A DNA stretch of 64,000 nucleotides. Origin: Thermoplasmata archaeon. GTDB lineage: Archaea > Thermoplasmatota > Thermoplasmata > Methanomassiliicoccales > Methanomethylophilaceae. Of this stretch, positions 1 to 64,000 are shown piece by piece; the first letter of the stretch is position 1, and every line of letters starts with the position of its first letter. The notes under the pieces are model-generated. The model saw nothing but the letters and a program-made list of their open reading frames with translations. It ran no database searches and was not told the origin of the DNA. The position numbers were made by a program, and so were the translations under genes. Location: NCBI GenBank assembly GCA_015063185.1, contig SUSY01000003.1, positions 18,401 to 82,400 of the forward strand, in the 5' to 3' direction.

Positions 1-162
1 GAAGATGAGGGTCACCTTCGTACCGATGATGTCATTCCTGATGTATGTCTTCTCGTCAAACTCCGTAGGGACGAACTCGTAAGTCTCCTCCTTGGGTTTG
101 GAAACGCCCTTCTTCACGACGTTACCAGAGGAGTGTGAACTTACCTTCACTTTCTTGGCCAT
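1..162 (-). CDS. hypothetical protein, N-terminal part (runs off the window start)
   Basis: Reverse-complement reading from ATG at 162: MAKKVKVSSHSSGNVVKKGVSKPKEETYEFVPTEFDEKTYIRNDIIGTKVTLIF, open to the window edge. Confidence 0.6.
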   Translation of the reverse strand, partial: MAKKVKVSSHSSGNVVKKGVSKPKEETYEFVPTEFDEKTYIRNDIIGTKVTLIF

Positions 163-449
163 TGCATACACTATCCTCGCATGACATTTAAAGATTGGCA
201 TGTTGAACCCTGCAAGGTTACAACATATCCAGCGACAAATCGGCCCGCTCTCGGACCTACGGAAACTGAAAGATCGGACATAATGATACAGGACGTATCT
301 GGCACATGTCACAGACAGTTACACGACAATAATCTACTTTCACTCATATTTTTACAGTGCCAGTATAGAAAATCATCAAAATGTTTTCACTTACCTCCCC
401 CTTTTAACCTTATATATCGCGGAGGACTAGATGGTAATGGTGATTCACA

Positions 450-1394
450 ATGGTCGATCAAAAAACCCTTGAAGACATACCAGGAGTAGGACCAGCCATA
501 GCAGAAAAGCTCCACGAAGCGGGTTACAACGACATGATGTCCATCGCCGTAGCATCTCCTGCAGATCTCGCAGAGAAATGTGACATTGGAGAGAAGAAAG
601 CAGCGGACATCATCGAAGGTGCCAAACTGTGCGCGGACGTCGGTGGATTCGAGACGGGAGTCGAGATTCTCGAGAGGCGCAAATCGATTCTGAAACTCAG
701 TACAGGATCCAAGGCATTCGACGAGCTCCTCGGAGGAGGATTCGAAAGCCAGGCAATCGTAGAACTGTTCGGAGAGTTCGGTAGTAGTAAGACCCAGCTA
801 TGTTTCCAACTGGCTGTCAATGCAACACTTCCAGAAGACCAGGGCGGGCTCGATTCTGAAGTCGTCATAATCGATACCGAGAACACGTTCAGGCCCGAAA
901 GGATTGAACAGATGGCGAGATACCTAGGAGCAGACCCGGAGGAGACACTCAGGAAGATCCATGTGGCAAGGGCATTCAACTCCCAGCACCAGATTCTCCT
1001 CGTCGATAAGGCCATGGAACTCGCACGTGACCATAAGATCAGGCTCCTAATTGTGGATTCGCTCACATCACACTTCAGGGCAGAATATGTCGGAAGAGGA
1101 ACACTCGCCGAGAGACAGCAGGTCCTCAACAGGCACATGCACGACCTGCTCACATTCGCAACGATGAACAATGCCGTCATCGCAGTTACCAACCAGGTCG
1201 CTGCAAAACCGGATGCATTCTTCGGGGATCCAACAAGACCTATCGGAGGACATATCGTCGGTCACGCATCCACATTCCGCATATACCTCAGGAAAGGAAA
1301 GGCAGGAAAGAGAGTTGCGAGACTCGTTGACTCCCCCAACCTCCCCGAGGGAGAGGCTGTATACTCAGTCACAGAAGATGGTATTAAAGACTAA
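450..1394 (+). CDS. radA: DNA repair and recombination protein RadA
   Basis: N-terminal HhH ([15 protein letters not shown]), Walker A variant GEFGSSKTQ, RecA-fold motifs, C-terminal [23 protein letters not shown]. Confidence 0.96.
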
Positions 1395-1411
1395 AACACA
1401 ATCTGGGGCCA

Positions 1412-2407
1412 ATGTGCCCCGATTATTTTTTTGAACTGTCCGGCGAACTGAAGGACATGTGTTCCGCCGAGGCCAAGAAATGTATCGAGGCGGAAGCGGG
1501 AACCTTTGAGATCAAATCCGAGGGCCCCGGATATCTTATCGCATCGTTCGATGAACGTGCAGTGGACCATATCGCGGATAGAATCTCCCTGACACATAAG
1601 ATTGGAAGACACCTTTGTTCGTTCGACCCCCACGACATATCGCCCATAGACGACATCCAATTACCGGAAGGTTCGTTCGCTATCAGGAGCAGACGTTTCG
1701 AAGGAAGGATGAAGGAGATAGATTCCCAGGACCTCATCAGGAAGGTCGGTGCAAAACTATCCGAGGAGAACCGGGTCAGATTGAAAGATCCAGATCTTGA
1801 AGTCCATATGATCATGAGCGATCGCGTGCACCTTTTCCTAGAAGTCAGAGACATAGACAGGAACATCCTTGAAACAAGGAAAGTAGGAGAAAGACCGTTC
1901 TTCTCGCCGATATCCCTGCACCCAAGATATGCCAGAGCGATCATTAACCTTACTGGAGCCCACAGAGGAGATACGATTCTGGATCCGTTCTGTGGAACCG
2001 GTGGATTGGCGATAGAGGCTGCATTCATGGGCATGAGGCCCATCATCTCCGATTTCGATGACAACATGATCGTCGGCACACAAGAGAATATGGAATACTA
2101 CGGATTGGAACTGGAGGACTTCGCAACCATCGACATATCGGATGTGCCAGACACCTTTGGACAAGTGGATGCCGTCGCCACGGACCCACCATACGGAAGA
2201 TCCACACACACCGGAGGGGAACCCATCGACAGCATTTACAGACGTGCGATGGATGCCTTCGCCGATGTCCTCAGACCAGGAGGGGCTGCAGGAGTCGTAC
2301 TCCCTCACACGATAGGTTCCGAAAGATTGACCCTTGAATCGCATTTCGTTCAAAGGGTACACGGATCACTCTCACGCCACTACCATGTATTCAAAAAGGA
2401 TCAATGA
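1412..2407 (+). CDS. tRNA (guanine-N2)-dimethyltransferase, TrmG10/Trm11-like
   Basis: N-terminal THUMP-like region, DPFCGTGGLAIEA SAM motif, catalytic DPPYGRST. Confidence 0.85.
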   Translation: MCPDYFFELSGELKDMCSAEAKKCIEAEAGTFEIKSEGPGYLIASFDERAVDHIADRISLTHKIGRHLCSFDPHDISPIDDIQLPEGSFAIRSRRFEGRMKEIDSQDLIRKVGAKLSEENRVRLKDPDLEVHMIMSDRVHLFLEVRDIDRNILETRKVGERPFFSPISLHPRYARAIINLTGAHRGDTILDPFCGTGGLAIEAAFMGMRPIISDFDDNMIVGTQENMEYYGLELEDFATIDISDVPDTFGQVDAVATDPPYGRSTHTGGEPIDSIYRRAMDAFADVLRPGGAAGVVLPHTIGSERLTLESHFVQRVHGSLSRHYHVFKKDQ

Positions 2408-2436
2408 TATTGTAACATTTAGGAAATATAGTTACA

Positions 2437-2448
2437 AAGTGGCCACTT
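2437..2448. promoter_or_regulatory. Perfect 12-bp palindrome AAGTGGCCACTT directly upstream of a TATA-like ATTATATAA, candidate operator for the GGGP synthase gene
   Basis: Read directly; also a TTGTAAC(2410-2416)...GTTACAA(2431-2437) inverted repeat just upstream. Confidence 0.4.
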
Positions 2449-2498
2449 AATTATATAAACTAACTAGTGCTCTATGATGATACCAGGATGGAGATGCA

Positions 2499-3233
2499 AT
2501 GACTGTGAAAGAGTACATAATGGACAAGATCGCGAACGGTCCCATTCACATGACCCTTCTGGATCCGGACAAACAGTCTGCAGAGGATGCAGCAAAGATT
2601 GCTGTAAAATGTAAGAATGCCGGAACAGACGCATTCATGATCGGAGGTTCCACAGGAATTACCACAGAGAACCTCGATGAGACTGCACTTGCGATTAAAG
2701 AGGCGACAGGGTTACCAGTCATCTACTTCCCTGCAGGACCTCACGCAATCTCCTCCAAGGTCGATGCCATGTTCTACATGAGTCTAGTCAACAGCAACGA
2801 CCTCAACCTGGTCATCAGAGCACAGGCCTTTGCAAGTCTATACGTCAAGAAGATCGGGGTGGAGACCATGTCCATGGGCTATATCGTATGCGAACCCGGT
2901 ATGAAGGTAGGAGAAGTCGGACAGGCGGACCTTGTGAAGAGGGGCGACATTAAGACTGCTGTGTCATACGCGCTCGGATGCGAATTGATGGGTATGGAAT
3001 TCGTATACCTTGAAGCCGGTAGCGGTGCCGATGAACCTATCTCGCCGGAGATGATTAAGGCAGTCAAGGACGAAATCTCGATACCTCTGATCGTTGGCGG
3101 AGGAATTTCCACACCCGAAGCTGCCATCACCGCAAAGCTCGCAGGTGCGGACGTCATAGTCACTGGTACATTCGTCGAGAGATGTCGTGATGACAACATG
3201 CTGAGGAATGTCATCAGTGCCGCTAAAAACTAA
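2499..3233 (+). CDS. geranylgeranylglyceryl phosphate synthase (PcrB/GGGPS family)
   Basis: HMTLLDPDKQ, GGSTGIT, YFPAGPHAIS, GYIVCEPGMKVG, YLEAGSGA, VGGGISTPEAA. Confidence 0.93.
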   Translation: MTVKEYIMDKIANGPIHMTLLDPDKQSAEDAAKIAVKCKNAGTDAFMIGGSTGITTENLDETALAIKEATGLPVIYFPAGPHAISSKVDAMFYMSLVNSNDLNLVIRAQAFASLYVKKIGVETMSMGYIVCEPGMKVGEVGQADLVKRGDIKTAVSYALGCELMGMEFVYLEAGSGADEPISPEMIKAVKDEISIPLIVGGGISTPEAAITAKLAGADVIVTGTFVERCRDDNMLRNVISAAKN

Positions 3234-3257
3234 AAATGATTGGTGGGAGAGCTCCAC

Positions 3258-4709
3258 TCAATCAAAATTTTCTCTAAGATCGACGATCTTCTTGGCTTTG
3301 ACCTTGTACTCATCCGATTCTGATTCGATGAATCTTACACGAGGCATATCGATGAGATCGTCCTCCATACCATCAGCAATTTCCATGATCGATGATACGG
3401 ATTCCACAATCTTCCTCTCCAATTCCTCGGATGGTTTCTTGGTCTCGATCTCAAAGGTCAGAACGTCCTTGTAACCTTCCTTCGAAATGTACAAGGTGTA
3501 GTCCAAAACAGCTGCATCCACGAAGATGGCCTCGTCGAACAATACAGGATACACCTTATAACCCATTCCGACCTTTGTCTGTAGATCCAACCTTCCGGAT
3601 GGTTTGACCAAGCGCTTATTGTAATTCATACCGCACGGACAAGGCGGATCCAACAATGCTGCCATATCGCGTGTACGGTATCTGATGAGAACCGTACCCT
3701 CCGAATTCAATCCGGTGATCACCAATTCTCCTTTCTCACCTGGTGGCACATGCTCACCAGTTTCCGGATCGATGATCTCCAGAAGCATGTTGGCCTCATC
3801 GGTATGAAGACCATTCTGCTCATCGCATTCTATCGCACAGGCAAGACCGAACTCGGTCATGCCCCACACATCGATGACCTTACAACCCCATGCATCCTCA
3901 AGGATCCGTCTCCTACTCTCGGAAAGAGGCTCTGACGTCGAGATGATCTTCCGGATTCCAAGGGATTTAAGATCGATATCCCTCTCCATCAAGGTGGTCA
4001 CACGATAGATGAACGATGGGAGTCCGATGATATATGTGGACCCTGCTCCTTTGATGGATTCGATCTGTTTCTCGATATCCACATCGGAACAAACGGACGA
4101 TCCGTACCCCAATATGTTGCATGCAGTGACCAGAAGGATACTTGGATCCCAGGCTATGACCATTGGGAACATCACATGAAGACTGTCCGTCTTCTTCATT
4201 CCAACACCCTTCAATGCGGATGCGATGATGTCGATCTTACTGAGAAGGTCGTTTGTGGTGAACCCGATGGATTTTCTGTGTCCGGTGGTACCCGTGGTAG
4301 TGAACTCCCTCAGCATCTTCGTGACCGAGACTCCGTAGAACAGAAGTGAATCCTTTGCAAGGTCCTGAGGTTCAGTGAGAGGGATCTTGGTGAGATCATC
4401 ATACGTGCGAATATCTTCGGGACGAACCCCTGCATCCTTGAACTTATTCCTGTAGTATGGGACGTTCTCTTCCGCATACCTCATCTGCTCTCTGACGCGG
4501 AACAATTGATATTTCTCGAAATCCTCGCGTGACAACTCGGTAAGGTCCTTATCCCCCACCCAATCTCTAAGTTCGCGATTCTTCTTGATGGTCTTCTTTG
4601 CCTTGACTGAGATCCAACCTTCCAAGGGTGCAGGATGATCCTCTGGCACCTGATTCGACAAAAGCTTGTGCTTCAATATGAAGCCCATAGCCATCTCACG
4701 TAATCCCAT
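3258..4709 (-). CDS. phenylacetate-CoA ligase-like adenylate-forming enzyme (PaaK family)
   Basis: TTTGTTGHRKSIGFT P-loop, WGMTEFGLACAIECDEQNGLH, RYRTRDMAALL, CPCG; start inferred at MGLREMAMGF. Confidence 0.85.
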   Translation of the reverse strand: MGLREMAMGFILKHKLLSNQVPEDHPAPLEGWISVKAKKTIKKNRELRDWVGDKDLTELSREDFEKYQLFRVREQMRYAEENVPYYRNKFKDAGVRPEDIRTYDDLTKIPLTEPQDLAKDSLLFYGVSVTKMLREFTTTGTTGHRKSIGFTTNDLLSKIDIIASALKGVGMKKTDSLHVMFPMVIAWDPSILLVTACNILGYGSSVCSDVDIEKQIESIKGAGSTYIIGLPSFIYRVTTLMERDIDLKSLGIRKIISTSEPLSESRRRILEDAWGCKVIDVWGMTEFGLACAIECDEQNGLHTDEANMLLEIIDPETGEHVPPGEKGELVITGLNSEGTVLIRYRTRDMAALLDPPCPCGMNYNKRLVKPSGRLDLQTKVGMGYKVYPVLFDEAIFVDAAVLDYTLYISKEGYKDVLTFEIETKKPSEELERKIVESVSSIMEIADGMEDDLIDMPRVRFIESESDEYKVKAKKIVDLRENFD

Positions 4710-4833
4710 GATTTCTGAATGTATATGATATGATAAATGGACTACGTTCGACACCTGACGAATTGATTGTTTTTGTAAGTGCCACTATGTTTATACTAGT
4801 AAGATAATACCCAGTCATTAGGAGGAATACCAA

Positions 4834-5136
4834 ATGACACTTACACCTGAGATGGCAAGAGCGGGAGTCACACCCCAGCTGTTGTCCTCCACTCACAGAT
4901 TCAAATGTCCGAACTGTGGAAAGGAGTTCAGTCTTTTCCAGTCCAGGGCTATCGCATGTAGAGCATGCCCCATGGCAAACAAGAATTGCAAGTATGTCAG
5001 ATGCGTCCACTGTGATAAGGAGTTCCCATTGAACGGATTCGTTGTCAATACCAAGGAAAAGGAGAAATTCCTCTCCGGATACATGAACGGTGTTGTCGAC
5101 AACTACCACAAATCCTTTGGATACTACAGGAGATGA
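4834..5136 (+). CDS. small zinc-ribbon protein
   Basis: FKCPNCGKEF ... CRACP ... CVHCDKEF; TATA-like element and GGAGG upstream. Confidence 0.7.
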   Translation: MTLTPEMARAGVTPQLLSSTHRFKCPNCGKEFSLFQSRAIACRACPMANKNCKYVRCVHCDKEFPLNGFVVNTKEKEKFLSGYMNGVVDNYHKSFGYYRR

Positions 5137-5237
5137 GGGCTTTCCTCACTCCACAAACCCGATTTATCAAAATACATAATTCCAGTAGGATTTTAAAAGT
5201 GAAAATGTTTGGAGTGGATGGGATATACCCGTACCAC

Positions 5238-6602
5238 TCATTGACAGAAGGTTTTCCTACGATACAATGTGGTACCATCCCTTGCGGTCGTGTTGAACAG
5301 ACAGAATGGGATCAGTTTTCCATCGAGGGTTACAACGTGGATACAACAGCGTTCCCACCTCTCCACCTCCCCGGTCCAGACATCCTGGAAGGCCATTGCT
5401 GAGACAGTAAGGTAGTGGGTCTTCGCCCTCTTGACAAATGTTCTCCAGGAGTTGTCATCTTTATCACGGTCTGGATCCTCCCCATCCATGGAATCCTCGA
5501 TGAATCTCCAAAGTTCAGACACCTCCTTCCTGGTCTTGTCGGCAACATTGTCGGTCTTCTGAGGTGGACCAAGTGCCATCGTCGTGAGCGGGAACAGAGA
5601 CCCATCTGGGAACACGACGGATAAGGATTTGAGATCGCAGTGAACATTGGAACATGATGTGGGGATGAAGTTATCCGCTTTCAACATACCCTTAGTTTGC
5701 ACTTCAATCTCATGTGCCAAATCCGGAAGAAGGACACGATTCTCATCGGTAGGCTCAACAGGATACCTTCCGAAGTGTGCAATGGGCTGGAAGTGAACAC
5801 CTTTGACCACTGGCACATTCTTGGCTGCGAACCTGATTATGTCTCCTACGTGATGCAGATTGATATCGGGGGTGACGGTGACGACAAGGGTGATTCCGAT
5901 GCCCACTTCTCCACAATTCTCGATGGCTTTCTTCTTGATGTCGAAAAGAGGCTTTCCACGTGTCTGTATGTAGATCTCGTCATCGGTTCCATCGAACTGG
6001 AAATAGAAATCATCGACACCTGCATCCTTGAGTGCCCTAAGATAATCCATGTCCTTGGCAATACGGACGGCATTGGTGTTGACCTCTACGTGTTCTATAC
6101 CCATGTCCTTAGCCATCTTGACGATTTCTGGAAGATCGTCCCTGACGGTAGGCTCCCCTCCAGAGATCTGGACACATCTTGGGCTCTTCACATAATCCAC
6201 AACAGTCTGGAACATTCCTCTGATGGTATCCATATCAGGGTGGAAATCATAACCGCATCCATTAGCAGTGGCGAAACAGATCGGACAGTTCAGATTGCAA
6301 CGGTTGGTAACCTCAACGACATTCAAACAGGAGTGCTGAAGATGCTGATTGCACAATCCACAATCATGGGGGCAATCCTTGATTTGTGGAATTGCAAATT
6401 TCTCAGGAGTCTTAGGAACAGCTGCGAACTCATACAGATACTTGTAATTCTCCGCACCAGTCCAAATCTTGACCTTCCAAGTACCATGCTCTGGACAGGT
6501 CTTTACGATGTAGACGTCGTCACCCTCAACGATCTTATCCGCGTGAATTGTCTTCATGCACTCTGGACAAAGTGCATTGGTTTCACCGATCTTCTCTGCC
6601 AT
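5238..6602 (-). CDS. radical SAM protein, Tes-like (MJ0619-type tetraether lipid synthase family)
   Basis: N-terminal rubredoxin-like CPEC...CPEHG, CPHDCGLCNQH, EVTNRCNLNCPICFA (CX3CX2C), SGGEPTVRDDLPE. Confidence 0.65.
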   Translation of the reverse strand: MAEKIGETNALCPECMKTIHADKIVEGDDVYIVKTCPEHGTWKVKIWTGAENYKYLYEFAAVPKTPEKFAIPQIKDCPHDCGLCNQHLQHSCLNVVEVTNRCNLNCPICFATANGCGYDFHPDMDTIRGMFQTVVDYVKSPRCVQISGGEPTVRDDLPEIVKMAKDMGIEHVEVNTNAVRIAKDMDYLRALKDAGVDDFYFQFDGTDDEIYIQTRGKPLFDIKKKAIENCGEVGIGITLVVTVTPDINLHHVGDIIRFAAKNVPVVKGVHFQPIAHFGRYPVEPTDENRVLLPDLAHEIEVQTKGMLKADNFIPTSCSNVHCDLKSLSVVFPDGSLFPLTTMALGPPQKTDNVADKTRKEVSELWRFIEDSMDGEDPDRDKDDNSWRTFVKRAKTHYLTVSAMAFQDVWTGEVERWERCCIHVVTLDGKLIPFCLFNTTARDGTTLYRRKTFCQ

Positions 6603-6696
6603 GCAGTCAGTATTGTCTTTCGGAAATATAACGATAGCATACGCTGAATAATAGAAAAAAAGAGAAAATGGGGGAAAAAGTTTTTTTCAGAGGGTA

Positions 6697-6713
6697 TAAG
6701 TTCTAGGAACTTA
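6697..6713 (-). terminator. Hairpin TAAGTTC-CTA-GAACTTA (minus strand) followed by T-runs; end of the 8292-6717 operon
   Basis: 7-bp perfect stem immediately after the stop at 6717; T-runs on minus strand between about 6681 and 6653. Confidence 0.45.
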
Positions 6714-6716
6714 CAA

Positions 6717-7169
6717 TCAAGCTCTCTTCTGCTGGAAGAGAGTCTCTGCAGTTGCGAGTGCACCTGCTGCAAGGTACTCCTCGAACCAGGATGCGCCGGT
6801 CTCGGGCTCAACGAGTGAGGGTCCAGACCTGGTTGCACCGAGGTAGGTGAGGTTGGTGTGTCCAGTGAAGACAGGCTTCTTGTTCTTGCAGTAGACCCAG
6901 CCGGAATCCTCCTCTCCAACGAGAACGATGTCGAGGATCTTCATCTTGTGGCTGTATGCGGTCTCAACAGTGCACTTGTCGCCATCGAGAGCGTACATGA
7001 CATAGACGGTGATCTCTCCGATCTCCTTCTTTGCAAGGAACTTTCCGTCCTTGTAGATCCTGTCATCGCCTGCTCCCTCAACAACTGCCTTGATGTCGTC
7101 GATCTTGAGACCTCTCTTTTCGATGGTCTCTTTGACTGCGTCTGCGATAATGTATTCCATCTTATTCAC
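6717..7169 (-). CDS. hypothetical protein, probable partner of the UroD-family gene
   Basis: 150-aa ORF ending one base before the UroD-family stop; conserved domain not recognised. Confidence 0.6.
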   Translation of the reverse strand: MNKMEYIIADAVKETIEKRGLKIDDIKAVVEGAGDDRIYKDGKFLAKKEIGEITVYVMYALDGDKCTVETAYSHKMKILDIVLVGEEDSGWVYCKNKKPVFTGHTNLTYLGATRSGPSLVEPETGASWFEEYLAAGALATAETLFQQKRA

Positions 7170-7170
7170 C

Positions 7171-8292
7171 TCACCAAGTTCCGTAGGTACCGAAGTCCCT
7201 GGCTGCCCTAGTCAGTGCGAGGAGGTTTCCGGGGATGGTGTACGGGGGCGTCTCACAAGTAGTTCCGAGGATGAATCCCTTCTTTGCGTCACGTCCAGCA
7301 AGGACAACTTCCTTTGCTCTCTCGTAGACCTTCTTGGGGTTGGGGTTGATCATCAGCTTGGTGTCGACACCGGGCATGATGGTGGTGACGTCCTGGAACT
7401 CGTTCTTCAGGAGCTCAGCGGGGAACTCGTTCTGTCCCATGTAACCGATCTCAAGAACGTTGAAGGGGGACCATACGAGGTTCTTCTTGAAGACCTTGTA
7501 GTCGGTCTCGTGGTTACCGCAGAGGTGGTAGAAGACCTGGGGTCCTGCTCCTCTTCTGAAACACTGGTCAACGTAGGTGTGCATCTTCTTTGCGGAGAAC
7601 TCCTCGACCATCTCGTCGCTGAAGATATCGTTGTTAGCGAGGATGGATCCGACGATCAGCATTGCCATTCCGTACTTGTCGGAAAGGATGTCTGCTCCGT
7701 TGATAGAAGTACCAACGTAGGTGTCGATCAGATGGTGTGCGATGTCGGGCTCAGTGAAGGTCCACATGATGAAGTTCTCGACTCCGACGAGCTCTGCTCC
7801 TGCACCACAAAGGTCGAATCCGTAGGAGATAGGAACGAGGGTGTGGGGGAGGTTCTGCTGGACGTAGTCGTAGAGACCGTAGAACAGAGGGATGGTGGAT
7901 CCCTTCTTGAGGTCTTCCTTCTCGATGGGGACGAGCTTCTCGACTTCCTCAGGCTCGGACATGATGGGTCCAGTGGAGACTGGAGGCAGAGTGTCCTTGT
8001 ACTCGAGGGTGACACCGAGCTCTCTTACCCAGGGAAGGGAGAAGAACCAGTGTGTAACCGGCAGGAGGTCGAACAGCTCTGCGACGTATCCGACGCAGTG
8101 AATTCCGAGTTCAGGCTTCTCGTAGAAGTCCCTGATCGTGAAACCACAGTGGACTGCGGCGTTCGACAGCATGATGGGGTCGACGTCGACACGGTCGTGG
8201 TAGTTGTCCACGAAGGGGCTTGCGAACCTCTTGGCTGCATTTGCGTGCCAGCCCTTGAGGTCATTTGGGGGAAATAACTCTTCGTAACCCAT
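7171..8292 (-). CDS. uroporphyrinogen decarboxylase-family (MtaA/CmuA-like) methyltransferase
   Basis: UroD-fold pattern with candidate Zn ligands HLCGNH ... GTTCETPP (HxC..C as in corrinoid methyltransferases); long AT-rich upstream region. Confidence 0.7.
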   Translation of the reverse strand: MGYEELFPPNDLKGWHANAAKRFASPFVDNYHDRVDVDPIMLSNAAVHCGFTIRDFYEKPELGIHCVGYVAELFDLLPVTHWFFSLPWVRELGVTLEYKDTLPPVSTGPIMSEPEEVEKLVPIEKEDLKKGSTIPLFYGLYDYVQQNLPHTLVPISYGFDLCGAGAELVGVENFIMWTFTEPDIAHHLIDTYVGTSINGADILSDKYGMAMLIVGSILANNDIFSDEMVEEFSAKKMHTYVDQCFRRGAGPQVFYHLCGNHETDYKVFKKNLVWSPFNVLEIGYMGQNEFPAELLKNEFQDVTTIMPGVDTKLMINPNPKKVYERAKEVVLAGRDAKKGFILGTTCETPPYTIPGNLLALTRAARDFGTYGTW

Positions 8293-8396
8293 AGTAATCC
8301 CGTCATCTCAAAAGAGATGTACAATATAAATAGGTTAGGTAGAAAAAAATGCAACTTTGTTTCATTTAAAGTTTAAATAAAGACTGAAATAAAATT

Positions 8397-8427
8397 AAAT
8401 TTCATAAACAATAATATTATGAAATTT
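8397..8427. promoter_or_regulatory. Inverted repeat AAATTTCATAA-9 nt-TTATGAAATTT upstream of the UroD-family operon
   Basis: 11-bp perfect inverted repeat with TTTGTTTCA-like repeats nearby (8356 region, 8427-8433). Confidence 0.4.
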
Positions 8428-8569
8428 TGTTTCAAAAATGGTCTTTTTTGTTCATTTCAAAGAATCTACCGTATAACTCGGTGCGTAATATGCGTGCGCG
8501 CGCATCACTTTGTGATAATGTATCCGAATGAGGAAAAATACAATGGAGGGCGATATGCCCCCATAGAAC

Positions 8570-9007
8570 TCAGCGATACTTGCTGTACTTGTCGAGGAGT
8601 TTGCAGATCCTGTCGTTCTCCTCTTTGGTGAGATCTCCGGACTCCATGAATCCACGGATGTATTCCTTGGCATCCTTAGTCGAGACTCTGGATGCCTTAG
8701 CGATGACGGATGCGAGGAATGCAGACGCCTTGGATGCATCCATAGATGTAGATGCCAGAATCTCGTTCATATCATACTTGAACGGTGCGAGCTTATGGGT
8801 ATTGAGCATCGACTGTCTCTTGGTGGACTCCTTGGGCTTGAACTTCTTGGCCTGGGGCTTCTTCGATGCGTTACCGCCATAAGTGTTTGAACCACCGTTC
8901 CTGTTGGTATTGTTGTTTATAGCTGGCAAATTAATGTCTCCGGATGAGTGCCGTTTAGTCCAATCCCATTTAAATAAATACCGACCAAAAGGGGCCATGA
9001 CAGCCAA
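8570..9007 (-). CDS. hypothetical protein with basic/Asn-rich N-terminus and helical C-terminus
   Basis: 145-aa ORF; INNNTNRNGGSNTYGGN linker; start uncertain. Confidence 0.55.
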   Translation of the reverse strand: MAVMAPFGRYLFKWDWTKRHSSGDINLPAINNNTNRNGGSNTYGGNASKKPQAKKFKPKESTKRQSMLNTHKLAPFKYDMNEILASTSMDASKASAFLASVIAKASRVSTKDAKEYIRGFMESGDLTKEENDRICKLLDKYSKYR

Positions 9008-9060
9008 CCTTATTAGCGTTCAAACTGATTACGGCATCTGAAAAAGGAGACGGGAGCACA

Positions 9061-10239
9061 ATGAGCCCAGACAAACACAATCCGTTCGATATGCAGAAGA
9101 TGGATTCCACCACGATGAAGCTGTATTGGATCTCCATCGCCATATCTGTGATAATGATCCCCATCGGCATACTCTTCGAGAGCATTACCGATGTTGTTGT
9201 CGCCGCCATCGTCATACTAGTCACACTTGTGACCATAAAGCACGACCGCAAGTTCATACACATCCCGCCAATGATCATCATCCTGATCCTGGTCAGCATG
9301 ATCCTCTCCACGATGAGTGGGATAATCTTCGAGATTGGGTTCATGGATATGTTTCAGGATGTGCTCCTAGGCGTCATCCTCAGTCTCGTCGGATTCATAT
9401 GTGCATATCTGGCACTGGGCAAGATGCCTGGATTCTCTGATGAGAAGCCCGTACTGATCTCATTGGAAGCATTTTGCTTCGGTGTCGCATCATATGCGAT
9501 ATTCGCCACAATAGCCAGATATGTCAACATGTTCATCTCCCTGCCCATCGACTATGTGGATATGTTCGACAGTCTGGCATATGTCATCATAGGCTCCTTC
9601 GCAATCTCACTCCTGTTCTGTCTCGATAAATCATCCTTCTTCAAACACACTGTCTTCAATTTCATGTACAACAACCAGGAAGCACTTGGAGTAAGATCGG
9701 AAAATGAGAGGTTGGAGATTGAGAATCTCATCACCTTGGGGGAATCCGATACGTTGGAATTCAAATCCACGCTCCGTACCAACCTCAAAACAGGGGAAAA
9801 GGACAAAAGGATGGAGAAAGCGGTTTTGAAGACCCTGACCGCATTCCTCAACTCCGAAGGAGGTACGCTTCTCATAGGAGTGGCCGATGACGGGGAGATC
9901 CTGGGTATTGACGAACACAGTTTTGACAACCGTGACAAACTCAACCTTCACATGACCAATCTGATCTCCAGTCAGATCGGTGATGAGTTCCTTCCGTTCA
10001 TAAGATTCAAACTTGTGGAATTCGAGGACAAGGCAGTCATGAAGGTCGTATGTAAACGTTGTAACATCCCCGTGTTCCTCAAGGAGAACAAGACCGAACA
10101 ATACTATGTCAGATCTGGACCATCGAGCGTAGAACTGACAGGTTCTGATATGATAAAGTACATCGGAAGCAAACAGAAGGTAAGGAAGTTGAGGATGCGC
10201 ATGGAGTGCCCATGCGCACCCGAAGATATAGAGGAATAA
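9061..10239 (+). CDS. multi-pass membrane protein fused to an AlbA_2/Schlafen-type (AAA_4) domain
   Basis: About 5-6 hydrophobic segments then ESDTLEFKSTLR...LKTLTAFLNSEGGTLLIGVADDGEILGI and YYVRSGPSSVEL. Confidence 0.8.
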   Translation: MSPDKHNPFDMQKMDSTTMKLYWISIAISVIMIPIGILFESITDVVVAAIVILVTLVTIKHDRKFIHIPPMIIILILVSMILSTMSGIIFEIGFMDMFQDVLLGVILSLVGFICAYLALGKMPGFSDEKPVLISLEAFCFGVASYAIFATIARYVNMFISLPIDYVDMFDSLAYVIIGSFAISLLFCLDKSSFFKHTVFNFMYNNQEALGVRSENERLEIENLITLGESDTLEFKSTLRTNLKTGEKDKRMEKAVLKTLTAFLNSEGGTLLIGVADDGEILGIDEHSFDNRDKLNLHMTNLISSQIGDEFLPFIRFKLVEFEDKAVMKVVCKRCNIPVFLKENKTEQYYVRSGPSSVELTGSDMIKYIGSKQKVRKLRMRMECPCAPEDIEE

Positions 10240-10488
10240 TCACACCTTATCTTCGCCTTTCAACTTGTCGGCCTGCCATGCGATGAACAGAGTCATGATG
10301 ATGGCAAGGAAAGTGACAAGGATAGCGTAGATGAGAAGACCCCATATGTCGCTTCCGGAGTCGAAAATCATTGCGACACCGGCCTTGATAGTCTCGTTCC
10401 ATGCAAGTGCTGCGACAAGTCCGAAAGCGGAAGTGATGAGGGCAGCGAAGGTCTCTACAACCTTAATCTTGAATTCTTTAGTCTTCAT
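10240..10488 (-). CDS. small two-TM membrane protein (DUF5654-like)
   Basis: MKTKEFKIKVVETFAALITSAFGLVAALAWNETIK, two hydrophobic helices. Confidence 0.65.
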   Translation of the reverse strand: MKTKEFKIKVVETFAALITSAFGLVAALAWNETIKAGVAMIFDSGSDIWGLLIYAILVTFLAIIMTLFIAWQADKLKGEDKV

Positions 10489-10565
10489 TTAGAACACCTG
10501 CGTTCAAAGAGGAGGTCAGTCTATAAATGGATGATGGCCACAAGACCGAGTCCCTACGAAGAATA

Positions 10566-10651
10566 TGGTGCGAGGGGTGGGATTCGAACCCACGGAACAC
10601 TAAGTACGGGATCTTAAGTCCCGCGCCTTTGGCCAGCTCGGCTACCCTCGC
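10566..10651 (-). tRNA. tRNA-Leu (anticodon TAA), CCA encoded
   Basis: Acceptor GCGAGGG/CCCTCGC, anticodon stem CGGGA-CTTAAGA-TCCCG, T-arm GTGGGTTCGAATCCCAC, long variable arm, encoded CCA. Confidence 0.93.
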
Positions 10652-10736
10652 CCGAACGCAAATTATTTGCCGTCTAGATAAAGGTGCCTATCGACAACCG
10701 ATATAACTGTTGATGACATACACCGTCGTGACCATC

Positions 10737-11144
10737 ATGAGCTACAAGAGACCCAGCGATGAGAAATTGGATGAGGCACTCGTCAATGTGCTCCTTAGGT
10801 GCCAGACCATTGGGTCCCAGAGCGAGTTCGTGCGTCTGGTTGTAGCCGAATTGGAGAAGGACGGCGAGACATATCGGGTCAGCGGAAACCGTATCAGGAA
10901 GTACGCTCTCGAGAATGGGATGATCTCTCTGGAGATCAACTACCGTGACTCCAAGAACAGGAGGGTCCCAGATACGTGTCCCGTATGTAAGTGTGATCTG
11001 ATTTCCATCAAGAACAGTACTCTCGATGGCGACACGATAGAGCTCATGAGAAAATGCCAGGCATGCGGATACATCTCCAGTGCCAAAGGCTCCATTCCGG
11101 GAAGGTACACGTTCATCCGCAAGACCAGAGGAATATCCCTATGA
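10737..11144 (+). CDS. zinc-ribbon/HTH-like regulatory protein
   Basis: CPVCKCDL ... CQACGYISS; N-terminal helical region; start at MSYKRPSDEK. Confidence 0.6.
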   Translation: MSYKRPSDEKLDEALVNVLLRCQTIGSQSEFVRLVVAELEKDGETYRVSGNRIRKYALENGMISLEINYRDSKNRRVPDTCPVCKCDLISIKNSTLDGDTIELMRKCQACGYISSAKGSIPGRYTFIRKTRGISL

Positions 11145-11404
11145 ACGACGAGAGGTCCATCCGGATGAGGGATGCCAAAGCGAAGTTGGATGAGGTGTGC
11201 CAGATTATAGATTCTCTGATAGATGGGCATGTCCTGGAACACCATGCCGCCGAAACACTGGGGAAACTCAGGGACATCTCGGACTCCGATGCGGACCCAG
11301 GCAGTCTCAGAAACATGATCCGTGCATTGGAGACCGACGAAGGAGCCCCTGGCTGGACCAGACCGTTGGATTCCGTCAAGAACGTCTACCGCAAAGTCTT
11401 ATAA
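11141..11404 (+). CDS. hypothetical protein, overlaps the upstream gene by 4 nt
   Basis: ATGA overlap; MNDERSIRMRDAKAKLDEVCQIIDSLIDGH. Confidence 0.55.
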   Translation: MNDERSIRMRDAKAKLDEVCQIIDSLIDGHVLEHHAAETLGKLRDISDSDADPGSLRNMIRALETDEGAPGWTRPLDSVKNVYRKVL

Positions 11405-11445
11405 TACTCCCTCTTTACACGTATTATTATTAGGCGGATGGTCAG

Positions 11446-12351
11446 ATGAAAAACTGGGAATTCGGTAAGGTTCAGGGAAACAAGATTGCCATCGACGAGA
11501 GACTGTCGGACATGATGGGAATCGTCGAAGGGGGATACGTATACAGCACGCTTTTCGAGTACACGGACGAGGAGCCCAAGAAGTATGAACTCATCCTCTC
11601 GATGTATCCTCAGGAGAACTACCGTACTCTCACAAACATCACCCTCTACATGAAGGACGTTCCGGGATCCAGTGCACAGGGTGCAAAATTCCTCGGCGAA
11701 AGAGGGATCAACATCCTCAACTCCATCTCCCTCGATGGGATCTCCGACACCATCATCATCTGGAAGATGTTGGCCGACCTGAGTTTCGCAGGCGAACTGG
11801 GAATCCTCAAGGAAAAGTTCGAGTCCCTCAAGGCTGCCGATGACCCCTCCGTCTCCCTCATCGAGCAGCTGGAGATCAAACCTGCCGACATAGGAAGGGT
11901 GTTCCGTACCGAAGCCAACGTCAACAAGACCGAACTCAGACGCGGTGCACCGGTCACGCTGAAGGACGGCATGTATGACATCTCCGTCGAATACGGGGAC
12001 ATCCTCAAGGACATGGACGGGAAGAACACCCTCATCGTCGCAGATGTGGGCTCATGGATCATGTCGGTCACATTCTTCAAGGAGAAGACCACGCTGAGAA
12101 AGATTTCGATCGATATCCCCGACTGCCCAGGTTCGATAGCGCAGTGCCTCTCCTGGATCGCGGAGCAGGGAATCAACCTGATCTCCGTGTTCAGCAAGGT
12201 CAAGATCTGCTATCAGACCATGACCTTGGACCTTGTCGCAGACTTTGCCGAATGCAGAATGGATAAGGACGAATTCGAAGCTGCGCTCAAATCCGCATTC
12301 GAGAACATGAATGGAATCTACACGCTTACACAGTTCGAAGAGCTGGAGTGA
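11446..12351 (+). CDS. double ACT-domain protein leading the ACS/CoFeSP cluster
   Basis: Two ACT-like units (NITLYMKDVPGSSAQGAKFLGERGINI; ISIDIPDCPGSIAQCLSWIAEQGINLISVF); stop lies 4 nt before the acsB start. Confidence 0.72.
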   Translation: MKNWEFGKVQGNKIAIDERLSDMMGIVEGGYVYSTLFEYTDEEPKKYELILSMYPQENYRTLTNITLYMKDVPGSSAQGAKFLGERGINILNSISLDGISDTIIIWKMLADLSFAGELGILKEKFESLKAADDPSVSLIEQLEIKPADIGRVFRTEANVNKTELRRGAPVTLKDGMYDISVEYGDILKDMDGKNTLIVADVGSWIMSVTFFKEKTTLRKISIDIPDCPGSIAQCLSWIAEQGINLISVFSKVKICYQTMTLDLVADFAECRMDKDEFEAALKSAFENMNGIYTLTQFEELE

Positions 12352-12355
12352 TACC

Positions 12356-14542
12356 ATGGACATTGCGAAAATCATCGAAAGATACGGAGACATCACCGGA
12401 CCTGATTTGGATGTGCTCCTCGGAACGGAGGAGAACATCGATGTCGGAACCCTGCTGTCCATGGCATCCGAGGGGTCCAAGGCAGTTGTGTCGCTGGCCA
12501 GGTCCATGGCATACAGGGCCGCTGCCGATGTGGGCAACGACCACGAACTCATCTATCCGGAGACAGGATACGGCCTCCCAACCATCTGCGCATGGAAGGG
12601 TATCGGATCCATGACCCTTGGACAGGCGATAGAGTTCCTTGACTCGCTTCCAGAAGCCGGTGCCTCGGAGCTCGGGGACGGGTTCGTCGCTGGAGAGAAT
12701 GCCATGTTCGCAGCGGACATCATCGAGGCGATCACATACATCAAAGGGGACCAAGAGCGTGCAGGTTTCATCCCCGACAGGACACTCAGAGGACTCGGAC
12801 TCAGTTTCGTCGACGAGACCATTCCCGGAGCCATCGCGTTCCTCGGATCATTGGAAGATCAGGAGAGCATCAAGAAGATGGCCAGGGACTTCCAGGGCAA
12901 AGGAATGGTGGGGCTCGCATCAGGTGACTACCCCGACCAGTTCGTCGCAGCAGGTGTGAAGATGGGATTGGACAGACTGTTCTATCCGGTCGGATTCTTC
13001 ACCGGAACCGTCCATGCACTCAGCTTCGCGGTCCGTGCGGCACTCACATTCGGCAACATCCAACCCGGAGACAGGGAAGGACTGACCGAATATCTGAAGA
13101 AGAGACCTAAGGTCATCGTCATTCAGAACGGAAAGCTCAACAGACTCGATGCTGCATTCGCATTCGCTGCACTTCTCCACAGTGCATCCATCGTCACAGA
13201 CCAGGACCTGCCTGAGATTCCACACTGTGTGAAGGTCTGCAAGAATCCCTTGGAGATGATCCAGAACGGAATCGAGGAGCGCGGGATCACAGTCAAACTC
13301 GAACCCATCGAACTTCCGGTCGGATACGCACCGTCCTTCGAGGGAGAGGTCGTCAGGAAGCCCGACACGTATGTGGAGGCGGGAGGAACGCGCAGCCCCG
13401 CATTCGAAGTGCTCCTCTCAAGGAAGGAGAACGAGGTCGAGGACGGTAAGGTCACACTCATCGGAAAGGAGATCGACGAGATGGAATCCGGTTCCATCTG
13501 CTCCGTCGCACTCATCGTGGAGGTCTACGGACAGAACATGCACGATGACCTCGAACCCGTCATGGAGAGGAGATTCCATGCGGCCATAAACTTCGCAGAG
13601 GGAGTGTGGCATGCAGGACAGCGCAACTCCAATTGGATAAGGATCAGTAAGACCTCCAAGGAGGCGGGATTCAAGTTCATCGACCTCGGAAGGATCCTCG
13701 TACACAAGATCAAGGAGGAGTTCGGACAGGTCGTCACCAGGGTACAGGCCACCGTCGTCACCGACCCGGAGGAACTCGAGAAACGCCTGGTCGAGGCCAA
13801 GGCGGCATACGATGCCAGGGACGAACGCATGAAAGGACTCAAGGACGATAAGGTCAACGTGTTCTACACATGCGAGATGTGTCAATCCTTCGCACCCACT
13901 CACATATGTATCATCACCCCCGAAAGGCTCGGACTCTGCGGTGCAATCAATTGGCTCGATGCCAAGGCCAGTAACGAGCTCGACCCCAAGGGCCCCAACA
14001 AACCCCTCGACATCGGTACGCCCATCGACGCCGAGAAGGGGGAATGGGAGATCGTCAACGATGCGGTCAGGATGCAGTCCATGGGAACCATCGAGAGAAT
14101 GTGCATGTACAGCATCATGGATGCCCCCATGACCTCATGCGGATGCTTCGAGGCGATCGTCGCCATGACCGTGGATATGCAGGCGGTAATCATCGTCGAC
14201 AGGGACTTCTCCGGAATGACACCTGTTGGAATGAAGTTTTCATCACTCGCAGGTTCGATAGGAGGAGGAAGGCAGACCCCCGGATTCATGGGAATCGGAA
14301 GGAAGTACGTAGCGAGCGAGAAGTTCATCTCCAAGGAAGGAGGAGTGCTGAGGATCGCTTGGATGCCCAAACAGCTGAAAGACTATCTCGCAGAGGACAT
14401 CAGAAAGAGAGGTGAGGAGCTTGAATGCCCTGACCTCCTCGATAAGATAGCTGACGAGACGGTCACCGATGACGCAGAAGGACTCATGGCATGGATGGCC
14501 GAGGTCGGTCACCCCGCACTCATGATGGACCCCCTGCTCTAA
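12356..14542 (+). CDS. acsB: acetyl-CoA synthase, bacterial-type full-length (AcsB/CdhC)
   Basis: 728 aa; A-cluster ligands C-x2-C-x8-C-x9-C (CEMCQSFAPTHICIITPERLGLC) and MTSCGCFEA; VARMFT-like linker and GGGRQTPGFMGIGRKY. Confidence 0.95.
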   Translation: MDIAKIIERYGDITGPDLDVLLGTEENIDVGTLLSMASEGSKAVVSLARSMAYRAAADVGNDHELIYPETGYGLPTICAWKGIGSMTLGQAIEFLDSLPEAGASELGDGFVAGENAMFAADIIEAITYIKGDQERAGFIPDRTLRGLGLSFVDETIPGAIAFLGSLEDQESIKKMARDFQGKGMVGLASGDYPDQFVAAGVKMGLDRLFYPVGFFTGTVHALSFAVRAALTFGNIQPGDREGLTEYLKKRPKVIVIQNGKLNRLDAAFAFAALLHSASIVTDQDLPEIPHCVKVCKNPLEMIQNGIEERGITVKLEPIELPVGYAPSFEGEVVRKPDTYVEAGGTRSPAFEVLLSRKENEVEDGKVTLIGKEIDEMESGSICSVALIVEVYGQNMHDDLEPVMERRFHAAINFAEGVWHAGQRNSNWIRISKTSKEAGFKFIDLGRILVHKIKEEFGQVVTRVQATVVTDPEELEKRLVEAKAAYDARDERMKGLKDDKVNVFYTCEMCQSFAPTHICIITPERLGLCGAINWLDAKASNELDPKGPNKPLDIGTPIDAEKGEWEIVNDAVRMQSMGTIERMCMYSIMDAPMTSCGCFEAIVAMTVDMQAVIIVDRDFSGMTPVGMKFSSLAGSIGGGRQTPGFMGIGRKYVASEKFISKEGGVLRIAWMPKQLKDYLAEDIRKRGEELECPDLLDKIADETVTDDAEGLMAWMAEVGHPALMMDPLL

Positions 14543-14554
14543 GGAGAATCTACA

Positions 14555-15484
14555 ATGACAGACATACCCCCAGTCAATGAGAAGTACACCGGCACGATCG
14601 GAGAGGTCGTACTCGGTAAGGGAGATTACATAGTGGGCGGAGCGAAGGGTATGCCCTTCCTCTCCTTCGAGAACCGCACCAACAGGAGACCCATCGTCGC
14701 AGGAGAGGTTTTCGACTCCATCGTCGATTACCCCGAACTCGCAGCCAAAATGTTCGACGGACGTCAGAAGGACCCTGTCGAGTGGGCACTCATGTGGAAG
14801 TCCATGGGTGTCGACATGATCTGCGTCAGGCTCGTCAGCACTGACCCCGCCAAGGGCGGCACGTCCCCCGAAGCCTGTGCGGAACTCGTGAAGAAGATCT
14901 CCGACAGGACAGGACTCCCAATCATCGTCAGCGGATGCGGCATCCTCGATGTCGACATCCCCGTGTTCACAGCAGTCAGCGCCGCAGTCACGGATAGCAG
15001 ACTTATCCTTTCCAAGGTGGACGAGGACGAGTACAAGAAGCTCGCCACCGTCGCCATCGCCAACAACCACATCATCATCGGATTCGCCAACTTGGACGTC
15101 AACCTGTCCAAGCAGATGAACATCCTCCTCACCGACTTCGGAGTGAAGAAGGAGAACATCCTCACGGATCCGCTCATGGCACCCCTCGGAATGGGACTGG
15201 ACTACTCCTACTCGGTCAACGAGAGGATCAGGATCTCTGGACTCATGGGGGACAAGATGCTCCAGCAGCCTCTGATCTGCGACTGTACCGGTGCATGGGA
15301 TGTGAGCGATGCCATCAACGAGGAGGATCCCGCTCTTGGTGATGCCGGACTCAGGGCCACTTGGTGGGAGGCCATGACCGCTATGTCCGCCATCGTATCC
15401 GGTGCCGACATGGTCATCATGCGTGGCCCCGGAGCGGCCGATATGATCCTCGGATACTGCGACGAACTCAGGGATGTGATCTGA
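14555..15484 (+). CDS. acsD: corrinoid iron-sulfur protein small subunit (AcsD/CdhD)
   Basis: TIM-barrel pattern; DMICVRLVSTDP, DPLMAPLGMGLDYSYSVNERIR, VIMRGPGAADMI. Confidence 0.93.
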   Translation: MTDIPPVNEKYTGTIGEVVLGKGDYIVGGAKGMPFLSFENRTNRRPIVAGEVFDSIVDYPELAAKMFDGRQKDPVEWALMWKSMGVDMICVRLVSTDPAKGGTSPEACAELVKKISDRTGLPIIVSGCGILDVDIPVFTAVSAAVTDSRLILSKVDEDEYKKLATVAIANNHIIIGFANLDVNLSKQMNILLTDFGVKKENILTDPLMAPLGMGLDYSYSVNERIRISGLMGDKMLQQPLICDCTGAWDVSDAINEEDPALGDAGLRATWWEAMTAMSAIVSGADMVIMRGPGAADMILGYCDELRDVI

Positions 15485-16797
15485 TGCCTACCGCTATCGA
15501 ATTCTTCAAACTCCTGCCCAAGACCAACTGTAAAGATTGCGGACAGCCTACGTGCCTCGCATTCGCTATGCTTCTGTCCAACCAGAAGGCCAAGATCGAG
15601 GACTGCCCCCATGTCAAACAGGAAGCCAAGGAGACCCTCGCAGAGGCATCCGCACCACCTGTCAGGACCATCGAGGTCGGAGACATCAAGATGGGAGGAG
15701 AGACCGTACTGTACAGGCACGAGCGTCGCTTCAACAACCCGATCGCATACGCGCTCACCGTTTCGGACAGACTTGACACGAACGCCATCGAAGAGAGGGT
15801 CGCATACATCAAATCCATCGCCTTCGACAGGGTCGGTATGATCTTCAAGGTCGACATGGTGTCCGTCAGGAACGACTCCGGTAACGCTGATGAGTTCGCA
15901 CGTGCCGTGAAGGATGTCTGTGCAACCTGGAAGGACCCGATCGTCATCGAGTCCACCGATGCCGATGCCATCAAGGCAGCTTTGTCGGTAGCTGATAGGA
16001 AACCACTGATCTATGGTGCCGATAAAGACAGATTGGAGACATACGTCAACATCGCCAGGGAGAACAAGTGTCCTCTCGCATTGATCTGTGACGGTCCGGA
16101 AGGTGCATTGGAGCTCACCGAGGCATGCGAGAAGATGGGATTCACCGACCTGATCCTCGACCTGACCACCGAAAATCTCAAGGAGACCCTTGAGGAACAG
16201 ACCATAGTCAGACGTGCCGCGATCAAGAAGAAGTTCAAACCCTTCGCATACCCGATGATGAACAGGGTCGGTTCCGGCGAATATGCCGTGGCCACCGCAG
16301 TGATGTCCACACTGAAGTACGGAAGCCTGGTCATCTTCGACGACCTGAAGAACTACGAGGCACTGCCCCTGTTCACCCTCAGGCAGAACATCTACACGGA
16401 CCCGCAGGTACCGATCCAGGTGAAACAGGACCTGTACCCCATCGGAAACCCCGATGAGCACTCGCCCATCATGTTCACCACCAACTTCTCCCTCACGTAC
16501 TTCACCGTACGTGCGGACATCGAGAAGTCGAAGATCCCGGTGTGGTTGCAGATCGTCAATACGGAGGGACTGTCCGTCCTCACCGCATACTCCGCCGGAA
16601 AGTTCGAACCGGAGCGCATCGCGGACGCGTTCGCGGAATCGGGTGTACTGTCCAAGTCTGACGGGCCCGTCATCATCCCCGGACTGGTCACGCGCATCTC
16701 CGGTAAGCTTCAGGAACTCATCGGAAGGAAGGTCGTCGTCGGAACCAACGAGTCCCGTGACATTCCGAAACACCTTAGGGAACTCACTTCACAATGA
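15484..16797 (+). CDS. acsC: corrinoid iron-sulfur protein large subunit (AcsC/CdhE)
   Basis: CX2CX4CX16C cluster motif (CKDCGQPTCLAFAMLLSNQKAKIEDCP), GGETVLYRHERRFNNP; start overlaps the acsD stop (TGATG). Confidence 0.94.
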   Translation: MPTAIEFFKLLPKTNCKDCGQPTCLAFAMLLSNQKAKIEDCPHVKQEAKETLAEASAPPVRTIEVGDIKMGGETVLYRHERRFNNPIAYALTVSDRLDTNAIEERVAYIKSIAFDRVGMIFKVDMVSVRNDSGNADEFARAVKDVCATWKDPIVIESTDADAIKAALSVADRKPLIYGADKDRLETYVNIARENKCPLALICDGPEGALELTEACEKMGFTDLILDLTTENLKETLEEQTIVRRAAIKKKFKPFAYPMMNRVGSGEYAVATAVMSTLKYGSLVIFDDLKNYEALPLFTLRQNIYTDPQVPIQVKQDLYPIGNPDEHSPIMFTTNFSLTYFTVRADIEKSKIPVWLQIVNTEGLSVLTAYSAGKFEPERIADAFAESGVLSKSDGPVIIPGLVTRISGKLQELIGRKVVVGTNESRDIPKHLRELTSQ

Positions 16798-17533
16798 GTT
16801 CCGCAAGATGTCCCACCGACTTCGCGAAAGCGGAGTCGTCCGGGACATCCACGACTTCTCCCCTCATCGCACAAGCGGTGACATGATCGTCACGTTCGAT
16901 CGGTACCACTTCGGTAAGACCAAGGCGTGCAGCCTCATCCATCAATGGAGTATAATCCATCTGAGGTATGTTGTTGATCACCAATATCCTACGTCCGACC
17001 TTCACACCGACCTCGTCCGCCAACTGAGACAGGCGTGCGGCGGTACGTACCCCTGTGATGGTGGGGTCGGATACGAGCACCAATACATCCGCACGTGGCA
17101 AGACCTTCCTGGAAAGATGCTCCATACCGGCCTCGTTGTCCACGACCGTGAACCTGTACTTCGGGATCATGTCGTTGAAACAGTTCCTAAGGACATCGTT
17201 GACGAAACAGTAACAACCCTCCCCTTCCGGCCTACCCATGACAAGAAGGTCCACATTGTCCCCCTCTGATACGTTCTGTTGAACCTTGGTGAGGATATAG
17301 TCCTGTTTACTGATGCTCGCGGGGACCTGATCGGGATCCGCGACGAGATCATTCCTGATGCCACCGATGGTACCGAACGTCTCGAGACCCAATTTCTCAC
17401 CGAGATTCGAATTCGGATCCGCATCCACTGCCAATACCAAGGACCTCTTCGCAAGATTACGGATGAGTTGCGAGGAAATGGTGCTCTTACCGACGCCGCC
17501 CTTTCCCGCGAATGCTATGATCACAGACCGCAC
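16784..17533 (-). CDS. CooC/AcsF-type nickel-insertion ATPase
   Basis: FAGKGGVGKST P-loop, DADPNSNLGEKLG, GRPEGEGCYCFVN CxC motif, DNEAGMEHLSR. Confidence 0.93.
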   Translation of the reverse strand: MRSVIIAFAGKGGVGKSTISSQLIRNLAKRSLVLAVDADPNSNLGEKLGLETFGTIGGIRNDLVADPDQVPASISKQDYILTKVQQNVSEGDNVDLLVMGRPEGEGCYCFVNDVLRNCFNDMIPKYRFTVVDNEAGMEHLSRKVLPRADVLVLVSDPTITGVRTAARLSQLADEVGVKVGRRILVINNIPQMDYTPLMDEAARLGLTEVVPIERDDHVTACAMRGEVVDVPDDSAFAKSVGHLAELIVK

Positions 17534-18528
17534 CTCTTCCTCATCTCTATGGACAATCCCTGAAGGAGATCGAACACGTTGTCAAGGAGTTCCTCATCTG
17601 CACCGCCGAGACCGCACTGAGGGGTCAACAAAGACTGGTGGATGAGGAGTTCCCTATCGACACCTTTCGATACCAGATCGTCGATGTGTTCCATCATACG
17701 GTCCGCTAGCGTCTCGGGAGTCTCACCCTCTATGAGGTTGCTGTTGGGAACGATGCCCCATGCAAGGGAACCCCCTCTCTTCAGGAAATCGGAGATCTCC
17801 TCGGGGTAGAGCGTTATATTCTTTCCGTACGCGTACGCATCGAAGTTCAGAATGTCGATGTTGGTCCTGAGCACCAGGGACCAATTGGTGTTCCCACAAC
17901 AATGGATGGCCTTCTGACAGTCCACACCCTCCATCGCCTCGTTGATCCATGAAAGCGCCTCCTCATCCGAAATGGATGCGAAAGGTGTTCCGAGGAGCGA
18001 AAGTGAGGGTTCGTCGAAGAACATGATGACGTTATCACAGTATTCCTTAAGCTTCCTGACCTGCCATCTTGCTGACAGATTGACGGTCTTCCTCACGATC
18101 TCCCCATAGGATTCGTCATAGATCGTCGGACGACCGGTTACATCCTGGACCTGAAGGCCCTCGCTGATGGGACCGGTGACCTGCCCCTTGATGGCCCTGA
18201 GACCGGAAAGATCGCGACCGATCATCTCATAGAATCCTGCGAAGTGTTCGGGCATAGCCTCGTAGTAATCAAGGTTCTCCTCGATGATCGCCATGTATGC
18301 TTCGGTGGGATCGTAATCGTTCAGATCCACCATGACCTTGTCCCCCTCCTCGATCAATCCGGGGAGATGCTCACCGGTCTGGAGATACATTCCCTCTTTG
18401 TAACCGAGTGCTGGCATCTGGGGCCACATCGGGATGTCCACACGTCCATCCAATACCATGTCCACGGCTGCCTTCGGATCCTTCTGAGGCATCGAGCCGA
18501 TGAGTGTAGTCGCGAAATTCCAATCCAT
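17521..18528 (-). CDS. core MetE-like folate-independent methionine synthase (MesB-like)
   Basis: 335 aa, C-terminal MetE barrel only: LIGSMPQ, KGQVTGPIS, FFDEPSLSLLG, Zn motif HCCGNTNW, LLTPQCGLGG. Confidence 0.85.
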   Translation of the reverse strand: MDWNFATTLIGSMPQKDPKAAVDMVLDGRVDIPMWPQMPALGYKEGMYLQTGEHLPGLIEEGDKVMVDLNDYDPTEAYMAIIEENLDYYEAMPEHFAGFYEMIGRDLSGLRAIKGQVTGPISEGLQVQDVTGRPTIYDESYGEIVRKTVNLSARWQVRKLKEYCDNVIMFFDEPSLSLLGTPFASISDEEALSWINEAMEGVDCQKAIHCCGNTNWSLVLRTNIDILNFDAYAYGKNITLYPEEISDFLKRGGSLAWGIVPNSNLIEGETPETLADRMMEHIDDLVSKGVDRELLIHQSLLTPQCGLGGADEELLDNVFDLLQGLSIEMRKRCGL

Positions 18529-18573
18529 ATGAGGGTGGAATCCTCATGTTCCTATAATAAGGCGCGCGCACGC

Positions 18574-20073
18574 TCAGAAACGCACGGAAGGGAACAATGC
18601 GGAATCGGTATGCGGGATGAATTGGGCCGATGTGTACTCGTCATAGAACACGGGGTCCGAACTGAGATCGAGATATGTCATCTTGGCGAACGCATCGTCT
18701 ATACGCTCACGGAAGGATCCGGATACCAGTGCAGCCCTCGCACCGGCCAAGGAGGAATTTCCCAGATACACGAACTTGTCCGCCCCGACATCAGGGAACA
18801 TGCCTATCGTGATGGCCGAATCCATGTTGATGAAATTACCGAAACCTCCTGCGATGTACACCTTCTCCAGATCGGAGAACTCGAGACCCAGATTCCTGAC
18901 CAACGACCTCGTGGCCGAAAATATCGCTGCCTTGGTCATGATGACGTCCTTGATCTCCGGCTCCGAGATACCTATGTCCCCATGGACGATGTACCTTCCA
19001 TCCATCAATCTGGCACTATCTGTGAAGTTACCACGTTTGTCTATGATGTCATTGAGATAGAGCTGTGCGATCAGATCGATTATACCTGATCCGCAGATGC
19101 CTTTCGGCTCCATTCCACCGATCACAGTGAATCTGGCAATGCCATCCTCGATGACAATACTGTCTATGGCACCGGGGCGGGCCATCATCCCAGACCTCAG
19201 ATTGCCTCCTTCGAACGCAGGGCCTGCGGATGATGAACAGACCATCATCATGTCCTTATTGCCTAATGCGACCTCACCGTTGGTCCCTACATCTATCAAA
19301 AGACTTATTCCTTCGGAAATGTCCATCCCGGCATAGACGATATCACTGGTGATGTCCCCACCGACATAGGCTGAGATACAAGGCATCGTCACAACTCTGG
19401 CACTTTTGGAAACATCGAGTCCGCTCTCTTCACCGGTGATGTCGGAGGATGTTATGACTGGAACATATGGTTCTTCTCTGATCGGTGTAGGGTCCACACC
19501 CACGAACAGATGCTCCATCACGGTGTTACCTGCGATGTAGACGGACTCGATGTTGTCCCCACCGCCCGCACGCTCGATGATCCCATTCATAGTCTTCAGG
19601 ATGAGGCCCCTGAGTTCGGATGTGCCACCATCGGCCGCATGCTGTATCCTTGCAAGTACATCGTCCCCAAGGACCTTCTGTCCATTCACATCGGAGAATG
19701 ACGAGATGCATCTACCATCGGACATGTCTATGAGATCGGCAGCGACCGTGGTGGTACCGATGTCCACTGCCAGACCCAGTCCGCTGGATAATGGGTCGAA
19801 GTCCCCGACATCGGACTCCAGGTAGTCCACTGCAGCGATCACCTTGGAACCATCGACCTCCGGAACATTAACGGTCATGTCCCTATCCACGTACGTAACA
19901 CAAGCGAGGAGACGATCGTCACCGATCTGTACGACACAACGGCCGCACCTACCTGTTCCGCCACAGGGTGTGGCGATCTGAACACCTGCAGATTTGGCCG
20001 CATCCGATACCGATGTACCTGCATCCACGACGACCCCCTTTCCGGATGGGAGGAACCTCACTGTGAAACCCAT
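18574..20073 (-). CDS. reductive activator of corrinoid protein (RACo/AcsV-like), 2Fe-2S plus ASKHA domain
   Basis: CGGTGRCGRC...LLACVT 2Fe-2S motif; AVDIGTTTVAADL; DVGTNGEVALGN; GICGSGIIDLIAQL; IAGGFGNFINMDSAI. Confidence 0.92.
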   Translation of the reverse strand: MGFTVRFLPSGKGVVVDAGTSVSDAAKSAGVQIATPCGGTGRCGRCVVQIGDDRLLACVTYVDRDMTVNVPEVDGSKVIAAVDYLESDVGDFDPLSSGLGLAVDIGTTTVAADLIDMSDGRCISSFSDVNGQKVLGDDVLARIQHAADGGTSELRGLILKTMNGIIERAGGGDNIESVYIAGNTVMEHLFVGVDPTPIREEPYVPVITSSDITGEESGLDVSKSARVVTMPCISAYVGGDITSDIVYAGMDISEGISLLIDVGTNGEVALGNKDMMMVCSSSAGPAFEGGNLRSGMMARPGAIDSIVIEDGIARFTVIGGMEPKGICGSGIIDLIAQLYLNDIIDKRGNFTDSARLMDGRYIVHGDIGISEPEIKDVIMTKAAIFSATRSLVRNLGLEFSDLEKVYIAGGFGNFINMDSAITIGMFPDVGADKFVYLGNSSLAGARAALVSGSFRERIDDAFAKMTYLDLSSDPVFYDEYTSAQFIPHTDSALFPSVRF

Positions 20074-20159
20074 GACGGTTAATCGCAGTACAGGATAATA
20101 AGTACAATGTAGTTTTAGGTAAACCTAAATTTTATATACTATCCAATTGATATAGAATT

Positions 20160-20285
20160 ATCGGGTTGAAGGAAACCCGCATTCCCGTCGAAGATCCACC
20201 TAATCTTTGCCATGAGTATGATGGAACTTCTCCCAGTGAACGACGACAGTGACTACCAACTTCGACGGGAAGATTACCACTTCTA
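20160..20285 (+). ncRNA. candidate structured RNA / leader upstream of nrdG-like gene
   Basis: Stem CGGGTT-GAAGGA-AACCCG (20162-20179), then 12-bp perfect stem TTCCCGTCGAAG (20182-20193)/CTTCGACGGGAA (20260-20271); TATA-like TTTATATACT about 25 nt before 20160. Confidence 0.45.
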
Positions 20286-20333
20286 AAAATTCCCCACAAG
20301 AGATTATAATGAAGGAAACAATGGGGGATACAG

Positions 20334-21026
20334 ATGAGGATTGCCGAATACACGGAAATCAACACCACAATCTGGGATAACACGCCCTCATGCATCGTTC
20401 AGATGGCGGGTTGTAACTTCAGATGCTGTTTCTGCAACAACCGCAGGATTGTCGATATCAGGGAAGGTTTCCTTTCTCCGGAAGATGTCATCGAACGTAT
20501 CAGGAACAATACGTATGCAGAAGGGGTCATAATCACCGGTGGAGAGCCCCTCATAAACAAGGATCTTTACAAACTCCTGAAGGAGATTAAAAAGATCGGA
20601 AAGAGGATCAGATTGGAGACCAACGGTTGCGATCCCAATGCATTGGATGACCTTGTGGGAGCGAACCTCGTCGACTTCGTGAGCATGGACATCAAGGCCC
20701 CATTGACTGCTGACGAGTATGCCATGAACACCAATGCCATCTGTAACATCGAGAACATCGAAAGGAGTGTTAAGGTCCTATTGAATTCCGATGTGGATTA
20801 CGAGTTCGTTACGACCATCGTCCCGATCCACATAACCAGTACGGATCTGGAATCCATCTGCACAACCATCAAGGGTGCAAAATGCCTACGTCTCAACCAA
20901 TTCGTTCCCGGCGATTGTTTCGATACAGCACTAAACCACATCGCCCCATACAAAGAGAAGGTCATCAGGGAGATGGAGGAGATCGCGCGCAAATATGTGA
21001 AAAAGGTAAGGGTTTCCGGACTGTGA
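20334..21026 (+). CDS. anaerobic ribonucleoside-triphosphate reductase activating protein (radical SAM, NrdG-like)
   Basis: MAGCNFRCCFCNN CX3CX2C, ITGGEPLINKD, LETNGCDPNAL. Confidence 0.85.
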   Translation: MRIAEYTEINTTIWDNTPSCIVQMAGCNFRCCFCNNRRIVDIREGFLSPEDVIERIRNNTYAEGVIITGGEPLINKDLYKLLKEIKKIGKRIRLETNGCDPNALDDLVGANLVDFVSMDIKAPLTADEYAMNTNAICNIENIERSVKVLLNSDVDYEFVTTIVPIHITSTDLESICTTIKGAKCLRLNQFVPGDCFDTALNHIAPYKEKVIREMEEIARKYVKKVRVSGL

Positions 21027-22436
21027 TCAGTCCAGGAAATTTGCAACCTTTGCCTTGGATGCCGCACCTATTATGATGCTGGGGTCGTTGACGAAGATCT
21101 CGTCCGCATTGACCTCTCTGATGAACTGATCGGCCACCGCATCATCCTTGGTTATGACACCTGCAGAAAGACCATACTCGGAACAGTTGATCACATCGAT
21201 GGCAGCATCCAAATCCTCAACGATCTGAACGGAGAGGATCGGCACGGAATTGTCCATGTTGTTGATGTCCTCATCCTCTGGCGCACCGACGAACACTGCG
21301 GGCGTAGCATAATATCCCGCACCGGTCAGTTCGTTCATGACCCTCTTTCCACCATACACGAGGTAATCGAAGTTGTCATCGATGATTCCATCGAAACGAT
21401 CGTACATCGCCTTCGAGATGATCGGACCCATGTCGGTACCAGGTTCTGCAGGATCGTCGATCTTAAATTCCCTGAGGACGGCGAGGAGCTCGTCCAGGAA
21501 CTGTTTCTGCTCCTTGATGGTCACAACTACCTTAGAGCATGCATCGACACTCTGTCCTGCGAATGAGAATGCGGACGTTGCGACCTTTCTTGCCGCATCC
21601 TTCATGTTTCCGGGCTTGTAGACAAGTATAGGGTTCATTCCCTTGATCTCGTTGATGAAACGAAGATCCTCGTCAGCCTGAAGGAACATGAGATTCTCCA
21701 ACCTGTCACCGGATCCGATGGCGACGATACCAGAGACGTCCATGTTGTTGGCCAAGGAATTGGTGGTGCTGTCGAACCTATCGGTGATGATGTTGAGCAC
21801 ACCGTCGGGAAGACCTGCCTTCACGAACATCTCGTATACGAAGAAGATCGGGGCAGGAGTGTATTTGGAAGGGATGATGACGACCGTGTTTCCTGCCATC
21901 ATGGCCGCGGCAGCATATCCCATAGGTGCAGCGAGAGGAGAATTGTACTCGGAAAGGATCGCCCAAACACCTGCAGGGCTTCCATTGATACCTTCATCCA
22001 GATCCTGGCACCCATCATCGATGACCTCGATAAGTCTCTCGACCTCATCCAAGGCCTCATCACGGGTCATTCCGGAGGACAGGGTAACAAGTGCCGCGAT
22101 CCTGTACTTCTGACGGATGATGTTGTCCAACGCCTTATCGAAGATCCCCATCCTATCGGCGGGATCCACTGCGGACCACTTGGAGAACGCTTCCTTGGCA
22201 ACGATCACTGCCCTATCGGTGAGCCCTTCCTCGGGCTCCTGGAACGTTCCGAATATTATGCTGTTGTCGACCGGGCTTGCCACGGGGAATTCGTGACCGG
22301 ATGCGATCTTGAGACCGCCCACATATGCAGGATAATCCTTCTTGTCCATGTGGAGGATGGAGTTGAGAGCACCCTCGAACTTGCGATCCTCTTCTGTACC
22401 TTCGGTGACTTCCATGATGGCACGGGTGTCAGACAT
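21027..22436 (-). CDS. aldehyde dehydrogenase superfamily protein lacking the canonical catalytic Cys
   Basis: ALDH fold (AAAMMAGNTVVIIPSKYTPAP, IGSGDRLENL, NEIKGMNPILVYK); active-site segment AFSFAGQSVDACSK. Confidence 0.85.
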   Translation of the reverse strand: MSDTRAIMEVTEGTEEDRKFEGALNSILHMDKKDYPAYVGGLKIASGHEFPVASPVDNSIIFGTFQEPEEGLTDRAVIVAKEAFSKWSAVDPADRMGIFDKALDNIIRQKYRIAALVTLSSGMTRDEALDEVERLIEVIDDGCQDLDEGINGSPAGVWAILSEYNSPLAAPMGYAAAAMMAGNTVVIIPSKYTPAPIFFVYEMFVKAGLPDGVLNIITDRFDSTTNSLANNMDVSGIVAIGSGDRLENLMFLQADEDLRFINEIKGMNPILVYKPGNMKDAARKVATSAFSFAGQSVDACSKVVVTIKEQKQFLDELLAVLREFKIDDPAEPGTDMGPIISKAMYDRFDGIIDDNFDYLVYGGKRVMNELTGAGYYATPAVFVGAPEDEDINNMDNSVPILSVQIVEDLDAAIDVINCSEYGLSAGVITKDDAVADQFIREVNADEIFVNDPSIIIGAASKAKVANFLD

Positions 22437-22533
22437 GTACAGGGGATTGGTGATTGTCGGTTTAAAGTCTCGTATATAGGAAAGGTATGTGTCCCCGATG
22501 CCTTAAATAGGAATTGCGCGTAATCCCCATTAC

Positions 22534-22609
22534 GGACTCGTGGTCTAGGGGTTATGACGTCGCCTTCACACGGCGGAGGTCGCCGGTTCAAATCCGGCCG
22601 GGTCCACCA
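22534..22609 (+). tRNA. tRNA-Val (anticodon CAC), CCA encoded
   Basis: Acceptor GGACTCG/CGGGTCC, anticodon loop TTCACAC, T-arm GCCGGTTCAAATCCGGC, encoded CCA. Confidence 0.95.
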
Positions 22610-22615
22610 TAGTTC

Positions 22616-23737
22616 TTACATCAATACCAGATTCTCGCTACGGATGACATCGTCATAGCTCTTATGACCCAGTACCGCTTCGATCCTATCGCTGCGGATA
22701 CCACGGATCCTGAAGATGTCCTCCGAGTCGTAATCGGGGATCCCTTTGGCGATGACCTTCCCTGCGGATTCGATATTGACCACGTCGCCTCTCTCGAACC
22801 TCCCTATGACATCCCTGATACCGACGGCAAGAAGGCTGACATCACCTCTGGACAACTTCTCGGCCGCACCAGCATCGACTATGAGAGTGCCTTTGGCGTG
22901 TGCAGCCTTGATCCAACGACTCTTCTTCCTCTCCTTCTCGCCCGCCAGGAATATTGTCCCCACATCCTCACCGTTCACGGCTCTGACGATACCGTTGGGA
23001 ACTGAACAACTGGCTATGATCATGTTACATCCGGCCTCGTGACAGATCTCCGCAGCCTTCAGCTTCGTCTTCATACCACCGGTACCGACTCTGGTTGTCG
23101 GATCCCCGGCCATATCGAGAACCTTAGAAACATCCGTGACGACCGGCACGATCTCTGCATCTGGGTATATCTTGGGATTCCTGTTGTACAGCCCCTCCAC
23201 ATCGGAGAGTATGATCAGAAGGTCCGCATCCATCTTACTGCACACATACGCGGACAACGTGTCGTTGTCTCCGAACATAGCGTCGATTTCCTTGACACAT
23301 ATGACATCGTTCTCGTTTATGATCGGTACGACACCATATGCCAGTAGAGTCTGGATCGCATTCCTGAGGTTGAGATACTTCTCACGATCGGAATAGAAAT
23401 CGTATGTCAACAGGATCTGTGAAACGATGAGACCCTGTTTCTCGAAACTCTCGTTCCACTTCTGCATCAGAATTCCCTGACCGACGGATGCCGCCGCCTG
23501 TCTGATAGGGATCTCCTTCGGCTTTGGTTTGGCATTCATGGCCGCGAGACCCACCCCTATGGCTCCGGAAGATACGATCAACACCTTCTTACCCTGGTCA
23601 CGGAGTTGCCTGACCTGTTCCGCAACGGAATCCATGAATTCGACGGACACGGAGTTCCCGCCACCGGTGATGGATGATGTACCTACCTTCACCACGACGG
23701 TATCGATGTGTGCGAGCAGTTCCTTCCTGTCCGTCAC
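22616..23737 (-). CDS. proB: glutamate 5-kinase with C-terminal PUA domain
   Basis: VVKVGTSSITGG, VSSGAIGVGLAAM, FGDNDTLSA, VGTGGMKTKLKAAE, PUA-like tail. Confidence 0.95.
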   Translation of the reverse strand: MTDRKELLAHIDTVVVKVGTSSITGGGNSVSVEFMDSVAEQVRQLRDQGKKVLIVSSGAIGVGLAAMNAKPKPKEIPIRQAAASVGQGILMQKWNESFEKQGLIVSQILLTYDFYSDREKYLNLRNAIQTLLAYGVVPIINENDVICVKEIDAMFGDNDTLSAYVCSKMDADLLIILSDVEGLYNRNPKIYPDAEIVPVVTDVSKVLDMAGDPTTRVGTGGMKTKLKAAEICHEAGCNMIIASCSVPNGIVRAVNGEDVGTIFLAGEKERKKSRWIKAAHAKGTLIVDAGAAEKLSRGDVSLLAVGIRDVIGRFERGDVVNIESAGKVIAKGIPDYDSEDIFRIRGIRSDRIEAVLGHKSYDDVIRSENLVLM

Positions 23738-25038
23738 CTCACCTCCAACCTCTTGTCATTGGATATGTGTTTGAATGGTCTGGCACCATCTCCCACATAA
23801 TCCTTCACGACCTGACCGCCACCCATTAGGACGTACTTGTAGATCATGAGGCCTTCCATGCCGACAGGGCCTCTGGAATGGATCTTATTGGTGGAGATAC
23901 CGACCTCCGCACCCTTTCCAAACCTGAATCCGTCCGCGAACCTTGTGGATGCGTTCACGAATACGTCCGCAGAATCCACATTGTTGATGAAATACGACAT
24001 GTTCTGAGGATTTTCGGTGATGATGGCATCGGTGTGGTGGGAACCATGGGTGTTTATGAACCCCACAGCCTCCTCCACCGTACTGACCACCTTGACGGAC
24101 AGGATATAATCATTGTATTCCGTGTCCCAGTCATCCTCTGATGCTTCGACCGCACCCTCCATGAATGGTAAGGACATCGGGTCGCATCTAACTTCCACAT
24201 TGTGTTCCCTCAGCATCTGGTTCATCTTGGGAAGGAATCTGTCCGCTACACGTCTGTTGACCAGGAGCGTCTCCATCGCGTTACAGACTGCTGGGTATTG
24301 AATCTTGGAATCCAACGTGACCTCCCATGCCTTTCCAAGGTCCGCATCGGAATCCACATACACATGGCATATACCAGCGGCATGACCCAGCACTGGAATC
24401 GAAGTGTTCTGTTGAATGAATCTCACGAATTCGTTGGATCCGCGCGGGATCAAGAGGTCGATACAATCGTTGAGGGAGAGGATGGTATTGACATCCTCAC
24501 GTGTCTCGATCATGACGAATGATGATGCTGGCACAATATTGGAAACGGCATCCCTCAGGACAGTGAACAGACACCTGTTTGTCTCCGTGGCCTCCCTTCC
24601 TCCCTTGAAGACCACACCGTTACCCGACTTGAGACACAGGGACATGATCTGTGGCACCACATCCGGACGCGATTCGAATATGACGCCGATGAGTCCGATA
24701 GGACAACTGATCTGGTACAGAGTCAACCCATCATCCAAATCCATGGCTGACATCGTGTCGCCAACCGGGTCCTTCAGTGCGACCACACTGCGGATACCTG
24801 CGATCATGCCATCGATCTTCGCATCGTCGACGGCCAACCTCTTCAACATGACCTTTCCCAAACCCTCGGAACGGGCATTCTCCAGATCCTTGGCATTGGC
24901 CTCGATTATCAATGATCTGGAGACATCCAATGCTTCCGCCATGGCCATGAGGGCAGCATCCTTGATGTCCGTAGGTAGGGCTGCGAGCTTCCTCGATTCG
25001 GCCTTCGCATTCCTGATGTCCGAGACCACGTCTGTCAT
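23734..25038 (-). CDS. proA: gamma-glutamyl phosphate reductase
   Basis: IGVIFESRPDVVPQI, LCLKSGNGVVFKGG, DLLIPRGSNEFVRFIQ, catalytic YPAVCNAMETLLV, RGPVGMEGL. Confidence 0.96.
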   Translation of the reverse strand: MTDVVSDIRNAKAESRKLAALPTDIKDAALMAMAEALDVSRSLIIEANAKDLENARSEGLGKVMLKRLAVDDAKIDGMIAGIRSVVALKDPVGDTMSAMDLDDGLTLYQISCPIGLIGVIFESRPDVVPQIMSLCLKSGNGVVFKGGREATETNRCLFTVLRDAVSNIVPASSFVMIETREDVNTILSLNDCIDLLIPRGSNEFVRFIQQNTSIPVLGHAAGICHVYVDSDADLGKAWEVTLDSKIQYPAVCNAMETLLVNRRVADRFLPKMNQMLREHNVEVRCDPMSLPFMEGAVEASEDDWDTEYNDYILSVKVVSTVEEAVGFINTHGSHHTDAIITENPQNMSYFINNVDSADVFVNASTRFADGFRFGKGAEVGISTNKIHSRGPVGMEGLMIYKYVLMGGGQVVKDYVGDGARPFKHISNDKRLEVR

Positions 25039-25093
25039 GGATGCTGCAAATTAATACGATAGGATAAATGCATCGATAGATGTCCAAAGACCG

Positions 25094-25109
25094 ACTCAAA
25101 TAATTGAGT
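25094..25109. promoter_or_regulatory. Palindrome ACTCAA-ATAA-TTGAGT upstream of the HTH gene, candidate (auto)regulatory operator
   Basis: Read directly in the 25039-25141 intergenic. Confidence 0.35.
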
Positions 25110-25141
25110 GAAATTAAATACCGATAACACGATTCATAATC

Positions 25142-25762
25142 ATGGGCAGTTGTAAGATGGAATTGGTTTACATGGACCCCGTGACGTACACGGCGATCTA
25201 CACACACGAGTTAAGACAATCCATCCTCACAAGACTTTACAAGGAGGCTTACAACGGCAACCCTATCACGAAACAGGAGCTGGCTGATGCTCTTGGCATC
25301 AAATACCAACAACTGGTCTATCAGCTCATGAACCATGTGAGGGACTTCTGGACCGTCGTCAGGGAAGAGAAGGTCCGCGGAACCAGAATGGAGTACATCG
25401 CACCGGCAAATCCCAATGCCATCCACATCTGCATCGGAAAGGACAGGAGGATATTCATCGTCGATCCCATAGCGGAACTGTACGGACCATTGGACGAAGT
25501 AGGTGCAAGATGTGACATGTGTTCCGTCGACGAGGCCGAACATTGTGTGAAATCACTCATCGAGAAGAACATCATCCCCAAGGACCTCACCCTCTCCGAA
25601 AGGGAGACACTCAGCATAAACAAGAGGAGCGGACTCAGACCCCTCGACAGGGGATTCATAGAGGCTCTCAAAGGCATCGCCGTAGGGAACAACTGCGTCC
25701 TTACGATCCCATGTGAAAGATGCACCTTCATGCAAAGAAGAAATCTGATCACCATCGAGTGA
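25142..25762 (+). CDS. HTH transcriptional regulator with Cys-containing C-terminal domain
   Basis: TKQELADALGIKYQQLVYQLMNHV HTH; CDMCSVDEAEHC and CERC motifs. Confidence 0.65.
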   Translation: MGSCKMELVYMDPVTYTAIYTHELRQSILTRLYKEAYNGNPITKQELADALGIKYQQLVYQLMNHVRDFWTVVREEKVRGTRMEYIAPANPNAIHICIGKDRRIFIVDPIAELYGPLDEVGARCDMCSVDEAEHCVKSLIEKNIIPKDLTLSERETLSINKRSGLRPLDRGFIEALKGIAVGNNCVLTIPCERCTFMQRRNLITIE

Positions 25763-25801
25763 TCATTCATCATCCAATTCGAAACATCGGAGATATCGAT
25801 T

Positions 25802-26893
25802 ATGTCATCAACCAGACTGTTGGTTCTTGGGGGATACCTCGGAGCCGGAAAGACCACGCTCGCAGTTAATCTTGCTAAGACCTTAAAATCCGAACATGAC
25901 AGGTCAGTGGCCATCATCACCAACGATCAGGGTGACGTATTGGTCGATACGGAATACTCCAAGGATGCCGGTATCGACACCAGGGAGATCATGGGAGGAT
26001 GCTTCTGCAAGAACTTCGACGAGTTCGTATCCAGTGCCAGGACCTTAGTCACCACAGGTAAACCTGACATCATCATCGCGGAACCGATCGGTTCCTCCAC
26101 GAACCTCATGAGCAGTGTCGTATCCCCGATGAGGACCATGTACCCCGACGAGTTCAGTGTGGCACCGTTCTGTGTGGTGGTGGATTGTGTCAGAGCACTC
26201 GACATCCTCGCGAAAGACAAGGAACGCACCGTCGATACTGTCGACCTCATCCCCGCACACCAGATACGCGATGCGGAGATCATCATCCTCACCAAGACGG
26301 ATCTCGTCGATAGGGCCACCATAGACCTCATCAGGATGGAGATAGACGGAATCCTCCCCGGATGCAGGATGGTCGAGACATCCTCCAGGGACCTCAGGAA
26401 CATCGAGGAGATCATCGATATAATACTGTCAGAGGAGATGAGTGTCAAGGCACCCATCGCAGAGGACAACAGAGGCTTCGCGATGGAGAAGGCAAAGCTC
26501 GGTTGGTATTCCGGTACGTACAACCTCACGCCCACCGACGATATCGACATGTACTCTCTGTCCACGGACATGATGAGGATGGTCGCGAACGAATACGGTG
26601 CGGACTCCATCGTGCATGTCAAGGTCATGCTGGAATCCGAGGAGGCGGCCTGTAAGATGTCGCTCGTTCAGAAGGAGATGCAGGTGGATGGCATCGAAGG
26701 ATCCAGGTTCATGAAGACTCCCGGAAGGTTGGTCCTCAATGCGAGGGTCATCTCCCCACCCAAGAGGCTGGAGGAGGCCATGAGAGGTATCATAGACAAG
26801 ATTTCCGAGAAATATCCGCTCACACTCGAGAAGACGGGCGAGAAATGTTTCATGCCGAAACCGGAATCCCCATCCCACTTCTTCTTCGAGTGA
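25802..26893 (+). CDS. CobW/G3E-family GTPase (COG0523-like)
   Basis: LGGYLGAGKTTL P-loop, GGCFCKNFDE, EPIGSS, LTKTDLVD, C-terminal domain. Confidence 0.88.
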   Translation: MSSTRLLVLGGYLGAGKTTLAVNLAKTLKSEHDRSVAIITNDQGDVLVDTEYSKDAGIDTREIMGGCFCKNFDEFVSSARTLVTTGKPDIIIAEPIGSSTNLMSSVVSPMRTMYPDEFSVAPFCVVVDCVRALDILAKDKERTVDTVDLIPAHQIRDAEIIILTKTDLVDRATIDLIRMEIDGILPGCRMVETSSRDLRNIEEIIDIILSEEMSVKAPIAEDNRGFAMEKAKLGWYSGTYNLTPTDDIDMYSLSTDMMRMVANEYGADSIVHVKVMLESEEAACKMSLVQKEMQVDGIEGSRFMKTPGRLVLNARVISPPKRLEEAMRGIIDKISEKYPLTLEKTGEKCFMPKPESPSHFFFE

Positions 26894-26936
26894 AAGACCC
26901 AGATACCATATATAGTGGGAAACTCTAGTCTCTATC

Positions 26937-27530
26937 GTGAAGAAGAGAGACCTGGAGATAAGACTCCAGAACCTTGCCCCGTTCAAAGAGCCGAAGGTGG
27001 AGTTGGAACAATATCCGACCCACTCGTCCATAGCCACGGACATACTCTTCGAGGCCTACGCCAACGGTGACATCGCAGGAAAAGATGTGGTGGACCTCGG
27101 ATGCGGGACAGGGATCTTCGCGATAGGTGCCAGCCTGTTGGGTGCATCATCCGTCAAGGCATATGATCTGGATGATGGCGCACTGGCAATCGCCAAGGAC
27201 AACGCTGATGCACTGGGATGCGACATAGACTTCATACAGGCGGACATCTCCGAAGTGGAGGGCAAGTTCGACACAGCCCTGATGAACCCACCATTCGGCT
27301 CACAGAGGAAACACGCGGACCAGCCGTTCCTCAGGACCGCGATGAGGGTCGCAGACGTCGTGTACTCCATACACATGGCATGTACATTGGAATATCTGAA
27401 CAAGGAGACCCAGATGTTCTCAAAGGAGATCGTCGGACATAGAATCTATAAGTACGATATCCCGCATACATTCACATTCCATACGAAAACGAAGAAATCC
27501 GTTGATATTGTGGCAATCAACATCAGGTGA
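26937..27530 (+). CDS. METTL5-like RNA adenine methyltransferase (GTG start)
   Basis: DLGCGTGIFAIGA and NPPFGSQRKHADQPFL. Confidence 0.85.
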   Translation: MKKRDLEIRLQNLAPFKEPKVELEQYPTHSSIATDILFEAYANGDIAGKDVVDLGCGTGIFAIGASLLGASSVKAYDLDDGALAIAKDNADALGCDIDFIQADISEVEGKFDTALMNPPFGSQRKHADQPFLRTAMRVADVVYSIHMACTLEYLNKETQMFSKEIVGHRIYKYDIPHTFTFHTKTKKSVDIVAINIR

Positions 27531-27537
27531 ATACATC

Positions 27538-28098
27538 ATGAGCAAGAGAATCGAAGTTTTTCCCGGAGACGAGGTCGCTGTAGAAGAGGAATACCTCGCC
27601 GCGGAGGGTACCTTTGCCAAGAACGGTAAGATCTATGCATCACAGATCGGAGTGCTCGAACTCAACGACGAGGAGTGTATCGCAAGGGTCATCTCCCCCA
27701 ACCCCCCCAACATCCTGAAGGTCGGGGACATCGTGTACGCAGTCGTCGCTGATATCAGGAAGACGATGGCCACCGCGGATGTAGTGGCCAAGGAAGGTAC
27801 CGAGAGAGGTATCGGAGGAGAGACATATGCTACGATCCACGTTTCCAAGATCTCCCAAGGATACACCGATGATGTGTCCAGAGAACTCAGGAAAGGAGAT
27901 CGTATCAGAGCTGTCGTCACAGGCACATCCCCTTCGCTCCAATTGTCCACCAAGGACGATCACCTTGGAGTCATCAGGTCGCTCTGCGGCACCTGCAAGA
28001 CCGAACTCGTCAAGAAGGGTAACGGCCTCTACTGTAAGAAATGCGAGAAGACCACCCCTAGGAAGCTCGCGGACGATTACGGGGACGTTGTCCTCTAA
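27538..28098 (+). CDS. exosome RNA-binding protein Csl4
   Basis: PGDEVAVEEEYLAAEGTF, S1 domain, C-terminal zinc ribbon CGTCKTELVKKGNGLYCKKCEK. Confidence 0.93.
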   Translation: MSKRIEVFPGDEVAVEEEYLAAEGTFAKNGKIYASQIGVLELNDEECIARVISPNPPNILKVGDIVYAVVADIRKTMATADVVAKEGTERGIGGETYATIHVSKISQGYTDDVSRELRKGDRIRAVVTGTSPSLQLSTKDDHLGVIRSLCGTCKTELVKKGNGLYCKKCEKTTPRKLADDYGDVVL

Positions 28099-28102
28099 AC
28101 CC

Positions 28103-28738
28103 ATGAGGGATAGGATGAGGTTCGTCACACTACTCTCGGGAGGCATCGATTCGCCGGTAGCGGCGTACATGATGGCCAAGGTAGGTGCGGACGTCATCCT
28201 TCTCCATATGGACAACGGGGAGTATGGCGACCCCAAGGAAATTGAGAAGGTCAAGAAGATAGCGACTCGCCTATCCGAGATCACAGGTAAAGAACTGCCA
28301 CTCTATATCGCGGCACACGGCCCGAATCAGGCCGCTATCAAGAAGAATTGTGAATATAGTTACCAGTGTGTCATGTGCAAACGTGTGATGCAGAACGTAG
28401 CCAAACGTTTTGCCAAAGCACACGGATGCGAAGGCATCGTCATGGGAGACTCCCTCGGACAGGTGGCCTCACAGACTCTCCGCAACATCAGAGCTGAACA
28501 GAGCGATGTGGACTTCCCCATCGTCAGACCACTGATAGGTCTTGACAAGGAAGAGATCATCGACATAGCCAAGGAAATCGGTACCTTCAACATATCCATC
28601 ATACAGACAGGTGGATGTAAGGTCGTACCGACCAAACCCATCACGGAAGCCAGTATCGACAAGGTACTGGCCAATGAAAGGAAATTGGATTTTGAGAACT
28701 TGATCGCGGAATCTGCGGATAACGCAGTCCGCGTTTGA
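28103..28738 (+). CDS. ThiI-like PP-loop sulfurtransferase domain (no THUMP domain)
   Basis: LLSGGIDSPVAAYMM, CVMCKRVM, GDSLGQVASQTLRN. Confidence 0.88.
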   Translation: MRDRMRFVTLLSGGIDSPVAAYMMAKVGADVILLHMDNGEYGDPKEIEKVKKIATRLSEITGKELPLYIAAHGPNQAAIKKNCEYSYQCVMCKRVMQNVAKRFAKAHGCEGIVMGDSLGQVASQTLRNIRAEQSDVDFPIVRPLIGLDKEEIIDIAKEIGTFNISIIQTGGCKVVPTKPITEASIDKVLANERKLDFENLIAESADNAVRV

Positions 28739-28742
28739 TGTT

Positions 28743-29036
28743 TCAGTACCTTCCCCTACGGTAAGTAGGGAATGCGGGGCAGGTATAGAGGTCCCTCTCG
28801 GAACATAGCATGTCCATGGAGACCTGGTCCACATAATCCGCCTGAACCCTGGAGATGTACAATTTCTGATCGCCTACGGGAATCACGACATCCGTCGCCT
28901 TTGGAGGTTTGATCGTGATGGGTACCAATACCGGTCCCCTACATGCGGTGCATATGCGATAGTCTTCCTTTGCATCGATGATCATCTGTTTGACATCATC
29001 ATCGACAATTACCTGTACCATAGCCATGGACATCAT
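28743..29036 (-). CDS. hypothetical archaeal protein
   Basis: 97-aa ORF; CTACRGPVLVPI; start uncertain (alternative Met at about 29024). Confidence 0.6.
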   Translation of the reverse strand: MMSMAMVQVIVDDDVKQMIIDAKEDYRICTACRGPVLVPITIKPPKATDVVIPVGDQKLYISRVQADYVDQVSMDMLCSERDLYTCPAFPTYRRGRY

Positions 29037-29111
29037 GTAGGGCGATAAAAGGATGCTGGCTCCCTATTCAGAGGGAACACGGTTATCTACGGAAAATACC
29101 TTCCAGAGGCC

Positions 29112-29573
29112 ATGACACTCGTTCTGGACAGCTCTGCACTATTCTCGATGGAGAACCTTCCCGAAGAGGACCATGTATGTCCGCCAGGTGTGATCAAGGA
29201 ACTGACCAGATACAAGGACCCCAGATTGGACCTTTGGGGAGATATGCTACGCACCTCCGATTGCAGTGCGGAATCGCTGAGGAAAGTCGAGGATGCTGCG
29301 AGAAAGACGGGAGATTTGGGCAGACTGTCTCCCGTGGACATGACGGTCATCGCATTGGCATTGGATGTGGGGGGCACGGTACTCTCCGATGACTTCTCGA
29401 TCCTCAATGTGTGTACGGTCATGGGTATACAGAACCGTTCGGTAGGTACCAAAGGCATAAAGAAAGTGGAGAGATGGAACTACCAGTGCATAGGATGCAA
29501 GAAATGGTACAAGGAACGCTCCGCCGAATGTCCTATATGCGGATCCCCGATGAAGTCGTTCCGTAAGAAGTGA
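29112..29573 (+). CDS. rRNA maturation endonuclease Nob1
   Basis: PIN domain LVLDSSALFS, TVLSDDFSI, zinc ribbon CIGCKKWY...CPICGSPM. Confidence 0.94.
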   Translation: MTLVLDSSALFSMENLPEEDHVCPPGVIKELTRYKDPRLDLWGDMLRTSDCSAESLRKVEDAARKTGDLGRLSPVDMTVIALALDVGGTVLSDDFSILNVCTVMGIQNRSVGTKGIKKVERWNYQCIGCKKWYKERSAECPICGSPMKSFRKK

Positions 29574-29575
29574 GT

Positions 29576-30676
29576 TTACGGGAAGATACGTCTGCACATG
29601 ATCAGATTGTTCATACGACGCTTTCCGAGGATTCCCATACACATCGTGGTGGTCCACTCATAGTGGAATGCGAAGATGTCCGCAAGCTTCTTGTTGAATG
29701 CTGCTGTCTTAAGGGGCTTGAGCATGATGTCACGCCACTCGGTCTGATAATCCTCGAGAGGACGCCCGTTGAGGATGTTGTCGGCTGCGACAGTACCGCA
29801 GATACGGCCTGCGATCAGGGAGAGGGGGACGCCCCCACCATTGACGGACACCACATGACCTGCTGCATCACCGACGACCATTCCGTTACCGGAAACGGTA
29901 TTGGCGATGGGGCCCTCGCTAGGAACGTACTTTCCCTCGAGCTTGTTCATGATCTCGAAGTTGTTCTTCGCTCTGAACTTCTCGAAGTATTCCGAAAGCG
30001 AACCATCCGCGAACTTGGGGGAGAAACCTACTCCCACATTGGCCTGTCCGGCTTTGGGGATGATCCAGCTGTATGCACCAGGCGCGATACCTCCGAAGAA
30101 CATGACCACATAAGAATCGAAATCACCCTTTGCTTGAGCGGTCACAGCAGGATACGGATTCCTGTTCTTATTGAGTCCCAAGGAACGTGCCACACGTGAA
30201 CCGGGACCGTCGGCACCGATGATGACCTTATACTCGATATCGCCGATGGAGGTCTTTGCCACACCATCCTCGATACGGCTGAAACTACAGTTCTTGATGA
30301 GTTCCGCACCGGCCTTACAGGCTTCGGATGCGAAGTACTGATCGAAACGATCCCTGTCGGTAGAATATCCTGGGAGATCGAGAGTAGTGACCTTACCCTT
30401 GGGGTTGACCAGACGAATCCCATTAAGTTCCCTGCACCTAAGCTCGGAAGGAACCGTATCGAACAAGGACTCCAGATCCTCCGCCTTGGGGAACATACTC
30501 TTGACCATGTCCGTAGTGGGGATGAATTCACCGCAACGTACGGGCACACCTACCTGACTGCGCCTCTCGATGAAGGTCACCTTGGCACCCTTCTCGGCAG
30601 CGTATTTGGCCGTAACTGAACCAGCAGGACCGGAACCTACAACCAAAATGTCCGTTTTCAATGTAGTCTCAGTCAT
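29576..30676 (-). CDS. geranylgeranyl reductase-family FAD protein
   Basis: VVGSGPAGSVTAKYAAEKG, PVRCGEF, GADGPGSRVAR, VVGDAAGHVVSVNGGG. Confidence 0.92.
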   Translation of the reverse strand: MTETTLKTDILVVGSGPAGSVTAKYAAEKGAKVTFIERRSQVGVPVRCGEFIPTTDMVKSMFPKAEDLESLFDTVPSELRCRELNGIRLVNPKGKVTTLDLPGYSTDRDRFDQYFASEACKAGAELIKNCSFSRIEDGVAKTSIGDIEYKVIIGADGPGSRVARSLGLNKNRNPYPAVTAQAKGDFDSYVVMFFGGIAPGAYSWIIPKAGQANVGVGFSPKFADGSLSEYFEKFRAKNNFEIMNKLEGKYVPSEGPIANTVSGNGMVVGDAAGHVVSVNGGGVPLSLIAGRICGTVAADNILNGRPLEDYQTEWRDIMLKPLKTAAFNKKLADIFAFHYEWTTTMCMGILGKRRMNNLIMCRRIFP

Positions 30677-30680
30677 TTAA

Positions 30681-31640
30681 TCACCTGTTACGGCGAACAA
30701 TGTATTTTGCAAGACCGATCAATGACTGTTTATAATCAGAGTCGGGAAGAGCATCGAGAACATCGATGGCTTCCTGTGCTACCTCATCGGCCTTAGAGTA
30801 ACAAAGGTCGATTGCGTCGGTCATACGAATGAGTTCCAATGCCCTATCGACATCTTCATCAGTGGGCACACGGGAATATATCTCCCTGATTTCAGAACCG
30901 TATGTGGGATCCTGCATAGCATAGATGGTGGGCAACGTGGGCTTACCTTCGGAGATGTCGATTCCGATCTTCTTACCGGTGTTGCTGGTACCGATGACGT
31001 CCAGAACGTCATCGATCATCTGGAATGCGAGACCGATCTTATTGGAGTACTCATAGATGGCTTCGATGAAATCCTGGTTCTCGGTAGCGAGATATGCACC
31101 TGTGACCGCGCTTGCGACGATGAGCATAGCAGTCTTTCCGGTGATGATACCCAGATAGTCGTCGACCGTGACATCCAGGTTGTGCTCGAAATCCTTCTGA
31201 ACGAATTCGGATTCGACCATCATTCCAGCCGCTTTGATGATTATCTCCATGGGCTCATCGGGAAGCTTACCGAGACACCTGTATCCCCTGACCAACATGT
31301 AATCTCCTGCAACGAGTGCCTTGGTCAGAGTGTACTGTTTATGGAGGGTCTTACGTCCACGCCTGATCTCACCATTGTCATCGATATCGTCGTGGATCAA
31401 GGATGCGGTATGAAGGATCTCGAAACCTGCACCGGCCCTGATAGGGACCTGGACATCCTTCCCCCCACATGCGAGATACGAGAGGATACAGACAGCAGGC
31501 CTTACCCTCTTTCCACCGGAGCGTATGACGTATTTGCACATCTCATCAAGTTCTGCATTCTCGGACGAGAGCGCCTCCGCTATGAAATCCTCTACCTTGG
31601 AGAATTCGGAGGAGATTACATCTGCCCAGTGGTCGACCAT
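30681..31640 (-). CDS. polyprenyl (geranylgeranyl) diphosphate synthase
   Basis: GGKRVRP, LIHDDIDD (FARM), GLAFQMIDDVLDV (SARM). Confidence 0.95.
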   Translation of the reverse strand: MVDHWADVISSEFSKVEDFIAEALSSENAELDEMCKYVIRSGGKRVRPAVCILSYLACGGKDVQVPIRAGAGFEILHTASLIHDDIDDNGEIRRGRKTLHKQYTLTKALVAGDYMLVRGYRCLGKLPDEPMEIIIKAAGMMVESEFVQKDFEHNLDVTVDDYLGIITGKTAMLIVASAVTGAYLATENQDFIEAIYEYSNKIGLAFQMIDDVLDVIGTSNTGKKIGIDISEGKPTLPTIYAMQDPTYGSEIREIYSRVPTDEDVDRALELIRMTDAIDLCYSKADEVAQEAIDVLDALPDSDYKQSLIGLAKYIVRRNR

Positions 31641-31766
31641 TGAGGTAAGCATATCTACGAAATATATAAACACATGGCCATGGAAACACAATAGCCAGAC
31701 ATCCCTTTCGAACTACTTTGAAATAAAAAAGAGAAGGGGTTTAAAGGGTTTGTCAGAAGACCTCGC

Positions 31767-33263
31767 TTACGGTGAAGGAATGAGGTATTCTGCTGCGGTG
31801 CTGCAGAGGTCGAGGAGGATCTCGGGGTAAACTCCGAGAACGATGACTCCGACGACACAGAGTGCGATTGCGACCATGAAGGGTGCGGGCACGGAGAGCT
31901 TGTCATCGACAGCGGGCTTCTCGATGTACATTGCCTTGACTACGCGTGCGTAGTAGTACAGGGAGATTGCGGAGTTGATGACTGCAATGAATGCGAGCCA
32001 GACCCAGTCGTAGCTGACGACACCATCGATGAAGATGGCACCGGAGAACAGCACGAACTTGGATGTGAATCCTGCCAGAGGAGGAATACCTGCCAATGAG
32101 AACAGGAAGAGCATCATTGCTGCTGCAAGGAGGGGGGCCCTCTTTGCAAGTCCCTTGTAGTCCTCGATCTTCTCGCCGAGACCTGCGGTGATCAGTGCTG
32201 CAACGATGATGAATGCTCCACCCTTCATGACCACGTGAGTGAACATGTGGAAGAGAGCACCGGTGGTTGCATACTGGCTCATGATTGCGAGTGCGATCAT
32301 GATGTAACCTGCCTGAGCAACAGAGGAGTATGCGAGCATTCTCTTGATGTTGCTCTGGGAGATTGCAACGAGGTTACCGACGGTCATGGTGATCGCTGCA
32401 AGGATCGCGAAGACGTACTGGAACTCCTCGATGAAGACGCAGTGAGACAGGACGAACAGCGCGAAGAAGATCTTGAACATCACTGCGAATCCCATCTTCT
32501 TCGATGCGGTTGCCAGGAATCCAGACACAGGTGCGGATGCTCCCTCGTAGACATCAGGTGCCCAGGAGTGGAACGGAACAGCTGCGATCTTGAATCCGTA
32601 TCCTGCGATCATACCGATGCATCCAAGGATGAATGCCCAGTTGGCGACCATTCCATTTGCAATCGCAACAGTAATCTCATCGATGACGAGGGTTCCGGTG
32701 ACTCCAAAGATCATGGACATTCCCAGCAGGGTGAGTGCGGTGGAGAATGCACCGATGATCAGGTACTTCACTGCAGCCTCGGATGCACGGGGATCGTTCT
32801 TCTTGAGAGCGACCAGTGCATAGGACGAGATACTGACGACCTCGACACCGATGAAGATACCGAGGAGGGTGGTTGCACTGACTGCGAACATCATTCCTGC
32901 GACGATCGCACAGATGAGAGCATAGTACTCTCCACAGTGCTTGGTGGTCTCGACGTGTACAGGGGAGACCATGATGGTCAGGAATGCGACTGCGACGAAC
33001 AGGAGCATCATCAATGACGAGAACGGATCGAACTCGAACATTCCGAATGCTGCACCATAGGTCACAGTGTGCATCATGAGCATCACAAGCAGTGCTGCGA
33101 TTGCAACGAACACGAACGACACGATTGCGACTACACTTCCCTTCTTGGTGATGTTGAACACGAGGGGTGCGATCAATGCTGCGATCAACACGAGGATCTC
33201 GGGCAGGATGTAAGTGACCTGTCCGAAGGTGTCAACCAAAGTTTCTGCGAACGATTCAAACAT
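31767..33263 (-). CDS. fpoN: F420H2 dehydrogenase-like subunit N (FpoN/NuoN)
   Basis: Antiporter-like proton_antipo_M domain, multi-pass; end of the 42293-31767 operon. Confidence 0.94.
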   Translation of the reverse strand: MFESFAETLVDTFGQVTYILPEILVLIAALIAPLVFNITKKGSVVAIVSFVFVAIAALLVMLMMHTVTYGAAFGMFEFDPFSSLMMLLFVAVAFLTIMVSPVHVETTKHCGEYYALICAIVAGMMFAVSATTLLGIFIGVEVVSISSYALVALKKNDPRASEAAVKYLIIGAFSTALTLLGMSMIFGVTGTLVIDEITVAIANGMVANWAFILGCIGMIAGYGFKIAAVPFHSWAPDVYEGASAPVSGFLATASKKMGFAVMFKIFFALFVLSHCVFIEEFQYVFAILAAITMTVGNLVAISQSNIKRMLAYSSVAQAGYIMIALAIMSQYATTGALFHMFTHVVMKGGAFIIVAALITAGLGEKIEDYKGLAKRAPLLAAAMMLFLFSLAGIPPLAGFTSKFVLFSGAIFIDGVVSYDWVWLAFIAVINSAISLYYYARVVKAMYIEKPAVDDKLSVPAPFMVAIALCVVGVIVLGVYPEILLDLCSTAAEYLIPSP

Positions 33264-33276
33264 TTTTTCACACTCC

Positions 33277-34790
33277 TTAGATCATAACTCCGAACAGGCT
33301 GTTGACGAAGGGCATGACGAAGTCGAGTGCCAGAGTAGGCCAGATACCGAAGAGAGCGATCAGTGCGCAGAGTACTGCGAGAACGCCGACCTCGTTCTTG
33401 GCGATGTCGTGGCAGTGGGACAGGTCAATCTTGTCAGTGAGCTTTCCGAAGAGAGTCTTCTGCATTGCCCAGAGGTAGTATCCTGCGGTCAGCATCATGT
33501 CGAGCAGTCCGAAGAGGATCAGTGCATGGAGTCCGTTGTTAGCGAGGTACTCCCAGAGTCCATAGAGGAGACCGAACTCGGCTATGAATCCCATGAGTCC
33601 AGGCAGTCCGAGGGATGCCATGAATCCGAACATCATGAACAGTGCGAACATGGGGAACTTTCCGGCAAGTCCGCTGAGGAGACGCATGTCCCTGGTACCG
33701 AAGTTGTGACCTGCGATACCGCAGACCATGAACAGGACACCAGAGATGATTCCGTGTGCGAACATCTGGAAGATTGCGAACTCGATTCCGATGACGGAGT
33801 TGCAACCCATTCCGACAAGGACCATTCCCATGTGGCTGATGGAGGAGTATGCGACCATCTTCTTGAGATCGTTCTGTGCGATACAGGCGTATGCTCCGTA
33901 CACCATTGCGAAGATTCCGAGACCGATCATGATCGGCTGCCAGAAGTCCATTGCAGTGGGGAAGATCTCAGGATCGAGACAGAGCCTGATGATACCGTAG
34001 GATCCCATCTTAAGCATGACTCCTGCCAGGAGGACGGATCCTCCAGTAGGTGCCTCGACGTGTGCGTCGGGCAGCCAGGTGTGGAAGGGAGGTACGGGCA
34101 TCTTGACTGCGAATCCGAAGAAGAGCATACCGAAGATGAGGATCTCGATTGCCTTGTCGAATGCGCCACTGTTCTTGACCGCATCGAATGCGAAGCTAAC
34201 AACAGGATCATTAGCCTGGGATCCGAAGACCAGAGCGAAGATTCCGATCAGCATGATCACTGATGCTACGTGGGTGTAGACGAAGAACTTGATCGCAGAG
34301 TAGTGTCTGCGAGGTCCTCCGTACCAGGAGATCATGAAGAACATCGGGATCAGGGTGACTTCCCACATGATGTAGAACAGGAAGAAGTCCTGTGCCATGT
34401 AGACTCCATGAGACCGACCTCCATCGCGAGCAGGAGCGCGTGATAGTAGTTGGGCCTGTCGGACTCGTGCCAAGAGAAGATGACGACGAGGAAGACGAGG
34501 AGTGCAGTGAGGAACACCATGAGGATGCTCAGTCCGTCGATCGCGAAGATGATGTTCATCTGGAGACCGGCTGCTGCGAACCATACGTAGTTTTCTGTGA
34601 GCTTTGCGTAACCTGCATTTCCATCGTTGTATCCAACGAAGAGGAGGTACAGGGAGATCACGAGCACGACTGCAGAGAAGACTGCAGCCACGATCTTTGC
34701 CTTGTCAGCCCTCTGACCGCCCATGAAGAGGGTCACGAGTGCTCCGATTAAAGGTATGATTACGAGTAAGGAAAGAATTGGGATATCCAT
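33277..34790 (-). CDS. fpoM: F420H2 dehydrogenase-like subunit M (FpoM/NuoM), apparent frameshift near 34406
   Basis: Two ORFs (34350-34790 and 33277-34584) join into one NuoM-like protein: ...YYHALLLAMEVGLM / GVYMAQDFFLFYIMWEVTLIPMFF... Confidence 0.9.
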
Positions 34791-36856
34791 CAGAATCCGC
34801 CTCCGTAGACGAAGATCAAGGCAAAGATTGCCAGGATCACGATGACACCGACTGCGACGAGACCTGCGTAGTCACGGACATAACCGGTCTGCAATCCGCT
34901 GAGTCCCTCTCCGCCTCCGACTGCCGTGTTGGACAGTCCGTTGACGGTTCCGTCGATGACGTACTTGTCGAATGCGTTGACTCCCTTTGCGACACCGGCT
35001 CCGAACTTCCAGGAGATCCAGTTGTAGAGCTCGGGGAAGTAGTGCCTCTTTGCGTTGAAGTTGTAAAGAGCTCCGTGGTTCTCAGGCTTGAATGCCTCAG
35101 CATCGTAGGGAGTCTTCACGTACAGCTTCCAGGCGATACCGATACCAAGGATTGCAAGGACGAGCGCGACGTAGGTCGGGATCTCCATGAAGATCTCCTT
35201 GATGGTGTGGATTCCGTCGTGGAAGTGGGGCAGAGCATTGACGACACCGTCGAACGTTCCGCTGAGACCGGTTGCAAGAGACTGCAGGATACCTGCGTTA
35301 CCGTCGATGAGCAGCATACCCAGTCCGCTGATGGTAGCGAAAACTGCGAGGATGATCAAGGGGACGGTCATGTTGTACGGGGACTCGCCGTGGCAGTGTC
35401 CACGCTCCTTTCCGCAGAAGGTCATGAACCACATGCGGAACATGTAGAACGCAGTCATGAATGCGGTGATCATTCCAAGGATGAACAGGACCATGAAGAT
35501 GGAACCTGCACCGAGACCCTCGTGGAAGGGTGCGAATGCTGCTTCAAGGACAAGGTCCTTGGACCAGAATCCGCTGAAGATCGGGATTCCTGCGATGGAG
35601 AGACATCCGATAAGCATAGTGTATGCAGTGATGGGCATCTCCTTTCTGAGTCCGCCCATGTGACGCATGTCCTCGGTTCCGACTGCGTGGATAACGGATC
35701 CGGATCCAAGGAAGAGCAGTGCCTTGAAGAACGCGTGGTTGACCATGTGCATGACACCGGCAACGTATGCGGCTCCTCCGAGCACGATGAGTTCCTCGTT
35801 TCCACTCTCCATACCCATAGAGATGAGGTATGCTCCCGATCCGAGTGCGAGGACCATGTATCCAAGCTGGGACAGGGTGGAGTATGCGAGGACTCTCTTG
35901 ATGTTCATGTTGTTGAGAGCCATGGACGCGGTGTAGATCGCGGTGACTCCTCCGATGACTGCAACGATGATCATCGCATCCTGGCAGTAGACGAAGATCG
36001 GGAAGGACCTTGCAACCAGGTAGATACCTGCCTTGACCATGGTCGCTGCGTGAATGAGGGCAGAGACCGTAGTGGGTCCTGCCATCGCGTCAGGCAACCA
36101 GTCGTGCAGGGGGAACTGTGCGGACTTTCCGACAACTCCTGCGAACATAAGGAGAACTGCTACGGGGAGCATGTTTCCGTACTGATCAGCGATCTTCGCG
36201 GGGTTCTCGAAGACATCCACGTAGTCGAGGGAACCGACCATGTACATGAGTACGAACAGACCGGCCATCAGACAGACGTCACCGAGACGGGTGACGAGGA
36301 AAGCCTTCTTTGCTGCTGAGGATGCGTTGATGGATGCCTCATCACCGTTGGGGTGCTTGAAGCTCCAGAATCCGATCAGCAAGTAGGAACAGAGACCCAT
36401 AATCTCCCAGAACACGAACATCTCGAGGTAGTTGCTGGAGACAGCAAGTCCGAGCATTCCGGTCAGGAAGAGGGAGACCTCTGCGTAGTACCTGGTCTTC
36501 TTCTCTGCCTGATCATCCATGTATCCGATGGAGTAGATGAAGATCAGAGTCGAGATGAAGGATGCGAAGAGCATCATGATACAGGACAGGGAATCGATGT
36601 AGACTCCGAAGTTCAGAGTGAACCTTCCGACCTTCATCCAGGCCAATTCTGCGACGTAGGGTGCGTTCGCTGCCCAATAGTCGCTGCTAAAGTAGTCATA
36701 AGAGGCCAGTGCCGCAATGACGAATGCAATGAGTGCACCTGCTACTGCGATGTAACCTCCGCCCTGAGGAGTCTTCTTTCCGAAGAATCCGGCGAGCACA
36801 AAGCACAAGACGGGCACGAGGGGCACGAGCCATACGTATTCGAGTATACCTATCAA
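34790..36856 (-). CDS. fpoL: F420H2 dehydrogenase-like subunit L (FpoL/NuoL)
   Basis: 688 aa; GFWSFKHPNGDEASINASSAAKKAFLVTRLGDVCL, QFPLHDWLPDAMAGPTTVSALIHAATMVKAGIYLVAR. Confidence 0.96.
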   Translation of the reverse strand: MIGILEYVWLVPLVPVLCFVLAGFFGKKTPQGGGYIAVAGALIAFVIAALASYDYFSSDYWAANAPYVAELAWMKVGRFTLNFGVYIDSLSCIMMLFASFISTLIFIYSIGYMDDQAEKKTRYYAEVSLFLTGMLGLAVSSNYLEMFVFWEIMGLCSYLLIGFWSFKHPNGDEASINASSAAKKAFLVTRLGDVCLMAGLFVLMYMVGSLDYVDVFENPAKIADQYGNMLPVAVLLMFAGVVGKSAQFPLHDWLPDAMAGPTTVSALIHAATMVKAGIYLVARSFPIFVYCQDAMIIVAVIGGVTAIYTASMALNNMNIKRVLAYSTLSQLGYMVLALGSGAYLISMGMESGNEELIVLGGAAYVAGVMHMVNHAFFKALLFLGSGSVIHAVGTEDMRHMGGLRKEMPITAYTMLIGCLSIAGIPIFSGFWSKDLVLEAAFAPFHEGLGAGSIFMVLFILGMITAFMTAFYMFRMWFMTFCGKERGHCHGESPYNMTVPLIILAVFATISGLGMLLIDGNAGILQSLATGLSGTFDGVVNALPHFHDGIHTIKEIFMEIPTYVALVLAILGIGIAWKLYVKTPYDAEAFKPENHGALYNFNAKRHYFPELYNWISWKFGAGVAKGVNAFDKYVIDGTVNGLSNTAVGGGEGLSGLQTGYVRDYAGLVAVGVIVILAIFALIFVYGGGF

Positions 36857-36857
36857 T

Positions 36858-37160
36858 TTACCACCTCATGGTCGAGAGCTTGTCGACTTCGGTCGTCTTC
36901 TGGATCTTGTATGCGTTGAGCATGAGAGCGATACCGACTGCAACCTCAGCTGCCGCGAGTGCGATAGTGAAGATGACGAACACCATTCCATCTGCGTTTC
37001 CGCTGTAAGAAGCGAATGCGATGAAGTTGATGTTAGCGGAGTTGAGCATGAGCTCAATGCTCATCAGGGTAACCAGTCCCCTCTTAGAGGAGATCAGACC
37101 GAACATTCCGATACCGAACAGGATTGCGCTGAAAGCGAGGAAGAATGCGATATCAATCAT
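36858..37160 (-). CDS. fpoK: F420H2 dehydrogenase-like subunit K (FpoK/NuoK)
   Basis: LMSIELMLNSANINFIAF; ALAAAEVAVGIALML. Confidence 0.94.
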   Translation of the reverse strand: MIDIAFFLAFSAILFGIGMFGLISSKRGLVTLMSIELMLNSANINFIAFASYSGNADGMVFVIFTIALAAAEVAVGIALMLNAYKIQKTTEVDKLSTMRW

Positions 37161-37449
37161 CTGTATCTTCCTCCTCTCTGGAAATGCAAACACCTGCAAC
37201 CATCGCGGTGAACATGACGATACCGAGGACGATGATCAATACACCGTACTGGTCGAACAGGACCGCGTTAAGGGATCCAGGTGCGAGAACTCCATCCTCT
37301 CCGGGAGTGAAGGGGATAGCGTTGTTCTCTTCGGGGCTGTCTACATATGCAACGCCGGTTCCGAGGTCGTTCCACTCAGTGAAGATACCGATGGAAGCGA
37401 CAGATGCAATCATGACGATTGCCAGAATTGCTGCTGCTTTTCTGTTCAT
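37153..37449 (-). CDS. fpoJ: F420H2 dehydrogenase-like subunit J, C-terminal half as a separate ORF
   Basis: Small TM protein directly after the NuoJ N-terminal half. Confidence 0.75.
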   Translation of the reverse strand: MNRKAAAILAIVMIASVASIGIFTEWNDLGTGVAYVDSPEENNAIPFTPGEDGVLAPGSLNAVLFDQYGVLIIVLGIVMFTAMVAGVCISREEEDTDD

Positions 37450-37779
37450 TTAATCATCCTCCTCTCCGACGATCGTCCTCCTGGTCAGCATGACGCTGAA
37501 CGCGAAGAGGATGGTGATTGCACCGACGTAGACCATCATCTGAATGACACCTATGATCTCCGCGTTGAGGAAGAAGTAGGTGACTGCAACACAGGTGAAA
37601 ACCAATGCAAGGTAGAACGCGCTGTGCATAATCTCCTTAGATGTCACGACGAGGATTGCTGCTGCGATGGCGATTGCTGCGACCACTACGAAGGCTACTG
37701 CGTCTCCATTGTTGTAGATTGCAGAGAATGCATCGCCAACCCAACCAATTACGTTGTTAACAATTGCTCCAACATCCAT
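37450..37779 (-). CDS. fpoJ: F420H2 dehydrogenase-like subunit J, N-terminal half
   Basis: MHSAFYLALVFTCVAVTYFFLNAEIIGVIQMMVYVGAITILFAFSVML. Confidence 0.92.
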   Translation of the reverse strand: MDVGAIVNNVIGWVGDAFSAIYNNGDAVAFVVVAAIAIAAAILVVTSKEIMHSAFYLALVFTCVAVTYFFLNAEIIGVIQMMVYVGAITILFAFSVMLTRRTIVGEEDD

Positions 37780-37780
37780 C

Positions 37781-38524
37781 TTACAACACCTCGTTCATCT
37801 TGAGCGCGTCCTTGGGACAGTCAATGATACAGTTGCTGCATGAGATGCAGGTCTTCTCATTGATCTTGGGGCGCTTGATGTCCTTTCCTTTGTCGTTCTG
37901 TCCTACGACGACCATCTCGATGGCGTTGACGGGGCAGACCTTCGCACACTTCTGACATCCGATGCACTTCTTATCCTCCAGGACAGGCCTGTCGGTGTTG
38001 TAGAATGCGGTGGGCTGGTCAGTGATGCCCTTCGCGAGGTTGGACATCAGGTGCTCTTCGATGTGCACTTCCATCATGTCGGTGGTGTACTCGAAGTGAA
38101 GCCTGCGGGGATCGTAGATCAGATCGTATCTGTTGAACTCTGCGAGCTCATAGTCAGTAGTGGTGGTCATTGCATCAACGGGGCAGTACTCTGCACAGTA
38201 TCCGCACATCATGCACCTTCCGACGTTGACCTGGGGCCTGAGGACCATCTTTCCGTCATCGTCGGCGACCTCGACGAGCTCGATACAGGTGGTGGGACAT
38301 GCTCTGACACAGATACCGCATCCGAGGCACCTGTCGAACCTGAGTCCGGGGCGTCCGCGGTAGTTGTCAGGGACCCACTCCTTCTCGTAGGGGTAGAGAA
38401 TGGTAACAGGTCTGTGGAATGTGGTCTTGAACATGTGTTTAAGGACCTTCAACACAGGTGTTGCGATTCCGGTTCCCCTGAACTTCTTGGGGTATTTCGA
38501 ATAATATTCAGTAGGTTGAGCCAT
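37781..38524 (-). CDS. fpoI: F420H2 dehydrogenase-like subunit I with an additional C-terminal ferredoxin pair
   Basis: CLGCGICVRACPTTCIEL, CMMCGYCAEYCPVDAM, plus CIGCQKCAKVCPVNAIEM and CISCSNCIIDCPKDAL. Confidence 0.93.
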   Translation of the reverse strand: MAQPTEYYSKYPKKFRGTGIATPVLKVLKHMFKTTFHRPVTILYPYEKEWVPDNYRGRPGLRFDRCLGCGICVRACPTTCIELVEVADDDGKMVLRPQVNVGRCMMCGYCAEYCPVDAMTTTTDYELAEFNRYDLIYDPRRLHFEYTTDMMEVHIEEHLMSNLAKGITDQPTAFYNTDRPVLEDKKCIGCQKCAKVCPVNAIEMVVVGQNDKGKDIKRPKINEKTCISCSNCIIDCPKDALKMNEVL

Positions 38525-39750
38525 CAGAACACACCTCCGTTGTCCACGACCCACTTGATCAGGATGGTGATGACCAGGTTGATGACGGCGAGAGGCATGA
38601 GAACCTTCCATCCGACGTTAACGATCTGATCGGTCCTGACACGGGGCAGTGCACCCCTAGCGGTGATGAAGAAGATGAACACGAAGCAGGTCTTCAGAAC
38701 CATGAACAGCTCAGGGAAGTACTGGTAGTACCAACCGAAGCTCTCGATGACAGGCATGGACCATCCACCGAGGTACATGATACAGACGAGTGCACATGCA
38801 ACGAATCCTCTGAAGTAGTCTCCGAGCATGATAAGACCCCACTTCATACCAGCGTACTCAGTCTGCCATCCTTCGACCAACTCTGCCTCTGCCTCGGACA
38901 GGTCGAACGGGACACGCTCGGACTCTGCGATTGCACAGACGACACAGACGAAGAATCCAATGATCTGAGGTACGATGAGCCAGATGTTGTCTTCCTGCCA
39001 CTGAATGATTTCTCCGATGTTGTATGATCCAGTCATGTAGACGGTCGCTGCGAACAGAATGAGCATTGGGACCTCGTACGAGATCATCAACTCGGCCGCA
39101 CGGAGACCTCCGATGAGTGAATACTTGTTGTTCTGTGCCCAACCTGCACACATGATGAGGAAGGGTGCCAGAGCGAAGAATGCGAAGATAAGCAAGAGAC
39201 CGGTGTTGTAATTGACGATGTACCACCTGGGCGACAGAGGAATCATACATGCCAACAGAACGGATGTTCCGATGACGAGAACGACTCCCCACCAGTAGAT
39301 CTTCTTGTCGATTGCCCTGGGTGCGACGTTCTCCTTCATGAACGTCTTGAGACCGTCTCCGAGACACTGGAGGTATCCGAGAGGTCCGATCATGGTTCCG
39401 CGCCTGTCCATCTGCCTTCCGAGGAACTTACGCTCCTGCCAGATCATTGTCAGGTTAGTGACGAAACCGATCGCGAAGATGACAACGACCATAACGACTA
39501 TTGCCAATGCGTTGGTGAACCAGTCAGATACCAGTGCGAGAGATACGGGGTTACCGGGAACGATCAAATTGATGAGCCATGCGATGAGTCCACCGAGGCT
39601 CTCCCAGACCTTGACTCCCACATCGTAGGGGAGGTTGTATCCAGCGTAAGGGGAAATGTCGACGATGCTTCCGAAGGTCTCTCCGAGCTTCTCGACGGGA
39701 GTCCAATCCTCCCTGTTGATGATCCAATCCTGAACGTTGTTGTAACTCAT
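38524..39750 (-). CDS. fpoH: F420H2 dehydrogenase-like subunit H (FpoH/NuoH)
   Basis: WQERKFLGRQMDRRGTMIGPLGYLQCLGDGLKTFMKE, SERVPFDLSEAEAELVEGWQTEY. Confidence 0.95.
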   Translation of the reverse strand: MSYNNVQDWIINREDWTPVEKLGETFGSIVDISPYAGYNLPYDVGVKVWESLGGLIAWLINLIVPGNPVSLALVSDWFTNALAIVVMVVVIFAIGFVTNLTMIWQERKFLGRQMDRRGTMIGPLGYLQCLGDGLKTFMKENVAPRAIDKKIYWWGVVLVIGTSVLLACMIPLSPRWYIVNYNTGLLLIFAFFALAPFLIMCAGWAQNNKYSLIGGLRAAELMISYEVPMLILFAATVYMTGSYNIGEIIQWQEDNIWLIVPQIIGFFVCVVCAIAESERVPFDLSEAEAELVEGWQTEYAGMKWGLIMLGDYFRGFVACALVCIMYLGGWSMPVIESFGWYYQYFPELFMVLKTCFVFIFFITARGALPRVRTDQIVNVGWKVLMPLAVINLVITILIKWVVDNGGVF

Positions 39751-39756
39751 ATCAAA

Positions 39757-40872
39757 TCACCTGTCAGTCTCTCCGAGACACATGTCGATCATTGCCATGA
39801 CTGTCGGGATATCTGCGATCCTGACTCCCTGGACCATACGCTTGGAGGCGGAAACGTTGACGAAGACGGGACTGCGGACCTTGAGCCTGTAGGGCCTGTC
39901 GGTTCCGTCGGAGATGAGGTACATGACTCCCTCTCCACGAGGATCCTCGATCCTTGCCATGTGGGTTCCCTCGGGGATTGCCTTGGGGACCTTCAGCCTG
40001 TAGGGTGCGGTCTTGGGGATGGACTCGAGCTTCTTCATTGCCTGCTTGATGATCAGACAGGACTGGAACATCTCCTCGATCCTGACTCTGAACCTTGCAT
40101 ATGCATCTCCGTCTTTGTAGACGGGGACGTAGAAGTCCATCTCTCCGTATGCATCGTAGGGGTCGTCGCGCCTGATATCGTAATCGACACCGCATCCGCG
40201 CATTGCGGGTCCGGTGATTCCAAGGTTGGCGCACTCCTCGCGTGAGATGTGTCCGATTCCCTTGACCCTTCCGACGAAGATAGAGGACTCGTCGGTGAGC
40301 TTAACGATATCCCAGAGGGCCTTCTCGAATCTCTCGATTCCTCTGAGGCAATCCCTCTCGAAGTAATAGGGCATGTCGTTCCTGACTCCTCCGATACGGG
40401 GGTAGTTGGTGGTGAGCCTCTGTCCACAGAGCCTGACGTTGAGATCGAGCATGAACTCCCTCTCCCTCAGTGCCCACAGGAAAATAGTGAGGTTACCTGC
40501 GTCAGTTCCGACTGCTGCGAGCCACATCAGGTGTGACTGGATACGACAGATCTCATCTGCTACGACACGAAGGTACTGTGCCCTCTCGGGGACCTCGATG
40601 TCGAGTGCCTCCTCTGCAACCTTACAGAACAGGTGTGACCAGGTCATCGATGCGGAATAGCAAAGACGGTCGGCCATAGGGATAATCTTCTGGTAATCCC
40701 TCTGCTCGCACTCCTTTTCCCATCCGCGGTGGAGGTAACCTACTTCGGGCTCAGCGTCGGTGACGATCTCTCCGTCGACCTCGACCCTAAGGGTCCAGAG
40801 ACCGTGAGAGAACGGGTGCTGAGGACCCATGGTGAGCCACATCTTGTCCGCGTTCATTTTCTCTTGTGCCAT
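39757..40872 (-). CDS. fpoD: F420H2 dehydrogenase-like subunit D (FpoD/NuoD)
   Basis: MGPQHPFSHGLWTLRVEVDGE, EPEVGYLHRGWEK, IEDPRGEGVMYLISDG. Confidence 0.95.
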   Translation of the reverse strand: MAQEKMNADKMWLTMGPQHPFSHGLWTLRVEVDGEIVTDAEPEVGYLHRGWEKECEQRDYQKIIPMADRLCYSASMTWSHLFCKVAEEALDIEVPERAQYLRVVADEICRIQSHLMWLAAVGTDAGNLTIFLWALREREFMLDLNVRLCGQRLTTNYPRIGGVRNDMPYYFERDCLRGIERFEKALWDIVKLTDESSIFVGRVKGIGHISREECANLGITGPAMRGCGVDYDIRRDDPYDAYGEMDFYVPVYKDGDAYARFRVRIEEMFQSCLIIKQAMKKLESIPKTAPYRLKVPKAIPEGTHMARIEDPRGEGVMYLISDGTDRPYRLKVRSPVFVNVSASKRMVQGVRIADIPTVMAMIDMCLGETDR

Positions 40873-41372
40873 TACTGTGACCCCCTAAGCTTGTAGGACT
40901 TCCTGAATGGGAAGAACTCGTAACTCTTGGGTGTAAGCAGCCTCTCCAGCTTGGGGTGGCCGTCGAAAATGATTCCGAAGAGCTCATAGGTCTCCCTCTC
41001 GTGCCAGTTGGCACCGCCCCAAACGGGTGCGACGGAAGCGACGTGAAGATCGTCTGCGGGAATGTTGACGACGATCTCGACGGTGATCGAGTTGAAGTAG
41101 TTGGTGATGTGGTAAATGACCTGCATGTGGTCGACCCAGTCAACACCGGTGACCATGGATGCCTGCTCAAAGTTGAGCTTGTCGCGCAGGAAGTAAGCGA
41201 GGTCAAGAATGACATCCCTGTCCGCATCCATGAAGATTCTCCTCTTCTCGTTGATGGACCTGACGTTCTTCTTAGTGGACTCCCTGAACTTCACCTTGTC
41301 TCCGAACTTGGATCCAATGAGGGAGATGATGTCGTCGTAGGACGGACTCTCAATTTTCTGTTCGTCTGCCAT
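40872..41372 (-). CDS. fpoC: F420H2 dehydrogenase-like subunit C (FpoC/NuoC)
   Basis: VAPVWGGANWHERETYELFGIIFDGHPKLERLL. Confidence 0.93.
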   Translation of the reverse strand: MADEQKIESPSYDDIISLIGSKFGDKVKFRESTKKNVRSINEKRRIFMDADRDVILDLAYFLRDKLNFEQASMVTGVDWVDHMQVIYHITNYFNSITVEIVVNIPADDLHVASVAPVWGGANWHERETYELFGIIFDGHPKLERLLTPKSYEFFPFRKSYKLRGSQ

Positions 41373-41376
41373 GTTA

Positions 41377-41940
41377 TCAGTCCATCATGAAGTTGCCTCT
41401 CTTGAAGTAGGCATCAATCTTCTTCTGAAGCAGGAAGAATCCATCGAGCATCGCATCGGGCTTGATCGGGCATCCGGGGATGTAGACATCCACGGGAACA
41501 ATCTGATCGAGTCCCTGAACAATGTTGTAGGAGTCGTACCAGGGTCCGCCAGAAATGGCGCACTCTCCCATTGCAACGACCCACTTGGGCGAGGGAATCT
41601 GCTCGTAGAGACGCCTGATGTCGGGACGGAGCTTCTTGGAGATCCAACCGTTGATCAGGAGAATGTCGGTCTGCCTGGGTGAAGAACGGTAAATGATACC
41701 GACACGCTCCGCATCGTACCTGGTGTTGGATGCTGCTGCCATTTCAAGTGCACAGCATGCCAGTCCGAAGTGCAGAGGGTGCATAGAGTTCCTCATGGCC
41801 CAAGCCCAGACGGGACCGGTCAATCTGTCGACCGTCCTCTTCACACCTGACGACAGCATGTTGTTGATCATTGCTGAAGACCAGGACATGAATTCGTCTG
41901 CACTCATTGCGACTGCGTGGGGATACAGGCTCATATCCAT
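41377..41940 (-). CDS. fpoB: F420H2 dehydrogenase-like subunit B (FpoB/NuoB)
   Basis: FGLACCALEM, SPRQTDILLINGWISKK, GECAISGGPWYDSYN, VDVYIPGCPIKPDAML. Confidence 0.95.
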   Translation of the reverse strand: MDMSLYPHAVAMSADEFMSWSSAMINNMLSSGVKRTVDRLTGPVWAWAMRNSMHPLHFGLACCALEMAAASNTRYDAERVGIIYRSSPRQTDILLINGWISKKLRPDIRRLYEQIPSPKWVVAMGECAISGGPWYDSYNIVQGLDQIVPVDVYIPGCPIKPDAMLDGFFLLQKKIDAYFKRGNFMMD

Positions 41941-42293
41941 ATGGTTTCCTCCTTCTTAAGTGCGTAAGCGACTCCCAACAGGAGAATACCCAAGAACACC
42001 AGCACACAAATTGTTGCTTCAGTGCTGAGTGCGGAGAATGCGACAGCCCATAACATGAGGAACGTTGCGACCAGGTCGAAAACGACGAAGATGATTCCGA
42101 ACGCATAGTACTGGAATCTGAACTGGACACGTGCTACTCCTATCGGTTCTGAACCGCATTCGTAGGTATCATCCTGCCACTGGGACGGCTTCTTAGGTCT
42201 GAGGAACCTAGACATCCACCATGCGAGTGGGGCGAAGCCGATGGCTAAAACGCCCAGCACCGCCAATGGTATATAACTCACAACTAGTGACAT
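41931..42293 (-). CDS. fpoA: F420H2 dehydrogenase-like subunit A (FpoA/NuoA)
   Basis: YECGSEPIGVARVQFRFQYYAFGIIFVVFDL. Confidence 0.94.
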   Translation of the reverse strand: MSLVVSYIPLAVLGVLAIGFAPLAWWMSRFLRPKKPSQWQDDTYECGSEPIGVARVQFRFQYYAFGIIFVVFDLVATFLMLWAVAFSALSTEATICVLVFLGILLLGVAYALKKEETIWI

Positions 42294-42432
42294 TGGTCAT
42301 CCAACATGGGATGTACTTATTAAAGGTTTACGTCGCGCGCATTCCTATATAATAAAGGAAAAGAGGGTGCTGGCTACCGCTTTTCCGAAGACCTTAAAAG
42401 ATATCGAAAGAATGCTTGCCTGGGCATCGAAA

Positions 42433-43242
42433 ATGAGCTACAGAATCGGATTCATAGGCACAGGTAAGATGGCTTCCGCGATCATCAAAGGAGTCGTCGA
42501 GAATGGCTTCTGCGACAGAAGCGAGATCATCGCTAGCAACCCCCACAAGGCCTCCAGGGAGAGGGCGGAGAATGAACTCGGAATCAAGGTTGTGGATTCG
42601 AATGCGAAGGTCGTCGAATCCACGGACATAGTCATCCTCTCGGTCAAGCCCCAACAGATCCCAGAGGTGTTTTCATCCGAAAAGCTCACTTTTGGACCGT
42701 CTCACACACTTGTGAGCATTGCTGCAGGCGTGACGATCGAGACACTCAAAAATCAAGTGCCAGATAGTAAAATTTTTAGGGTTATGCCCAACATTTGCAG
42801 TACGAATTTCGTAGGAGCGGCTTGTTTTTCGTATTCCGAAAATTGTACAGAATTGGACATCGATATCGTCAAATCCATCTTTGAATCCGTAGGTATGTGC
42901 TTCGAGGTGAAGGAGAAGGACGTCGATGCGGTCTCAGGCGTCTCTGGCAGCTCCCCCGCATTCATGTTCATGGTGATCGATGCGATGGCCGATGCAGGAG
43001 TGCTCCTTGGTCTCCCTAGGGACCTCTCGATCAGGTTGGCCGCACAGACAATGTTGGGGTCGGCTGTGACTGTATTGGAATCCGGTAAACACCCTGATGA
43101 GCTCAAGGACATGGTATGTTCCCCGGGCGGTACGACTATAGAAGGGGTCAAAGTACTCGAAGAGTTCGGTCTAAGAGCGGCGTTCATGAATGCCATAGAA
43201 GCGTGCGTGGACAAAGCAAAAGAACTTGGGAGGAAGGGCTGA
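42433..43242 (+). CDS. proC: pyrroline-5-carboxylate reductase
   Basis: IGFIGTGKMASAIIKG, VKPQQIPEV, VRVMPN-like FRVMPNIC, SGSSPAFMFMVIDAMADAG, CSPGGTTIEG. Confidence 0.95.
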   Translation: MSYRIGFIGTGKMASAIIKGVVENGFCDRSEIIASNPHKASRERAENELGIKVVDSNAKVVESTDIVILSVKPQQIPEVFSSEKLTFGPSHTLVSIAAGVTIETLKNQVPDSKIFRVMPNICSTNFVGAACFSYSENCTELDIDIVKSIFESVGMCFEVKEKDVDAVSGVSGSSPAFMFMVIDAMADAGVLLGLPRDLSIRLAAQTMLGSAVTVLESGKHPDELKDMVCSPGGTTIEGVKVLEEFGLRAAFMNAIEACVDKAKELGRKG

Positions 43243-43259
43243 GCCCCCTCCTTATTTTA

Positions 43260-43279
43260 CTTCTTATAAGAATAAGAAG
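43260..43279. terminator. Convergent terminator hairpin CTTCTTAT-AAGA-ATAAGAAG
   Basis: 8-bp perfect inverted repeat in the short gap between convergent genes proC and the Ta0216-family gene. Confidence 0.55.
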
Positions 43280-43294
43280 AATGATGTTTGCCCG

Positions 43295-45043
43295 TCAGAG
43301 GACGGGGTTCTTCTTCCTTCTCTCGAAGGGCCAGGAATGCTTGACGAGACCCATCACGACCCTGGGTGCGTTGGACCAAATTGATCCTGCATCCCAATCG
43401 AGATCCTTCTTGTTACAAACGGTGGATGCCATCATCCTCTCACCCTCCTCCTTGATGTCCCAGAGCTTCGCAGTACGCGTACTCTCGTCCTTGATGGTGA
43501 GGATGTCATCGATACGATGCATCAGATCCCTGGCTATGTTGGTCCTCTCGACACGGGTATCGTATGCCTCCTGAGTGGTGCGTCCGCACTCCAACTCGAT
43601 ATGTGCCAGCTCAAGTGCTGCATCATATGAGACGTCCGCAATCATATCCCTTGTCATCCACTTGGTCTCATAGGACAGGACATGCTTCCAGGAAGGATTC
43701 TCCAAGAGCGCCCTGTGCTCATCGAGGGTCCTTGCGAAGAACTTGTATCCGAACTTATCTGGCTCTTCGAATGCCCTGCTTCCGGGATCGACGAACGGTG
43801 CGAACGGTGCGGTGTAAATGAACAGCTTGTCATCCTTTCCGACAGCGTTCCAGAGGTTCCTTGCCTCACGGGAGCTGTTCATAGCGGACTCGACAGTCTG
43901 CTCGGGAAGCCCGGTCATATAGAACACATCGAATCTGGCACATCCATTCTTGAATGCGGATGTGAGCGTCTTCTCTACGGATTTGTTATCGTAGTTCTTA
44001 CCCATGGCCATCCTGACGATCTCGTCACTGGAGTCCGGGGAGATCTCCATGGAGTACTCACCGAATCCGCGCTGAAGTTGTGAGAAGAACTCGTCGTTAC
44101 CTGGGTGGAATATCTCGAATGCCACATGGTTCTTGATCCCTTCCTTCCTGGCTGCGGTCGCGAGACGCTCGACATAATCCTTACCTCCCTGACGGGGATC
44201 ACCGATGACGAAGATGGGAGTGTCCAAATAATCCTGGATAACGGACATGTCCTCCACAAGCTTCTCGGGGCTCCTGAATGCCGCACGACCTCTGCAGAGG
44301 AGCCTCTTGTTGGCAGCATGCGAACCACCGCACTCCGCACAGTTGAGGTTGCATCCGCGAACAGTGAACACGGAGGTCAATGGTAATTTGTCCCAGTCGA
44401 GCCAAGGGAGTGCTCCCTTGATGTCCCTGTTCCTGAGGGTACACTTGATCATGGTTCCATAATCGAACATGCACCAATCGAGGTCCTCGGGGATGTTGGT
44501 GATAGGATTGACGTGGACCTTTCCATTCTTGTCCTTCCACGTGAGATTAGGGACATCCTCGAGGTTTCCGCCGTCACAGAGGACCTGCATGAGCTTGACA
44601 TGGGGAAGCTCAGTGGAATCACCGCGCATGACCATGTCGATGTAGGGCCTCTGGATCAGATCCTCGTAGAAGTACGAGGAGGAGAATCCTCCGAACTCGA
44701 CGATTGCGTCGGGATGGTACTTCTTGACGATCTTTGCGATCTCGATGGCTCCATGACAGTGGGGCATCCAGTGGAGGTCGATCGCATACACCTTCGCGTG
44801 GATCTTCTGGATAACGCGCTCGACATCCAACTTGTCGTTCTGGAGCATCTGTACTGCAAGGTTCACGATCCTGGTCTTGAATCCTGCTGCCTCCAGATGC
44901 GAAGACATGGTCATGAATCCGATGGGGTACATCTCGAACACAGGGGACGAGGGGACCACATCACTGACAGGACCGTAGAAGATCGGTTTCTTTCTGAAAT
45001 CATACACCGTGGGTGCGTGAATGAATACGATATCTGTTGCCAT
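43295..45043 (-). CDS. B12-binding domain / radical SAM protein, Ta0216-like family
   Basis: N-terminal B12-binding-like fold, VRGCNLNCAECGGSHAANKRLL (CX3CX2C); start at MATDIVFIHAP. Confidence 0.85.
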   Translation of the reverse strand: MATDIVFIHAPTVYDFRKKPIFYGPVSDVVPSSPVFEMYPIGFMTMSSHLEAAGFKTRIVNLAVQMLQNDKLDVERVIQKIHAKVYAIDLHWMPHCHGAIEIAKIVKKYHPDAIVEFGGFSSSYFYEDLIQRPYIDMVMRGDSTELPHVKLMQVLCDGGNLEDVPNLTWKDKNGKVHVNPITNIPEDLDWCMFDYGTMIKCTLRNRDIKGALPWLDWDKLPLTSVFTVRGCNLNCAECGGSHAANKRLLCRGRAAFRSPEKLVEDMSVIQDYLDTPIFVIGDPRQGGKDYVERLATAARKEGIKNHVAFEIFHPGNDEFFSQLQRGFGEYSMEISPDSSDEIVRMAMGKNYDNKSVEKTLTSAFKNGCARFDVFYMTGLPEQTVESAMNSSREARNLWNAVGKDDKLFIYTAPFAPFVDPGSRAFEEPDKFGYKFFARTLDEHRALLENPSWKHVLSYETKWMTRDMIADVSYDAALELAHIELECGRTTQEAYDTRVERTNIARDLMHRIDDILTIKDESTRTAKLWDIKEEGERMMASTVCNKKDLDWDAGSIWSNAPRVVMGLVKHSWPFERRKKNPVL

Positions 45044-45053
45044 TGTACCACCT

Positions 45054-45830
45054 TCACGTGCCGAAACGCCTGGCACGTTGTTGATAGGACCTTATAGCCC
45101 TCAGGAAGTCTATGTACCTGAAACTGGGCCAATACACGTCCGTGAAATAGAGTTCTGAATAAGCCAACTGCCACAGCAGGAAGTTGGATAACCTGTATTC
45201 TCCGGAGGTCCTGAGGACCAGTTCCGGATCGGAAACATCGAAGGTGTACATACATTCCGAGATGGTGTCCTCATCGATGTCGGCTATGTCCAATTCACCG
45301 GATTTGACACGAGCGGACACATCCTTGACGGCGTTCACGATCTCCTGCCTTCCCCCGTATGCTATGGCCATGTTGAAATTGAATTTATCGAAGTCAGCGG
45401 TCTTCCTCTCGGCATATTCGATGGCCTCGAGCATATCCTCGGGAATGATGTCCCTCTCGCCGATAGCTCTGAGACGCACACGGTTCTCCAGAACACGTGG
45501 ATCGTCGGCGAGCTCCCTGAGGGAATTGCCGATGAGGTCCATGAGGAAATCCACCTCCTCCTGTTCCCTATTGAAGTTCTCCGTGGAGAACGCGTACACC
45601 GTGAGGGTCTTCACACCCATCTTCATGCACCAGTCGAGAACGTCCTTGATCTTCTCCTTTCCCGCACGATGACCATCCTTGGTATCGAGGCCCTGTTCGC
45701 GTGCATACCTCCTGTTACCATCCATGATTATGGCGATATGCTTGGGGATCGGGCCATCGGAAACCTCCTTCTCCAGACGCTCCTCATAGATTCCGTACAC
45801 TTTGTTTGTGAGGAGTCCGTTGGAACTCAT
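45054..45830 (-). CDS. uppS: cis-prenyltransferase (undecaprenyl/polyprenyl diphosphate synthase family)
   Basis: HIAIIMDGNRRYAREQG, GHRAGKEKI, LTVYAFSTENFNR, DPELVLRTSGEYRLSNFLLWQLAYSELYFTDVYWPSF. Confidence 0.96.
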   Translation of the reverse strand: MSSNGLLTNKVYGIYEERLEKEVSDGPIPKHIAIIMDGNRRYAREQGLDTKDGHRAGKEKIKDVLDWCMKMGVKTLTVYAFSTENFNREQEEVDFLMDLIGNSLRELADDPRVLENRVRLRAIGERDIIPEDMLEAIEYAERKTADFDKFNFNMAIAYGGRQEIVNAVKDVSARVKSGELDIADIDEDTISECMYTFDVSDPELVLRTSGEYRLSNFLLWQLAYSELYFTDVYWPSFRYIDFLRAIRSYQQRARRFGT

Positions 45831-46774
45831 TCGAAGTCCTCCGGGATCCCTGCCGCCTTGAGCCCAAGGTCGAAACAACCGATGGCTGCGACGGCCCCGA
45901 TAGTTCCCTTGTTGCCGGTGACGTAGTGGATCTCCACCCCGTTCCTCTCCGCGACCTCGACGGCATCATCGATCGTATAGAGGATGGACTTGGCACTCCA
46001 GGACCACTCCCTGAGGTCGTCGGGGATCCTGAGACCCACGAAGGTGGTCATCACCGTGTCATCGGAGTAGGAGCCCTTCCTTATGAACTCCTTCGCGAAC
46101 TCGATGATCTTCGGCACCTCTTCCTCCGTTGCAGCGAAGGATACGGCGGTGGAACAGCAGTTCGTGGTCTTGTTGGGTGCTTTCGGATTGAGCTGAATGA
46201 TCTTGTGGTTGAGGAACTTCCCGTACGGACACTCCCTTCCGAGCTGCATCGTGAGGACCCACGAAGCACCCTGCTGTGGGGTGTCGGTATCATCCACACC
46301 TATGACGAGACGTACCCTCTTACGGGTGACTATCTCGGTCTCGGCGACGAATGCCCCTCCCATCTTGAAATCATCGGGATAGATCGTCTCGATGACATCG
46401 TCCGCCTGGGGGAGACATGCCCCCACACCAACGGAGGCACCTGCGATCCCTTTCCATTTGGTGTGGACCCTACCCCCTTCGACACGGAGCGAATAGATTC
46501 CCTGTCCACCGAGTTCGGAGGACGCTGGACCGAAATTGAGCGGCCTATCACCGATCACGAGATCCATGACGATGGATCCCTCATCGCGGATGTCCGTGAT
46601 GATTCCGCGGGTTCTGGTCCTGTTGATTATGTCCCATTCCTTGGGACCGGTCGAGGAACACTTCTCGACGACCTGTGCACAACCGTTCTTCTCATCCACC
46701 ATCGTGATGAGGGACTTACAGAACATGGGTCCGTACTTCTCTCTCACCTGTTCGGGTGTAAGGATCGTGGGCAT
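45827..46774 (-). CDS. methanogenesis marker protein 11 (TiaS-like domain)
   Basis: RLVIGVDDTDTPQQGASWVL, NPKAPNKTTNCCSTAVSFA. Confidence 0.85.
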   Translation of the reverse strand: MPTILTPEQVREKYGPMFCKSLITMVDEKNGCAQVVEKCSSTGPKEWDIINRTRTRGIITDIRDEGSIVMDLVIGDRPLNFGPASSELGGQGIYSLRVEGGRVHTKWKGIAGASVGVGACLPQADDVIETIYPDDFKMGGAFVAETEIVTRKRVRLVIGVDDTDTPQQGASWVLTMQLGRECPYGKFLNHKIIQLNPKAPNKTTNCCSTAVSFAATEEEVPKIIEFAKEFIRKGSYSDDTVMTTFVGLRIPDDLREWSWSAKSILYTIDDAVEVAERNGVEIHYVTGNKGTIGAVAAIGCFDLGLKAAGIPEDFE

Positions 46775-46783
46775 GGTATCACA

Positions 46784-47428
46784 TCAATCGTTGAGCTCTT
46801 CCTCGTGGATAATCCTAAGACAATCCGCAGGGACCATCTTACAGAGGAAGACGGTCTTTCCTGCCTTTCCGATGTCATAACCCTCATCGAAGCACTTATC
46901 GACATCTACAGCGAGGATCAGGGGATTCTCCACACGGACGGAACCTGCATTGTATGCGTCCTGATATGTGAGCGAGAGATGGACCATCATCCTGTCGGAG
47001 GGCATGAGACCCGTCTCAAGGATGATCTCCGCTTCCTCCTCGGTGGTGGGATAGTAGAGTTCATCGGGAACGTTCTCGGTAGGCAACTGGAGATCCAACG
47101 GGATGGTGTGTCCGTACATCGCCCTGATCAGGTCCCCGGAGATCTGGTATCTGCCCTTGGGATCGGTCTCCACCAGAGCGATGATGTGATGTGGTCTGAG
47201 CCACTGCATACGGTTACGGTTCTCCTTGATGGCGGATACGACCTTTCTCAACTGTACGAATCCCTGATCGTCCATGGGAAGGTCGAACTTACCATGTCTG
47301 AGGATACCGGCCATCATCCTTCCGACCTTCTCCATCTCGTAGTCGTTCATAAGGAACTTGCCTTCCTCTCCGCAGATAGGACAGACCTCGTCACGGAAGT
47401 ATCCGTGTTCCTCGCATTCTCTCATCAT
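46784..47428 (-). CDS. kptA: RNA 2'-phosphotransferase (Tpt1/KptA)
   Basis: GRMMAGILRHGKFDLPMDDQGFV, MYGHTIPLDL, MVHLSLTYQDAYNAG, N-terminal zinc ribbon. Confidence 0.93.
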   Translation of the reverse strand: MMRECEEHGYFRDEVCPICGEEGKFLMNDYEMEKVGRMMAGILRHGKFDLPMDDQGFVQLRKVVSAIKENRNRMQWLRPHHIIALVETDPKGRYQISGDLIRAMYGHTIPLDLQLPTENVPDELYYPTTEEEAEIILETGLMPSDRMMVHLSLTYQDAYNAGSVRVENPLILAVDVDKCFDEGYDIGKAGKTVFLCKMVPADCLRIIHEEELND

Positions 47429-47440
47429 GTGATTACCTCT

Positions 47441-48319
47441 TTAGCGTGATGCGGCATTCTCGGCTGCCTTCACCGTGTTGGCCATGAGCATACAGATGGT
47501 CATCGGCCCTACTCCTCCGGGAACGGGTGTGATCGCGGAGACCTTCTTACTGACCTCGTCGAAGTCCACATCGCCCACGAGTCTGGATCCCTTGGGGTGC
47601 GTTGGATCCTCGATCCTGTTCGTACCGACATCGATGACGACCGCTCCGTCCTTGACCATGTCGGCGGTTATGAAACGTGCTTTTCCGATGGCGACGATAA
47701 GGATGTCCGCCTGCCTGGTGATGGATGCGAGGTCCTTGGTCCTGGAATGGACGACTGTGACGGTCGCGTCGGCTCCGCGCTGGACCATGAGGGATGCCAT
47801 CGGCTTTCCCACGATGTTGCTCCTTCCTACGACGACCACATGCTTCCCCGCAGTCTCGATTCCGGAACGGACAAGCATCTGCTGGACCCCGGCAGGGGTG
47901 GCAGGGAGGAATCCAGGCTTTCCGATGAGCATGTTACCGACGTTCACAGGATGGAACCCGTCGACGTCCTTGTTGGGATCGATGGCCTGGATGACCTTGT
48001 CCTCATCGATGTGTTTGGGAAGGGGGAGCTGAACCAGGAATCCGTGGATCGCAGGATCTTTGTTGAGTGCGTCTATCCTCGACAGGAGCTCCTCCTCGGA
48101 AGTCTCCGCGGGAAGGACGATGGTCTCGGAACGCATGCCGAGCTCTTCGCATTTCCTCCCCTTGTTGCGGACATAAACCTGAGAAGCGGGATCATCTCCG
48201 ACGAGGATGACCGCAAGTCCAGGCATAACACCCTCGGACTTGAGCTTCTCGATTCTGACACGAAGTTCGTCGTATATCTGACCGGCTACTTCTGGGCCGG
48301 AGATGATCTTGCAAGACAT
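47441..48319 (-). CDS. folD: methylene-tetrahydrofolate dehydrogenase/cyclohydrolase FolD
   Basis: VGDDPASQVYVRNKGRKCEELGM, GFLVQLPLPKHID, VVGRSNIVGKPMASLM, TPVPGGVGPMTICML. Confidence 0.96.
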   Translation of the reverse strand: MSCKIISGPEVAGQIYDELRVRIEKLKSEGVMPGLAVILVGDDPASQVYVRNKGRKCEELGMRSETIVLPAETSEEELLSRIDALNKDPAIHGFLVQLPLPKHIDEDKVIQAIDPNKDVDGFHPVNVGNMLIGKPGFLPATPAGVQQMLVRSGIETAGKHVVVVGRSNIVGKPMASLMVQRGADATVTVVHSRTKDLASITRQADILIVAIGKARFITADMVKDGAVVIDVGTNRIEDPTHPKGSRLVGDVDFDEVSKKVSAITPVPGGVGPMTICMLMANTVKAAENAASR

Positions 48320-48389
48320 GAGCCGAGTATCGTTCCATACTTTAAAAGTATATGCGCGTGCGACTGGACAGATGTGGATATCTGGAACG

Positions 48390-49202
48390 TCAGCGGACCA
48401 CGGATGCCGTCCTGGCCTCGACGGCCTCGAAGCCTGAATCCAGTATGCGTGACAGGACCTGTCTTGTGGCATCGTAATTGGCCGAAACCTCATCCTTGTC
48501 CATGATCCCACCAGAACGCCTCTCGACCATGTGCCAGGTATGTGTGGCGATCATACATACGCCGTCCTTAACCGATTCGGAGAGACGGATGAAATCCTCC
48601 GGGGGCCTCCTACCTTCATGCATCGGCCACAGATACGACGTGATTGTCCTTCCGTTCTCGGACACACCCTTTATAGCAGGTAGCTCCGTGAGCATCGGAC
48701 TGCCGGATGGATACGGTCTCACGACATCTGACACATGCACGTATCTGGAGGAGTCGTATGTGATTCCGTACTCATGGAGAAGATTCAACATCCCCTCGTT
48801 GGGATCCATGTATGGTGAACGGGACCCCACGGGTGATACGTTCACCTCGTCACGGACGATTTGGATAGAATTCTCCACGATGGACCTCAGATCATCCTGG
48901 GACAGGAGTACCTTGGAACGGGAACCGGTCAGATCCTCATGGTCATACCCATGGATGGCGACCTCGTGTCTGGATATGGTCCTGCCCACACCGGTCTCGC
49001 TGAGGGTACGTGCCTCCGCGAAGAACGTGGCCTTCATACCCAGATCATCGAGGAGGTCCAGTATGATATGCGTCCCCCTCTCGGAAGAGGAGAAACGCGG
49101 AGCATTGCCGGATCCGCGATCGAGGGAGACTGCCGCGGATGAACCGACGACGGCCTCGTTCACATCCCGATCAAGGTCGATGGTGAAACACAACTGTCTC
49201 AT
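48390..49202 (-). CDS. polysaccharide deacetylase (NodB)-family protein
   Basis: CFTIDLDRDV, LDDLGMKATFFAEARTLSE, HEVAIHGYDHEDL, VGSRSPYMDPNE. Confidence 0.8.
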   Translation of the reverse strand: MRQLCFTIDLDRDVNEAVVGSSAAVSLDRGSGNAPRFSSSERGTHIILDLLDDLGMKATFFAEARTLSETGVGRTISRHEVAIHGYDHEDLTGSRSKVLLSQDDLRSIVENSIQIVRDEVNVSPVGSRSPYMDPNEGMLNLLHEYGITYDSSRYVHVSDVVRPYPSGSPMLTELPAIKGVSENGRTITSYLWPMHEGRRPPEDFIRLSESVKDGVCMIATHTWHMVERRSGGIMDKDEVSANYDATRQVLSRILDSGFEAVEARTASVVR

Positions 49203-49204
49203 CA

Positions 49205-50698
49205 TCAGCCCTTCTCGATCAACATACCCTCGATATGGATAGGTGCATAACGAAGTGCCAGCTCCTTGGCACGGATACACTTTGCCTCATTGTCCGCATG
49301 GATGCGGAGGATCACATCGCCCTTCTCCACCCTCTGACCCCTCTTCTTGAATATGAGGAGACCGGCACCCTTATCGGAGGGTGAACCGGATGCTCTTGCT
49401 ATCTGTACGATGGCCTTGTTGTCGATGGAGTGGACGAATCCGGCCTTGGTGGCAACGACGTCCTGGGTGTACTGTCCGGGAACCAGGTCCGTTGACCTGA
49501 TGTCATAGTTACCACCCTGTGCCGCTACGACCTCACGGAACTTCTTCATCGCCGCACCGGACTCCAGAAGCTCCTTTGCCTTGTCCGCACCGTTGGGGAT
49601 ACCACCCATCTCAAGGATCATGCCTGCGAGCGCACATGCCTTCTCCACGACGCTTCCGGGATGGTTATCACCTTCAAGAACGCGGATGCATTCCCTTGCC
49701 TCAAGGATGGGACCTACCGCCTGTCCGACAGGCTGATCGGCATATGTGATGGCACACTCGACATGCATACCAAGCTTATGACCCAGATCTGTGAAGTCAC
49801 GAACATATGCGCGAGCCACCTCCATGGTTGGGATCTTGGTTCCGGCACCCATGGGGATGTCGACCAGAAGATGTGTCGCACCGATGGCAAGCTTCTTGCT
49901 CATGATGGATGCGAGCATCTGTGCACGTGGGTTGATTCCCAACGGATTCTCGACCTTGATAACGATGTCATCCACAGGTGCCAGATTCATGGAACCTCCC
50001 CATGCGAACACTGCCCCCACCTCCTCGGAGATGGATTTGACCCTCTCGGCGGAGAGCTCCACGTCGCAGAACGTCTCCACGAAATCGGATGTACCGCACG
50101 CACTGCTGATGGCACGGGAGGAGGTCTTTGGAAGCATGAGTCCCGCTGCTGCCACGATGGAGACCACTATGGGCGTGACCTTGTTACCTGGCACACCACC
50201 GACACTATGGAAGTCGAACACCTGGTCGCGTTCGAATTCGATCCTGTCCCCCGTATCCACCATGGCATTGGTGAAGTGACTGATCTCATCGAGATCCATT
50301 CCGTTGATATACAAGGACGTCAACCATGCGGATACCTCGATGTTAGAGAGTTTTGCCTCCAGGATATCGTTGACGACCGCATAGATCTCCTCCTTTGTCA
50401 GCGCCTTGTTGTCCATCTTCTTCCTGATGTAGATGACGGAATCAGGCTTAGGAGAATGTGCCACATCCACGATGTCTCCATCCTTCAGACCATAACGGTT
50501 GATGTAGATGTTTGGAACGAGGATCTGACCTCTCTCCACTATGGTATCGGAATTGCCGACCAATGATACCCAGATATCTCCGGAATTGATCTTGACGCGG
50601 TCGTGGACCTTCACTCCCAGTTGGATACAATCATCATCATGAATGATCACTGCAGGCTCGGAAGAGTCCAAATCATATGTCTTGACAGTCAACTTCAT
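49205..50698 (-). CDS. deoA: AMP phosphorylase (thymidine phosphorylase family)
   Basis: FDFHSVGGVPGNKVTPIVVSIVAAAGLMLPKTSSRAISSACGTSDFVETF. Confidence 0.94.
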   Translation of the reverse strand: MKLTVKTYDLDSSEPAVIIHDDDCIQLGVKVHDRVKINSGDIWVSLVGNSDTIVERGQILVPNIYINRYGLKDGDIVDVAHSPKPDSVIYIRKKMDNKALTKEEIYAVVNDILEAKLSNIEVSAWLTSLYINGMDLDEISHFTNAMVDTGDRIEFERDQVFDFHSVGGVPGNKVTPIVVSIVAAAGLMLPKTSSRAISSACGTSDFVETFCDVELSAERVKSISEEVGAVFAWGGSMNLAPVDDIVIKVENPLGINPRAQMLASIMSKKLAIGATHLLVDIPMGAGTKIPTMEVARAYVRDFTDLGHKLGMHVECAITYADQPVGQAVGPILEARECIRVLEGDNHPGSVVEKACALAGMILEMGGIPNGADKAKELLESGAAMKKFREVVAAQGGNYDIRSTDLVPGQYTQDVVATKAGFVHSIDNKAIVQIARASGSPSDKGAGLLIFKKRGQRVEKGDVILRIHADNEAKCIRAKELALRYAPIHIEGMLIEKG

Positions 50699-51930
50699 TT
50701 GTATCCCCACTTGATGAGTGCTTCATTGAGTTCCTCATGATCCTTCGCATATTCGGTCACAGGGATGTCCTGGTACGCAGCGTCGATTGCTTGGCACATG
50801 GCCATTGCTCCCTTCCTGACACCTCCTGGGTGTCCGGACACGCCGCCGCCGGCCTGCACCTGTACATTCTTTCCAGAGATCTGTACCATCTTACCGATCA
50901 TACCGGGATAGACGCCTCCAGAACAGACGGGCATGACGGTCCTGTATCCTCCGGTGGAATCGAGACATGCCTCCAGATTGGAAAGGTCGCCCCTTGGGTC
51001 CCCCGACATCTTCCCCACTCCGAGCGTACCTATGTGCAATGCGTCACCGCCGCACATACGTACGAGTTTGGTGATTGGCAACATGGCGATACCATGGAGC
51101 GGATCCCTTGTGAATGCCCCATGCATCGTCCTGTGAACGTGGATCGGCACCTTGATGGATGGATCCTCCGCGAGTGCCTGTACGGCACCGAATCCGCAAG
51201 TGATCACATCCACCATCAATTGCTTGGCACCCCATGATTGGACCTTCTCCGCCAACTCGACGATCCTGTCCCCGTTGGTGCTGACGTTGATGGCATGCAC
51301 CATCTTATGTCCTTCCGACTCCAGCCTATCCAAGGCTTCGGCGACCGCCACGGTACGGTCCTCGATCGGACAGAACGTCTGATTGGTAAGAGTCTCATCG
51401 TCCTTGCTGTTGGTCAACCCTCCTGCACCGGCCTCGTACACGTACTCCGCGGTATCCTTTGGAGAGAGCCCGATCTTGGGTTTGACGATGGTTCCTACCA
51501 AAGGTTTCTCAGGCCTATCCAATATCTTCCTGAGCCCGTCCACACCGAACTTCGGTCCTTTGTACTGCTCAAGGATCGGTTTGGGGAAGAATACATCCTC
51601 CAGCCTCAATTTGCTGACGGATTCCAATCCAAAGAGATTGCCAGCAATGACAGAAAGGATCTGAGGCACACCGCCGATATCGATACTGAAATCCTCTATA
51701 GGGAATGCTATGCGGGTCATATCCCCATCGATGGAGAGTACCTTCGCACCGTAGTTCTCCACGATCTTCGATGTGGTAGTAGTGAGGTCAGTCCATGTAC
51801 CAGTGGATTGCTCTGCCGCGATGGCGTTCGCAGCCTTCTCCATAGGCATATCCGTTGTAACCCGATAGTCACATATCACGTAGGCGTCGATGTCTACGTC
51901 CTCTCCAAGATGCATGTATGATGTGGCCAT
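50695..51930 (-). CDS. rbcL: ribulose-1,5-bisphosphate carboxylase, archaeal form III-like
   Basis: GTIVKPKIGLSPKD, SKDDETLTNQTF, HVHRTMHGAFTR, GVGKMSGDP, AGGGVSGHPGG; operon context with AMPpase and R15P isomerase. Confidence 0.93.
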   Translation of the reverse strand: MATSYMHLGEDVDIDAYVICDYRVTTDMPMEKAANAIAAEQSTGTWTDLTTTTSKIVENYGAKVLSIDGDMTRIAFPIEDFSIDIGGVPQILSVIAGNLFGLESVSKLRLEDVFFPKPILEQYKGPKFGVDGLRKILDRPEKPLVGTIVKPKIGLSPKDTAEYVYEAGAGGLTNSKDDETLTNQTFCPIEDRTVAVAEALDRLESEGHKMVHAINVSTNGDRIVELAEKVQSWGAKQLMVDVITCGFGAVQALAEDPSIKVPIHVHRTMHGAFTRDPLHGIAMLPITKLVRMCGGDALHIGTLGVGKMSGDPRGDLSNLEACLDSTGGYRTVMPVCSGGVYPGMIGKMVQISGKNVQVQAGGGVSGHPGGVRKGAMAMCQAIDAAYQDIPVTEYAKDHEELNEALIKWGYK

Positions 51931-52860
51931 TTAATCACCGATTAGTTTGAAGATGTCGTCCCCCAACTGACGGGTCATGACATGATACACGGAACCGGGA
52001 GATATCAATCCCACCTCCGTGATTATTCCGTCGATGTACTTCGACGGCGTACTGTCGAACACTGGATTGAATATCTTGACCGAGGGCTCCAAAATATCCC
52101 TCTTGGCGACCTCGTCATGGTCACGCTCCTCGATGGTGACCATGTCCCCGAACAGGGTCATAGGCGAGAACTTGTACGTCTCCGAACATACATAGAACTG
52201 AACACGGGCCTCGTTGGCTGCAAGTGCCAGTTGTGATGTTCCGATCTTGTTGACCAACGTACCGTGGGATGTTATCGTATCCGCTCCGACGAACACCTTG
52301 GTGACACTCTTCATGACGGATCTGACAGCGCTGTCGATTATGAGCGTGATATCGATGCCCTCCTTGGCCAACTCATTGACCGTGAGGATACCCTGCCTCC
52401 ATGGACGTGATTCTGTGGCATATACTCTGAACTTCTTGCCCTGCCTGTGTGCTGTCTTGATCACACTGAGCGCCGCACTGCTGTTACAGTGTGTCAATAT
52501 GACATCACCGTCCTGGATACGTTTGGCACCGATCTCGCCGATCGATCTGACGGCTTCCAATGAACCCTTGTTGAACCTGTCCGCGTTGGATATGATCAAT
52601 TCCTTCGCATCCGTGACGGATCCGCAGTTCTCCACACCCCTCAGTGTGGCATGGACTCCGTTCCAGAGCGATACGGCTGTCGGGCGCGAATCCAGGATCT
52701 TCGACTTTGCATCCATGAGCCCTATCATGAACTCCTTCGGATCATCGCCCTCATACTTGGAAGCGTAGTCAGCCAATGCGGATGCCCCTGCTCTAGCGAT
52801 CCTGCCTGCACCGCGAATCTCCATACTCCTTATGGCCTCAACAGTCGTATCAACGTCCAT
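51931..52860 (-). CDS. ribose-1,5-bisphosphate isomerase (eIF2B-like)
   Basis: MEIRGAGRIARAG, VILTHCNSSAALSVIKTA, VFVGADTITSHGTLVNKIGTSQLALAA; adjacent to rbcL and deoA. Confidence 0.92.
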   Translation of the reverse strand: MDVDTTVEAIRSMEIRGAGRIARAGASALADYASKYEGDDPKEFMIGLMDAKSKILDSRPTAVSLWNGVHATLRGVENCGSVTDAKELIISNADRFNKGSLEAVRSIGEIGAKRIQDGDVILTHCNSSAALSVIKTAHRQGKKFRVYATESRPWRQGILTVNELAKEGIDITLIIDSAVRSVMKSVTKVFVGADTITSHGTLVNKIGTSQLALAANEARVQFYVCSETYKFSPMTLFGDMVTIEERDHDEVAKRDILEPSVKIFNPVFDSTPSKYIDGIITEVGLISPGSVYHVMTRQLGDDIFKLIGD

Positions 52861-52935
52861 ACATGGGAATCGATTTAGCCATATTTAAGACAGGAGAAAT
52901 GCATCAATTCCTATCGGACATTTCATCATTGTGCG

Positions 52936-53460
52936 TCAGAACTCGAACCGCTCCATAAGGGGGAGCAGGACGATGTCCTGTATCAGACGTCTGGCACAAT
53001 CAATACCAAAGGTCAGGTACGCGGCCGCTATGATCGCTTCGAAGATATCGGCACGCATATCGTCACTAAAACGGTCCCCCTTCTCACTCCTGAAGGAACG
53101 TCCGAGGAGTGCCACATCCTCATAGTCGATCTTGTTGAACTCCAGATATTCACAGATCTTCGCATTGGCCACGGCCGCCTGTTTGAAATTGTTGGTCATC
53201 TGTCCCTCATCCTTCAAGGAACCGATCTTGTATGCCTCATCACATACGATGAATTCCAATACGGCATCACCTAGGAACTCCAACCTCTCATAGGATTGGA
53301 TCTTCACCTCATGATTGACGTTGTATTCCTCGGCGAAGGAGGTGTGCGTCATAGCGGTACGGAACGTCACAATCTGTTCGTTGTCAAACCTTAGATTGAA
53401 CGGAGGTTTGGCGAAGAATTCCCTGATACGTCTCTCGTACATCTCCAAGCCTGTGACCAT
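52936..53460 (-). CDS. rnc: ribonuclease III domain protein without a dsRBD
   Basis: FRTAMTHTSFAEEYN, SYERLEFLGDAVLEFIVCDEAY, DDMRADIFEAIIAAAYLTFG. Confidence 0.9.
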   Translation of the reverse strand: MVTGLEMYERRIREFFAKPPFNLRFDNEQIVTFRTAMTHTSFAEEYNVNHEVKIQSYERLEFLGDAVLEFIVCDEAYKIGSLKDEGQMTNNFKQAAVANAKICEYLEFNKIDYEDVALLGRSFRSEKGDRFSDDMRADIFEAIIAAAYLTFGIDCARRLIQDIVLLPLMERFEF

Positions 53461-53510
53461 GCAGTACTATCTGCCTCTGTCGTATTTGAACGTTAAGCCG
53501 ACCGATCACG

Positions 53511-55058
53511 ATGCGTACCGATGGCGTACAATCTTATATCGCCGAAAACATCAAGAACGATATGGGACGCAGGGCAAGATTCAGAGGAGTCAAGCGCACG
53601 AACAAGAGACTTGAGAACGACATCCTGGAGAGATCGAAGAACCTCTGGGAGGACCCGTCGATTCTCAGACCCAAATGTGCAGGGAACTGCAGGAAGTGTG
53701 CTTTCGACAAGACCTTCAAGAGGATCGGAAAACTGGAGAAGTACAAGAACAGCTCCGAAGCCCTCATCAAATACGCAGGCAAGGGTAGCGACGATATATT
53801 CAAGGCCTATGCGGCAACGATCTCGCTCTATGCATCCGGTAGCGTCCCATACATGGCTACGGCCAAGCTCGCCGGAGAGGAGGTACTCTTCGCCCAGAGA
53901 GGCGCCGTAGGAAATGACAAATTGATCGGATGCCAACACTATAATGACCCGAAGATCAGATTGTTCCTCTACAATGCGTTCGCCAAGAAGAAGGGACTCC
54001 TTCTCTACTCCTTCGATGACGAACTCGTATGTTCCAATTACCCCAACATGCCCGAGGATTACATCTACGATACGTTCTGGGAGTCCCCATACGAATTCCC
54101 GAACGATGAGTTGGAATGCCCTCATTCGAAAGAGGCGGCCATAGTCATCAACATCGTATCTGCCAAGAAGAGGATCAGAATCTGCAGGAACTGCGCAAGG
54201 GACGTGTCATCGCTCCAATACCTCATCTCGAGGATGGTTGCCGAGAAACCACTGGATGACTTCGAAGTATGTGTCGAACACAACTATCATTCCAATGACG
54301 GTTCCTCTGTTGAGAGGATTGAAGGGGACCTGCTCAAGAACTATGCCTTCGGTAAGATTACCGATGTCCAGTTGATCAAACAGATTCTTAAGGAAAGACT
54401 TGGTGCATTGAAAGAAGGTTCAGAATCCACATTCGTCATATGTGAACGCAACTTTGGTTCCGATCACAAAGGATTCGTAGCAGCCCTCAAAGGTACTACG
54501 GACGAGATAGAAGCCCTTACCAAGTATTTGGAGAACAACAAGGACTCCATAGTCATCCAAAGCGAAAGAGCATCTGAAGCCCTTGCCACGATCTGGGACA
54601 GCTCATACAAGGAGATCCTGGAGAATTTCACATCGGCAGAGACCGCAGAGAAGATGGGAGATGTCTCCAAAAAGAACCTTCAGTCAGTTCTCAGTGACGC
54701 GCGCAGGATCGAAAGGTCCAAGGATGTTGTAAAAACACTGCCTGAGTTCAAGCACATGGGTGAGGTCACCAGGATTGCGGACACATATGCCAAAGCCATG
54801 AAGGTCGGAGGTCAGGAACTCCTCATGGAGGAACTCACCAAGAGTCCGCCCCGCAACTACCACGCCCGTGCTCTCGCAAAGGGATTCGCAATTGCGTTCG
54901 TGGATGACCCCAACAGCGTCAAGAGTACTGCGGAAGAAGCGGATCTGGCACAGTTCCTCGTACCATTCATCCGCGAACTTGTGGATGCCGCCGGTGAAGA
55001 ATATCGTTACAAGATGTCCACACTTCTGACGGCAACCGGCTGTGGAGAGACCATCTAA
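53511..55058 (+). CDS. hypothetical protein with N-terminal Cys motifs
   Basis: 515-aa ORF; CAGNCRKCAFDKTFKR, CRNCARDV; consistent length and codon usage. Confidence 0.7.
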   Translation: MRTDGVQSYIAENIKNDMGRRARFRGVKRTNKRLENDILERSKNLWEDPSILRPKCAGNCRKCAFDKTFKRIGKLEKYKNSSEALIKYAGKGSDDIFKAYAATISLYASGSVPYMATAKLAGEEVLFAQRGAVGNDKLIGCQHYNDPKIRLFLYNAFAKKKGLLLYSFDDELVCSNYPNMPEDYIYDTFWESPYEFPNDELECPHSKEAAIVINIVSAKKRIRICRNCARDVSSLQYLISRMVAEKPLDDFEVCVEHNYHSNDGSSVERIEGDLLKNYAFGKITDVQLIKQILKERLGALKEGSESTFVICERNFGSDHKGFVAALKGTTDEIEALTKYLENNKDSIVIQSERASEALATIWDSSYKEILENFTSAETAEKMGDVSKKNLQSVLSDARRIERSKDVVKTLPEFKHMGEVTRIADTYAKAMKVGGQELLMEELTKSPPRNYHARALAKGFAIAFVDDPNSVKSTAEEADLAQFLVPFIRELVDAAGEEYRYKMSTLLTATGCGETI

Positions 55059-56074
55059 TCGAGGATGCGGATGTCGGCAACGTAGTGGGAGACGGACGGG
55101 GCGAAGGACTTCACCTCCCTGATGCCTTCCACTACGAACCTGCGATCCCCACAGGCCTTTCTGAATACCTCATCCACCTTCTCCCTATACTCGTTTATGT
55201 AGAATGTGTCATGATAGTGGATAATTCCCCCGGGCTTGATCATTTCCAATGCCTTGGGGATGAACTCCGAAGTGATCTGCACATATCCCATCAGAATGCG
55301 ATCGGCAAAACATGTGCCAGAGATATCACGGTTATCACCTAACATCGGTTCTACGATGTGAGACACCTCATTGATCCTGACGTTATCCACAAGGAACTCG
55401 TACGAATCCGGATTCTTCTCGCATGCGATCACTCTCTTCGCACCGGAGAACTTGGCAAGAGGCAAGGTGAAGTAACCTATGCCTGCGAACATATCGACGA
55501 CGGTTTCTCCAGTACAATCGAGGTTCTTCATCCTCTCGCGTTCGTCCACATTACCGGATGCGAACATGACCTTGGTCACATCGAAACAATACTTGATGCC
55601 GTTCTCCAGACGGGTGGACTTGGTCTTGGTCCCATGGATGAGTTCCATGCTCGGTTGTCTGAACTCCCCGGATACACCGCTGCGGTCCACACATACCGTG
55701 TCCGCATCCAATTCCTGTGCATAGACCTCCCCGATCCTGACCTTATACGGATCCGCCGATTGATCCAACTTGATGATGATTATGTCCCCGACGGATTCCC
55801 ATCTCATAGGAAGCTTCGACAATACTTCCTCCGGAAGGTCGGACAATGCGTTACGAATCCTCACCTGCGGAGGAGTACGATCCCTGGAATGTGCATCCCC
55901 ATCTACGATCTCATATCCTCTGGCACACATCTCATCAATAGCTGAGTCCAACACAGGCACGAGTCTGAAATCCCCATCCTTGGAGATCTTGGCATGTCTG
56001 TTGACCATATCCTTCCTGAGCAACTCCGGGATCAGGTCATGTGCCTCGGAAGATGGGATCCTCGCCATCCTCAT
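55055..56074 (-). CDS. Trm5/TYW2-family tRNA methyltransferase (TAG stop)
   Basis: VVDMFAGIGYFTLPLAKFSGAKRVIACEKNPDSYEFLVDNVRIN; terminates with TAG at 55057-55055. Confidence 0.88.
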   Translation of the reverse strand: MRMARIPSSEAHDLIPELLRKDMVNRHAKISKDGDFRLVPVLDSAIDEMCARGYEIVDGDAHSRDRTPPQVRIRNALSDLPEEVLSKLPMRWESVGDIIIIKLDQSADPYKVRIGEVYAQELDADTVCVDRSGVSGEFRQPSMELIHGTKTKSTRLENGIKYCFDVTKVMFASGNVDERERMKNLDCTGETVVDMFAGIGYFTLPLAKFSGAKRVIACEKNPDSYEFLVDNVRINEVSHIVEPMLGDNRDISGTCFADRILMGYVQITSEFIPKALEMIKPGGIIHYHDTFYINEYREKVDEVFRKACGDRRFVVEGIREVKSFAPSVSHYVADIRILD

Positions 56075-57225
56075 CTGAACATACCCCTCATCATGTATGG
56101 AACCAGTTTTACCGCCAATGGAATGTTCCTCAAGGCCTTCAATACCATAGCGCTGGGATTATCGATGGTAGCATGTGATGCCAACTCACGAACGGAGGGC
56201 GTGTCCACGATTCTACGGATGGAATCCAATTCATCATCCATCAGATTGTTGTACATGGACCGGAGTCTGAATCCATTCTTCAATTCCCCTCCAACCTCCT
56301 TCTTCCAAAGTCTCTGATACACAGAGAGGGTCCTTTCGGAGAAATCGCCTTTGGAAAATGCTTCGTCCACCACATGTGCCAGACATGGAGCGGATTTCAG
56401 CATCGGGTACAACCCTCCACCCGATATCGGTTTCACCTGACCCGCGGAATCTCCAATCAACAGGATCCTATCGGAATAGGTCCTTCTCTGAAGACCCAGA
56501 GGTATCTTTCCACAGGATTTTTGAACAATTGTTGCGTCCTGCATACCGGCTTTACGCAACAATGGTTGGAGAAAATCTATCGGCGCACCATACGACCACT
56601 CCGAACAAAGGCCCACGCGAGTCATCCCATCATATGGTATGGTCCATGCGAAGAATCCGGGGGCCACATCCGATCCCAACCACACATCGATGGCATCCTG
56701 ATCGTCACAAGTGTGTCTTACATCCAACTGTATCCCGCGGACCTGCATCCTAGGTGGCTCATCACAGACCAATCCCCTGATGATGGATGAGTGACCATCG
56801 GCTCCAATGACCATCTGTGACTCCAATGCCTTCTCAGAGGAAGTCATCACGGTGACGGAATCGGTACCGACACAACAGGACACACAACGTTCCGAATAGA
56901 GGTATTCGGCACCGGCGTCGATCGCCTTCTCTGCCATGAGGCGATCTAACTGCGAACGATCCAAAAGAACGGCTTTGGTCTCGCCACAATCGATAGGGAA
57001 CACAAATCCGTCTGGAAAATGTACATTGAGTTTTGAAAAAGAATTGAACACGGTCGGATCGACACCGGACATCTCTATGACATCGGGCGAGACCAGACCT
57101 GTGCATTGAAGGGGTTCACCCGACACTGCGTGATCCTCAAGGACGGTGACGTCGTGATTCTTTGCCAACAATCTTGCTGACATACTTCCGGCCGGACCGC
57201 CTCCGACCACGACAATGTCGTGCAT
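56071..57225 (-). CDS. geranylgeranyl reductase-family FAD protein (second copy)
   Basis: VVGGGPAGSMSARLLAKNHDVTVLEDH, PLQCTGLVSPD, GADGHSSIIRGL, LIGDSAGQVKPISGGGLYPML. Confidence 0.92.
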   Translation of the reverse strand: MHDIVVVGGGPAGSMSARLLAKNHDVTVLEDHAVSGEPLQCTGLVSPDVIEMSGVDPTVFNSFSKLNVHFPDGFVFPIDCGETKAVLLDRSQLDRLMAEKAIDAGAEYLYSERCVSCCVGTDSVTVMTSSEKALESQMVIGADGHSSIIRGLVCDEPPRMQVRGIQLDVRHTCDDQDAIDVWLGSDVAPGFFAWTIPYDGMTRVGLCSEWSYGAPIDFLQPLLRKAGMQDATIVQKSCGKIPLGLQRRTYSDRILLIGDSAGQVKPISGGGLYPMLKSAPCLAHVVDEAFSKGDFSERTLSVYQRLWKKEVGGELKNGFRLRSMYNNLMDDELDSIRRIVDTPSVRELASHATIDNPSAMVLKALRNIPLAVKLVPYMMRGMFR

Positions 57226-57232
57226 CCTATCC

Positions 57233-57880
57233 TCAGTTCTTCTTGGACTTCTCGTAGTCTGCGATGAACTTGTTGATTCCCTCTGTGGTCTTGGGGTGAC
57301 TGATCATCATCTTGAGGACGTCATAGGGAATGGTTGCGATATCGCATCCAGCGAGAGCAGCGGTAGAGACGTGGATGGGATTCCTGATGGATGCTGCAAT
57401 GATCTCAGTGGTTATTCCATAATTGTTGAAGATAGTGGAAATCTCACTAAGGAGTGCGGTTCCATCGATTCCGATGTCATCGAGCCTTCCAACGAATGGA
57501 GATACGAATGCCGCACCCGCCTTTGCAGCGAGCAATGCCTGCTGTGCGGAGAAGATCAATGTGACGTTGACCTTGATTCCTTTAGAGGACAGGATCTTGG
57601 TCGCCTTGAGGGACTCGATGCACATAGGGAGCTTGATGTTGATGTTGGGGTGGATCTTGGCAAGCTCAAGACCCTCTGCGACCATACCATCCGCATCCAT
57701 GGACATTACCTCTGCGGAGATGGGGCCGTCGACAATCTGACTGATCTCCGTAACTATGGTCTTGAGGTCCTTTCCCTCCTTAGCGATGAGACTGGGATTG
57801 GTGGTGACTCCGTCGAGGATTCCCCAGTCATTGATTTCCTTAATTCTCTCGATGTTGGCTGTGTCGATGAAGATCTTCAT
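57233..57880 (-). CDS. transaldolase / fructose-6-phosphate aldolase-like
   Basis: [55 protein letters not shown]. Confidence 0.94.
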
Positions 57881-57885
57881 TGAAT

Positions 57886-58824
57886 TCACTCCTTCTTTTT
57901 GATTGAAAGTTCCGCTGCATCACGGATGTCCTCAGCGGTAAGACCATATTTCTTGAAAAGTTCGTCAGGATTTCCGGATTCGCCGAAAGTGTCACGCGTT
58001 CCGACCCTTGTGATAGGGCAGGAGTAATTCTCGGAAAGGAACTCCGCTACTGCGGATCCCAAACCTCCGATGACACTGTGCTCCTCTGCTGTGACCACGC
58101 ATCCTGTCTTGGAGACGGATTCGTAGATGGTCTCGATGTCGAGGGGCTTGATGGTGGAGATGTTGATGACCTCTGCGGAGACCCCTGCCTGCTCCAGCAT
58201 CTCTGCGGCATCCATACAGAGGGATACCATCTGACCGGTTCCTATGAGAGTTACATCGGTTCCCGACCTGAGCTTCTTGGCCTTTCCGATCTCGAACGTG
58301 ACGTCCTCGTCGAACAGGACGGGCATGTCCGCACGTCCAAGCCTCATGTAGACAGGGCCATCATAATCAGCTATAGCGAGTGTTGCCGCATATGCCTCAT
58401 ACGCGTCCGCAGGGGAGATGACTGTCATATTGGGGATTGCACGCATGATAGCAATGTCCTCCAGGGCCTGGTGGGACGCTCCATCGGGACCGACACTGAT
58501 ACCGCAGTGGGTTGAAACGACCTTCACATTGAGCCTAGGGTAGGCCATAGCGAGTCTGATCTGTTCCCAGCATCTTCCGGTGGCGAATACCGCGAAGGTG
58601 GATGCAAAAACGGTCTTTCCGGATGCGGCGAGTCCACCTGCGATTCCGATCATGTCCTGTTCCGCAATTCCGACCTCAATGAATCTCTCGGGGGCGACCT
58701 TCCTGAACTCGGAGGTCTTGGTGGATCCTGCAAGGTCCGCATCGAGTACGACGACATTGGGATTCTCGGCGGCTAGTTTCGCAAGTGCCTTTCCATAATA
58801 GTTACGCTGTGCGAGCTTGGTCAT
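57886..58824 (-). CDS. transketolase C-terminal subunit
   Basis: [54 protein letters not shown]. Confidence 0.95.
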
Positions 58825-58825
58825 A

Positions 58826-59647
58826 TCAAAGCACCCCCTTGAGTTCCTTCATAGCCTGTTCATGTTCCTCAGGTTTGCACGAACGACCATGGAATCCGGC
58901 ATTGTTCTCCATGAAGGACACGCCCTTTCCTTTAACGGTACGCATAATGATGACCGAAGGATCTTTGGAACTCTTCGCCTCCCTGATGGCACCGAGAATA
59001 TGATCGATGTTGTGACCATCTATCTCGTAGACGTTCCATCCGAAGGAGAGCCATTTCTCGGAAAGAGGTTCAAGGCTCATAACGGACTCGGTATCCCCCT
59101 CGATCTGAAGCTTGTTGCGGTCTACAAAAGCGATGAGATGGTTGAGCTTGTACTTTGCTGCGAACATCATGGCTTCCCAATTCTGTCCGCTCTGCATCTC
59201 CCCGTCTCCGAGGAGACAATATGTCCAATAATCCTTCCCATCGAGCTTTCCGGCCAATGCGATTCCACATGCCATACTAAGGCCCTGTCCGAGAGAACCG
59301 GTGGACATCTCTATTCCGGGGACCTTTCCCCTGACGGGGTGACCCTGAAGCTTGGACCCCATCTTCCTCAGGGTGACAAGATCCTCGACCGGAAAATAAC
59401 CGCTCTCTGCGAGTGCGGAATAGAGAACTGGTGCCACATGACCCTTGGAGAGGACAAACCTGTCCCTGTCCTCCCACTGGGGATTCTTTGGGTCATGGTT
59501 CATGACCTCAAAGTATAGTGTTGCGATAAGATCCGCTGCAGAAAGTGAACCACCAGGATGTCCGGAACCGGCTGCGGTCGTCATCTCTATGACGTGGGAC
59601 CTAAGCAGACGAGCGATCTTCGAAAGTTCCTGTGCTGTAGGAGTCAT
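58826..59647 (-). CDS. transketolase N-terminal subunit
   Basis: GSGHPGGSLSAADLIATLYF, LSKGHVAPVLYSALAE, GSLGQGLSMACGIA, GDGEMQSGQNWEA. Confidence 0.95.
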   Translation of the reverse strand: MTPTAQELSKIARLLRSHVIEMTTAAGSGHPGGSLSAADLIATLYFEVMNHDPKNPQWEDRDRFVLSKGHVAPVLYSALAESGYFPVEDLVTLRKMGSKLQGHPVRGKVPGIEMSTGSLGQGLSMACGIALAGKLDGKDYWTYCLLGDGEMQSGQNWEAMMFAAKYKLNHLIAFVDRNKLQIEGDTESVMSLEPLSEKWLSFGWNVYEIDGHNIDHILGAIREAKSSKDPSVIIMRTVKGKGVSFMENNAGFHGRSCKPEEHEQAMKELKGVL

Positions 59648-59652
59648 GTTGA

Positions 59653-60390
59653 TCAGTCCTTCTCAATCCTAGGTGCAAGGAGGTATCTCACTACACCGTT
59701 CCCATCCGCAAGTGAGAAGATAATCCTGACCGGGAAATCCGTATCCAACTCGATCCTGACACGGAGGTCCGAAGGAACTGCCTTGATGAGGTTGGAGAAA
59801 TAGTCGAGAGGGAACATGCTCGAGACCTTACCGTCCGCAACGATCTTTACATTGTTGGATGCCTCCATGACGAGATCGACGGAATCGGTGTCTCCATCGC
59901 AATGTAGTTCGAACCTGTCCGAATCCGCTGTGAGGGCGATATGGTCAGAGATGGATTCGGATGCTTTGATCCCCTTCTGGAGATCTGTAACGGGAACCTC
60001 TACGGATGCGGCGAGTTCCAACTGTGGGACCCTGGGATCGTTAAGACTGGAGGTATCGACGAGATTCATACGTCTCGTGATGTTTCCTACCTTGAATATG
60101 AGTCTTCCACGACCCTCGTCCTGTTCCATATATATGATGTCACCAGAGCTTGCAAGCTTGAGGACATCCTTCACCTTGTCGATATCGATACCGATCTCGG
60201 TATCGTCGGCCTCGTAGGACTCGAACGCTCCCTTTCCCAGACTGACCTCGACCATCGCGACATGTGCAGGGTCAACTGCCTTAAGGCTGATACCTTCGGG
60301 GGAGATTGTAAACTTGACCTCGTCAATGAGGGTGGAGATTACGTTGATGAGACCTTTGAGCGCGTCGGATCTGAGCTCTGCCTTGAACAT
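59653..60390 (-). CDS. pcn: DNA polymerase sliding clamp PCNA
   Basis: LKGLINVISTLIDEVKFTISPEGISLKAVDPAHVAMVEVSL, LAPRIE-type C-terminus. Confidence 0.95.
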   Translation of the reverse strand: MFKAELRSDALKGLINVISTLIDEVKFTISPEGISLKAVDPAHVAMVEVSLGKGAFESYEADDTEIGIDIDKVKDVLKLASSGDIIYMEQDEGRGRLIFKVGNITRRMNLVDTSSLNDPRVPQLELAASVEVPVTDLQKGIKASESISDHIALTADSDRFELHCDGDTDSVDLVMEASNNVKIVADGKVSSMFPLDYFSNLIKAVPSDLRVRIELDTDFPVRIIFSLADGNGVVRYLLAPRIEKD

Positions 60391-60410
60391 GGGGGCCCCC
60401 TCACGCTACC

Positions 60411-60713
60411 TCAATTGATTCTCCACTGGTGATTGCACTTGCAACAACGGTAGAACTGTGTCTCAGGTTCATCCGCTGCACGAGTCTGCCTGATGTCGTA
60501 GAATGCCTCGGTGTGAGAGCAGACAGGGCAAATGATGTGCATCTTGGACATGTATGCCGTGGAATTCTCATCGAGAACAGTGACGACCTTCTCCTCGGCC
60601 TTGGTACTGAACTTCTCGACCTTGTCTCCGATCTCTTCGGAGTATCCGCACTGCTGACAGACATACTTCCCATCCTGGGGGAACATCAGTGAACCGCATT
60701 TGTTGCAAAACAT
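60411..60713 (-). CDS. transcription factor S (TFS / RPB9-like)
   Basis: MFCNKCGSLMFPQDGKYVCQQCGY; CPVCSHTEAFYDIRQTRAADEPETQFYRCCKCNHQWRIN. Confidence 0.95.
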   Translation of the reverse strand: MFCNKCGSLMFPQDGKYVCQQCGYSEEIGDKVEKFSTKAEEKVVTVLDENSTAYMSKMHIICPVCSHTEAFYDIRQTRAADEPETQFYRCCKCNHQWRIN

Positions 60714-60779
60714 TGGCTATCGTCCTCTGTTCGCCTCGATGCTATATTATTATAAAAAGGATGTGAACTGCCAAAAAGG

Positions 60780-61682
60780 TCAGAACCATTCGAGATCGTC
60801 GGAGGGATTGGCATTGTCTGGAACGACCTTCTTCTGCACGATCTCCCCCTTCACGGAAACGGGTTTCTGTACATCGTGTCCTGGCACATTCTCCGTTGGA
60901 GTCACGGTCACAGACTCGGAGACGACACTGGTGGTTACGGGTTCGGGTATGGCGAGTTCCACCTTAGCAGGTTCAGAAGATACTGGAACATCCTGCACAT
61001 GTATTTCCGGTTCGGTAGATCCCTTACGCATACTGGCACAGGTCGTATTGACACTCACCTTGGTCATGTCGTCATATGTTTGGAATCCGATGTCGTGACC
61101 ATTGAGGAACGCCCCGACAGAACGTGGTGGCCTGGGTCTATTCATATCCTCTGTATGGGAAACTATGATCCTGAGTTCCTTCCTCGCCTGATCCGCGAAG
61201 ACACCTCCGATGATGGAGAAAGCGATGATCGTCGCATACCCTTGCGCCGGCACAGATATGGACAAATCCGTAGTGATCTGGACGAAGTTCGATGAAAGAT
61301 ACGACGAGAGTTGCTCCATCACCATGACCAATTGGGGGACCGTGGACTCCAGTGCTTCGATGAAAGACAGATACTCAGAATCGAACAGGAGCTTGGTCAA
61401 ACCGAGATTGAGCAGTAATGCTACGACGAAGACGATTATACAGCTGAGAGCCCCGACGAACAAACCGCGAAGAATCGAACCTGACCTCCTCCCTCCGACA
61501 TAACCTGCGACAATCTGACCCATATAAGGTATCCAGGAAAGTGTGAGTGCCAAAATGACGGATATGGACAGGCCTGACTTACAGTCATAGAAACTGTTGG
61601 AATTGATACCCATAGCACCATCTATGGCATTACGTGCCATAGCGCCCGCTGTAGCAGGGCGACGTACACTGCTTTTGCTCAT
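60780..61682 (-). CDS. hypothetical membrane protein
   Basis: ISVILALTLSWIPYMGQIVAGYVGGRRSGSILRGLFVGALSCIIVFVVALLLNL; Pro/Val-rich C-terminal tail. Confidence 0.65.
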   Translation of the reverse strand: MSKSSVRRPATAGAMARNAIDGAMGINSNSFYDCKSGLSISVILALTLSWIPYMGQIVAGYVGGRRSGSILRGLFVGALSCIIVFVVALLLNLGLTKLLFDSEYLSFIEALESTVPQLVMVMEQLSSYLSSNFVQITTDLSISVPAQGYATIIAFSIIGGVFADQARKELRIIVSHTEDMNRPRPPRSVGAFLNGHDIGFQTYDDMTKVSVNTTCASMRKGSTEPEIHVQDVPVSSEPAKVELAIPEPVTTSVVSESVTVTPTENVPGHDVQKPVSVKGEIVQKKVVPDNANPSDDLEWF

Positions 61683-61761
61683 GCATCCCACACCGACCGA
61701 AGCCGATATCGTTCAATTCCATAAACCATATATAAGCGTTGCTTATAGGTTATAATAATAC

Positions 61762-61840
61762 GCGTTACGCGTGCGTAATGCGCTCCATATACCAGTAAAG
61801 AGGCGGACGCCTCCATCACAAAGTCCTCTAGAACAAGAGG
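61762..61840 (+). promoter_or_regulatory. structured leader / promoter region upstream of the beta-CASP RNase gene
   Basis: GCGTTACGC-GT-GCGTAATGC near-palindrome (61762-61781), GAGGCG-GA-CGCCTC (61800-61813), CCTCT-AGAACA-AGAGG (61825-61840). Confidence 0.45.
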
Positions 61841-61868
61841 CACACACAATCTTTAGGAAGATGAGACG

Positions 61869-63104
61869 ATGAAGATGAAATTCAAATTCCTCGGCGGTGC
61901 GGACACCGTCGGTAAAATGGGAATGACCATGGAGAATGGTGATGAGACATACCTTGTAGAGTATGGTATGGCACCCACCAAACCCCCTGAGTATCCCCTT
62001 ATGGCCCCTAGGATCAAACATGCTTTCCTCACGCATTCCCACTTGGACCACTGCGGAATGATACCCGCAGTATGCGGAAGGGACAGATGTGAGCTCTTCT
62101 CCACACCCCTCACAGCAGAGGTTGGGGAGATTATGATGCACGACAGTCTCAAGATCGCGAAGGCGGAGAACTATCCCCTCCCGTACACCACGGGAGATAT
62201 CGAAAGGACCATGAAGGCCGTAGTTCCGTTCACCTTCGGCGATACCATCGAACTCAACGGATTCGATACAAAACTCCACTCCGCAGGACACGTTCCCGGA
62301 GCCACGATGTTCGAGTTCATCGGTGACACCAACACCCTATACACCGGTGACATCCACACTGTCAGGACCCGTTTGGTCGACGCTGCGAGGCCGGTCGACT
62401 GTGAGAACCTCTTCATAGAGGGAACCTATGGTGGTCGTCTCCACCCCGACAGGGCACAAGTCGAGAAGGACTTCATAGACAAGGTCAAGGAGGTCGTCGA
62501 CCGCGGTGGAACCGCACTCATCCCCAGTTTCGCAGTCGGAAGGACCCAGGAGATCATGATCCTCCTGAAGGACCTCGGTTTCGACATGTGGGTAGACGGT
62601 ATGGGAAGGTCCGTCACTCGCCTTTACTCGGAATATCCCGAGTACCTGCTGAATGCCAGGGACCTCAAGGCCGCAAGGAGGAAGTTCAGCGAGGTCAGGA
62701 CCGCCAACATGAGAAGGGATGCCAGAAGGGCCGATGTCATCGTCACCACCGGCGGAATGCTCGATGGAGGACCTGCGCTCAACTACATCAGGTCCCTCAA
62801 GGACGATCCCGCCAACGCCATACTGTTGGTAGGATACCAGGCAGAGGACACGAACGGAAGGATGCTGATGGAGACCGGACTCATCAAATTGGACGATGAA
62901 CCCGTCAAGATCAACTGCGAACTGCAGAAGTACGACTTCTCCGCACACGCAGACCACCAACAGCTCGTCGACTTCGTCAAGGCATGTGACCCCACGAACG
63001 TCATCATCATGCACTCCGAGACCAGGGAGATGTTCCTGGAGGACCTGGCGGACTACAACGTGATCCTGCCCTCCCTCGACCAGACGTTCGAACTCGATGT
63101 GTGA
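61869..63104 (+). CDS. MBL-fold beta-CASP ribonuclease (aCPSF2-like)
   Basis: HAFLTHSHLDHCGMIP, IEGTYGGRLHPDR, SFAVGRTQEIM, VTTGGMLDGGPALNYI, DFSAHADHQQL, MHSE. Confidence 0.93.
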   Translation: MKMKFKFLGGADTVGKMGMTMENGDETYLVEYGMAPTKPPEYPLMAPRIKHAFLTHSHLDHCGMIPAVCGRDRCELFSTPLTAEVGEIMMHDSLKIAKAENYPLPYTTGDIERTMKAVVPFTFGDTIELNGFDTKLHSAGHVPGATMFEFIGDTNTLYTGDIHTVRTRLVDAARPVDCENLFIEGTYGGRLHPDRAQVEKDFIDKVKEVVDRGGTALIPSFAVGRTQEIMILLKDLGFDMWVDGMGRSVTRLYSEYPEYLLNARDLKAARRKFSEVRTANMRRDARRADVIVTTGGMLDGGPALNYIRSLKDDPANAILLVGYQAEDTNGRMLMETGLIKLDDEPVKINCELQKYDFSAHADHQQLVDFVKACDPTNVIIMHSETREMFLEDLADYNVILPSLDQTFELDV

Positions 63105-63106
63105 TC

Positions 63107-63919
63107 ATGGACGATATAGACAGGTTCCTCGCGGAGGACATCGGATCGGGAGATATCACGACCCAGATGTTCGTCCCCGAGGGAGATGCCAGGGCCATCA
63201 TCACCTGCGAGGACGATGCTGTCGTAGCGGGATTGGAGGAGGCGGAGATCGCATTCTCCAAACTGGGTGCATCCGCCAAAAGAACCGTGGAAGACGGTAC
63301 GTTCGTCCGTAAGGGCACCAAGGTCATGGAGATATTCGGGCCTGGACAAGGGATCACCACTGCAGAACGTACCGCATTGAACATCATGATGCGTATGAGC
63401 GGCATCGCCACGATGGTCCATGAGGCCACCGAGAAATGCAGACCATTCTCCGATACCGTGAAGATCGCAGGAACGAGGAAGACCACGCCGGGATTCAGGA
63501 AGTTCGAGAAGAAGGCCATCATCCTGGGCGGAGGAGATCCGCACAGATTCGGGCTGTACGACATGGTCCTGATCAAGGACAACCATATCGCAGCTGCAGG
63601 TGGCATAGAGAATGTGATGGAAAGGACACTTGACCTCGAATACGGAATGAAGGTAGAGGTGGAAGTGGAGAACGCTCACGATGCCGAAGTGGCAGCCAAA
63701 TGCGGTGCGGACATCATCATGTTGGATAACCGTTCACCGGAAGAGGCCAAGGAACTCTACGACCTCATAAAGTCCATCGATCCCGATATAATGGTTGAGA
63801 TCTCGGGAAGGGTCACGATGGACAATGTCGCGGACTATGCAGAATGTGCGGACCGCATATCCATGGGTTGCATCACACACTCCGTCAAAGCGATACACTT
63901 CTCGCTCTCCATTGAATGA
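63107..63919 (+). CDS. nadC: nicotinate-nucleotide pyrophosphorylase (carboxylating)
   Basis: AEDIGSGDITTQ, ERTALNIMMRMSGIAT, AGTRKTTPGFRKFEKKAIILGGGDPHRFGLYDMVLIKDNHI, EVEVENAHDAE. Confidence 0.96.
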   Translation: MDDIDRFLAEDIGSGDITTQMFVPEGDARAIITCEDDAVVAGLEEAEIAFSKLGASAKRTVEDGTFVRKGTKVMEIFGPGQGITTAERTALNIMMRMSGIATMVHEATEKCRPFSDTVKIAGTRKTTPGFRKFEKKAIILGGGDPHRFGLYDMVLIKDNHIAAAGGIENVMERTLDLEYGMKVEVEVENAHDAEVAAKCGADIIMLDNRSPEEAKELYDLIKSIDPDIMVEISGRVTMDNVADYAECADRISMGCITHSVKAIHFSLSIE

Positions 63920-63929
63920 CCGAAAAACA

Positions 63930-64000
63930 TGGTGGGCCCGGCCGGATTTGAACCGGCGACCTTCGCCTTGTAAGGGCGACGTCATAACCCCTAGACCACG
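63930..64000 (-). tRNA. tRNA-Val (anticodon TAC), CCA encoded, truncated by the window end
   Basis: T-arm GCCGGTTCAAATCCGGC, anticodon loop CTTACAA, near-identical to the tRNA-Val at 22534. Confidence 0.92.

Follow-up and report, generated by a model that had tools for sequence, protein, structure and literature searches.

The incomplete Wood-Ljungdahl pathway of Dehalococcoides mccartyi comprises the acetyl-CoA synthase (ACS) AcsB, the corrinoid iron-sulfur protein (CoFeSP) AcsCD and the core-MetE protein MesB, and lacks CODH, MTHFR and AcsE (PMC7005905, PMC7857596). As recounted in PMC7005905 (citing Zhuang et al. 2014) and in PMC7857596, acetate labels the methyl group of methionine in this organism and CO leaves the cell; the explanation given in PMC7005905, again drawing on Zhuang et al. 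2014, is that ACS supplies methyl groups for anabolism without CODH. For the Methanomassiliicoccales, Price et al. 2021 predicted that MesB uses CoFeSP, and in that paper the order is counted as having the Wood-Ljungdahl pathway on the strength of acsBCD (PMC7857596). Among archaea, ACS has been seen before without CODH subunits in Methanimicrococcus blatticola, which has CdhCDE without CdhAB and keeps Mer and Mtr; methyl-H4MPT has been proposed as the source for its methionine, and an anabolic role for CdhCDE as well as CO detoxification have been considered (PMC9723798, PMC11362671). Like the organisms examined here, it is a gut methyl-reducing methanogen that retains ACS and CoFeSP but no longer has the CODH subunits.

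Neither the gene logic nor the enzyme families are new to the literature, and the link between MesB and CoFeSP in this order has been published as well. What is new is an order-wide survey, the occurrence of the CODH-less arrangement in archaea, a genus with no other recognised methyl route, and fusion and relic forms of CODH. Our search of the literature, which reached a minority of subscription journals, found no published report of CODH-less ACS with MesB in the Methanomassiliicoccales.

The window, a stretch of 64,000 nucleotides, carries two convergent blocks between positions 11446 and 20073, ACTp-AcsB-AcsD-AcsC on the forward strand and CooC-MesB-RACo on the reverse (Table 1). All seven open reading frames were located with the coordinates and strands that a preliminary description had claimed. 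Upstream of the cluster is an MtaA-like methyltransferase gene that is also found in G115 and G118; its identity to two congeners (87-88%) exceeds the conservation of the cluster genes in those comparisons.

Table 1. Positions of the cluster genes and of the other genes discussed (window coordinates, or coordinates within a locus where its identifier is given).
Feature	Position	Strand	Basis or remark
MtaA-like methyltransferase gene	7171-8292		upstream of cluster
ACT protein (ACTp), tandem ACT-fold, regulator-like	11446-12351	+	immediately upstream of acsB; weak ACT matches and model
AcsB, bacterial-type acetyl-CoA synthase, N-terminal domain present	12359-14542	+	NCBIfam/Pfam, A-cluster cysteines
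AcsD, small CoFeSP subunit	14555-15484	+	family searches
AcsC, large corrinoid-binding CoFeSP subunit	15484-16797	+	family searches, 4Fe-4S motif
CooC/AcsF-like nickel-insertion ATPase	16784-17533	-	CxC motif; 13-base overlap with mesB
MesB-type core methionine synthase, 335 aa	17521-18528	-	zinc ligands, fold
RACo, CoFeSP reductive activator, linker shortened	18574-20073	-	domain matches
CODH-ACS fusion, examples	L053 11011-15084; L051 11031-15101		G003, G135 and others
Extended AcsB	L052 9338-12409; L046 8785-11694		also L067-L071, L077, L078
MesB of G029	L057 9061-10071		zinc ligands intact
AcsB of G016, split by an intein	L056 10408-13989		

AcsB scores 838.9 bits against the NCBIfam model CODH_ACS_al_bet (curated cut-off 800) and AcsC 515.9 bits against its family (cut-off 306), whilst AcsD, with 279.7 bits against the ACS delta family, falls just below the cut-off of 280. 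RACo contains the domains RACo_C_ter, Raco_middle and Fer2, and the best alignment of the CooC-like ATPase is to CooC 3kje. As in the bacterial CODH/ACS (Moorella, PDB 1oao), AcsB is full-length and has all its A-cluster ligands: it aligns to Moorella ACS across almost the full length and keeps the six A-cluster cysteines. Unlike the bacterial complex, the cluster has no CODH subunit. In the archaeal ACDS (Cdh), the ACS subunit lacks the N-terminal domain and is accompanied by CdhA/B; in contrast, the AcsB found here begins with the bacterial domain CODH_A_N (Pfam), and the sole CODH-superfamily (Prismane) match in its genome was rejected as a CODH, being the hybrid-cluster protein (Hcp). ACTp precedes AcsB in most loci compared. 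The top PDB matches of its model (pLDDT 85.6) are ACT-domain regulators, and to judge from this model it probably has a regulatory role.

For MesB, Pfam yielded no match and NCBIfam just a weak one, so that its identity had to be judged from residues and fold. Across 18 sequences its zinc ligands H209, C211, D230 and C305 never vary, and this HCDC signature is spaced much as in D. mccartyi MesB (214, 216, 235, 311), with a final gap of 75 rather than 76. The best PDB matches of the model (pLDDT 91) are MetE structures, and these matches and the length of the protein identify a single catalytic domain without the folate-binding half. Pentatricopeptide matches returned by a sequence search of the PDB are repeat artefacts. 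In a comparison set that excludes the characterised D. mccartyi protein, the nearest MesB sequences outside the order come from Dehalococcoidia and other Chloroflexota, at ~40-44% identity. Some bacterial MAGs (L128, L145) have MesB adjoining CooC, CooS and AcsB, and in all six genomes sampled from the window's genus CoFeSP (AcsC/AcsD) is encoded in the same cluster as MesB.

AcsB, CoFeSP, the nickel chaperone and RACo had been described as apparently intact, and this is borne out: the N-terminal 4Fe-4S cysteine motif of AcsC, the CxC nickel motif of the CooC-like protein and the 2Fe-2S cysteines of RACo are all kept. Strong purifying selection acts on each of the seven genes. In comparisons with the nearest congener, G116, dN/dS is 0.034-0.069 (0.041 for AcsB); these values are approximate because dS is high, yet they are far from neutral. 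They bear on the idea that the cluster is a decaying Wood-Ljungdahl remnant with no present role, as might be suspected from the repeated loss of CODH in the order and from a CODH relic apparently decaying in sister lineages. However, dN/dS far below 1 in every gene strongly disfavours decay, all frames are open and every metal ligand is kept, and a remnant is hardly credible.

The assembly containing the window is a draft (1.41 Mb, 52 contigs, 87% complete), and the genus was sampled with six genomes that are 85-99% complete; among named records, those closest to it are genomes of Candidatus Methanomethylophilaceae and of Methanomassiliicoccales that come from ruminants as well as other sources. 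AcsB, CoFeSP and MesB are present in six of six. Family searches of the whole genomes for CODH, AcsE, MTHFR (MetF-type reductase), MtrH, MetH and MetE recognised none in any of the six, and the absence of CODH and AcsE from the window, already remarked upon in the preliminary description, extends to MTHFR and to the rest of the window's own genome. CODH-family matches in the genus reach the level of hybrid-cluster proteins only. AcsE was tallied from the number of Pterin_bind matches per genome, three of which were named by family search; each genome of the genus has a single match, which in the window's own genome is dihydropteroate synthase. Across the 148 genomes sampled from the order, no MetH-type methionine synthase was found and MetE/MesA gave weak partial matches only (PF01717 matches of 18-28 bits in 36 genomes, mostly covering half the model, were rejected), and MesB is thus the only methionine synthase recognised.

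The preliminary description had entertained a conventional split pathway, with CODH and AcsE/MetF encoded elsewhere in the genome. Such genes could have been missed in a draft of this completeness and fragmentation or be too divergent to detect, and CODH as well as MTHFR with AcsE do exist in other genomes of the order. However, none of the six genomes of the genus, some of them 92-99% complete, has CODH, AcsE or MTHFR, and across the order 55 genomes give CODH and 49 give MTHFR in the same searches. If gaps are independent, a gene that is present would escape all six assemblies through incompleteness alone with a probability of ~5e-8. A split pathway is thus very improbable in our estimation.

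As far as genes can be recognised from sequence, the path from AcsB through CoFeSP to MesB is the only complete route in the genus. It seems likely that the cluster is an anabolic methyl-supply module, in which the methyl group of acetyl-CoA passes to CoFeSP and on to MesB to make methionine, with CO as a by-product. The observations behind this reading are the gene content, the intact catalytic residues, the selection, the conserved linkage and the absence of other known routes. Acetate would be activated to acetyl-CoA, and we infer that ACS runs in the direction of cleavage: AcsB would hand the methyl group on to CoFeSP, at its Co(I) corrinoid, with release of CoA and CO, and MesB would transfer it directly from CoFeSP to homocysteine, giving methionine and hence SAM. 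CooC would load AcsB with nickel, RACo would re-reduce CoFeSP after oxidation of its cobalt, and ACTp probably senses a small molecule and regulates the module. Both S-adenosylhomocysteine hydrolase and an ADP-forming-type acyl-CoA synthetase occur in six of six genomes of the genus, making the provision of homocysteine and the conversion of acetate to acetyl-CoA plausible.

Methyl supply by ACS without CODH was also the proposal of the preliminary description. The gene content of all six genomes agrees with it, but the idea is not a new one, having been published for D. mccartyi (PMC7005905). The D. mccartyi gene set, which carries the acetate methyl to methionine, lends the module support by analogy. 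The two systems are alike in their genes and their gaps, with AcsB and AcsCD present and CODH, MTHFR, AcsE and MetH/MetE absent from the genus; the literature yielded neither biochemical nor labelling studies of these archaea. D. mccartyi is a bacterium that uses organohalide respiration, whereas the present system belongs to a methyl-reducing methanogenic archaeal order and is distinguished by convergent operons, CooC, RACo, an ACT protein and signs of CODH loss within the order.

Organisms of this order live on methyl-corrinoids, so that a methyl-corrinoid donor is abundant. The methanogenic corrinoid proteins for methanol or methylamine might feed CoFeSP or MesB through an unrecognised or promiscuous methyltransferase, leaving ACS to be used otherwise, for example to combine that methyl group with CO from the environment into acetyl-CoA. 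The conserved MtaA-like gene upstream of the cluster is compatible with such a supply, as is the existence in G029 of a MesB without ACS or CoFeSP. On the other hand, the search found no methyltransferase to CoFeSP, the linkage of MesB with AcsB, CoFeSP and RACo holds across the order, and a CO-dependent synthase without CODH would require CO from outside. A methanogenic corrinoid source is thus unlikely, though it deserves to be kept in mind.

The survey of co-occurrence across the order supports the coupling of ACS to MesB. AcsB is present in 74 and MesB in 73 of the 148 genomes; 66 have both, 67 neither and 15 only one (Fisher p 2e-24, in a test that treats genomes as independent, which is untrue). 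AcsC lies on the contig with MesB, or on its broken neighbour, in five of the seven genomes that have MesB but no AcsB, and in one further genome the contig with MesB is very short, so that in these cases AcsB may have been lost at contig ends. G029 (96% complete), whose MesB has intact zinc ligands, looks like a real exception to the pairing.

CODH was scored as present above ~100 bits with TIGR01702, a threshold set here; hybrid-cluster-like matches to this model score ~40 bits or less. Among the 66 genomes with both AcsB and MesB, 33 have CODH and MTHFR, eight CODH only, 13 MTHFR only and 12 neither. Thus, the CODH-less occurrence of AcsB with MesB extends to 25 of the 66, and half of the 12 that also lack MTHFR are at least 90% complete. 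In the 13 genomes with MTHFR but no CODH, the methyl group could be derived from folate; in two MTHFR-positive genomes read closely (G005, G131), a methyl-H4folate:CoFeSP methyltransferase is encoded near MTHFR. These results agree with the prediction in PMC7857596 in that MesB is the sole methionine synthase recognised and CoFeSP its probable donor. They differ in that CODH is missing from many members of the order and MTHFR/AcsE from some as well, so that in the latter acetyl-CoA is the one methyl source still recognised. This loss of CODH stays hidden when acsBCD alone is used to score the Wood-Ljungdahl pathway, as in PMC7857596.

Several families in the order encode CODH and ACS in one chain of ~1360 aa in which the CODH metal-binding cysteines are present. 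Other genomes have an AcsB of ~1000 aa, with an N-terminal extension of ~290 aa that has no Pfam match. The extension aligns to the C-terminal region of CODH, with an hhalign probability of 96% and E 7e-10 where the match is clearest but only weakly in two subsets, and its metal-binding motifs are lost; by sequence comparison, it looks like a decayed relic of the CODH C-terminus. That the ~1000-aa proteins are ACT-AcsB fusions was rejected, since the ACT gene of G106 is separate and the extension matches CODH. The fusion and relic forms look like intermediates in the loss of CODH within the order.

The window's genus, a single fully supported clade in a tree of 48 AcsB sequences, has neither form. 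Around 11 changes of CODH state are needed on this tree, a number that incomplete genomes may inflate. A broader proposal is that the ACS of one lineage of gut methanogens is a dedicated acetyl-CoA decarbonylase, providing the SAM methyl from acetate with CO as an obligate by-product, and that this state came about through repeated decay, in one archaeal order, of the CODH half of an ancestral CODH-ACS fusion in a single chain. This could equally turn out to be right or wrong; the AcsB tree has only one bacterial sequence, on a long branch, so the root, and hence the claim of an ancestral fusion, is unsure.

For methyl-reducing methanogens that lack a methyl-pterin route, the proposed methyl-supply module offers a specific, testable answer to the source of the methionine and SAM methyl group. 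On this reading, some rumen methanogens would need acetate for their methyl pool and would release CO.

Other combinations of these genes occur in the order. Two genomes of group g14 (G120, G122; loci L048, L049) keep ACTp, a divergent AcsB, CooC and RACo in a cluster without AcsD, AcsC or MesB, and a CoFeSP-family match is listed for only one genome of the group. The g14 AcsB keeps its A-cluster cysteines, with CGC changed to CSC, and its presence in a cluster without CoFeSP and MesB makes another role for ACS possible. Stand-alone CODH genes are found in genomes without ACS, including G057, G060 and G073 (L022-L026). In G016, an intein with a LAGLIDADG domain splits AcsB at the CxxC motif of the A-cluster, and the frame also breaks downstream.

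Follow-up and report, generated by a model that had tools for sequence, protein, structure and literature searches.

Gene content of the acs locus

The window (the whole 64,000-nucleotide stretch analysed) belongs to a metagenome-assembled genome of the family Methanomethylophilaceae (G000; 1.41 Mb in 52 contigs, 87% complete). The following features were annotated in its acs cluster.

11446..12351 (+): ACT-domain protein, 301 aa, gene 1 of the acs operon; weak matches to Pfam ACT and PRK08577
12356..14542 (+): AcsB, long-form acetyl-CoA synthase (ACS), 728 aa; NF040764, full-length match to Moorella ACS, dN/dS
12356..12451 (+): N-terminal tail of AcsB, ~32 aa, no match to CODH; ACS homology begins near residue 33–39
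12452..13303 (+): region of AcsB aligned to Moorella A1; contains alcove G, L, V and F and evolves faster than the catalytic part
13871..14146 (+): A-cluster ligands C506, C509, C518, C528, C595 and C597; invariant alignment columns
14555..15484 (+): AcsD/CdhD, CFeSP small subunit; Pfam CdhD 108 bits, PRK04452 279.7 bits (cut-off 280)
15484..16797 (+): AcsC/CdhE, CFeSP large subunit with Fe-S domain; PRK04165 515.9 bits (cut-off 306), Pfam FeS
16784..17533 (−): CooC/AcsF-like P-loop ATPase of the CbiA/MinD family
17521..18528 (−): MesB-type core methionine synthase, 335 aa; weak PRK00957 match (4.5e-6), zinc ligands H209, C211, D230 and C305
18574..20073 (−): AcsV/RACo-type reductive corrinoid-protein activator, short form, 499 aa; Pfam RACo_C_ter 281 bits

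The ACT-domain gene, acsB, acsD and acsC lie on the plus strand, and acsV, mesB and the cooC/acsF-like gene converge on them from the minus strand. The identical arrangement was found in most AcsB-bearing genomes of the family, and further families of the order share it. The ACT-domain gene precedes acsB in most AcsB-bearing genomes of the family, and its product is possibly an amino-acid sensor; we also considered it as a remnant of CODH, but this was rejected because a CODH profile gave no match. The CooC/AcsF-like ATPase, retained in most AcsB clusters, is probably a nickel loader. The product of 18574..20073 scored 426 bits against the AcsV model, below the cut-off of 800. Elsewhere in the window lies a radical SAM protein (5238–6602, minus strand; TrsS model 525.7 bits, cut-off 490), with a CmuA/MtaA-like methyltransferase near it at 7171–8292.

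AcsB is a full-length acetyl-CoA synthase

The open frame spans 12311–14542, and an ATG at 12356, located 4 bases after the stop of the upstream gene and preceded by a GGAG-type site, yields the 728-aa protein. AcsB exceeded the cut-offs of NCBIfam NF040764 (838.8 bits versus 800) and PRK09529 (833.5 versus 809), and the Pfam domains CODH_A_N, CdhC and ACS_CODH_B_C were matched in order along its length. In sequence alignments with PDB entries, the Moorella and Carboxydothermus hydrogenoformans enzymes covered residues 35/39–728, whereas a methanogen CdhC of solved structure (472 aa) aligned to residues 319–722 only. The sequence-only reading, which had called this gene a long AcsB of about 728 aa and methanogen CdhC a short form without the N-terminal domain, was correct on both points. 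AcsB has the composition of the long form (A1 plus A2/A3 in ~700–730 aa, six cysteines, alcove), and its length and A1 (N-terminal) domain set it apart from archaeal CdhC.

All six A-cluster cysteines (506/509/518/528/595/597) were present, with exactly the C-x2-C-x8-C-x9-C plus CGC spacing previously claimed. Of the five CO alcove residues named in PMC11321310 (G145, I146, V149, F229, F512), four were identical and I146 was replaced by Leu. An AlphaFold2 model (mean pLDDT 78.6) matched full-length ACS structures, and its match to the N-terminal domain of CODH-bound Clostridium autoethanogenum ACS (6yua_A, TMt 0.90) agrees with the docking domain recognized earlier. The dN/dS relative to G092 was 0.045 for AcsB, 0.065 for AcsC and 0.072 for MesB; AcsB is under strong purifying selection. 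The nearest records, at 94 and 77% identity, were MAGs assigned to Candidatus Methanomethylophilaceae and recovered from the gut of sheep and goats.

Absence of CODH

Profile searches with TIGR01702 and PF03063 found no CODH adjacent to AcsB and none elsewhere in G000, as expected from the earlier remark that a docking domain was kept beside no CODH gene. Because G000 is 87% complete, the absence stands on the genus as a whole, by family profile searches: CODH was found in 0/6 genomes (G000 and five others, of which G094 is 99% complete), so that AcsB here is no part of a bifunctional CODH/ACS complex. In the other five genomes the matches were hybrid-cluster-type proteins of ~511–574 aa (TIGR01702 18–26 bits), or there were none. 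AcsB itself was present in 6/6 genus genomes, and many other family members were without it. Among 102 family genomes, 10 had both AcsB and CODH, 24 AcsB alone, 8 CODH alone and 60 neither, a weak association (Fisher p 0.05). Genera g6 and g9 (G008, G033, G049 and others; L036–L040, L042) show the inverse of the window, with a CooS-type CODH and no AcsB.

Co-occurrence with MesB and the missing methyl branch

The association of AcsB with MesB was strong: 27 of the 102 family genomes had both, 7 AcsB alone, 1 MesB alone and 67 neither, such that 27/28 MesB genomes carried AcsB (Fisher 3.9e-17, calculated on genome counts with kinship ignored). The zinc ligands of MesB, together with S12 and D172, were invariant in 25 sequences, and their spacing (+2, +21, +96) was within one residue of that in Dehalococcoides mccartyi (+2, +21, +97). 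The H-C-D/E-C ligands, this spacing and the short single-domain form are those of the MesB family of core methionine synthases defined by Price et al. (PMC7857596), who already stated that Methanomassiliicoccales have MesB only. A sequence search of the PDB returned repeat-protein artefacts and a weak match to methionine synthase 3rpd, and no MetE-type synthase was found in G000. A MesB homologue of 50% identity occurs at L144:10061–11068 (G005:C144) on a contig that ends 0.85 kb beyond it; AcsB, AcsC and AcsD were not found in G005, which is 96% complete.

Neither MTHFR (PF02219) nor an AcsE-like Pterin_bind protein was detected in any of the six genus genomes. A strong, dihydropteroate-synthase-like Pterin_bind match occurred in 33 of 34 genomes scanned, and a weaker, AcsE-like match in exactly the 13 of 34 that had MTHFR, often adjoining it, and in no others. 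In having ACS, CFeSP and a core methionine synthase but no CODH, MTHFR or AcsE, the genus shares the gene pattern of D. mccartyi.

CODH-ACS fusions and their decay

Long AcsB was found in 78/400 Thermoplasmata genomes of many families, and in 22 of these 78 it lay inside an open frame of >1300 aa. The first ~650 aa of these frames are a CooS-type CODH, and the whole polypeptide is ~1370 aa; in G247 one protein matched both TIGR01702 (702 bits) and NF040764 (991 bits). We read ten fusion frames and found the near-invariant Cys/His positions kept in nine. Single-frame fusions of ~1360–1400 aa with intact CODH metal ligands were seen at L098:5909–9985, L101, L103, L105, L109, L113, L115, L116 and L117. 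In the tenth, G359 (L108:4935–9047), the CODH half is full-length and in frame with AcsB; we regard it as a pseudo-domain because 9/12 conserved Cys/His were lost.

In g15 (family f2), G347 and g11 (the window's family), AcsB is preceded by ~300 aa unrecognised by Pfam. Profile-profile comparison matched this region to parts of the C-terminal half of CODH, with probability 98%, E 2.5e-13 and score 106 for g15 and G347, and 92%, 6.7e-7 and 59 for g11 (E-values apply to single comparisons). Control scores were ≤30 for six other cluster families and the A1 domain, and ≤22 for 60 column-shuffled CODH profiles. The window's genus has no CODH remnant and retains the ~32-aa tail alone. The relatives thus show a decay from the intact fusion, through a CODH half without ligands (G359) and ~300-aa remnants (g11, g15, G347), to nothing in the window's genus. 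The presence of CODH and AcsB as one polypeptide in many Thermoplasmata, together with its decay in relatives, is new here.

In phylogenetic analysis, 46 Thermoplasmata long AcsB sequences formed one clade relative to bacteria, CSMAG Euryarchaeota and CdhC (SH-aLRT 99), in a tree where bacterial sampling was thin and CdhC was a long branch. The window's family falls in this clade together with the fused and remnant forms. A grouping of the window's family with CdhC was not rejected by an AU test (p 0.236), and because of this result and the long CdhC branch we draw no conclusion about the deep root. Because of their long branches, G002 and the g14 orphans were omitted from the second tree and the rate tree. 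How old the fusion is and how many separate losses occurred are both uncertain, because the clade topology is partly resolved and lineages with CODH as a separate adjacent gene exist (G114, G124).

Faster evolution of the docking domain

For A1, mean identity to four references was 44% among the order's fused forms versus 32% in the window's genus; for the catalytic part the values were 55% and 51%. On a fixed topology, the ratio of A1 to A2/3 branch lengths was 0.94 for CODH-coupled Thermoplasmata and 1.21 for bacteria plus CSMAG. It was 1.57 for the window's family, 1.67 for g15, 2.21 for f3, 1.81 for G239 and 1.27 for G347, all of them uncoupled. By uncoupled we mean that no intact CODH is joined to AcsB or encoded next to it; a separate gene for CooS occurs in some members of f3, of g15 and of other uncoupled groups. 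Compared with the catalytic domains, A1 has a higher rate of evolution in uncoupled forms.

Variant loci in related genomes

Genus g14 (L087–L091; G096, G097, G098, G099, G101) has the same syntenic locus with the ACT-domain gene, AcsB, CooC and AcsV, and at L087 a radical SAM protein and an aldehyde dehydrogenase flank it as they do the window's locus. AcsD, AcsC and MesB are gone from g14 loci, and no CFeSP was found elsewhere in these genomes, which are up to 99% complete. The g14 AcsB proteins (35–37% identity) have an altered alcove and all six A-cluster cysteines, with dN/dS of 0.12–0.21. The g14 protein is an ACS without either known partner, CODH or CFeSP, and is under purifying selection. 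At L125 (G002, genus g3), AcsB forms a long branch and keeps all A-cluster cysteines; its alcove F229 is Met and F512 is Arg, and CooC was not found in the cluster. HgcA, the mercury-methylation corrinoid protein, occurs in genus g8, whose genomes belong to the gut family (L156:1086–2156, L157:776–1798 and L158:724–1758 in G032, G030 and G031; 459–471 bits, cut-off 275), and G046 (L159) has a similar NVWCAAG protein.

Proposed function

The ACS reaction is reversible, and its direction is not readable from sequence. We propose, with a probability of about 0.7, that AcsB is a catalytically intact ACS which lost its CODH partner and now serves as an acetyl-CoA decarbonylase for biosynthesis. The gene content suggests that homocysteine receives a methyl from acetyl-CoA by way of ACS, CFeSP and MesB, with release of CO. 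Since the known folate route to methyl-CFeSP and the known CO source are both missing in the genus, acetyl-CoA cleavage remains. The sequence-only reading overlooked the context of MesB, CFeSP and activator that, in our view, accounts for the retention of an ACS without CODH.

Under the proposed mechanism, acetyl-CoA would acetylate the A-cluster and CoA would depart; the acetyl group would then split into CO and a Ni-bound methyl, which would pass to the cobalt of CFeSP (AcsC/AcsD). MesB, the presumed acceptor, would move the methyl from CFeSP to homocysteine, forming methionine, and CO would leave the cell because no CODH is present to oxidise it. AcsV would reactivate oxidised corrinoid, the CooC-like ATPase would load nickel, and gut acetate would be the source of acetyl groups. 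The basis of this scheme is the gene set of D. mccartyi and the acetate-derived methionine methyl in that bacterium; direction, CO release, the CFeSP-to-MesB step, nickel loading and acetate source are drawn from family knowledge and this precedent. Methyl transfer from CFeSP to MesB is a hypothesis in D. mccartyi as well, and corrinoid proteins for methanol or methylamine are other possible methyl donors to CFeSP.

Four other explanations were weighed. The host archaea are methyl-reducing methanogens (PMC10804542), which would fit an AcsB that builds acetyl-CoA from environmental CO and from methyls passed by methylotrophic corrinoid proteins to CFeSP. The retained CO-binding alcove and the nearby CmuA/MtaA-like methyltransferase (7171–8292) would fit as well. 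We consider this unlikely: a methyltransferase joining such corrinoid proteins to CFeSP is not known, the linkage to MesB is left unexplained, and free CO is presumably scarce in the gut.

It is quite improbable that ACS is idle or vestigial and that CFeSP alone supplies MesB from methylotrophic corrinoid proteins, so that methionine is not made from acetyl-CoA. A methyl-corrinoid donor would suffice for MesB, CODH has been lost, and AcsB is missing altogether in many family members; against this, every catalytic ligand of AcsB is intact, its dN/dS is 0.045 and all six genus genomes have kept it.

We give very little credence to a CooS encoded in trans that feeds CO through the retained A1 tunnel for acetyl-CoA synthesis, as the sequence-only reading had suggested. 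AcsB does keep A1 and the alcove, and some related genera (g8 and g11, for example) carry AcsB with a distant CooS. For the window's genus, however, this idea is rejected by the lack of CODH in all six genomes (the Prismane matches being the hybrid-cluster proteins), and AcsB and CODH occur almost independently of each other in the family, A1 has changed faster where AcsB is uncoupled, and neither MTHFR nor AcsE is there to methylate CFeSP.

Recent gain of a bacterial acs cluster without CODH by the window's lineage would fit the long, bacterial type of AcsB and is close to the horizontal acquisition proposed earlier, but it is hardly tenable given the single Thermoplasmata clade (fused CODH-ACS included), the 78 AcsB-bearing genomes of the class, the cluster order conserved in many families of the order and the CODH remnants in relatives; the loss of CODH invoked in the earlier reading is supported by the genus counts and by the decaying fusions.

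More tentatively, and at somewhat under even odds, we suggest that a single-polypeptide CODH-ACS was ancestral in Thermoplasmata and that its CODH half disappeared in situ on at least two occasions while methanogens of the methyl-reducing type were colonising guts. A CO2-fixing enzyme would thereby have become a CO-releasing methyl donor for methionine, and the g14 ACS would imply an undescribed partner or reaction. In the parts of the literature on Methanomassiliicoccales covered here, a truncated Wood-Ljungdahl pathway, CdhDE or a folate methyl branch is mentioned, and neither a CODH-less ACS nor a fusion appears.

Acetyl-CoA decarbonylation offers a testable reason for acetyl-CoA synthase in methanogens unable to make CO, predicts a small CO release by ruminant methanogens, and would back the acetyl-CoA-to-methionine route of D. 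mccartyi with independent evidence from archaea. The decay series supplies natural variants for probing the part that the CODH-docking domain plays in ACS, and the natural fusions are attractive for structural study of CO channelling.

Comparison with known systems

The Thermoplasmata fusions (e.g., L098, G247) are the closest homologues with a functional-looking CODH and share the AcsD-AcsC-CooC-MesB surroundings; unlike the window's AcsB, they are ~1360 aa long, with an N-terminal CODH bearing all metal ligands. The monomeric ACS of C. hydrogenoformans (1ru3, 7nyp; ~40% identity) is likewise a full-length, three-domain protein and can be isolated without CODH, but that organism, in contrast to the window's genus, has CODH and can form a CODH/ACS complex (7zkj). 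Methanosarcina thermophila CdhC (9c0s_E) shares the catalytic domains and A-cluster over residues 319–722, but is a 472-aa protein without A1 that was solved in a CODH/ACS complex.

In D. mccartyi, which has an incomplete Wood-Ljungdahl pathway with core-MetE/MesB (PMC7005905, PMC7857596), acetate provides the methyl of methionine, and the CO is reported to escape from the cell (PMC7005905). The window's genome resembles it in having AcsB, AcsC, AcsD and MesB and in lacking CODH, MTHFR and AcsE, and the transfer of the acetate methyl to methionine is the route proposed for both. Unlike D. mccartyi, the host is an archaeal methanogen of the Thermoplasmata that came to this gene set within a clade containing CODH-ACS fusions, and its MesB, CooC and AcsV are encoded in one cluster with AcsB. 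The window's system appears to be a new archaeal variant of an acetyl-CoA-to-methionine route already known from D. mccartyi.
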